Assembly (NCBI RefSeq): GCF_964355755.1 | Contig: NC_092679.1 | Coordinates: 3,286,001-3,350,000, forward strand | DNA length: 64,000 nt | From: Antedon mediterranea | Taxonomy: Eukaryota > Echinodermata > Crinoidea > Comatulida > Antedonidae | Direction: 5' to 3' | Shown here: positions 1 to 64,000 of the stretch, piece by piece | Layout: each line of letters opens with the position of its first letter | How positions within the stretch are numbered: the first letter of the stretch is position 1 | Translations under genes and position numbers: made by a program | Notes under the pieces: generated by a model | The model's input: only the letters and a program-made list of their open reading frames with translations | Databases searched by the model: none | What the model was told of the DNA's origin: nothing

Positions 1-373
1 TAGACTTATTGTGATCACCATCCACATTTATAAATATTTAAAGATTTATTATTTATTATTTGTGGAAAACTAATAAACAAACAAAGAAACATAAGGTGTA
101 TAACGTTTCTAACCAACTGGACTTAGTCAGTGGTAGCTCGTTTCAATAAACAAGTCAGTCTTTTTCATATATTATAAACTAAGGGGGGTTCCGGGTTTAC
201 CATTTATATTTTATTATGTAATATAAACATTTGCCACAGCATTGATGTTAACCCCACTCATATTTTGACAGCGGTGAATCAGAACAATTTAACAAGCAAT
301 ATAAATTATAAAACCAGGAGCTACCCTTTAAGTTGAAATGAAGACAAAACTGCAAAATTAAAAAAAAAATTAC

Positions 374-3300
374 TTAGCACAAGCTGGTGCCCCATTCACT
401 TCCATCAGCCACACCCTTAGCGTGTCATCCAAAATGAAATCAAAACCAAATAACTGAAAACTGTGGTATGGCAGGTCATGCGTGTCCAAGTTCTATAACA
501 TAAATAAATATTAAATAAAATCAAAAATAAAATATCGTGCAGAGCGTCACATATTGAAGAGAAATATAATACAAACTAGAATTTAATTCGTCACTTTGAC
601 GAATTATAGGTGATCATTTTTATCATTTTAATGAAATTAACATTTTTTAAACATGCATGTACGTTAACATGCGATCGTAAAAAGTTGATGTACGCCATCC
701 TATGACATGATGCATATACACTTATAGTGCTGAGTTGTACCTATTATGTGTCCGAGTGTCATATACAATATGTACAGTATATACTGTATATCTATATACA
801 GTGTAGCATAGGTGAAATTATGGGACCCACATCATGTTCTAATTTTTTGGAATGATGGAATTATCGTAATAAACTCCAAGATGACAATTTCGAAAGATAA
901 TGAATTGAGCAAATAAATATACGGATTGGAAGAGAATTTGACACGTAGAAGCGCAATGCGCGCTCTTTGAAATTTGTATAAATTTGACGAAAGAGAGAAA
1001 AAAACTACTTTTTAACTTCAACTGACCATTTCATAATGTCACAACATCCGATAGGCCTAATTTTTATATGAATTCATATCTACATTTCATCAGCTTTTAT
1101 AATAAATTATAATCTTCAAGGTCACCTTTAATTCTGAAGAGCTGTAAGATATTCAAATGTATGGTGTAGCTGAAAATACACGACCTAGGTTATTCAGGTT
1201 TTTACGCATGATGCCGTCATCAAAATGAAAATGTTGACAACTCATGAGAAAGTTAATTAATTGAGCAAGCACATACTAAAATTTGTGCGAAAATTGGGTT
1301 CAAATAACGGAGATGCGCTCTATTGAATGTGATAACCCACACAAAAAGATAAAAATTACTAATTTTTTAATTCAAGTGGCCTTTTGATGACGTCATATCA
1401 TTTTGTACGTCTAATATGTATATACATTTATATCTACAACTCATTTGCTTTCATATTAAGTTAAAAAAATTGGGGGTCATCTTCCATTCTGAAGAATTAT
1501 ATTCATTTTAAAAAGGCCCTACTTTTTACCATTTTTAGCACTTTTGTACAATTAATGTGCGCATTTTGTCATTTTTAACGTGCTCGTATAGCGTTATTTT
1601 AGGTCTAAATGGACTAAAAAACGGTGAATGTACTAAGGATGGTGCGTAAAATGGGATTTATACATCAAATTTTATTTTTTACGCTTTTTAAGTAACGCGC
1701 GTGCAAAAACATGTTTTTGCGCAGTAATTTTTAGGAACACGCAAATGGCCTAATTCATGCCCTAAATAGATCAAAACTCAATTTTGAGCTTTTTAAATTT
1801 TAAATACGCAATTTCACGTGGATGACCTTGTAACACGTAAGTTTTTATTAGATAATGTTTTTACCCTTCACCTGAACTTTACGTATAGTGAATTTTATTG
1901 ATATGTAATAAAGAGTTATCGAGATATGATTGATAGTGTAATTTCACAAAATCGCGTATTAATGACATCACGGTTGAGTGATCACGCTGAAAAGCTTATT
2001 ATGGCTAAGTTAAAGTATTTGAAAGACATTGTGAAATTTTTGTGATCGTTGCCTTTCAACTTTTTGAGATATTTGTTACACAAATTTGTACAGAGAGAAA
2101 TAAATAATAAGAAAGAGAAGAACTAGATTTGAACTCGTCACTTTGACGAGTTCGGGTTATCCGCGCATACGCAACATGCACATACTTTAAACTATATGAA
2201 CCTCGACAATTATTATGCCATCCTATGACATGAAATAAATATGTTTACAGTGCTGAATTGTACCTATTTTGTAGCATACATCATGTTACAGTATTTACAG
2301 AATACACTGTATGTTATATACAGTGTAGCATAGACGGAATTTCGAGACCCATCTTTTAAATCCAATTATTAACACGATGACATCATCAAATTGACATAAA
2401 AATAACAATTTTAGAAGATAATTATCTAATTAATTACATTAATACAAATTTAAAGAATTTTGGTCACGTAAAAGTGAGATGCGCTCTCATTTAAACGCAA
2501 TGAACTTTTACGCAAGAGGTGAAAATATGACTTTTTGAATTCAACTGGCCATATGATGACGTCACAACATCTGATTGACAAAATATTCACATGAATTCGT
2601 ATCTACAATCCAATAGCTTCAAGAAAACGTTTTAATAATGATTATCACTTATAACTCTGACGAGCTATAACCGATTGAAATTTACTGTAAAGATAAAAAT
2701 AAGTGACCCACGTTATTTACATTTTTAGACATGATGACGTCATAAAAATTAAAATATTTTTAACTCATGCGAGAGATAGTTGATTGACCTAGACAGTATT
2801 AAATTAAAGATTATTATTATTATTTAAAGATGACGTCATAACATCCGAGGGGTAAAGATTCTGCATGAATTCATATCTACAACATATCTGCTTACATATT
2901 AAATTTTAAAAAATGGGGGTAACGGTTGATCCTGAGGAGCTATAATAGATTCAAAGTAGGCATAATTTTGACAATATTTTGTCTTTTTTGCAACTAAAAC
3001 GCACGCAAATTGTCTAAATCAACGTGTTCGTATGACGTCATTTTAATTTGAAATGATGTCAATCTTTTTTAAAATGACTAGGAAAGGCTGGAAAATCATA
3101 ATTCAAGAGAAAAAAACATGATTTTCATGCACCGTGCGCACCATACGCGTAAATTTTTTCGCACGCGCGGGAATTTTTGACATGCTAAAAATGTCATGAT
3201 CAGCGTAGAAAGTTGATTAGAAATTAATTTTGCGCATTTTTAAACTTTAAATGCGCGTGCGCGCGTAACTTCTTGTAAAACATGTCATTTTTAATCCATA

Positions 3301-6300
3301 GAAAATTGACCCATGATATGAATTATAATTTTATTAAGTTTCATGAAACAATATTTGTTGGTTCTAAAGTTATGATCAGTTATAGAAATTCTAAAATCGC
3401 GCGTAACTTACGCAACGCGTATCTGACATCGTCCAAAAGCTTGGCTGCACATCTACCCTTCAATGTCAATCTTTTTACCAAGTTATACAAAGTTATGTTC
3501 ACAAGCAATAGAGATATGCTGGTCACAAAATCCGGGAAAGAAAGAATAACAAAGAAGATGAAAAAAAAAGATATTTACAATCACATGGGTTATCCTGCAA
3601 CTAAGTTGCGGATAACCAATAAAGATTTCATACAATAACAATAGGTGATCATTTTATTCTAAATGATCACCTAATTATTAAGCTTTTGTTGAGTTACAAG
3701 TATTTACTGTATATATAGATTTTTGAATGAAAATCAATAGGTGATACTTTTTTTCGAAATATATATTTATACTGGGTAACCTCTTCAGTCAAAGACTGGT
3801 CTCCCAGAGGGCCCAGTTATGATCAGTGGCTGTTATGTACTAATACACCGGGGTAACCCCCCCTACTCGTCTTGAAAGATGTACTAGGTTCTTTAAAGTG
3901 CACATGAGCTAGATGTGTACACTGGTTTATAGTCCTTATCCGAGAAGACTCGTTCTACCACCAGAACCATGGAGTGAGTGAGCCTTGAACCCCTGCCGAT
4001 GTTATGGCTACATAATTACGGTTCCACTGTCTTAACCGCTCGGCCACTCGCTCACTACATATATATACAGTCAACTCTCCCAATACCGGACTTTCTGAAA
4101 ACTGAAAACTCTCCCAAAACCAGACTTTTCTTGAGGTTCACAATGTCTCAAATTCATTTTAGCATTAAAAACTCATTCCGAATACCAGATTTTCCAGAAA
4201 ATCAGACATATTAGGCCAGCCCAAAGGTGAACGGTATTGGGAGAGTTGACTGAATATATACTTATTCGTGGAAAAAATGATACAAATACTGATTGTGAGG
4301 GCCTGTATATTTAGTAACACATTTCCCAATTTATAATTCAACTTACTTACATCTTTGCAAGCCAGTAGGCAGTGTTTTGTAATGTGTCTAATTTGAGGTA
4401 GAATACTGGACTCAAGTGATGTCTTGTGGTACTTACAAAGAAATCTGAAAATAGAAAAAAAATATATAAAAAAGAAAATAGTCACAAGTGGTTTATGAAA
4501 CACAATCAATTGTTCTGGATACTAAGCAAAACATTTCATCATGGGTTAAAAGCTCTGCCTATACTATCAAACTAGTTTGACAAAAAAGTTTGCCCAAATT
4601 TGTTAGTGATATGCTTAAATATGATAGTGATATGACATCATCATGTCCATATATGTGCACATCACATAAAGTTTGATAGTGTAGACAGAGCTTTAGGAAT
4701 GCCAGACATCTGATTTTTGCAACCTACACTTTTGACAGCTAAAATGAAATTATATCTATTTTTGAAAGACTATTATAGTATATGTTAGCTTTCCTGGATG
4801 TTCTCTTCCCAATCTTTCATTTTTTCGATGTAGTAAGTTTAAGTTTAATAAAAAAATTAAAAATAAAAATGCCCTGAATTTAATTACTTGTTGAATTCTT
4901 CATAGAACATTTCGTTCCCTTCTTCATACTTTCCAAAGTTTTCAGAATGTTCTTCCTGTTAAAAAAAATACATATACATTTTTTCTTTTAAAAACAAAAC
5001 TAAACCAATTACAATTGAATTACAATGAATGAAATAAAACTGCTCTTGTTGTGTGGTTTAGGAAGTTTTGACAATGAAGAAAGATCCAGGTGCCTGACAG
5101 AGCCAGCATTTTATATTAGGACTATAATTATCAAGGATTAAAACAGAAATAAGCTAATAAGCTTTTTTGGCTATCCTGGAAAATCTTTTACTTTTATTTG
5201 TAATATCACTAATTTATGTTATCACTTTGTATGTATTTTTTTGATGATTTTCCAAAAAAAATCATCAAAGTTAAACAGTACTGTACTACCTGTATGCAGT
5301 GGTTAGTAATATGGCTAACTGTATCTGTGACATCGTCAAAATTGTAACTATCAGAAGAAGTCCTCAACACGCCTTCTTTGAACAAATGAATTGTGTAAGT
5401 GTGGTCCAGTAATACCCAGCATCTAAATTAAAGCAAAGATTGAAAAATTCAATTTTATAACTTGATTCACAATTTATAGTGGACATTAGTAATGGATGTC
5501 AACATTAGTAAGATGTTTTAATCACACACACGGATGTGGCTAGAGAAGTAAAGAGACTGGTGGGTGTGTCAAACACCAAAGGGTGGTTGGAAAAAATCCA
5601 GATGTTTGAGTGAGTGCTATCTTGAAATTAGAATGGGTGGAAGACCTTAAATAAGATTTAGTGACTGGATAAGAATTACATCCATGATATAGAGATGGAT
5701 AGGCAGATCCAAGAGGGAACCTAAGCCCCTCTAAATTGACAATGCAAAAGCCTATAGGACATTATGTTCAGTTTAGCATATCATACCATTTTTAGGCTCC
5801 CATTTCATGCCACTGAGTACCAATGACTTAAAAGACCTGTTGTTTTTGTTGTTGTAGGATTACAATTAAGCATAAATTAAATTTAATAAACCTGATATCA
5901 AATTTTCTTGAGCCTGGTAGTAGCAAAAGTGGTCTTTCTATGTATTTCTGAATAACATATGAAAACGATTGTGCATCGATGAAGCTTAGTAATTCTTCTG
6001 GATTGTCTGACACAAACAGACCTTTGCCTAAAAAAAGAAAATTTACTATTCAATTTAGCAACATCTGAGACGAAAATAATTAAATTGATTGTTGTTTCAG
6101 AGAACATTAAAATGAAGTTCACATACTGCACTAGAACATTATGTTTTAAAATTGGTGGATGGGAGAGAGGACTGACTGATGGGGAAGAGAAAAAAAAAGA
6201 AGACAGGATGGCTTTGTGTTTATCATTTTATCCAGGAATGTAGGCTACTTGGTAATTTCTTTCAGACCTTTTGCTCCGGCGCTTGATTTCCCTATCCACA

Positions 6301-7829
6301 GAGAACCTTTTCCATTTTCTTTCATTTCCTTGTGAACTCTAATGAATTCCTCTCTTTCATCTTGCCTCTGTCTATGAGCCATCATCAACTTCTCTTTGAT
6401 GCCAAGAGGTTTACTGTCGTCCGATTTCTCCTCCATTCTTGAGTGGATCACGAAAGTGGCTGGATACCAATTGCGGCTGCAGACATACTGCTCGTCCAAT
6501 TCAACTCCGTCAAAATTTGTATGCAGTAATTTCTCATGTTCAGAGTGCTCTTGTGTTTTAGGCTCATGTTGTTCATGTGTGTCTATCTCATGCTGCTCAT
6601 GTTCAGAGTGCTCTTGTGTTTTAGGCTCATATTGTTCATGTGTGTCTATCTCATGCTGCTCATGTTCAGAGTGCTCTTGTGTTTTATGCTCATGTTGTTC
6701 ATGTGTGTCTATCTCATGCTGCTCATGATCTTCAGTATCACTTGGTTTCCGCTCTAATGGACTACGTTCTTGCTCATGTAAATGACATGAGCAAGAAGAC
6801 CTCAATGTTTTTGTTAGTTGTACTTTTCTGCATATAAGTCCATTTCCTCGATAATAGTTGACAGCTTGTAAAAGTCCTGGTTCGTGCCCTGTTTGATGAA
6901 TTTAAAAATCATTAAAAAGTCTGATAACCAAGTAAACGTTCATTGTCAAAATGATATCCCCTAAATTGTACTTGGCGCGTCACAGAGCAATTAGTAATTC
7001 GTGGACCTACAGTGGGTGAGTGGCCGAGCGGTTAAGACAGTGGAAACGTAATCACGTAGCCATAACATCGGCAGGGGTTCGAGGCTCACTCACTCCATGG
7101 TTCTGGTGGTAGAACGAGTCTTCTCGGATAAGGACTATAAACCGTAGGTCCAGTGTACACAACTTGCTCTTGTGCACTTTAAAGAACCTAGTACATCTTT
7201 CGAGACGAGTAGGGGGTTACCCCGGTGTATTAGTACATCACAGCCACTGATCACCAACTGGGCCCTCTGGGAGATCAGTCTTTGACTGAAGAGGTCACCC
7301 AGTATAAAGATAAAACAAACAAACAATTATCATATCAAGGTGAAGGTTTAATCATGGAGGTATAATACCTACTAGTATATAATAATTATATATTATCTAT
7401 ATTTCTTCCAAAACGATTACATTTTTGGAAATCTGAGCAATTAATGTCTGAATGCAGAGTTAGTTAACCACCAACAAATAGGAGAGGCTGCCTTGTATTG
7501 GTTGGATGAGAGGTAGCATTTAATTTAGTATGCTCTAAATGCATTACTGTAGGCTACAGAGGGCCTAACCAAACAATGATAATGATACTGTAGTGGTTAA
7601 TACAAATAATAATTCGTACTTGTTGTAGGCCTACTAACTATCTATCTAGCCTATAATACTTACCAAGTGTACCAAACTTAAGTCCATTCCTTTCCCCCAA
7701 CATTAAATTAAACTTTGGTGTGTTTTTATTCTTAGCCTTGGTCCATATAGCACTTTCTAATAGTAACTCAGATACTGCAGCATATACAGTACTTTCATCG
7801 TCTCTAACAACAAATATTAAGTTCGCCAT
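374..7829 (-). CDS. TTL: Tubulin--tyrosine ligase (TTL), 7 exons, 3' end outside the window
   Basis: Enzyme that adds tyrosine back to the C-terminus of detyrosinated alpha-tubulin in the cytoplasm, using ATP. Exons on the minus strand: 7829-7664, 6888-6268, 6027-5892, 5422-5290, 4955-4888, 4444-4351, 492-374. All have AG/GT borders (one weak donor, GTCTGA, after 6268) and compatible phases. The product starts [19 protein letters not shown] and contains [11 protein letters not shown], a [15 protein letters not shown] segment, [36 protein letters not shown], the EGVLRTSS segment, [33 protein letters not shown] and [12 protein letters not shown], in the order of vertebrate TTL (377 aa). About 445 residues are visible and the last 40 or so are missing to the left. 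It is about 100 aa longer than vertebrate TTL because exon 2 carries a His/Glu-rich tandem repeat. The start is the only in-frame Met matching the family N-terminus. Confidence 0.93.
540..3680. repeat. Two diverged ~1.5-kb direct repeats in the last visible TTL intron
   Basis: Copy 1 runs from about 540 to 2095 and copy 2 from about 2095 to 3640. Shared landmarks are an A-rich lead-in, a 21-bp palindrome (585-605 and 2132-2152), CCATCCTATGACATGA followed by GCTGA(G/A)TTGTACCTATT, a TACAGTGTAGCATAG block, and a GC-richer end with GCGCGTGCAA-like words. Each copy holds two shorter repeats of its own: TCAACTG/AGTGGCC...TATCTACA near 1018, 1372, 2538 and 2820, often with GATGACGTCA. A third junction-like palindrome (AGGTGATCATTTT...AAATGATCACCT, 3642-3673) closes the array. 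I recognise no coding sequence in it. Confidence 0.7.
3771..4056 (-). mobile_element. tRNA-derived SINE, family S1 (minus)
   Basis: On the minus strand it begins with a tRNA Leu/Ser-like head: GTGGCCGAGCGGTTAAGAC (box A) and, about 45 nt later, GGGGTTCAAGGC (box B). A conserved body follows that also appears at 7013-7310 and 16260-16558, ending in ACCCAGTATAAATATA. It lies in a TTL intron. The cloverleaf is not maintained, so it is a SINE and not a tRNA gene. Confidence 0.8.
4551..4692. mobile_element. Palindromic MITE, family A
   Basis: Starts AGCTCTGCCTATACTATCAA and ends with the inverted arm TTGATAGTGTAGACAGAGCT. The interior carries ATGACATCATCATGTCCATATATG. TTA follows the right end; the left flank TTAAA is slightly altered. 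Located in a TTL intron. Confidence 0.75.
6540..6732 (-). repeat. 60-bp in-frame tandem repeat in TTL exon 2 (His/Glu-rich 20-aa unit)
   Basis: About three copies of a 60-bp unit encode a repeated 20-residue block like [20 protein letters not shown]. It sits between the conserved [11 protein letters not shown] segment and the segment ending in [13 protein letters not shown], where vertebrate TTL has only a short linker. The unit is a multiple of three and stays in frame. Long antisense open frames here are by-products of the repeat. Confidence 0.9.
7013..7310 (+). mobile_element. tRNA-derived SINE, family S1 (plus)
   Basis: Full copy with box A TGGCCGAGCGGTTAAGACAG and box B GGGGTTCGAGGC. 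The body shares CCATGGTTCTGGTGGTAGAA, GGATAAGGACTATAAACCG and GGGGTTACCCCGGTGTATTA with the other copies, and the tail is ACCCAGTATAAA. It lies in the first TTL intron. Confidence 0.85.
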
Positions 7830-8008
7830 TTTATCTTAAAATCATACTCAAAACAACCGCTTTCTTCCAATCACCACAACAAACATTACGTCATTACCCT
7901 CTAGTCTCATTGAAGCAAAGTACATAAAACATACCGTATTGGTACGTTCACAATGGTTGACTTTTCAGCCATAGTACGTCTGTATCATAGCCTAAACACA
8001 GACGTACA

Positions 8009-8120
8009 CAACTTTGTTAACTTAGGGGGTTAATATGATTACTGAATGCTGATTGGATAGTAGACAACTTTGTTAACTTAGGGGGTTAATATGATTTCTG
8101 AATGCTGATTGGATAGTAGC
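8009..8120. repeat. 56-bp direct tandem duplication upstream of TTL
   Basis: ACAACTTTGTTAACTTAGGG through GATTGGATAGTAG occurs twice head to tail with one clear difference. The second copy runs straight into a family C MITE. It lies about 180 bp upstream of the TTL start codon, so it could be in the promoter region; no known site is claimed. Confidence 0.8.
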
Positions 8121-8124
8121 CCAC

Positions 8125-8456
8125 TTAAAGATACATTGTCCTAAACATCATTTTCTTTAAATTTTCTGTTGAATATGCTATTTTGATGTTCCATAATAGG
8201 TATTCACTGTGACTGAAAATTGGATCGGGGAAACAATGATTTACCTGAAAATCTGTAATTAAATGCAGAAAATAGTCAAATTGGCTGCCAGAGCAAATGG
8301 GGTTTTTGGTTGAATATGTCTTTTTCATAAGCAAAAACATTTAAATTTTGTGTTTGTTTTATTTTCTTTAGAAGTGATTAACTTTTATCAAAACTACAAA
8401 ATGACCTATTACAAATCTGATTTATGATTTTGGGGGACAATACATCTTTAATAATT
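8125..8456. mobile_element. MITE-like element, family C
   Basis: Ends are TTAAAGATACATTGTCC and GGACAATACATCTTTAA, inverted. The interior (TTGAATATGCTATTTTGATG, then a GTGACTGAAAATTGGAT region) matches the reverse complement of elements at 15638-15903, 57245-57528 and 60778-61060. Confidence 0.65.
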
Positions 8457-8464
8457 AGTTCTTA

Positions 8465-8558
8465 AGGTCTGTCTACACTATCAAACTATTTTGACCTCAT
8501 CATGTTCTGGGCACATCACATTTTTTGCCACATAAAGTTTGATAGTGTAGACAGAGCT
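8465..8558. mobile_element. Palindromic MITE, family A (short copy)
   Basis: Left arm AGGTCTGTCTACACTATCAA, right arm TTTGATAGTGTAGACAGAGC. It is flanked on both sides by TTA (8462-8464 and 8559-8561), read here as a 3-bp target duplication. Confidence 0.8.
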
Positions 8559-8561
8559 TTA

Positions 8562-10229
8562 AAATATTTACACATATGAATAAGTTTTCCCTCCATGGAA
8601 TGAACAAATAAAACAATCAAAGACATGAAAAATATTTAATTATTGTTTTGATACAAAATTTTGATTACAACTTTTAATTTCATTTCCCTTTCCCACATGG
8701 TTTTACAAATAGTATTGAGTAACTTGCCAATCTCAACAGTGGCAAAATATCTACAGACACTTTATACAGTAAGAAGTAGGTACAGAATACATTGCCACGA
8801 TATAAGTATTTACTTAACAAATGACGACAACAGTGGCAATAATACTTTAACATTAATATCATAAAAACAATATAAATTGTAATAGTAATCATAATGATAA
8901 ATAAAAATAAACAATGATATATTAATAATAAAAAATAACAATATTAAAATAATCTTAAACAAAACATTGATCAAATTCGCCTTTATCTTCCTCCAGCATT
9001 TAAATCAAAAATATACATTAGGAATGTTACTGGCATAGTTTAACAATATATTTTAATATAATATTCTAAAATAAAAATTCACACAATATCAACATTTATC
9101 TATGTTTCTTCTCTATACATATTTAAAAAAAATATTGTATGCATTTTAACAAAACTTAAAAAATAATTGTTTAAAATGCGATGTAGATTTAAATTACAGA
9201 AAAATATTTAAAAAATGTGCAAATCATGATTAGTTATCATGAATACTGCAGTATGTAATTTTAAAATCATACTGGATTGAATTACATTAAATTATCAAAA
9301 TCAGCATGTTAGATAAAGGTTTTTAGAAATCAGGTTGCAATCGACACTGTCCCTTTAATTTGTAATATTAAAGTTTATGGAAAAGTATTAGAAATGGGTA
9401 GATCAACACTGTCCCTTTAATTTGTATTATTTAAGTTTACAGAAGAGTATTAGAAATGGGCAGAGCAACAATGTCCCTTTAATTTATAATATTTAAGTTT
9501 AAGGAAGAGTATTAGAAATGGGTAAATGCTGGAATGTTATTAAATAGATAAAAAGTTAGAAAACATCGAAAGACAGATTTACAAGAAAAACTGGTGTCGC
9601 CTTATTAAGTGTACCATAAATTGTCAAATTTAAGGTACACGAAAATAAAGATTTCTGTAACTATGAATATGAATAATAATAAAAATCAGCGAAAATTAAA
9701 AACCCAATAAAACAATTATTTTAGCAGGAAATTTTTTATACATAAATTTACTTTCTTTCACTATTCTGTACCTATGTCATAGTTATTCTTTTGCAGCCTA
9801 GAAATGTATTATTAGTATGCATACATGTACATTTTAAAATCCTGAGCTAAGCATACTGTGATTGGCTGTAAAATCTAGTATATAGTAAATATGAAGAAGA
9901 AATTTAACGCCTTTTTACCAACAATTGGGAACACAAATATTTATAATATTTAATTAGCTTCGCATATTCTTTCTGGCCGTTTCAATTCATCACTTTTTCC
10001 AGTTATTTTTCATTTTGATTTATAATATTTATTTAATAAATATGATATGTGATATTTCTTAATTTGGGGTTTGCAATACAAACCCTTATTAGCCCGCCCA
10101 AATTGCATTTCCATGGAAATCAGAGAATTTCCTTATTTTAGGAAAGGAATACTATGAAGGATGAGACGATAATACATTTTTATAATATCTACCTGTGTAT
10201 ACACTTTCATAGTGGACCTTTTGGTAATC
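8562..10229. other. AT-rich intergenic DNA with a 62-bp triplication
   Basis: No gene seen. At 9343-9525 a 62-bp unit containing ACTGTCCCTTTAATTTGTAA and AGTATTAGAAATGGG is repeated three times with some divergence. The rest is simple AT-rich sequence between the TTL 5' end and the downstream flank of the MLK gene. Confidence 0.6.
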
Positions 10230-10543
10230 ATAATAATAATAATAATAGTTCATTCTTATATAGCGCATATAAGCAAGCTCTCAATGCGCTGAACATTATT
10301 ACCCCAGTCATTTTTGTTGTTGATCAAAGACGTATGGAAACATGCTTCCATAATCCAGCTAGTAATCAGCGCAAAGTTTGGTCTTGATCTAACCGGGTAC
10401 CCATTTATACACCTGGGTGGAGAGAGGCAAACGTAAGTAAAGTATCTTGCTTACGGATACAAGCAATGTGGCGAGAGTTGGATTCGAACCTCGGTCTCAC
10501 GATCAGTAGTCCAACGTCCAAAACACTGCGCCACACGCCCTCA
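10230..10543 (-). mobile_element. tRNA-derived SINE, family S2 (minus)
   Basis: On the minus strand the head reads GGGCGTGTGGCGCAGTGTTT...GAGGTTCGAATCCAACTC (boxes A and B). A body follows and the tail is GCGCTATATAAGAATGAACT then (ATT)n. A related tail lies at 62113-62188. Confidence 0.8.
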
Positions 10544-10564
10544 AAATAATCATAAATATAGTAA

Positions 10565-10703
10565 AGCTTTGTCTACACTTTCAAACTTTATGTGACAAAA
10601 ATGATGTCCCAAAATATGGACATGATGATGTCATATCCCTACAAAATGTGGGCACATCACTACCATATTTGGTCACTACTAGTATGATAGTATAGACAGA
10701 GCT
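10565..10703. mobile_element. Palindromic MITE, family A
   Basis: Arms AGCTTTGTCTACACTTTCAA and TATGATAGTATAGACAGAGC, with the conserved interior ATGGACATGATGATGTCATA. Flanked by TAA on both sides (10562-10564, 10704-10706). Confidence 0.8.
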
Positions 10704-10706
10704 TAA

Positions 10707-11233
10707 TGTTCCTGAACATCCTCAAAAGGTATTTACAATTTGTTTTTATCAGTAATAAATTAGTTGGATAACGACACAGAATGTTCATTAAATTAAACCC
10801 TACATAACTATCTTTGGCTAGTTTTGTTTTCCTTCAAGGTTGATATATATTATACTTTCGACCCACTTTTTGGTGGAAAATCCCCAAAAATGTTTTTGAT
10901 AATAAAGTGGTTAACTTTCTCAAATTGGACACTTAATAACAATTTTGAAAAAACAGGACATATTAGTTACCGGAATAAAGCGCTTTCTGGTAGTGGGATA
11001 GAGGTTATTTATACTTTGCAATATATTTAATGTAACAATCAAGCTATGTACTGTAGGTATAACCTGTTCTTTGTTGTTATTATTGCTATTTTTTTGCATT
11101 TTTATTTCCATATTAGGCATAATATATGGTGTATCACCAAGTGTCCAATAATTACATTTTAAAATATAGCTTCATATATTGGATCACAGTCGACATGCTT
11201 CCAGATATTATCATGAAGCATGTACATGTTTCT
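10707..11233. other. Intergenic DNA, no feature seen
   Basis: AT-rich sequence with only short chance open frames and no recognised repeat. Confidence 0.4.
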
Positions 11234-11433
11234 GTTGATATAAAGTTTGCGGTACACCACGTATATTAGTTCTGAAAAGAACTGTTGAGTTTCTTGACGT
11301 TTCGCTCAATATGCCTTGATCGTCCTCAGGAGTGTTTATTTTGATCATTCTCACTCCTGAGGACGATCAAAGCATATTGAGCGAAACGTCGAGATACTCA
11401 ACAGACGTGGTGTGCCGCAAACTTTATATCAAC
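11234..11433. mobile_element. 200-bp inverted repeat with hammerhead-like cores on both strands
   Basis: The outer arms are GTTGATATAAAGTTTGCGGT and its near-perfect inverted copy. The inner arms, each about 65 nt, contain CTGAGGA (11357-11363 plus; 11323-11329 minus) followed after a short hairpin by GAAACGTC (11383 plus; 11303 minus). This layout is like the inverted terminal units of Penelope-like elements; no reverse transcriptase is visible nearby. Confidence 0.65.
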
Positions 11434-12421
11434 ATTTGATTTCGCCATGCAAACCATCAAACAAATGTGTTTCTGCACAAACAATGCATCTTCTATTTGA
11501 CATTGTGTCTGTGAAACGGTGACACGGATTGGAACAAGACCGTAAATTCACGTGAAGGGTGCGGCAATCAGGCCGCTACATCATTGTGTGATCAACGGCG
11601 ATGTATTGGTACTAATTTATACATTGAGATATACTGTCTCGCCAATTTAAAATTCGGTATATGTATAAACTGAAAAAACAGCCAGTTTACTTTCACATAA
11701 TATAATTATAATTATCAGACTACAATAAACTGCTTTGTAAGTAAGCAACAGCATTGCTGAAAGTACAATAATTTAAAAACAGAATTCTAAATACTGTTTC
11801 TGACGATCTACTTATAAAACGTTGATATGGAATGGTGTTTGTCTTGGTAAATATTATTTTCCTCTCATAACTTTTGACTTCGTACAAAATCATGAGACAA
11901 ACATTGGAAGATTGTCTACTAAAAATATTAAGTTACCAACAATTTATTAACATTATTATAATTTATTTATTCTTTATTTCATTTATTTATAATAGACTTG
12001 CATTACAAATACTTGTATAAATTTATAAACATGATAAATGTAAACTTTTCTGTTGAATTCCTCAGCCTAAGAAACACAGAAATACTGGTAATGATTTGAC
12101 ACAAACAGACGTTCTAACCCTCAATTTTGGGCGTTTACATTTACCGGCACCAATGTTTATTTGCGCGTTTGCGCCTTCTAAACTAAAATACCTTGAAAAA
12201 ATCAGTATTTCAACGTGTACCAGTGGTGCACTGTGATATTCTAGCAACTAAAAGGATAGAATTATGTATTAGACAGAAATAACCTCTACAAAATTACGAA
12301 AGTGGGTTTAAACCAATATTGTTTTAATATTTGGGAGATCGGGAGTTTGGATTAAATTTTGGGAGGCTCCTGGAAATATCTGGAGGGTTGGAACGTCTGC
12401 GTAAATCGTCATAGCCCATCA
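11434..12421. other. Flank downstream of MLK, probable 3' UTR region
   Basis: No coding sequence recognised. On the minus strand several AATAAA-type signals lie at about 11960-11990, some 430-460 nt after the MLK stop. A stretch near 12328-12400 (GGGAGGCTCCTGGAAATAT region) recurs inverted near 49022-49100, so it is a dispersed repeat. Confidence 0.4.
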
Positions 12422-29165
<16,744 letters not shown>

Positions 29166-30266
29166 TCAGACTTTGATATCTTCATTAAATTCAGCTTTTA
29201 CTTTATTCTATTTATAATCCCGATTTGAAAGGTAACGAATGAATAATAATTTAGTATGTAATATAGGCAATTGCCTTCCAATAACTGGATATAATATTTC
29301 CATTTAAATAAAATACCTAGCCCCTACGTACCCAACAACAAAGTAATTCAGCTGAACAAAGTGACGGGAGATCAACGCCTATCCATCGTCGTAGTAGTGC
29401 AAGGCTTCTTTCTAGCGATCATATTTTCTAGGCTAGAACAATTACGTGTCAAAAATACAGCATAAATGATAGTTAACTACTACAAAGGTATACACATATA
29501 ACGTATTTTCCAAAGCACATACGAATATATAACACTTAATAAATAAAGCCCGAGTAGAACGATGTTGAAAAAGCACAACAATAGCAAAATAAAATCGAAT
29601 TTATGGACAGGTCTTTTTTATCTACCTTGGCTTGTCCCCGAACTTCAGTCATTTCGACTCGGCGGCGAGATAGCGGAGTTTAGCAGCACTAGCGCTTCGT
29701 TTGACAATGTACTTTGACCCCGCCGAGTCGAGCGAGCGAAAAAAAATATAATAAGAATCTACAAAATGACGTATTACTGCGCATGTGTATACATCGTATA
29801 GAGATGGTTCTGCTAGCTATTGAGTTGTGATAACTTCTCCATGCGACAACAAATCACGGACTCAGTTCAGTAGTAGCACATTTTATTCCACCAGAATTAC
29901 ACTGCAGCGGAGAGTTTTGTTCTTCAAATAAATATCATACCATATATTTTCCTGAAAGTGGATTGTTTGGTTAAAAAATTCAGTCATTAACATACTCCAA
30001 AATTATATTCAACATTACTAATGTAATCAAACTCCCTCACTATCTACTACATCATGCATTTTTTGATTGATTTTGGACTAGAATTAAAATAAATATTTGT
30101 TCACCGGCATTGGTTTATTACAATTCTGAATTTACAATTTTTAGAAAGTTTTTCAGTTTGAGAAAAAAAAAGTGGTTGAAAGGTGCTCGTGGAACCTTTC
30201 ATAACTTGATAACTGTCATTATCAATGGAGACACAACTTAGGAATTAATTCTGGTATCTTCGGTAG
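29166..30266. promoter_or_regulatory. Upstream region of MLK (5' UTR/promoter candidate)
   Basis: No coding sequence. At 29640-29745 there is a locally GC-richer stretch with CpGs and an inverted pair CGACTCGGCGG (29655) and CCGCCGAGTCG (29720), about 490-570 bp upstream of the MLK ATG. This is a reasonable position for a promoter or non-coding first exon, but no core element was identified. Confidence 0.3.
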
Positions 30267-31994
30267 TTTATTTATTTATTTATTTGGAATTACACCTTTA
30301 GATCGGTGGCACACTTAGCACAAAGGTGCATCCTTCACAATATAAAATATAACAATTAACAGAAAAGTAAAAAAAGGCAAAAGCAACTATCAACCCCTAT
30401 CCTACCCCCCCCCCCCCCCCAATTTACATCGATACATACAGTAGATCATTACTTTACACAATGAATACAAAACAAGATATAGTAAAAGTGTATAAAATAA
30501 AATAAAATCAGCTGATAAACACAGCTTATTACGAAAAACCCCCAACTCCTCCCTCCCCCCTCCCACTTTTTTTTCAATTTACTTAATGTAGCAATGTAGA
30601 TAACATAGTTATTGAGTCATGGAATTCAGTGAATCATTTCGAAATTGCCATGCTTGTTTTAGGTATCTTTTACAAAAACTATCTAAAATATTTTCACACT
30701 CTTCATCAATTAAATTATCTGAGTATCCCAAAATATATTTAAGTTTGTCATTTTCAGGAGAAGTATAAAAAGTATCAAACATATCTTTGCTGCCATTTCT
30801 ATACATATCCACATATAAATTAAATAATTCCTGATTACGTATATTATTTAAAGCTGGACAATTAAGGATGAAATGATGGATGTCTTCGTCCGAATTTGTA
30901 CCGCACAATTTACATTTTTTATTATTATCAATATTCCAATTTGCAGTTCTATCATTCAAAGGTAGAGTATTTGAACGAGCTTTAAATTTTAATGCAGCAC
31001 CTTCAAAATTAGTTTTATCAATTAAGTAATTTTCAAGTCCAGGTTTTGATTTTAATGTTTCATAGATGTGGAGACTTGATTTATTTTGTAATTCAATTCT
31101 CCATTCATCTATCATTATATAGTTAAGTTTTCTTAAGATTTCAGAAATTGGAAAGTAGACTTCTTTATAATTTGAGAGAGTGGTGAAAATATTTTTGGAT
31201 TCACAATTACACTTCAAGAGAATATCGTTTATACAAGATAGAAACTTATACCTTAAGTCTTTAAATTCACAATTAAGTTGTAGCATTCCAATAAACATAA
31301 TTTTTGGCCATCGATAGTTTTCCATCTTTATAATTCTATGGAAGTATTTCATACGAAGAGCGTTATGAATCTCGTTAATTGGAGACCAGCCAAGCTCTCC
31401 ATATAAGGCGGCACAAGGTGTATTTCGAGGTGCTTTTAAGATATAACGTGCCATTTGGAGCTGGAGACGCTCTAGTTTATCTATATCTATTCTACTTAAA
31501 GAGCACCATACTGAACAACCATAGTTGATAGATGGGAGAACTATCGATCTCCACAGAGTATCCCCATAATATACTCTGTTAAAGTTATCAAAGCTACTGA
31601 TAATTGATTTAACGTACGCTATTAATCTTTGACCTTTTTTTATAACATTCTCAATTTGTATATGGTCATTTAATTTACGAGAAATATGTACACCGAGATA
31701 TTTATATGATTCAGTTTCAGATATAAAGCCATTACCTAATTTCCATTGTCTTACTTTATCAACACGTTTACCAGTTATCAGTATATTTGACTTTTCAAAA
31801 TTAAAGCATAATTTCCATTCCTTAGCAAAATTTCCTGCAAGGTCTAACATTCTTTTCATTTCCAGTTCATTGTTAGCTAATAATACAATATCATCAGCCC
31901 AAAAAAGGCTACCCATCCATGTATCATTTATTCTAATACCTATATCCTTGGATCTTAACATTTTGGTAAACTCATTTAGTGTATTCTGCCTGTA
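30267..31994 (-). mobile_element. 5'-truncated non-LTR retrotransposon (ORF2 3' half)
   Basis: A 450-codon open frame (31961-30609), open back to a stop at 31995-31997, encodes the C-terminal half of a reverse-transcriptase polyprotein. It contains IGIRINDTWMGSLFWADDIV (the F/YxDD catalytic motif as WADD), FEKSNILITGKR, YLGVHIS, a thumb region, then a C-terminal CxxC...H...C cluster near CKLCGTN. The 3' UTR ends in an (AAAT)n tail at 30267-30286. Fingers, endonuclease and ORF1 are missing, so it is a dead-on-arrival copy, though its frame is uninterrupted, which suggests a fairly recent insertion. Clade not certain (Jockey/CR1-like). Confidence 0.85.
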
Positions 31995-32883
31995 TCAAAG
32001 AATGTGTACATCATGTTTTCTTTCCATGGGGGCGCTGTGTAGAATCTGTACGTCATATAAAAGATAGTGTACATCTTTGGTCATATCAAAGATATACTTT
32101 CCAAGATCTTTGGTCAAATTTTCTCCCGTCATGGGGGCGCTGTATAGACCTCAAACAAAATGGTATCGATTGTTATTTTTGTTTTATGAAAATTTAATCT
32201 TTTATCATTGCCAAGAGTTACTGGAATTCTCTTTTCCCAACTTCAAAGTCTCAAAATCTTGAACAACTTGTCGTGCATACCCAGTGCCGTACATTTTTTT
32301 TTTCTAGATATGACCCATATACATTCTAGGAGTGTATCATTATAATAAAGATAAATCACTTTTACTTAAATATTAAACATATCATTTTTGTTTTATATAT
32401 TATTATTAGTATTGATGCTTTATTATTCCCACTTTTTCTTATTATTTTTTGTAACCATGTTAAAGGGTCAACTGAGACAAGTTTACAGCTAGGTTGGTCC
32501 TCACTTTTATGCTCTGTATTTTTTTTGTAGGCCCTAGCGGAATTTGATGAAATAAATGTTTGTTGAATTTGGAATTATTAATGTTGTAAACAATCAATAG
32601 ATTATATCTTTTTTCTAAGTTAAGTTAAACCTATTTGAACACGATAATTGCGGGAAATATTTATAGGCCTAACCATAATGTAATGCTACCAAAGGTCTAT
32701 TTGTGTACAGTAGTAACTGTACATGAACTGTACATGCTCTTTGTGACAGAAACAAAAATGCCAATGGCGCCCTCTATACCGGTTTTAAAACTGTTCATTG
32801 TACTTTCTAGACTTTTATCATTTCGATGTATAATATTATTGCACAATACCGGAACGCTCTACCCACAAATGTAAATACTGTAA

Positions 32884-32911
32884 TACCATGGAGAATTATT
32901 TCTCCATGGTA
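32884..32911. repeat. CCATGGAG palindrome 1
   Basis: TACCATGGAGAA and its inverse around ATTA. It is related to palindromes at 33286-33334, 41423-41440 and 50183-50221. Confidence 0.6.
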
Positions 32912-33285
32912 ATACATATTCATGTTCTTTGTGTTCCTATGGACCTTTCTATTGCGTGAAAAGAAAGATACAGATTAAGGTATTTTTATTACGGAAAAAC
33001 ATCAACATGTACACCATCAACAGAAGTCATCCAAAATTCTTCAGACAGTGAAAAAAATACGATGAAAAGTTACAAATTATACATTAGGAATTAAACATAT
33101 ATAGTATTTAAAAATATCTGTAAATACGCCGCCGACGCCACGAATAATAGAAATATTAGTAATTATGATACAGTGTAGGCTTAACTATCTTTAATCTATC
33201 TTTAATTTGTCATATATTCAACAACCGCAGTCAACAAAGGCATTGTTCGCCATTCATAGCGATGTGTTTAAAAAGGGTGCAGTTA

Positions 33286-33334
33286 GACCATGGAGGGTAC
33301 ATTATTTATATATAAATGATTCTCCCATGGTTTG
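33286..33334. repeat. CCATGGAG palindrome 2
   Basis: ACCATGGAGGG...TCTCCCATGGT around an AT palindrome (ATTTATATATAAAT). Confidence 0.55.
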
Positions 33335-33533
33335 ACAACGACCCGAACCGAACGGATTAACCCAACTTTTGTACAAAAGAAAGCATGCTTTTATATTCTT
33401 GCTAGTTGCTAGTTCGACGTCAACACTTTTGTTATTACACGAAAAAAATGAAAGAAAAGGACGAACCATAAAGATACACGTTTTATGTTTAGTTTTCTAT
33501 GACTAACACAAATACTTAATATAGGCTAATATA

Positions 33534-34092
33534 AGCTTTGTTCCCACTAGGACGCACCAAAAGGACGAGAACGCAACCGAGTTGACCAATATGATAGCGA
33601 TGGATGGAATCGCTTGACTGAGACGCAACACGTAAGATCAACGCAAGTGAGCTGACCAATCACAAGCGATGGATTATTCGAACTTTCTCTTGTCACAAAC
33701 CCACCTGCGTTGGTCTATCTTACGTCCTTGCAATGCGTCTCTAGTGGGAACCAAGATACGTTGCGACGTACCGTATGTCCTTGCGTTGCGTCTGGGGGAA
33801 CCAAGCTGTACGTTGCGAATTACGTCCTTGCGTTTGCGTCCAAGTGGGAACCAAGCTGTTAGCTTGGTTCCCACTAGAACGTAACGCAAGGACGTAAACG
33901 CAACGCAAGCGTTTTAACCAATGACAAGCGAAGTTATAGACAGTTAGCAATCACAAGCGAATAAGCCATCGCTTGTGATTGGTCAATTCACTTACGTTGC
34001 GTTACGTCCTTGTGTTGCGTCGCTAGTGGGAACCACGCTTTACGTTGCGACTTACGTCCTTGCGTTGCGTCCTAGTGGGAATCAAGCTTTAT
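33534..34092. mobile_element. Cluster of family B palindromic MITEs
   Basis: Several overlapping copies of ends such as AGCTTTGTTCCCACTAGG, AGCTTGGTTCCCACTAGAAC and GTGGGAACCAAGCTG. Internal arms ACGCAAGGACGTAA and TTGACCAATCACAAGCGA are repeated in both orientations. At least two elements are nested or joined; open frames on both strands come from the palindrome. Confidence 0.75.
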
Positions 34093-37000
34093 GTGACAGA
34101 ATTTAAAACAATGATGATAGAATAAGAATAGGCCTACTGTACAGTAAAGTAGCAAAACAAAAATGTTATATCTTATTCCGAAGGTTTAGAATTATCCATA
34201 CTAGAGGGTGAGCTCGCTTCGCTCGCTCCCCCTCTAGGATGTGTAGACGATGGTTCTCGGAATGATAATGTTCTCCTTATACGTTTTCTGTCGGTTACCA
34301 TTATTGAAAATGCTTGACATTCGTAAAACTAAACTACTTTGTTTCACAGTGTTTTAGATGATTAATAACATTTTAAAGTATAGTTTTTATTGTTTGGTAG
34401 GGCCCTTTGGGGAGGCGGAGGTCATTTGAGGGAGGTGCTTATTCGAGGGATATATGTTAAATTTTTTAGTTTTAATAATATGGTAAAATTTATAATCAAA
34501 TGAGATCTTCTAATAGATATGAAAAGTGCTAAAAAAGAATAACAAATGCTTGGTAAATTGTAGATAACAGTGCGGTGAATTCTACTACAAATAGTATAAT
34601 TTTGTTATTATAAATATGTGGATGGACGTTTATTAGATAGTTGGGTTGGGGGGGGGGGGGGTTTATTATTCAAAGTGATGTTTTATTGGAGAGGCGTTTA
34701 TTCAAATGAATACCATCCTAATAATTATTAATACATTATTTAATTTAATCATCTCTTGAAACTGCCGTAACAGAGTGGGCCCAAGAAAGAAGACATTACG
34801 GCTTGCAACATGGGCAGACATCTCGGTCCTAACGGGACACAGGAAGATAGCCTACAGTTATTCCTGCAAGCTTACTCAATAAAACTCAGCTATCGGGATT
34901 TCACTCGAAAAATGTCTTATCATCAAATCTCCCTATGTAATTTTATAATACATTCCCCACAATATATTCTGATTCTTTATGACGTATATTTAATTTCATC
35001 TTTATTAATTTGCAGTATAATTTAACTACTGTACCTTCACACACGCGTGGTATGTTTTAAAATAAACAAAAAACTGAAATGGCTGTGACTAATGGCCAAC
35101 CACTCCTACTATCTGATTTTTTTTTCGTCTTCCAAAGGGACACTGTATTGATTGATGGAAAGTGCCTGTTTCCAGTCACCTTTAGGGTCAAATCTATTAT
35201 TTTAACTGCTCCCTTGTGTTTAAAAGAGAGAAAATATGTGAACTTATCTTAAACCCGGAAATTACTTTGACCGAGAAGAATTGAAATTGAGAGGAAAATC
35301 TAATGTTGAAATCATAAATGTTGTTAAAAAACTCTTTATAATATCTTCCTAAGATATAAATATGGAACAATAGCGTCGGCGTGCACACTAATGTTATCAA
35401 ATCTACGTTTCGCGGTACATCTCGGAGATTTGTACCGAAGTTTTTGCATTGTGCTCGCCTATGTCAGAATTAACCATAATTTATATATAGATATGATAAC
35501 CACCACCACGTCATCGTTATCATCAGTTAAAAAAAAACCACACAATTTAGTTTCGATTTTGCTCGGGTTACAGAAATTTTATTTTCAAAAATTAAATTGT
35601 CATGTTATTCAGGTAATGCTGGGTTTTGTCACGTGTCACATGTTTACTTATTTCTATCTATTCAGTATTCATAAAAAAAACCATCAATATTTTAAATTTA
35701 CATATTTATTAATAGACAACAATATCACAATGTATAAATTGAGCAGATAGTAATTAGTTGAGCTTATTTAAGAGGGGGTTCATTGAAGCACTCCCTTGCT
35801 TTCCCCAAATGCACGAATTGGGCCTAAAATTCTTCTCCCACAATTTGAGTAAAAAATCGCATCATTCGATTTCACTCGACCTCCGCCATGGTTCAGTCTG
35901 CTCGCTCAGTGTATGGTGGATTATTCTAACACTAAGCTTATGCATATTCATTAGCCGTAATCGTGAACGCCATACACTGGGTGTGTCGCCTGGCCGCTTC
36001 TCTCTGTGTTGAACTAGCTGGCATCATTTAAACCACGCACGGAGATCGTTAACCGCCTTTCATTTAAAGAATCCGAATTATCTAAACAAAGTAAGTTCTT
36101 GCTTTAATTCATCATTTTGAAATCAAAACCATTTTAGATATTTTGCATTTAATGAAATCATAGTTTGTTTGCGTAATCGAAAAGTTTAGTTTAGGATTGT
36201 CAAATCGTCTCAGGTATTGGATGAGTGCGAAGGTTAACAAGTTGGGGGAAAAAGGAGCAAATGTAATGCACACATAAGATTGTATACCACACGCAGAGTG
36301 CACAAAATACGGATAAGAAAGGATGTAAAGAGGATGAAAATGCATAAGATTACATAACTTATCGTTTTGCTATATAATTAATAATCTAACGAAGTCATAT
36401 GGGTATCTTTGTTGACATGACGGTAGCCTCTCCCAGTTTAAGACAATAAAACTGAAAAGAAAATAAAAAATGTAGAAAAATAAGATTTATACCATGTTTT
36501 GTATCTTGAATTCATTGATGTGTTCAGTTTGTCAAGATGAGCCGCAAATATTGTCTTTCTGCCGATATTAATGAATGATGAAATTGTCGTTTTCAAGCCT
36601 AAAATATGGTCAAAAACGTTGGTTTTTCGTAGAATTGCTGTTTTGGCCTAGTCTTAAATAAATACCAAGCCCTCAATTATGAGTTTTCTCAATTGTAAGC
36701 AAGCCTTTTTACAGCGATTTTGTTGTAAAAAAAGTTGAAAATTGTTGTGTTGTTATTGATTAATATACAATAAACACTCTGATATGACCTATTATTTTAT
36801 TTTATTTACACTTTATACTGATGGGGCTTGGTATTTAGTAGGATCCAACAAATTGTTTTACAACTTTTTACACAGAAATAATAACACTGCTCAATTAATG
36901 TTCGTGGGCACCAACTTACATTGTTACAAGCAGATTACGCAGGTCTAATTCCGCTTTTGTGGGTTAACTTTACACTGTGCATTTTTTAAAGACACATCCC

Positions 37001-37417
37001 TACGTTAACAAAATAAGTGTATTGTATGCATTGAGGAGGTGCACACAAGAATGAAAAGGCCCAACCGACCAATGGACGCTTTTTGAAAGGTGAAGGAATG
37101 ACATCTTTGTATGTCACAGAACAGTGTTTATTTGGAACTATTGAAACTCTGTCATGCACGGAGCGCAGTCCGTTGTTCGCTTTATATTACCCGAGGGTGT
37201 TGATGTATGTTGACCCCGCTGCTGCTCAGACGATTCACAATGAACCAATCAAATCGCAGGAATTAACTGGAAAATGCATATTTTCACTTCATAGCATCTA
37301 TTCATTCATCCATATAAATAAAGTCATCCAGGCTCCCAACCAATACGTCGTCAACTAAACGTAAAAACGCGTTATTTGATGATGTTGACAATGTAATTTT
37401 TGTTTACCATATTTATT
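34093..37417. other. Intergenic DNA, no gene recognised
   Basis: Includes a G-run (about 34650-34661) and AT-rich stretches. Small open frames of 60-120 codons show no family resemblance. The 35758-36012 stretch has mixed composition but no clear exon. Confidence 0.35.
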
Positions 37418-37624
37418 GAGGGTGATCCATCCAGCTATTGCTGATCATTAGGGACCCTCAGTGGTTCACAAGACAAACATGCACAAGATACTCTACATAA
37501 ACAAACAAAACAAAGTCTTTGGGAGTGGAGTTTTAATTTAGTCCTGACATGTGACGGGACTTGAACCCAGGACCCTTGGAGTGGTAGCCAAGCATCATAA
37601 CCACCAAGCCACAACTCCACTCCA
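37418..37624 (-). mobile_element. tRNA-derived SINE, family S3 (minus)
   Basis: Minus-strand head GTGGCTTGGTGGTTATGATG...GGGTCCTGGGTTCAAGTCCC (boxes A and B). The tail, GAGGGTCCCTAATGATCAGC then GGATGGATCACCCTC, recurs at 50414-50456. Confidence 0.8.
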
Positions 37625-38947
37625 CTTCATGATAATATCTTCCAAATCCCTCTCTACGCATGTGTTTAAGCTGACGCTTTCGATTCGCGCAAACAAATTT
37701 GCATGGTGGAAAATCGGCATTAACGTAATCGAATGTTGCCATATAAATAAAACAACTTAAGCAAGAATAAGTTTTTGCAACCATTCGGGATTGTTTTCAC
37801 AATTCACTCAATCAAGATGCTTTCCTTATTGATAGGAGCAAACCCTTTTGGCTTGTTAATATAAAGCATTCAGTGCAACATATCGACCGTAGCATTTACA
37901 CGTGTTAAAGCTCAGGTGGTACAGGCATGACTTTTAAATATAATATCTGGTTAATTGTACATAAATCAAATATTTGTAATAGAAATCAAGACGAAATATT
38001 ATTTCCCTTAAAATGGTCAAATACAAAATTTAGCAAAATTCTGGACCAGGAAGACATTTTTTCAGTAGTTAGGTAGTTTAACCTAATGTAAACATGTCTG
38101 GTGACTCCCTAGTAGAAGGTGAAAAAATGTACAAACGAATAGAGATTTTACTGTGTAATTTAAACTACCCCCCACTGTTAAGAAGGTGATTATTTTCAAC
38201 AAGTTCGTGTAGCACAAATAAAATCCCCAAAAGTATGAAACAGGGGAAACTATTATAGATCGATATTTATTGAAAATGTATGAGCATAGACATTTGTTTG
38301 CCCGCAATTCTTAGGAGGAGCAACCAATTGAGGTTAGGAATTAAGCAGGAAATACTTAAAATCGGTAACAATAATAAAAGGCAAAATTCGTGATGAGGAA
38401 ATACAATGAATTAAGAATGTCGGAAAAGTACTGTCAAGTTAAAAAGTATTCCTATCAAAATCTTACTAGACCTAATAATAACATTCTTCATAAACTTATT
38501 AGAGCAATGTAGGTAATTTGATGGCGTATTCATCTGTGACAAGACAACAATTGATGTTTACGGTTTTCCCCAGGTCAGTCAATAAATCCTTCGTTTTGTC
38601 ACAAGAAACCTAAAAAGTGAAATTCACTAACATAATGAAGAAAAATACCAGCAACACAAAACTACTGTGTGTGCAATGTTGCATACTTTAAATTGTCACT
38701 GAAATCGACCAAACGTTTAGAGAATTATTCACTCATGAGAAACGATGAATAAAAACATGCCTATTGATAGAAATCATATTTGTTCAGGGTTCGAGCTTAT
38801 TTCTATAGTCAAATTGTCAGTATATAATGTCCTTTGGGACATCTCTATTCAGACGCCATGAAAACACTTTTTTTTTCAATTGTGAACCGAACGACCAGGG
38901 GAAATATTGTTTAAATAATTAAACCATAGAGGTCGACGCACAAGACC

Positions 38948-39125
38948 AATTTACACGACGAGCGGTACCGTAAGCGGAAACCGCGTAGCTCGTCCCCACG
39001 TAGAATCTGTATCTCTATCCTGAGCGGAAACCGCCCGTCCACACTCCGCGTTGTGTGTAAATGGTCATAATAAGGAATATTCTATATTATTATTTGTATC
39101 CGTTTACCGCTCGTCTGTGTAAATT
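38948..39125. mobile_element. MITE-like element, family I
   Basis: Ends AATTTACACGACGAGCGGTA and the inverse of AATTTACACAGACGAGCGG, with an internal repeat of GAGCGGAAACCGC. About 178 bp. Confidence 0.65.
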
Positions 39126-39283
39126 CGCCGCCTTTACGATAAATTCTTATGCATGGGAGTAAGGGGACACTTCATTGGATCCCGAGTGAGTTTTTTTAAT
39201 ATACTTTCTACTTTATAAGCAATCGGTTAAATACACCGAATTCAGTGGAAGTTTTTAACCGGTTATTTTACGCTGCCTTTTAA

Positions 39284-40672
39284 AGTGGAGCTCCACCCAG
39301 AAAATTACTATTTTTCATACATTTCAACTATTATTTAAAAATATCATCCCTTATACTTCATATTTTTTTGAAATTTTTTTCAATGAGTACGATTTTCTTG
39401 AAAATCACGCCTTTTTGCGTTTTGGGGGGATACCTTGTAATTTCCTATTCTTTTACATGCAAAAGGGGGGTATATTTGAATAATCCTAAAAAATTCATTT
39501 CTTCACCAAAAAAAAAAAAGTAAAATGTATATTTATGTAATTTTTCCAGATCTTTCTATTTCTGGTATTTTTATCACGTATACATTGCGCAATTTTGCGT
39601 AAATAGACACTTTCCCCCGTTCGGGTCCAATTGGGTTTTTCATTTTGCTAGGGAGTACGATCACGTGACATTTTTCACAATCACACTACTGCAGCTGGCG
39701 ATCTGTTATTTTGTCGCGATGTTATTTTTGACGGGCGAAAAGTATATTAAAACATTCTGAATGTGACCCTATTATGTTTCACAGTGTAATAATGTGATTA
39801 TGAGACTATTACTAAAATGTCAAATTTAACGAGATTTGAGAAAGATGTGGCTATATATTCAATAAAGCTAGGCCTAGGCCTACTACTAGAGTGTAGGTAT
39901 GTACCGATGCTGCTCAGTGGCTTGGCCTCTAGCTAGGCTAGGCTGACAGCAGTGAAGTTTGTTTTGCTGTCACCCGACCTTGGCCTACCCATGGGCCATG
40001 ATAGGGTGCCTGAATAGTTGCTTTTCAGTCAGGTCTAAGCTTGCACATCGCTTTACTATTCTTTACTACTCTTGTTCTGTATAGGATTTTGTGTTCCACA
40101 ATTCTTAATGTGCAAGAAAACCCAGGAACGATAAATGGGGCGAAACGACCATGTCTATGAATACATAGGCCTCTAGACAAAAATTCAAGGCTAGCTAGGC
40201 TGAGCAGACGGCTTAGCTAGGCCTAGCCCTAGCTTAAAGTTAAAAGCAATCTGATAAGATTATGCTGTTGTTGTACAGTGAAAATCATGAGGTTACATGT
40301 AAATTATACTGACATTCTTATCGGAAATATTAGTTAGGCCTAAACAAATCGTATTAATTGTGTGTATAAAATTTATTCCCCATTTTTCGACACATAATTT
40401 ACCAAAGGGGTGACATTTCCACAATGCGTTGACCAGCGACTAAAACGCGTCAGTCGCTAAGTGTAACGCGTTTCGCGACGTATTGTAAACTAATAACCCC
40501 TAAGTTACTGAAAAACTGTAATTTGTTAAAAAACACTATTTTCTGACCGATTTTTTATAAATAAGTTTTTGGAAAATATTTCCGTATTTTCCCTGTTTTT
40601 TTTATGTAATCACTTTCAATTAAACATACTTAAACATAATATAAGCTGAGAAAGTCTGAGTGTAGCTCCACT
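39284..40672. mobile_element. 1.39-kb non-autonomous element flanked by TTAA
   Basis: Ends AGTGGAGCTCCACCCAGA and the inverse of AGTGGAGCTACACTCAGA, flanked on both sides by TTAA (39280-39283 and 40673-40676). TTAA duplication is the hallmark of piggyBac-type insertion. The interior has no long open frame and includes an AGGCCT-rich patch and a GTCGCTAAGTGTAACGCG region. Confidence 0.65.
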
Positions 40673-40676
40673 TTAA

Positions 40677-43006
40677 TCAATCCTGGATATTTGCATTTTC
40701 ACTTGGCATGCTGAGTAATTATTTAACATTATAAACTGACTGTATTAACAACAAACAAAACTTAAATACATACCTGTAATATTCACAATTCATATCAGTT
40801 TTGTTGGAAACTACATGATTATAACAAAATGATATTATTTCATAACTAGGTTATAGTTTCCTTTTCAGTGTTCAATTAATATGATATAATAATACCTGTC
40901 GAACCATCTATAATGTTTATTGTTTCTGTAGTACATATTTGGTCATATGTTTACACAATCTTTAATTGAAACCTATGATTTAATGAGTCAATAAAAAAAG
41001 CCGAATGCAATAAACAAGCTTTATTATATTTAGTATATTTTGTTCTTTCTTTTTTACATCCTACTGTTGTGCCATATAACACTCCTCAAAATGCCACAGA
41101 TATTTTAAGCTTTCATTACAAATGTATAGAACGATTCTATAGTGATTAGTTGAGTGTCATGTAAATAAAATGTAGGCCTACAGTACAAGGTTTTCTATGC
41201 CGCCGGCCTATAAAAACATTCTCAGCCGCCACACCCACATCTCCACTCATTTATATTTAAAAATCCTGGATCCGACTGCCTGTACTACAATACTATGCCA
41301 CATCGCGTGAAAAAAAGTGTATGATTGATAAGCGAGATGTTGGTACGGTGATAAGGCCAGAATCATTAGGGATGTACGGAGGGGCGACACGTGATCCATT
41401 CTCCAACAAATTTATCACAACCATGGAGGTATACCTCCATGTCACAACCAAGGCAATCTAACAACAGGACATTGAGCTCGCCTTGGCAAGATATAGGAAC
41501 AGTCATTTGACCTTATGTCAGGCTGCGAGAAATACCGTATTAACAGTACTGTGTACAGTACTTTCAACTTATAGTGCATGGGGGATGGGGGGGGGGGAGA
41601 ATGCTTTGTTAGATGACGATGATGACAGTAATATTGAAGATGATTCTGATGGTGATGACGTAGGGTTTCTATCATATGAAAATGTTTTCGAACAAGTAGT
41701 GGATATCAGTGTGGGAACCATTATTATTGTTCATTGTTAACTGCATCGGCCATCATAACAATTTCTATTGATTCTAATTCATACACAGCTGTTGTGATGA
41801 TCTAAAGAAAAATCGAATGTGTTATTGCTTTTAAATTCATAAATATAAATAGTGTAGAAATGGTACGTAATCACGACAAATTATAAATGCAAAGAATTTT
41901 CTTGAATTGTGATTTACTTTCACACTTTGTCGAGTTGACAATTACTGCTTGCTTTTTTTTTTTCGTTTGAACTTGTGTTTGACCTTTGTGTTTGACCTAC
42001 ACATTTAATATTAAGTTATTGTACTATACTATATCGGGGGAAAAAAAATTCATTTTAAAATCTTGTTTAGCAATATTGCTAATCAAACTGATTTTGTAGT
42101 CGAGAAACATAGTTTTGTATTGTATTTTGTTCCTATAACATTTTAGAAATGTGTAGCAATAAAGGTTGTTTTGTTGTATAGCTATGCACACTGGTGAAAT
42201 TATTCCCCGACTATTTTTATTTTTAAAAACCTCGATGAAATCAATTCGAGAATGGAAAGAAGAAAAGGAGAAACCGGTAAAACTGAATCTAAGGATTTTT
42301 TAACTGCGAGAATATTAAAAATGTCGTCTAGTTTTTAATATTTTATTCTCATTTTTACACAAATTTCTTTGAATTATTATGAATTGTAATATGTGTAGAT
42401 ATGCTTCTGAAAAGTGTGTGAATATTTAATTTTGTGACTATCGGTTGCTGGTACAAACTTTAAGCGTTAAGTTCACGAATTTACGGTTATCGTATACATT
42501 ATTTACGAGCCTACTAGCTTTATATGACGATTTCTGCATATTTTGTAGGAAAAAGTGTAGTGCCCTTAATGTGGAAAAAGTGGCTTTTTTGTTTAAAAAA
42601 AAATGTCCTGTAAAAATTCTGTTACGGGTTGGAGTATTAGATGCCAATTATCAATTCGTTATCGGATATTTTTCATTATTCGCGGTACTATACGTATCAT
42701 TTATTTGTTTTAACAGAATATAATATACAGTATTAAGTTTAATCTAAATCATAATGAACGGAAAACGTATTTGATACAAAACAGGTATGCAATGAGCCGA
42801 AGCTCCTAAACGCATTACCCTATAATACAGATATCTAATTAGCAAATAAAACAATAAAAGTACAAATAGAAATAAAAAGTAAAAGTAACAAAAGTGAACT
42901 CTACATGAGTGAATATTTATTACGAAACAATTGGTTGTTTGTTATCAATTAGACAGATCAAGGAGTTACTATAAAAGTGGTATAATTAAAGAAATGTGTA
43001 TATATA
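40677..43006. other. Intergenic DNA; perfect palindrome and dispersed repeat
   Basis: ATGGAGGTATACCTCCAT at 41423-41440 is an 18-bp perfect palindrome of the CCATGGAG group. 41448-41562 (AACAACAGGACATTGAGCTC to ACAGTACTGTGTACAGTAC) recurs diverged at 52700-52808. No host gene recognised. Confidence 0.45.
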
Positions 43007-43252
43007 TGAAGGGCTAGTGTTGCCCGAAAGCTCTGCTAACTTTTCTGGCTGTTTACTTTATCGTTTTGATTTAGCTTTTCGCTTTTTATTTTTGTATCTC
43101 CATTGAGATCCAGCCACTGATACCCACAGCATTGTCATTTTTTTCAGTAATTTGCCTTTGGATTTATATATATATACTGTAAAACTCAAAACGATAAAGT
43201 AAACAGCTAGAAAAGTTAGCAGAGCTTTCGGGCAACACTAGCCCTTCATCAG
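43007..43252. mobile_element. Inverted-repeat element with hammerhead-like end (Penelope-like terminal unit?)
   Basis: The arms (43007-43071 and 43186-43248) carry GGGCTAGTGTTGCCCGAAAG in opposite orientations. On the minus strand the intact core is CTGATGA (43252-43246), A, a GGGC...GCCC hairpin and GAAA (43229-43226). The middle (TCCATTGAGATCCAGCCACT...TCAGTAATTTGCC) also occurs at 62657-62735. Confidence 0.6.
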
Positions 43253-43895
43253 TGCAAGTGAGGGAATTTGGATAAAGTCATAGCATATGAGTTGGCAAGT
43301 ACTGCCTGGGTGGACAGGAATAAAAGAAATATAACAATAGAAACAGCGTGTTGAATAGTGGGTGGAGATTGAATAAGAGTAGAAAACAATGAAGGTAGCT
43401 TGGTAGAGATATAAACAATTTTGGAATGGAACTAAAAAAGCTAAAATGGTGGTTAATATTGAAACTTAAATTTTGGTAGTCAATGGAATAATTTTACCGA
43501 TCTGCTATAGTATATATATATATATATATACAGACCGTATATACAGACCGTAATACGATCATTGACCCGGCGCGAAATATGCATTTTGATAATAAAAAAA
43601 AAATGGGAATAAATTAAGACGAAACTAATGACTACGAAGCATAAATCGCATACCTGCTGCAAACGAGTGAATTACCATGAATAATAGATCAATTCATTTC
43701 AGGGCGCGGCGTGCATAGAAAAATAAAACGTCTGAGTAGGCCTATTTATTATATTCGCTTTATATAGAACAAATAATGGTTTTCCTAAAAATTATAAACC
43801 ACGCGCCGATTGGATAGCTTTCAGGGATCACACTGATATAACCTCCTTGAGATTAATACATTATCTAGTAGTACTGTAGTAAGATCTCAGAGAGG

Positions 43896-43904
43896 TATAA
43901 AATA
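43896..43904 (+). promoter_or_regulatory. TATA box candidate for the PLAC8-like gene
   Basis: TATAAAATA in a GC-mixed context, with transcription expected to start about 25-30 bp downstream (near 43930). That leaves a 5' UTR of roughly 280 nt before the ATG at 44210. Confidence 0.45.
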
Positions 43905-44209
43905 CCTTCCTGGTGGTTTGATCAGGGAAGAGTGAATTCCCTGTTAGATTGAAAACACTCGGTCACCCGGAAGTAATTAAAACGCAAACTACTTGCAATA
44001 TATCCTTCAATCGGGATGGCGGAGATATCGACAACAACTACACCGGAAACACTCCCCGCATGCATACATTACCCAGCAGCATTCATTTATTACACACAGT
44101 AGTACAACACAACACTTGTTCTCCGTACGTACTGCTGTTGCCATTTTATTTGTGTTAATTTACTTATTTAAAGGAGTCGATCTTCGTCTTACGTCTTGCA
44201 AGATTAAAG

Positions 44210-45784
44210 ATGGATTATAACAAGGTAAGGCTAGACATAGTCAAGCTGTCTACACCATCCAGTGTTACACAAACTTGAAGACTAAGCAAACGGTATTCGC
44301 AAAAAAACATGCTTATTAATAATTTGGTGGATGGGTGTTTGAAGATGTAGGCCCGACTGATGATATTGGTTGAGGCAGTTTACGCGAAGATATCGCCTCC
44401 AGCACGACCGCTACAGTTGGTAGCATTGGTCAGCACTGTTATTAAATGTTTATTCTAATAATAATCATCATAAATTGTTTGTTTATATATTTCAGATGAC
44501 TACCACTGTTGTTACTCATCAACCAGGCGTTGTTCAAAGCCAAGTAGTGGTACAGGTACGTTAACAGTGGACGCGGAACTTGCCAAGCACATGTTGAAGT
44601 CCGCGGGCGATTATGTAACACTAAGATAACGAAGATGGTGTAGGCATGCGCAGCTGTATGTCACGCTCTATTGCTTCTGCATTTGCTTAAACAAATTATT
44701 CGTCAACAAATTATGTGCACTGATGATTGGTTGAATTACTGTTGTAATTGATTGCAGGTGTAGTTTTAGAGAAGAAGTGGAGTTGACCCCCTTTTTGGGG
44801 TACAGCAACCTCCTAATTATTGCCTAATTTAATTTCAGGTTACTGAACGTGATTGGAGCACAAGTCTCTGTGGCTGTTTTGAAGACATTGGTTCATGTAA
44901 GTTATTTGTTACACAGGTTTATTTTATAATAAAACAATCATGAAACAATACAGAGGCTACTGTATTTTCTAACCACACAATGTATTCCCATTTAAACATT
45001 CAGAGACAGATGCAGGGGCTTCAGCTTGATTGGGGCAACTAAAATAAAATGTTGATATCTATTTTTGGCACAGACAATGAATATATTTAAAAATCCTGTA
45101 TTCACTGTTAACTGTGCTAGTCAGTGAAGAATTAAACAGGACATTAAAATATAATTTTTAATTTATGTAAATTATTTTTAAGGCTTGTGTGGTTGGTTCT
45201 GTGGGCCATGTTTCGCCTGCCAAGTATCCGCCAAGGCCGGTGAGCACTGTTGTGCACCATGTTGTGTTCCAGCCGCCATGATAGCCATCCGGATGAAGGT
45301 CCGAACTCGTCTTAACATCCAGGTATGTTGTTTACAAACATAAATAATTTTAAACTAATTGAATAAACTTAATTGATTAATTAATTTTTATTAATAATAA
45401 ATCAAAGCTTTCCTAGAAACACTTAAACAAAGGAATATTTTAATAATAGTAGTACCTCTGTAGTGACCTTTTTGACAAGCCACGCCCATTTCCAGCTATT
45501 GACAAGACTTGCCAACTGCTAGATTATAAAAATCTGGAGATTAAAAAAAATAACGATGCGAAAAACACAAGATTAATATCTGCTGCCATCTATCTGTTCG
45601 ATTTTTGCTTGTTCCAGACACCAGTAGTAAACTTTATATTTTTTCAAACATATGGTCACGGTTTTCTTTTGTTTCGCAGGGTTCGTTGTGCAACGATTGC
45701 ATACTAGAGACATTCTGTGGCCCGTGCTCAGCTTGCCAGATTTCGCGTGAAATTGATAACTCATGCAACGGTCACCTGATGTAG
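44210..45784 (+). CDS. PLAC8: PLAC8/cornifelin-family Cys-rich protein, 5 exons
   Basis: Small Cys-rich protein of the PLAC8 domain family (placenta-specific 8, cornifelin, plant cell-number regulators), usually membrane associated; its molecular role varies and is not readable here. Exons: 44210-44224, 44496-44555, 44839-44896, 45183-45322, 45680-45784; all borders AG/GT, phases join, 125 aa. The N-terminus (MDYNKMTTTVVTHQPG) is Thr/Val/Gln-rich. The PLAC8 domain starts at about residue 28 (ERDWSTSLCGCFEDIGSCLC) and continues CGPCFACQVS, a CCAPCCVPAAMIAIRMKVRT segment, GSLCNDC and FCGPCSACQISREI. The paired C-x-P-C-x2-C-Q motifs are diagnostic. The start ATG has a good context (AAGATGG); the Met that opens exon 2 is an alternative. 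Possible poly(A) signals AATAAA at about 46378 and 46511. Confidence 0.92.
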
Positions 45785-48700
45785 AGATCGGAGGCAACCA
45801 ACTGGCACCAAGTTCAATTAATATTTAATGTTCATTCAAAGACATTTTTTAAACAAACATATTTTGATATGTATTTCGATATATATTGGTACTCTTGCCA
45901 TCATATATAGGCATCTAGTGACCGAACTAGATTTTTATTAATTTTAAATGTTTTTTAGATTTCTTAATCTTGATATTCGTTAAGTCATTAACTTCCAATG
46001 ACTGGCTTTAATCAATATATATATTTTATAAAAGCGTTGTTTAATACGCAGGGTATGTTGTTTGTATTTATGTCAACATTTAATATTTAGATTCGTATTA
46101 ATATACTAAATATATCTGTTTAGTACCAAATTCATAGTAGCTCTTGGAAACCATTTCAAATGTAGCTTTAAAATTTCAGGAAATCTAGATATTCAAAGGA
46201 CTCAATTTAAACAAACTACAATATATTGCTGTTCCAACGGCATCCTTGGTATAATACTGTATGTATGTTTTTCTGGTATTTCAAATACATTTTTAATGTT
46301 TACAAAAATATTTGGACTTTAAAAATCTGTTTTCGGGAGGGTTGCCGTTTTTCAATCTATGACACAGCCTGATTTTGAATAAAAACATTCCGTATAATAA
46401 ATTGATGAATTAGTGACATGGAACTTTCAACACGCAGACATTGACACATTATATATATATAACATTCCTGCAGTTGTCTTGTAAACAAAATTCCAACTAC
46501 TACTATTCAGAATAAAAAAAATCCTCTTGTTTCGCAATCCATATTCCTATTCTGCTTTTTTTGTAAGTTGACTTGCATTTGGCAGTATATTTACACAATG
46601 AGGGCATTGGCTGTGAAACGAGAGAATTGTAGTCATGGTGTGTGTGTGTTAGTTGTAGTGTAGTCATTATGTAGTGAACTGTTGTGGTATTGTTTGTACA
46701 TAATTGTAGTTGAGAAATTCTACAATGCATGCAGTAGTCTTTTTAATAAATCTCTTGATAATACTAAACTTGTTGGTTGTTTGATTATTCAGACTTATTT
46801 TTTGTGAAAGCAGTTGGCAAAACCAGAGATATCATGTTCATAATAATATATCGTTGACCAAGAAGATAGTGTTACTGATGAAAGAAAAATGGCATATTGA
46901 CGTGTTACCTTATATATTTGAATAAACAACTCAGGAGGGTTTAGTCGAGGGAAGAGGGGTTTTTTTTTAGATGTAATATGGTAGGTAACATGTGTAATGA
47001 AATAAATACCCCTTAGATATGAAAAATACAACACAATATCAAGAAGTAACAAAATGTATTTTATCACATCTCAATATTGTGTTGTGAAATGCATGGTAAA
47101 CTGTAGACCATTTCAATCAATGAATTCTACTACAAATAGAAATGTGTTGTAATATACGGTGGGCATTTATTCAAGGAAATAAATAAAGGCCCAGGCGATT
47201 ATTCGAGGGGGTTATTTTCTTGGGAAGGTTGGGGTTTATTCGAGGGAGGCGTTAATTCTTCACGACTGAACAGCGTTACGAAATCTATTATTTTATAGGC
47301 TACCAATAACAAATTGAATAAATACACTGCCTTGGTAAATTTCATTTCAATAATTTTTTAATGCCAGGCTTTCACATATGGTTAATGCATTTATTATGAG
47401 AACTGAACGTTTACACTTTAGTAAATACAATTTATAACTGCAAAATTAATTAAGATTAATATAAACATTTTTATGCATGATTTTAATAAATTAAAAGCTG
47501 ATAATTATACCATAACAAATGATCTGTTTTATAATTCATTCATAATTTAGAAAAGTTGCTACAAACAAAATACTGTACTGTATACTGTTATATTATAGAG
47601 GGAGATTATAGACTTGAAGTTACCAAACATAATTCAACTTATATGTGTTTATTGGTTTGACCTTGACACTGAGGTCAATGATCAGCATTAATATGAACAT
47701 GGATATGCAAGAACTATAATTATAGAGGGCGACAGACAAGTTAAAAAACAGATGTTTTATTGTTACTTTAATAATAACTTACTCTAAAATTTCATGATTT
47801 AAATTATTTAATTTAATTAATGATTTAAATAATCTAACTGATTTACTAATTGATTACATCATTTAATTTTATTATTCATGATCTTAATAATTTATTGAGA
47901 AGCTTACATATATAATATTATAAGCCAATAACCATTTATGCAAATATTAAAGGTATAAATATATGATTTTACTTGTTAAATTTAAATTACCATATGGCAT
48001 ACATGATTATAATTGTCTTCTTGAGCTTCCATGATGAACAAACAAGAAATTCACATTAAAAAATAATCCTAGTAATTATAAACCATGAAAAATAGATTTT
48101 AAGATTGTTTTGATTCGTGTAAGTAGCCGTATATCCAAGCATCCAAGTTGTTTTCTTGATTAGAATTGTCGTAGTCCTGATTGGTCATTCTGTTTGATGT
48201 CATATATCACATTATTTTCAGTGTTAATCAGTGCATTTATCTAACATGTTACGTGTTTTCACTAGGATTAGTGTGGACCATTAAAAATGATCACTCCTGT
48301 CGCATTTACATATAAATCAGTTTTAATCGATACATCATATTTCTACTAGAACATTTTGATGGAAGTTTGTGGTTGTACTCATGGAAGAAGGAGGTGATAT
48401 TCCAGGATAGGACTGGCAGTTATTCTGATCACAAAGAGACAATATTTCATCACGATGGGATCTGTGGTTGGTTCTGGTTGCTGAATATTACTATTAAAGT
48501 TTGGTTGTATTGTGGAGAAGCGCACTAAGAAAACAGTCCACTGGCATTTTGTTGTAAAACTCTATAATTTCTTAAGATTCCATTTTCTTGTAATTCTCTA
48601 CATTCATTAGGATGTAAGCTGGTACAGTGCAAAATCCAACAAAAAACACGCCCAAAGCAACAAAATTTTCCTGCAGATAAATATAGTTTTTAACTAAAAT

Positions 48701-49268
48701 AATGCCTTAAAAATCAGTTCTTTTATCTACTTTCTATGCATAGTTGGTTATTGTTATTTTTATAGTTAAAAAACTGTTTATTGTTTTGTGTGTTTGGTGT
48801 TCGGGGCAGCATCATGACATGGACAGAACTATAATACTTAGCAAATATTACACACTTTTTGTTTGCAAACTAAATATTGCTACAGTAGTAGACTTCTACA
48901 AAATTGTTTCTGCATTGCCAAAGTTTGTCAACTTATCAAGTGTTTTAGAGTGATGTTGATACAGATTATGTGGGCTGTATAAACCAGTGAATGCACTGAA
49001 GACAATGCAATGAATGGAACTACTGCAGACCTGGGCCTTCCAAATTCTCTGGGAGCCTCCCGAATTTTCATCCAATCTCCCAAATATCTCCTGAAAATTT
49101 TGGTTTTAGATACAAATATTTAACGCTTACTGTCTGAATTCTGTTTTTTTCAAATTTTATTTTTGTATTTAATAATTAGTTGCTAGAGAATGTGTGGTAA
49201 ACTTTAAAATGTAGATTATGCGAGGTATCTTTTTATTTGTTTAAAACCCGTCAAACATGCAAATATGT
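45785..49268. other. 3' UTR of the PLAC8-like gene, then AT-rich intergenic DNA
   Basis: AATAAA at about 46378, 46511 and 46744 are possible ends of the plus-strand transcript. Beyond that I see no gene or clear repeat until the small gene at 49269. 48361-48500 is compositionally mixed, but stops occur in all useful frames. Confidence 0.35.
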
Positions 49269-50047
49269 TTAAAACATGTCAAATTTGTTATGGCTCGGGT
49301 CAGGTGAAGTCGGATCAACATATTGTAGATAAGCCAAACCGGTATGTCCAGAAGGAAAAACTCCCTCCTGTGTGTAAATACCGCGTAATGGGAAAACAAA
49401 ATGATTAGATTACCAGCCAGTCACTAGCTAGGCATGTCTACAACAGAAAATTAGGCCTACTACTAGGCCTAGTATATACAAATATATTATTATACCTGCA
49501 CTACTATTTTATTTATAAAGCAGGAAGGGCAAAAAAAGGCTGCAACAGTGCAAGCAAATCTAAAATTATTAGCGACTCAGAGTAGCCTAGCCTAGATAGG
49601 CCTAGCTAGTAGTAGTAGGCCTAGCCTATATGCCTACTAGCTAGGCTAAATATAGCAGTAGTGAGGTCAAATAGTACTGTAGTGAGTAAGGCGAACTAAC
49701 TAGGTCTATAATACTAAGTAAATAGGCTAGCCGGTACCTAGCCTGGTCGCCGCGCGGCGACTGGTCTGTCCAGAAAAAATACCGGCCCTACTACCTAGAG
49801 GCTACGTTTAGTAGGCCTCTAACTAGGGAGGCCTCTATCTAGGCCTGGCCCTAGGCTAGACTAAGACTAGCCTAGGCCTAGCACTCTAGGCTGTAGCTAG
49901 GCTAGTCCTCTATAATTTGCGGTATATACTCACCCAAGGTTTGTTCGGTCGTGTTGGAGCAGTTAAATGTACGGATCTAGATTGTTGCATCGTGTTTCTC
50001 ACAGCAGGGCTAACCCGCACGAAAGCATTTCTTAGGATTCCAGACAT
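49269..50047 (-). CDS. Probable two-exon small mitochondrial protein, unidentified (70 aa)
   Basis: Exon 1 (50047-49934) encodes MSGILRNAFVRVSPAVRNTM then QQSRSVHLTAPTRPNKPW: basic, Ser/Arg-rich and free of acidic residues, a classic mitochondrial presequence. It ends at TGG followed by the strong donor GTGAGT. A fitting acceptor (TTTACACACAG) opens exon 2 (49367-49269), in frame for 32 codons (EGVFPSGHTGLAYLQYVDPT, ending in NKFDMF) and then TAA. AATAAA lies about 30 nt after the stop. I see no transmembrane segment and do not recognise the family. Exon 1 is the stronger half; exon 2 could be a chance match and another downstream exon could be the true partner. Confidence 0.45.
49440..49910. 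repeat. AGGCCTA-rich patch
   Basis: Overlapping TAGGCCTA, CTAGGC and GCCTAG words fill the intron of the small minus-strand gene. It contains the perfect palindrome GTCGCCGCGCGGCGAC at about 49747. Confidence 0.55.
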
Positions 50048-50182
50048 TTTTTTAAGTGGTGTGGAAAGTGGAAACAACTTCTTTTTAGAACAAAAATGGA
50101 TGCTTGTAACAGAGCGCCCTCAATTGATAAAAAAATTCCTTCTCACAGCTTCAATAGCATGCAGCTGGTACGGGTGGCGTCT

Positions 50183-50221
50183 GACCATGGAGGTATACTA
50201 TTTTTATATCTCCATGGTCTG
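50183..50221. repeat. CCATGGAG palindrome 4
   Basis: GACCATGGAGGTATA and the inverse arm TATCTCCATGGTC around TACTATTTT, just upstream of the small mitochondrial-type gene. Confidence 0.6.
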
Positions 50222-50413
50222 ACATTAGTTTTTAAAGTGTAGGCCCTAATATAATCTCAATATTAATTTATTAAATTTAAATAATTATTAAGACTGTTAG
50301 TCAGAAGATTCCCCATAGCTACTCAATAAAGACATTCATTGCAACTATATAAATAAACTCCATGCTCATTATTCAAGTATTTATTTATTTTTATTTTTAT
50401 TTTTTTCAATTTA

Positions 50414-50456
50414 CGAGGGTGGTCCATCCAGTCGAAGCTGATCATTAGGGACCCTC
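50414..50456 (-). mobile_element. SINE S3 tail fragment
   Basis: GGTCCATCCAGTCGAAGCTG then ATCATTAGGGACCCTCAC matches the tail of the SINE at 37418-37624. Confidence 0.55.
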
Positions 50457-50912
50457 ACAAAAATACAATATGAATGCAACAATAAACATTAAATTAAAAT
50501 AAATATAATTTATAAAGTATGGCGGATCGGAAATGCAATGTAGGCCTACTAATAATTATTGATTATGCAAAGTTTCGTTTTCATTGAATTGTACAAACCG
50601 GGCTATATACGTCCACCACATCTTCATAATATATACATTTTTTTTAATGTATCTTTTATTTGAAATCAATTATGTAAGTTTTTACATACTAGCCTTTGAA
50701 TTTCAGTTTTACTATTGTGTACATAATTGATTTTTTTCATTTGTACACTATTTTACGTATCATAAACGTGCGATAGTCAATAGAAAACTCATCCCTTAAT
50801 TCGATTTAATATTTCAGTGCATACTAATCAGGTCTATAAAATGCTGGTTCTAAAAATGAGAATGGACATGTGTAGGTCGTCACTCGGTGGTATAATGCAT
50901 TGTGTAGGCCTA

Positions 50913-53900
50913 CTATAGTTTTGATCCTATATCCCTCTCATGTACAACCATAGGCGAAACAATTTCTTTCGTCGTGGAGCAACCTAGAAATGATAACAAG
51001 TTAGGCTTATAAATGAAATACATTGCACTATAATGTACGGAATAATGCTCGAAAGGCGCTGCGTGTACGTGTTGATAAAGCTTGGTTCTCAATTGGACGC
51101 ACGCAAGTCTGAGTTGACCAATCACAAACGTTTATTCGTTCGTCTATCACGTCACGATTGGTCAAATTACTTGCGGTGTGCTTACGTCCTTGCGCTGCGT
51201 CCAAAGTGGGAACCACTGCTTTAATAATACTATACGGTGGTACGTGAATAACAACTTACCCATAAATGCCATAGCTGTTGAAAACTCGTCTTTGAGAATA
51301 TCAATAACTTGACTAACGCCCTCATGGCCCTAAAAACGGATAAGAAACATGTAGCTTTTTTCCGTACGTGAATTCGTAACTCAATCGCAACCGTGTTAAT
51401 TACCGTGACAATATAGATCAACGAATTTTGAATTAAAAATAAAGGTAGTTAGTGTCAAAGTGAGTGAATAACAACAACATAAAATAATAAAAAACATTAA
51501 AAATATTAATATAAAACAACTGGTCTCTTAATCTTACGTTGCACGCGAGGCCCCAAATTAGCGGTCGTCCAATGAAAACCGCTCTTGCACCGCGCGCTAA
51601 AGCTTTAAGAACGTCAGTTCCGCGTCGTACTCCTCCGTCCATGTATACCTCAACGCCAGATCCCTCGACGGCAGCAACGACCTCAGAAAGAACATCAATC
51701 TATAAATATTCAATCCGTTATAATCGATTAAACATTTATCTATATTCGCCCCTCAATCCCATCGCTCTAATTTTGAAAGTAACGATCGGTGTGCATGGCC
51801 ATAAAAAACAATCGACGTTAGGTGAAAAGTAGTGGACACAGCGCAATGACGTCGTAAGCGCTCCGCAATCAAGAATATCACATAATAATTTGCTTTTTAT
51901 TGATCAACTCACTTGCCTTGCGCCTACGGAGACGGACGTCGTTGCGTCCTAGTGGGAACAAAGTTTTAAGATCACTATGTACGTTATTGCTTGTATGCTT
52001 CGTTCCCAACCACGCAACACAAGAACGTAAAGCTTGGTTCCCACTAGCGACGCAATACAAGGACGTAACGCAACGCAAGTGAATTGACCAATCACAAGCG
52101 ATGGTTTATTCGCTTGTGATTGCTAACTGTCTATAACTTCGCTTGTCATTGGTTAAAACACTTGCGTTGCGTTTACGTTCTAGTGGGAACCAAGCTTTAG
52201 TAAGCACAACGCTTTGCTTTTGGTTGGTCAACTCGCCTGCGTTGCGTCTACGTCATTGCGTTGCGTCTCTAGTGGAAACCACTAGTAGATAACGTACCGT
52301 AGCAGGTAGGTAATCGAATTGTCTGCCCCCATGATTTGAGACAAGAATTGCATCAGCACCGTTATGTACAGCACGTTTTGCATCAGCACCTGTCATAGAA
52401 AATTCAACCATAATATTATAAAGTTATTACTATAAAATATTCAAAATCTACCATGTGAAACCACCGTAAATCTATTCTACCGGGAATTTAAAAAATAAAG
52501 ATTGTAGTTTTAAATATAAAGTTCTGTCTACACTATCAAACCAGTTTCACAAAAATGTGTGATGTGCCCAAATATGGAAATGATGTAATATCACCGTGTC
52601 CATATATGGACACACATTAAATTTTTTGTTACCTAAAGTTTGATTAGACAGAGCTTAAGAGATATAATGGTTTTGAATTTAGGTCTAAAACGCCTTAATA
52701 GAACCAAGGCATTACAACAGGACACACTGAGCTCCAAGATAGGAACTCGTAACAGTCTTTTGATCTTACGTCTGGCTGCGACAAATACCAACAGTACTGT
52801 ACTATAATTTACATATTCTCTGTTAAAGCTTGGTTCCCACTAGTAGGACGCAATGCAAGAACGTAAGCGCAACGTAAGTAATTTGAACAATCACAAGCGA
52901 TGAATTATTCGAACTGTCGCTTGTCATTGTCCAATTCGGTTGTGTTTCGACTATACGTCCTTGCGTTATGTTCTAGTGGGAAACAAGCTTAAGGGGCGTT
53001 GAACTGATCGTGTCGCAGCAACAGATAAACCCTTTGATCTCGGGATCATGTTAGATTGCCTTGATAACATACCAGTGAGAATACCCTTGACGACTATCGG
53101 TAGACTAGTTATAGATTTCAGCCATCTAAGATCTTTCCATGTAGCCGTACCGTCAATTTGGTTGTCTATAACTTGGATGTCTGCTGTGTCTATATACTTC
53201 AAATTTATGGGTCTAGAAATACAATACATGGTAGGGTGTAAAAAAAATGTTTAGTGTCGTAGTTCAGTGGTCGTTTAGAAGCAAGAATCAACTAATTGTT
53301 CGTTTCTCTCAGTTTCACCAATGCGTCACCAACCTGCGCCCTTCATCATTGCCTAAACCTCTAGTACGGGGCAATGTAAAAACATTACTAAAATATATCT
53401 CCGTTAAATGGCCATGGAGTACGAGGAGCCGTTCGGGACATTGCTAATTTTGTCGTCAGTCTGCACAGTTTTTGTCCTAATAGAATCAATTATGTGTTTA
53501 ATTTTGTCGACGAAATTATTAATTTCCCGAACGGCGCCCCGCTCGAGGACTATTCACGTATACAATATATTTTAGTCCGTTTTTTCTCCTGTAGAACCGA
53601 CACGACTGAAGTGATGATGTGAACATCGTCGCTTCGAAAACGGCGACACAAACAAAATGAATGAACAACCTCAAGTGTGATTCTAGTTGAATCCCTAGGC
53701 CCTGCTTGTCGTACTTGGTTGTTAATTTTCTCTTTGGTATCGGCTGGTCAACGGTCACAACGATGGCTTTAAAACCAGCAGCAACCGCTCGTCTTACGAT
53801 GTTTTCTGTGATTCGTTTATCCTTCAACAACTGAATCTGCATCCAGTAAAGACCGTTTGGTGCCACATCTACAATATCCTCAATTGTATTTGTTGACCAT

Positions 53901-54991
53901 ATGCTCAAAATCATCACTATGTTGCTTGGTATTGAAGCTGAAAATTAATTAAACTTATTATAGGTCCCCACTTGGACGCAATAAAAGAACGAGGCGCAAC
54001 CCACTGATATACGTTACTTTACTTTACGATTTAAATGGCATTCTTCAATATAACAATACATCATACCTTTAGCTAAGGCCTTCTCACCATCTTCATGTGC
54101 CATTTTGAGGAAACCAGTTGGTGACATGCCAATGGGACACGCCACAGGTTGCCCGAGCACAGTGGTCCTAACATCAATATTTGAGACGTCACGGAGAACT
54201 TGGGGTAGAAAACGATACCTGAAAGAGTACGGATTTTGGGTCAAGTTCACACTAACGAGGCAACGTAGCGCAACCTACGCAATGTAAGAAAATGTCCTTC
54301 CAATAATTTGTGTTTGCCCGCCTGCGTGAAATAAAAAATCTGTGATGTTTGTAGAACTATTGCGTCGTCGGCCACGCAATAAAGCACTTTGCGTCAATAC
54401 GTCGTAGCGTTGCGTCGCTATGGGAACCACGCTTTACGACGTAGGCACAACACGCACGTGAGTTGACCAATCACAAGCGACAGTTCGGATGATCTATCGC
54501 GTCGATTGGTCAAATGAGTGCGTTGCGTCCAAGTGGATATCAGGCCGACCTTTAAGAGCAGAAATAAGTAAAAAATAACGGACCACCACAACAGTTCATT
54601 CACCAGCAAACAGACGGTGTCAACATAAAAAGTTCGAGATCAACATAAAAAAACAGAATGTTTACAAAATTAACTGTAAAGCTTGATTCCACGCATCGCA
54701 AGCGACTTGACCTGGTTAAATCACTTACGCCCTTGCGCTTTGTCCTAGTGGGAACCAAGTTTTAAAGCGTGTTGCGCGTACGTGCACTCCTTGCGTGCGG
54801 CGTCCAAAAGCTAGAATTAAGTAATTAAAACTTCATAATAACCTTCGAAAAGCTTCTACGTTATCCTTCATTGTGGTCATTTCGTTACAACCACCAAAAA
54901 TATATCCCTTGTAAGAACCTTTAATTTTAGAGAAAGCTGCTTTTTTAAAGTCTTCCAATGAAGCATACTTGGTCTGCTGGGGCCTAGCCAT
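50913..54991 (-). CDS. HAO1: Peroxisomal FMN-dependent 2-hydroxyacid oxidase (HAO1-like, divergent), 8 exons, complete
   Basis: Family reaction: FMN-dependent oxidation of L-2-hydroxyacids (glycolate, long-chain hydroxyacids) to 2-oxoacids with H2O2, in peroxisomes. Exons: 54991-54843, 54218-54067, 53937-53670, 53212-53073, 52389-52298, 51699-51538, 51329-51260, 50983-50913; phases join to 367 aa (human HAO1 is 370). Family motifs: [20 protein letters not shown], Trp114 in LSIWST, TVD with Asp164, Lys in [15 protein letters not shown] with catalytic His256 and Arg259, [14 protein letters not shown] and [10 protein letters not shown]. The C-terminus is GSKL, a canonical PTS1. Oddities: the active-site Tyr equivalent to spinach Tyr24 is Gly29, the Tyr129 equivalent is Gln136 (QIQLLKDK), and the Arg164 equivalent is Lys171 beside Arg170. 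The fold and flavin site look intact, but the substrate may differ from glycolate. Confidence 0.93.
51077..51222. mobile_element. Family B MITE in HAO intron 7
   Basis: AAGCTTGGTTCTCAATTGGA at the left, GTGGGAACCACTGCTTTA at the right. The interior is TTGACCAATCACAAACG and its inverse. Confidence 0.7.
51938..52290. mobile_element. Family B MITEs in HAO intron 5, one full length
   Basis: The complete copy 52030-52197 (168 bp) has ends AAGCTTGGTTCCCACTAG and CTAGTGGGAACCAAGCTT and is flanked by TA. Fragments on either side (51938-52027, 52200-52280) carry the same ends and the GACCAATCACAAGCGA-type arm. Confidence 0.8.
52520..52655. mobile_element. Palindromic MITE, family A, in HAO intron 4
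   Basis: Arms AGTTCTGTCTACACTATCAA and GTTTGATTAGACAGAGCT, flanked by TAA on both sides (52517-52519, 52656-52658). Confidence 0.75.
52825..52990. mobile_element. Family B MITE in HAO intron 4
   Basis: AAGCTTGGTTCCCACTAGTA to TTCTAGTGGGAAACAAGCTT, with the same internal arms as the other family B copies. Confidence 0.75.
54240..54800. mobile_element. Degraded family B MITE fragments in HAO intron 1
   Basis: ACGTCGTAGCGTTGCGTCGC...GGGAACCACGCTTTA, TTGACCAATCACAAGCGA and CCTAGTGGGAACCAAGTTT occur at several points. A further scrap (53960-54003) lies in intron 2. Confidence 0.6.
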
Positions 54992-55199
54992 TTCAGATGT
55001 TGTCGACAACGATGTACTGTATCACGGGTTCCCCCAAACAAATCCGCTACCGTTGTGACATTAAACCATTAGGACCGTTCCATTGCTGGATTCAGCTATT
55101 GTTAAGAGTGGGGTCGAAATTATGTGCTTTAGTATTATACAATTTTCATTAATGTAAGATGTCAAGGGCGTTTAATACATTGGAAGGCTAAGACCAATA

Positions 55200-55320
55200 C
55201 ATTTTTAAATTCATCGTTTGTTATTTTTCCTAGATTATGGGAGCAACTTCCCATTGAAATCAAACAATGTGCTACAATTTTAGACTTTAAATCCCAACTC
55301 ACAAAACAAATTTGATCTCA
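55200..55320 (+). mobile_element. CR1/L2-like LINE C-terminal fragment
   Basis: Frame PRLWEQLPIEIKQCATILDF then KSQLTKQI and a stop (55226-55315) matches the conserved C-terminus of CR1/L2 ORF2 (LWNxLP...I...F...L). It lies upstream of the HAO start. Confidence 0.6.
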
Positions 55321-55543
55321 AAATATTAAGTTGTAATTGTTTATTCAATGCAGCTTATTCTTAATTGGTGTATCCCATAGTAATTGTTTTGTTTTTAATT
55401 AATTTGTACCGAAATGACCAATGAGGTTCAGCGCCCCAATTGGCAGTCACTTCGTCGTACGCAAAGGCTGACCTGACCAATAAAGTCAATTACTACCGGC
55501 AGATATCGAAGAATAATTTATCTGTCATTGGAAAAGGTAACGA

Positions 55544-55608
55544 TTGTGTGTAATAGTACATACAGTATACTGTATTGTGTGTAATAGTACATACAGTATA
55601 CTGTATTG
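55544..55608. repeat. 29-bp direct duplication
   Basis: TGTGTAATAGTACATACAGT then ATACTGTAT occurs twice in tandem. Confidence 0.75.
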
Positions 55609-55735
55609 TAAAATAATAATTTATTAAATAATAAACCGAACAAAAATCATAATACAGTAGCTATATACAGTAGCCTATTTTCCTCGTTTTTGTATACAAA
55701 AATTAAAAGAACGTTAGGAAATTAACCAACCAACC

Positions 55736-56945
55736 AACCACTGGTTGCAATGTACAACCACTGGCTGCGATGTGCGACCACTGGCTGCCGCGTACAATCA
55801 CTGGCTACGATGTGCAACCACTGGCTGCGATGTACAACCACCGACTGCCGCGTACAACCACTGGCTGCGATATACAACCACTGACTGCCGCGTGTGCAAA
55901 CACTGGCTGCGATGTGCAAGCACTGTCTGCGATCTACAATCACTGACTGCCGCGTGCAACCACTGGCTGCGATGTGCAACCACTGGCTGCGATGTGCAAC
56001 CGCTGGCTGCGATATGCAACCGCTGACTGCCGTGTAAAATCACTGGCTACGATGTGCAACCACTGGCTACGATGTACAACTACTGACTGCCGCGTACAAC
56101 CACTGACTGCCGCGTGCAACCACTGGCTGCAATGTACAATCACTGACTGCCGCATGCAACCACTGGCTGCGATGTGTAACCGCTGGCTGCCACATGCAAC
56201 CGCGTGCAACCAATGACTGCCGCGTACAACCACTGGCTGCCGCGTGCCACCACTGGCTGCCGTGTACAACCACTGACTGCTACAGTATGTGCAACCACTG
56301 GCTGCCGCGTGCAACCGCTGTCTGCGATGTGCAACCACTGGCTGTGATGTGCAACCACTGACTGCAATGTACAATCACTGACTCTCGCGTCAACCACTGA
56401 CTGCAATGTGCAACCACTGGCTGCGATCTACAACCACTGACTGCCGTGTGCAACCACTGGCTGCGATGTGCAACCGTTGGCTGCCACGTGCAACCGCTGG
56501 CTGCAGCATGCAACCAATGACTGCCGCGTACCACCACTAGCTGCCGCGTGCCACCACTGGCTGCCGCGTGCAACCACTGGCTGCCGCGTGCAACCACTGA
56601 CTGCTACAGTATGTGCAACCACTGGCTGCCGCATGCAACCGCTGGCTGCGATGTACAGCCACTGACTGCAATGTACAGCCACTGACTGCCGCGTCAACCA
56701 CTGACTGCGATGTGCAACCACTTGCTGCGATCTACAACCACTGACTGCCACGTACAACCACTAGCTGTCGCGTGCAACCACTGGCTGCGATGTAAAACCA
56801 CTGCCTGCCAAATGCAACCACTGGTTGCGATAAATACAACCACTGACTGCTATGTGCAACCACTGGCTGCGATGTGCAACTGATGGCTGCCACGTGCAAC
56901 CGGTGGCTGCCGCATGCAACCACTGGCTGGGCTGCAATGTCTAAC
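55736..56945. repeat. 20-bp minisatellite, about 60 copies
   Basis: The unit is CAACCACTGGCTGCGATGTG with variants ACTGACTGCCGCGT. Because 20 bp is not a multiple of three, several frames are open on both strands and encode artefactual Ser/Gln/His/Trp-rich peptides. It lies between HAO and ENTPD. Confidence 0.95.
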
Positions 56946-57986
56946 AATTTCTACTACAGATAAGCTGCATACTTATATATACTTAATATTTTACTTAATT
57001 TTTGCCCATAAACAAAATTGTAAAATTAATTTGTATAAACTTCAGTCTTAAAAGAGAGAATCTTAATGCAAACCTACAATAAGTACAAAACTTTTATTGA
57101 AAATGATATTAATTACACCTACCAGTAAGTTTAGAAACTAAATAATTATGTGTGATTAAATAATACTGTATCTGAAGTAGGCACCGTATTACTCTACTTA
57201 ATATAAAAGAGGAAAAATGAAGCCTAATTTTGAATAGGTTATTTTGTAGTTTTGATAAAGTTATTCCCTTTCATAAGAAAAATCCCGAAAAAAATTGTTT
57301 TCTCATATAAAATGACAAAATAGTCAAATTCAACCAAAAACCCTTTGGCTGGCAGCCAATTTTACTATTTTTTCTTTAATTACAGTTTTTTCAGGTAAAT
57401 AATTTTGTTTTCCATTCAATTTTGGTTTAAAGTGGATCACTATTATGTAACATTAAAATGGTATATTGAACAAACAAAATTAAAAAATTATATTTTTCAG
57501 GGGGACAATGCATTTTCAAAGAGTTCATATCGAAATTTGAAATTTGTTATATTTATTTTTCTAAAGTAAAATAATAATTCTTAAATCTATCTTGTACTGT
57601 ATCTCCTCCTATATTCAAGCTGGGGTACCTTGTAATTCCCTGTGACACTAGATTGGTGATTTACCCCAAAACATGCACTTTTAAAACAATTTCTTTGAAA
57701 CAGCCAAACATAAATAGAAATGCACGTAAAGAAGAGCTAGTTAGCGTAAATGAGGCATTTATGAGTTACCAAACTGGAAATAGTTTTGAAATTCGAAAAG
57801 TTATAGGCGAAGGTGACATGCTTGGATAAATGACATATTTTGGATCTAGGATCGGTAAAAGAAAAAAGATGTCAGAAATACAATACACGTGTAAAGCAGT
57901 AGCCCCACATTAAATCGCTGAGGTATGGTGGATAAGGAATAAATAGTTGATTTATACAATTTGGAAAACTACATTATACAACCTTA
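56946..57986. other. Flank downstream of ENTPD; degraded family C MITE
   Basis: AT-rich. About 57245-57528 resembles family C (GCATATTGAACAAAC-like interior; GGGGGACAATGCATTTT at the right end). Nothing coding seen. Confidence 0.4.
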
Positions 57987-58127
57987 AGCTCTGTCTACAC
58001 TATCAAACCAGTTTGACAAAAATGGTAGTGATATGCCCAAATATGGTAGTGATACGACATCATCGTGTCCATATATGGGCACATCTCATTTTTTTTTCAC
58101 ATAAAGTTTGATAGTGTAAACAAGGCT
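57987..58127. mobile_element. Palindromic MITE, family A, beyond the ENTPD 3' end
   Basis: Arms AGCTCTGTCTACACTATCAA and TTTGATAGTGTAAACAAGGC, flanked by TTA on both sides (57984-57986, 58128-58130). Confidence 0.8.
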
Positions 58128-58239
58128 TTAGAATGAATAATGACTATTCTACTATTATAAAAATAAGTTAAATTTCCATTTGTGGTATATGTACAACTTT
58201 TACAAAATATTATCAATATTATATAAAGTTTATTTCTTG

Positions 58240-61200
58240 TTATTTCCAGTGATTTTGAAGTATATGGAATGCTGCCCCCAATGCCCAACTGGTTTCAACA
58301 TTGTTTATCTTGTCTTGAATCTAAAAAAAAATAATATTTAAAATTTTAATTATTGAGAATCTTAATTTAACTAGATCTACATACCAGACTTTCTTTATTG
58401 ATAGGATGTATAATCTATAAAATGCATGAAGACTGAACTCTGACACTAGGTCAGGATTGAATCCAGACGACATTAGGTCAGGATTTAACCCAGATGACAC
58501 TAGGTCAGGATTTAACCCAGATGACACTAGGTCAGGATTGAACCCAGACAACACTAGGTCAGGATTTAACCCAGATGACACTAGGTCAAGTTTGAACTCT
58601 GACACTAGGTCAGGATTGAACCCATATGACACTAGGCTAGGATTAAACTCTGACACTAACGCCCGTATTCTTAAACCGGACTTTAGTCGTAGTTCGAAGT
58701 TCGACTTGGAAAAGTCGTAGTTCGAGCTATTACTTCAAATTCGATTCAAAAACGAAGTAGTCGAAGTTTGCAGTTCGACTTAATGAAGTCGAGCTTTTAG
58801 TCGAGTTGCACACGTCTGGGTAACAAAGGCTATACATTGGCCAATGACAAGAGAGTATTGAGGAGCAGACGAAATTTTGCGCATTGATATCACTTTCCAT
58901 TTCTTACAACACGCATCAGGACTATATACATGAAAAATAATTTTAATCGTTAATTATTAAAACAATATCAGTATTAATTTAATAGTGAAGTATATTTGAT
59001 TAACAACAAATAAAATCTTAAAAATATATTTAGGAACCATGGCGGTACGGTAACTTTTATATTTTCTAGGCCCCCAACAAACTATGATCGCCACGAGCCA
59101 CGCACTTCATAGCGTGACAAGAAAGCGCTAGGCCCCCTAAACATTCCATCGCGTGGTGAATTGCCGCATCTCCCATTGTCGCTATGGCGTGACGTAGCTC
59201 AAGTCGGACTTGCGCGAAGAAAATAATGTAATTTGTATACAGTTGTAAATAAAGATGATTTTCATTATTATAATTTATACCAATGTATATTTAATTAAGC
59301 TAATATAAATATAGATATTTCATTCTTCAATATCTAGCCAATATAACAACTCAATGACTGTTACGTTTTTTATAAACATCGTTTAAAAACCATTTAGTCG
59401 ACCATTTAGTCTGCCCCCTTCAGGACTAAAAAAATCGATCAAAATCCGTCTCGATTTAGTCAAGGTTGGCCTGATTTAGTCGGTGATTTAGTTGAAGTTC
59501 GGTTTATGAATTAAAATGACGTCATTTTTTTAGTTTTAGCTCGAACTACGACTAAAGTCCGGTTTAAGAATACGGGCGTCTGTCAGGATTGAACCCAGAT
59601 GACTCTAGGTCAGGATTGAACTCTCATACCAGGTCAGGATTGAACCCAGACGACACTAGGTCAGGATTAAACCCAGACAACACTAGGTCAGGATTGAACC
59701 CAGTCAACTCTAGGTCAGGATTGAACTCTCACACTAGGTCAGGATTAAACCCAGACGACACTAGGTTAGAATTGAACGCAGACGACACTAAGTCATGATT
59801 GAACTCTGACACTAGGTCAGGATTGAACCACCCAGACAACACAAGGTCAGGATTAAACCCAGACGACATTAGGTCAGGATTAAACCCAGACGACTCTAGG
59901 TCAGGAGCGAACCCTTGACATTGGGAAACTCACCAAAATCTGAGCATTATCATTTAAGCGAAATCCATAAGACAACAGTGAGGATATGTAGGCTAGCTCA
60001 ATACATTCAAATGGATTAGAAAAACTCATATTATTGCAAGCTGTGGAAAGAGAAAAAAGATATGCAAATTAATATTAATACTGTTTTCCACTAGGACAAT
60101 TTATTTGAATAAAAGCGAATAAAAAGCAACAGCTTATACATTCATGTTTCATCTGTTATATGATGAATTTTAGTTTTCACTTTAGCGAAATTGTTAGAAT
60201 AGCTTCTACAAATTGCGCAACCAATCAGAGCTCAGGAAACGATTTCAGCAGACATGTGAGCGCAAAAGCTAAATAAGATGGGCTAGTCGGTTCGCTAAAT
60301 TACGCTAAAACTAAAGTTTTTCGTTATACAGCGTACCTTGTTTTGCATGTTCTCTGATTTCACCAACTGTGATGCTGATTTTTCCAATTGCTATTTTATA
60401 GAAAAAAAAATTAAATAAGCGAAGGAGAGGATCTACTGTATACTTCAGTGAATTTAATTTTTTGTAAAATACAAAGACATGTAAATGTAAATACATGTTT
60501 TTATCCACCGCCCACAGCCAAAAAAAAAACCCACATATATATGATTAATAAAATCAGACTTGGATTAGGCCATTTTGTACTTTTAACAAAGTTAATCACT
60601 TCTGTAGAAAAAACTAAAATAAAAATTATAAATTAAAAAATAAATAAAAAATACTGTATTTAAGAAAATGATTTTTTTTCAGGAAGATAATATTTCATTC
60701 ATTTTATGAACATTTATTAATTTCAATAATGACAAAATAACATGATGTATAATTAAGACAATATTAAGGATCCTTTAAAGATGTATTGTCCCCCAAAAAC
60801 ATGAAAAATGAAGATTATTTAAATCAGACTTTGAATATGTTAGTTTTAATAAAGTGAATCACTTCCGTAGAAAAAAAACACGGAAAAATAATGTTTATAC
60901 TTATAAATAACATGATAAATGGTTAAATTCAACCAAAAATCTATTTTTTTAATTCAATTTTTGGTCAAAGTCAATAACTATTATGTGACATTAAAATGGC
61001 ATATTCAACAACAAAAATTTAAAAAAATTATTTTTCAGGGGGACAATATATCTTTAAAAGAAGAAAATAAGTTTCTTGTCACATGCAGGATTCCAAAGAA
61101 AAAGATAACAAGCACAAACAACTAAAAAGCAACAATTTTCATTTAAGAAAGAACTTTGTACTGTATTATTTATATAATATATTTATGAGGGAAATAAACA

Positions 61201-63052
61201 TTATTATGATTGAAATGAAAGTAATAATTTGAAACAGATTAAAACATTTTATTATACACATTAAACCAAAGTACTTACATTCATCTACCAGCTTATGTTT
61301 AGTGCCTCGACTTATAAAATATCCCGCGCCAACGAACGAACTTGAGCGAGTGGCCTCGGGTAATGGCTGGATAGACTTTGAATCTAAAAACTTGTTTGCA
61401 TAATATGTACATTGTTCATACTGCTCGTATAAAGTGTTTTCGGACGATGATGGTGGACCCATTACAATCGTGTCTTTATCTCCAAATTTAAGTTTGCCGC
61501 TGAATGCGTGCGGAAGACAGATGCTTTTGTAAAAACCCTGATTTTTATCTGAAATGTTATAAGAGTTATCTAGTTTTATAATAATACCTCTATGGGAGTC
61601 CGTACAATTTCAGCCAGCCCAATGGTGTCTATTTTGGCACAATGTAGTGTACTTATTCCATTAAGATGTAAAAATCATCCACAATTAGAGAGCTATAACC
61701 CAGTACCAATTAAAATGATTGGTGTTTTTGTTCCATTTTTATCTGTACTTGTACTTGTATGATATTGAAATAAATCAAATCAAACAATACTATTATTTGA
61801 AAATTCATAATATAATTCAGTCAATACTGAAAACCACACCTTCTGGAAAACCCATAGAAGTATTAATAAACTAGAGAGCTAACTATGCAACAGAAAATTG
61901 ATGCAGAGCCACATTATTTGTTATAACCTCCGCCAGTAAAAAGTGTTATATAATATATACATTTTTATGAAAAGTCATAATATATCTCAAACAATACTGA
62001 AAACCACAAATTCTGAAAAAACCCATAGAAGCATTAATAAACTAGAGAGCTAACTATGCAACAGAAAAGAGTTATCAAGTTTTATAATAATACCTCTATG
62101 GGAGTCAGTACAATAGCGCCTTGAGCACTTTGTGGATATGTGCGCTCTATAAATCTTATTATTATAATTATTATTATTAATGGTGTCTATTTTGGCACAG
62201 TGTAGTGTACTTAATATTCCATTAAGATGTAAAAATCATCCACAATTAGAGAGCTATAACCCAGTACTAATTAAAATGATTGGTGTTTTTGTTTAATTTT
62301 TATCTGTATTAGTACTTGTATGGTATTGAATTAAATCAAATCAAATAATATTATTATTATATCAAATACTTAAATTTAATAAAAATAAAAACAAACCTTT
62401 ATTTGCTGATTTGGAATGTATTGCACCTTCAATTTGTAGAATTCCCTGTAGGGCAACAAGTAGGCCGTTACCTAAATAACTGCCAAAAAAACAAGTTTTT
62501 ATTCATATCTATTCAACTTTAACTTCACTGATGAAGGGCTAGTGTTGCTCGAAAGCTCTGCCAATTTGTTTGGCTGTTTTACTATGTCAGTCGGTTGGTT
62601 GGTAGGTCAGTAAACACTACCGCAAATTTAAGCACACGACTGCAGCCATGTATTTGGCCTTGTTATTCTATTTTGTATCTTCATTTAGATCCAGCCACTG
62701 ATACCACCAACATCATTGTCATTTTTTCAGTAATTTGCCTATATTTAATGTTTATTTTTTATATATTATTCACCCCTAATTGAGGAAATTTGGATCAGGC
62801 CTTCTAAAGTGCAGCGCTTACTATGAATGGGGCCGAGACTGACCAGTACAACAGACTGACATGACGCACACTAAACATACCTATGAACAAGGAGGAAATA
62901 TGATTTTCCAAAAATATTAATTTCTCTGATATCCCTATCGTCGACTTTATCAATTACTGATTTCAGCTCTTGAGGTGAATATGTGATCTGTACAGAACCG
63001 CCACCTAGGTCGATGACCCCTGACGTACCATCAGATTGAGAATACAATGTAC
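58240..63052 (-). CDS. ENTPD5/6: ENTPD5/6-like nucleoside diphosphatase, C-terminal half (6 exons; 5' end outside the window)
   Basis: Apyrase-family enzyme that hydrolyses nucleoside diphosphates (UDP/GDP) in the ER/Golgi lumen or after secretion. Exons in the window: 63052-62881, 62479-62397, 61548-61279, 60390-60337, 60040-59934, 58320-58240; all phases join, giving about 254 residues to the stop. It starts with apyrase conserved region 4 (GVIDLGGGSVQITY), then GKSYFLLVHSYLGNGLLVAL, ICLPHAFSGKL, SSSFVGAGYFISRG, ISITVGEIREHAKQACNN, SPF-like NPFECIELAYISSLLSYGF, and ends KINNVETSWALGAAFHILQN (region 5). The order and spacing fit ENTPD5/6 rather than the longer cell-surface ENTPD1-3, since there is no C-terminal transmembrane segment. 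Regions 1-3 lie to the right of the window. An AATAAA sits a few nt after the stop. Confidence 0.9.
58440..58658. repeat. 27-bp satellite, left part
   Basis: Copies of GACACTAGGTCAGGATTTAA then CCCAGAT, mostly 27 bp with some shortened units (e.g. missing CCCAGA). It is open on both strands because 27 is a multiple of three (plus frame N-P-D-D-T-R-S-G-F/L). It lies in the last ENTPD intron, so it is not coding. Confidence 0.9.
58659..59579. mobile_element. 921-bp inverted-repeat element, family E, inserted in the 27-bp satellite
   Basis: 39-bp perfect terminal inverted repeats starting ACGCCCGTATTCTTAAACCG and running through ACTTTAGTCGTAGTTCGA. The inner left arm is rich in AGTTCGACTT-type short palindromes. 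There is no transposase. The same satellite continues on both sides, so the insertion site is clear; I see no obvious target duplication. Confidence 0.85.
59580..59925. repeat. 27-bp satellite, right part
   Basis: Continuation of the array at 58440-58658 with units such as AGGTCAGGATTGAACCCAGA. It ends close to the donor of the exon ending at 59934. Confidence 0.9.
60540..61060. mobile_element. Family C MITE-like elements in an ENTPD intron
   Basis: A complete copy at 60778-61060 (AAAGATGTATTGTCCCCC to GGGGGACAATATATCTTT) has the shared interior GTGACATTAAAATGGCATAT. A degraded copy precedes it at about 60540-60700. Confidence 0.6.
61560..62345. repeat. Segmental duplication in an ENTPD intron, one copy split by a SINE tail
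   Basis: Block A (61560-61790: TTATAATAATACCTCTATGG to AAATCAAATCAAA) and block B (61800-61905: AATACTGAAAACCACA to AACTATGCAACAGAAAA) are repeated as B' (61972-62067) then A' (62068-62345). A' holds an inserted SINE S2-type tail (62113-62188: GCGCTCTATAAATCTTATTA then (ATT)n). Confidence 0.75.
62525..62770 (+). mobile_element. Copy of the 43-kb terminal unit with hammerhead-like core
   Basis: CTGATGA (62528-62534), A, a GGGC...GCTC hairpin, GAAA (62551-62554), GCTCTGCC. Further on, AGATCCAGCCACTGATACC and TTTTTCAGTAATTTGCC match 43007-43252. Confidence 0.55.
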
Positions 63053-63329
63053 CTGCAACAAACGATACATAATGATAATAAGTAACTGTGGTGAGGGCGC
63101 TATACTGAAAATAAATGACAATATGATAAGTTATTGCTTGAGATCATGGATACTCCATGTTGAGATCAAGCAAAAATATTTTTTTTAAATGCCATTGTAT
63201 ATCCTCTGGTATATTGCCACCCCACTAGAACACGAAATTGGGTCTATAGCCAAGGAAAGCCTGGGTCAGGAAAAAAAATCATTGGTAAGCATCTGAACTG
63301 GCTAGAGAGAGGCCTACATCCAGACAAAA

Positions 63330-63985
63330 AGTTAATACTGGGACTATACCAAGGGATATGCCTGTTTGTGAAATCAGACAAAAAGTAGGGGATGGGATTA
63401 GACCAGAAGTGGGATTATACCTGAGGATATACGGTATTAATAAGTTAATAATAATTATTAATAAGTTAATACTGGGACTATACCAAGGGATATGCTTGTT
63501 TGTGAAATCAGACAAAAAGTAGGGGATGGGATTAGACCAGAAGTGGGATTATACCTGAGGATATACGGTATTAATAAGTTAATAATAATTATTAATAAGT
63601 TAATACTGGGACTATACCAAGGGATATGCCTGTTTGTGAAATCAGACAAAAAGTAGGGGATGGGATTAGACCAGAAGTGGGATTATACCTGAGGATATAC
63701 GGTATTAATAAGTTAATAATAATTATTAATAAGTTAATACTGGGACTATACCAAGGGATATGCCTGTTTGTGAAATCAGACAAAAAGTAGGGGATGGGAT
63801 TAGACCAGAAGTGGGATTATACCTGAGGATATACGGTATTAATAAGTTAATAATAATTATTAATAAGTTAATACTGGGACTATACCAAGGGATATGCCTG
63901 TTTGTGAAATCAGACAAAAAATAGGGGATGGGATTAGACCAGAAGTGGGATTATACCTGAGGATATACGGTATTAATAATTATTT
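63330..63985. repeat. 134-bp satellite, about five near-identical copies
   Basis: The unit includes GGGACTATACCAAGGGATAT, GATGGGATTAGACCAGAAGT and ATACGGTATTAATAAGTTAA. Copies differ by only a base or so, giving identical short open frames spaced exactly 134 bp apart. It lies in an ENTPD intron. Confidence 0.95.
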
Positions 63986-64000
63986 TGTTCATACCTTTTA

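Follow-up and report, generated by a model that had tools for sequence, protein, structure and literature searches.

The window analysed here, a 64,000-nucleotide stretch of the Antedon mediterranea genome, contains a gene of the hydroxyacid oxidase (HAO) family whose product departs from its relatives at residues that contact the substrate. The question this locus raises is whether the product is still an ordinary 2-hydroxyacid oxidase, acts on some other substrate, or has lost most of its activity.

The gene and its surroundings

The gene lies on the minus strand at positions 50913-54991 of the window. Spliced alignment divided it into 8 exons totalling 367 codons, with GT-AG boundaries at every intron. 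The exons are listed below, with the equivalent residue of spinach glycolate oxidase (GOX), as defined by a 91-sequence MAFFT alignment, in brackets.

54843..54991, minus strand: exon 1, start codon at 54991, codon TAT of Tyr30 at 54902-54904
54067..54218, minus strand: exon 2
53670..53937, minus strand: exon 3, Trp114 (W108), Gln134 (Q127), Gln136 (Y129; codon CAG at 53831-53833), Asp164 (D157), Gln165 (T158), Lys171 (R164) and Thr174 (D167)
53073..53212, minus strand: exon 4, remainder of loop 4, Lys232 (K230)
52298..52389, minus strand: exon 5, catalytic His256 (H254) and Arg259 (R257), motif SNHGGRQ
51538..51699, minus strand: exon 6, FMN phosphate-binding region
51260..51329, minus strand: exon 7
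50913..50983, minus strand: exon 8, C-terminal SKL (PTS1-type) and stop codon

No frameshift, internal stop codon or non-canonical splice site was found in the gene by spliced alignment, and the frame closes with G-SKL and a stop. The Pfam domain FMN_dh (PF01070) covers residues 23-356 of the protein (E 2.9e-115; score 385.5 bits, cut-off 24.9), and the best phmmer matches among solved relatives were human HAO1 (E ~4e-93), rat HAO2 (~6e-88) and spinach GOX (~1e-86). Both the gene structure and the domain agree with the preliminary description, made from the sequence alone, of a complete 367-aa HAO-family protein ending in SKL. The SKL and the residues retained are consistent with a protein that would be peroxisomal and flavin-bound.

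A short palindromic element (ACGCAA...TTGACCAATCACAAGCGA or its inverted copy), likely a non-autonomous mobile element, recurs in the introns, for example at 52067-52173, 52849-52911 and 54429-54500, and is also present, up to 90.7 % identical, in introns of a paralogue, L031. Just upstream of the gene, at 55735-56929, is a tandem array of ~60 copies of a 20-base unit (CAACCACTGGCTGCCATGTG). Elsewhere in the window, on the minus strand, are an open frame at 28407-29165, in which one exon encodes an SH3 domain and, after it, the first half of a protein kinase domain (a layout that looks mixed-lineage-kinase-like), and a retroelement remnant at 30612-31994, with the end of a reverse transcriptase and a zf-RVT domain.

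Active-site residues retained and replaced

His256 (His254), Arg259 (Arg257), Asp164 (Asp157) and Trp114 (Trp108), all claimed previously, were each found in the MAFFT alignment, as was Lys232 (Lys230), and the equivalents of Ser106, Gln127 and Thr155 are also retained. The catalytic base of the family is a histidine, the homologue of which is kept in this protein, and Trp108 has been described as specific to glycolate oxidases, the W108S substitution in spinach GOX lowering kcat 500-fold (PMC10153336).

The preliminary description also held that two substrate tyrosines had been lost, with Gly29 replacing Tyr24. However, GOX Y22-D23-Y24-Y25 aligns with K28-G29-Y30-I31, and Tyr30 is opposite Tyr24 in the MAFFT alignment. 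The phmmer alignment to human HAO1, which is gap-free from residue 12 past 180, places Tyr30 opposite HAO1 Tyr26, the homologue of GOX Tyr24. As Gly29 occupies the Asp23 position, the first supposed loss was a one-residue alignment slip, and one substrate tyrosine is missing, not two. A tyrosine alignable at either position had been named as evidence against the double loss, and Tyr30 is such a residue at position 24. Position 24 is Phe in rat HAO2 in our alignment, and Phe is named at this position in LCHAO (PMC10153336), so a change there would in any case have been nothing unusual.

The two other replacements stood: Gln136 is at the Tyr129 position in both the phmmer and the MAFFT alignments, and Lys171 is at the Arg164 position in the latter. 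Two changes not reported earlier were seen in the alignment, namely Asp167 to Thr174 and Thr158 to Gln165, the latter adjacent to the catalytic aspartate. From family numbering, the second tyrosine of the lactate oxidase Tyr/Tyr/Arg triad is presumably the Tyr129 homologue. In that triad the first tyrosine and the arginine hold the carboxylate, and the second tyrosine is on the C2 oxygen (PMC4908395). The earlier assignment of Tyr24, Tyr129 and Arg164 all to carboxylate binding is thus correct only in part, as the Tyr129 equivalent touches the C2 oxygen and Arg164 is a mobile residue, the homologue of which in flavocytochrome b2 binds, in its distal position, the invariant aspartate D292 (PMC10153336). 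From the +3 spacing, Asp167 would be the residue homologous to D292.

The conservation of these positions was assessed using 80 microbial relatives, kept among the matches listed when bacterial and archaeal genomes, one per species, were scanned. With spinach GOX, human HAO1 and rat HAO2, the only other eukaryotes included, and the two genes of the C1 pair described below, these are the 85 sequences of the alignment outside the clade of six C10 paralogues to which the window gene belongs. Among the 80 microbial relatives (among the matches listed), position 129 is Tyr in 78, Phe in one and Thr in one, position 164 is Arg in 78 and Lys in two, and Gln is absent from the states listed for position 158. 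In all 85 (microbes among the matches listed), Tyr129 is found in 83 (98 %), Arg164 in 83 and Lys164 in two. There are 38 columns conserved in at least 95 % of these sequences (microbes again among the matches listed); the window protein matches 36, and its only two departures, at the substrate-pocket positions 129 and 164, are not what random decay would produce. With Gln129 in none of the 80 microbial relatives (among the matches listed) and in 6/6 C10 paralogues, the pattern is, judged from these sequences, more than chance. The rarity of Gln129 is shown for the sampled microbes (among the matches listed) and the three eukaryote references rather than for animals at large.

The motif G[VL][RY]WMQ[VI]Q detected no relative with Gln129 among the same 80 (among the matches listed), and a viral scan found no relative of the window protein. 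Acquisition from a microbe or virus carrying Gln129 is therefore unsupported.

Paralogues, phylogeny and selection

A PF01070 search of the genome itself (354 Mb, 18 contigs) yielded 36 exon matches that were assembled into eight genes.

3.336-3.341 Mb: window gene, C10
3.455 Mb: C10 gene
13.42 Mb: C10 gene
13.43 Mb: C10 gene
17.485 Mb: C10 gene
17.49 Mb: C10 gene
Contig C1, 20.96 Mb: two HAO1-like genes, C1a and C1b (L036 and L037)

Gln129 and Gln158 are common to all six C10 proteins, and position 164 is Lys in five and Asn in the 3.455 Mb copy. The catalytic and FMN residues His, Asp, Arg and Lys are intact in all six. Trp108 is found only in the window copy, the others having Phe, Val or Leu. 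The C1 pair has both Tyr129 and Arg164 in the MAFFT alignment, from which part of their poorly defined loop-4 exon was excluded. In C1a and C1b the His/Arg motif reads SNHGGRAL, with Ala replacing a near-invariant Gln (GOX Gln258).

The presence of Gln129 in all six C10 copies rules out a private mutation of the window gene. Some copies encode it by CAG and others by CAA, hence the residue has outlived synonymous change. It is extremely improbable that the substitution is an artefact of a wrong exon 3, an assembly error or a pseudogene, for which no evidence was found, since six separate copies have this Gln in the corresponding exon, encoded by differing synonymous codons, and a change from Tyr (TAY) to Gln (CAR) requires two base changes. 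A pseudogene or a missed exon is likewise ruled out by the open frame and canonical splice sites together with the recurrence of Gln.

In a maximum-likelihood tree of 41 proteins, the six C10 proteins form one clade (support 100/100), within which the 3.455 Mb copy is the partner of the window gene (97/92). Human HAO1 groups with the C1 pair (94/90) and not with the window gene. The C10 clade adjoins rat HAO2, the single HAO2 sequence included, with weak support (88/42), which would place the window protein weakly on the HAO2 side. The earlier suggestion of a lineage-specific branch is supported, at least within the Antedon mediterranea genome, as Gln129 is common to the six members of the C10 clade and the HAO1-like pair has Tyr. 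A literature search on echinoderm HAO expansions found nothing relevant.

The window gene is under purifying selection. Compared with the 3.455 Mb copy, dN/dS is 0.30 for the whole coding sequence and 0.25 once exon 6 is excluded (dS 1.5). Exon 6 aside, constraint relative to the nearest paralogue is strongest in exon 5, which encodes the catalytic His and Arg (pN 0.12, pS 0.82). Faster evolution of the window copy was considered, and is weakened by the relative-rate counts (37 vs 32, chi-square 0.36).

Exon 6 differs from the other exons. DNA identity between 51538-51699 of the window and 5213-5374 of L031, the nearest paralogue, is 93.6 %, far above the other exons, and 8/54 third positions differ (dS 0.21), with the other exons near synonymous saturation (dS at least 0.9). 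The match ends within ~5 bases of the exon boundaries, and this looks like single-exon gene conversion.

The C-termini also vary, with SKL in the window protein, CKL in the 17.485 Mb copy and SRL in both C1 genes. Those of the remaining four C10 copies (L031, L033, L034/L035 and L032/L038) are YYY, TVL, TVL and QAL, with no recognizable PTS1, and a change of cell compartment among the C10 paralogues is possible.

Possible substrate and activity of the Gln129 proteins

By sequence, the window protein shares the FMN_dh fold of spinach GOX (1GOX) and human HAO1 (2RDT, 2RDU), to which it is 42 % and 46 % identical, respectively. It has their Tyr24, Trp108, Asp157, Lys230, His254, Arg257 and PTS1, but differs from them in having Gln for Tyr129, Gln for Thr158, Lys for Arg164 and Thr for Asp167. 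Unlike the window gene, the C1 genes sit with HAO1 in the tree. Rat HAO2 (1TB3, 3SGZ), a long-chain 2-hydroxyacid oxidase, shares a peroxisomal signal, the weak grouping noted above and a loop 4 of similar length (48 residues, 50 in the window protein). However, positions 24, 108, 129 and 164 are Phe, Tyr, Tyr and Arg in HAO2 and Tyr, Trp, Gln and Lys in the window protein. Lactate oxidase, lactate dehydrogenase and MftD have the homologous FMN_dh barrel, but scores with their NCBIfam models are far under the curated cut-offs (e.g. MftD, 231.8 vs 470.85).

The reading we prefer, which we consider to have about an even chance of being correct, is that the window gene encodes a peroxisome-targeted FMN flavoprotein of a six-paralogue clade with a Gln/Gln/Lys pocket, the preferred substrate of which is neither glycolate nor lactate. 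In the common ancestor of the C10 paralogues, Tyr129, the C2-oxygen contact, would have been swapped for glutamine and a second glutamine placed beside the catalytic aspartate, at position 158, and in most copies the mobile Arg164 of loop 4 would have become lysine. The window protein would still bind FMN, His256 with Asp164 would still remove the substrate hydrogen, Arg259 and Tyr30 would still hold the carboxylate, and the reduced flavin would yield H2O2. With both the C2-oxygen contact and the loop-4 gate altered, the pocket would be re-tuned, most likely for another, perhaps longer, 2-hydroxy acid, and ordinary glycolate oxidation is probably left to the two HAO1-like C1 genes. As Tyr129 was replaced by Gln with the catalytic machinery kept, the C10 proteins probably have substrates other than the usual hydroxy acids. 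The earlier proposal that the window protein uses a different substrate or is impaired with glycolate appears reasonable. Several points count against the preferred reading: Trp114, at the position described as GOX-specific (PMC10153336), is retained and could hint at small substrates; Asp167, the putative holder of the mobile arginine, has also been replaced (Thr174); the HAO2-side placement is weak; and a published activity screen, described below, predicts low activity on standard substrates.

A second reading is that this is an ordinary 2-hydroxyacid oxidase, in which Gln129 and Lys164 provide contacts equal to those of Tyr and Arg and the usual HAO1 or HAO2 substrates are oxidized more slowly. 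Gln and Lys could supply equivalent hydrogen bonding or charge at these positions, and the window copy keeps the remaining contacts and Trp108. However, with Tyr129 98 % conserved in 85 members of varied subfamilies (among the matches listed), an equivalent replacement must be rare, and even the change of Tyr129 to Phe is said to cause a strong drop in kcat in spinach GOX and flavocytochrome b2. This reading is quite unlikely.

An impaired or non-catalytic protein, folded and FMN-binding but with little oxidase activity and retained for something else, for example to bind a ligand or to partner other subunits in an oligomer, is also unlikely. In a screen of FMN_dh proteins with a standard substrate panel, 8/10 inactive proteins lacked one or more of a conserved set of seven active-site residues, a set that was complete in 12/14 active ones, the other two active proteins also lacking one (PMC8491902). 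Loss of such a residue therefore predicts low activity on standard substrates, and this keeps impairment alive as an explanation, as do the replacement of both members of the gate pair, Arg164 and Asp167, in the window protein and the missing PTS1 in 4/6 C10 members. Against it, the window protein has His256, Asp164, Arg259, Tyr30 and Lys232 intact, and the His, Asp, Arg and Lys are common to every C10 copy, whereas some of these residues should have been lost had catalysis ceased to matter. The strong constraint on exon 5 also counts against this explanation.

Beyond the re-tuned pocket, the Gln129/Gln158/Lys164 family might have a substrate class or transition-state arrangement new to FMN-dependent 2-hydroxyacid oxidases, with some copies acting outside the peroxisome; we regard this as somewhat unlikely. 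The C10 clade represents variation within a known enzyme family, not a new kind of system. A duplicated metabolic enzyme has here departed from an almost invariant active site, the ordinary version of which is retained in the HAO1-like copies. Laboratory mutants such as Y254F and Y129F have been used to study the role of the family tyrosine in the transition state and in the choice between hydride and carbanion routes. The six C10 genes lack Tyr129 naturally but retain the base and the arginine for the carboxylate, and would provide an evolved set of proteins in which to ask what replaces this tyrosine.
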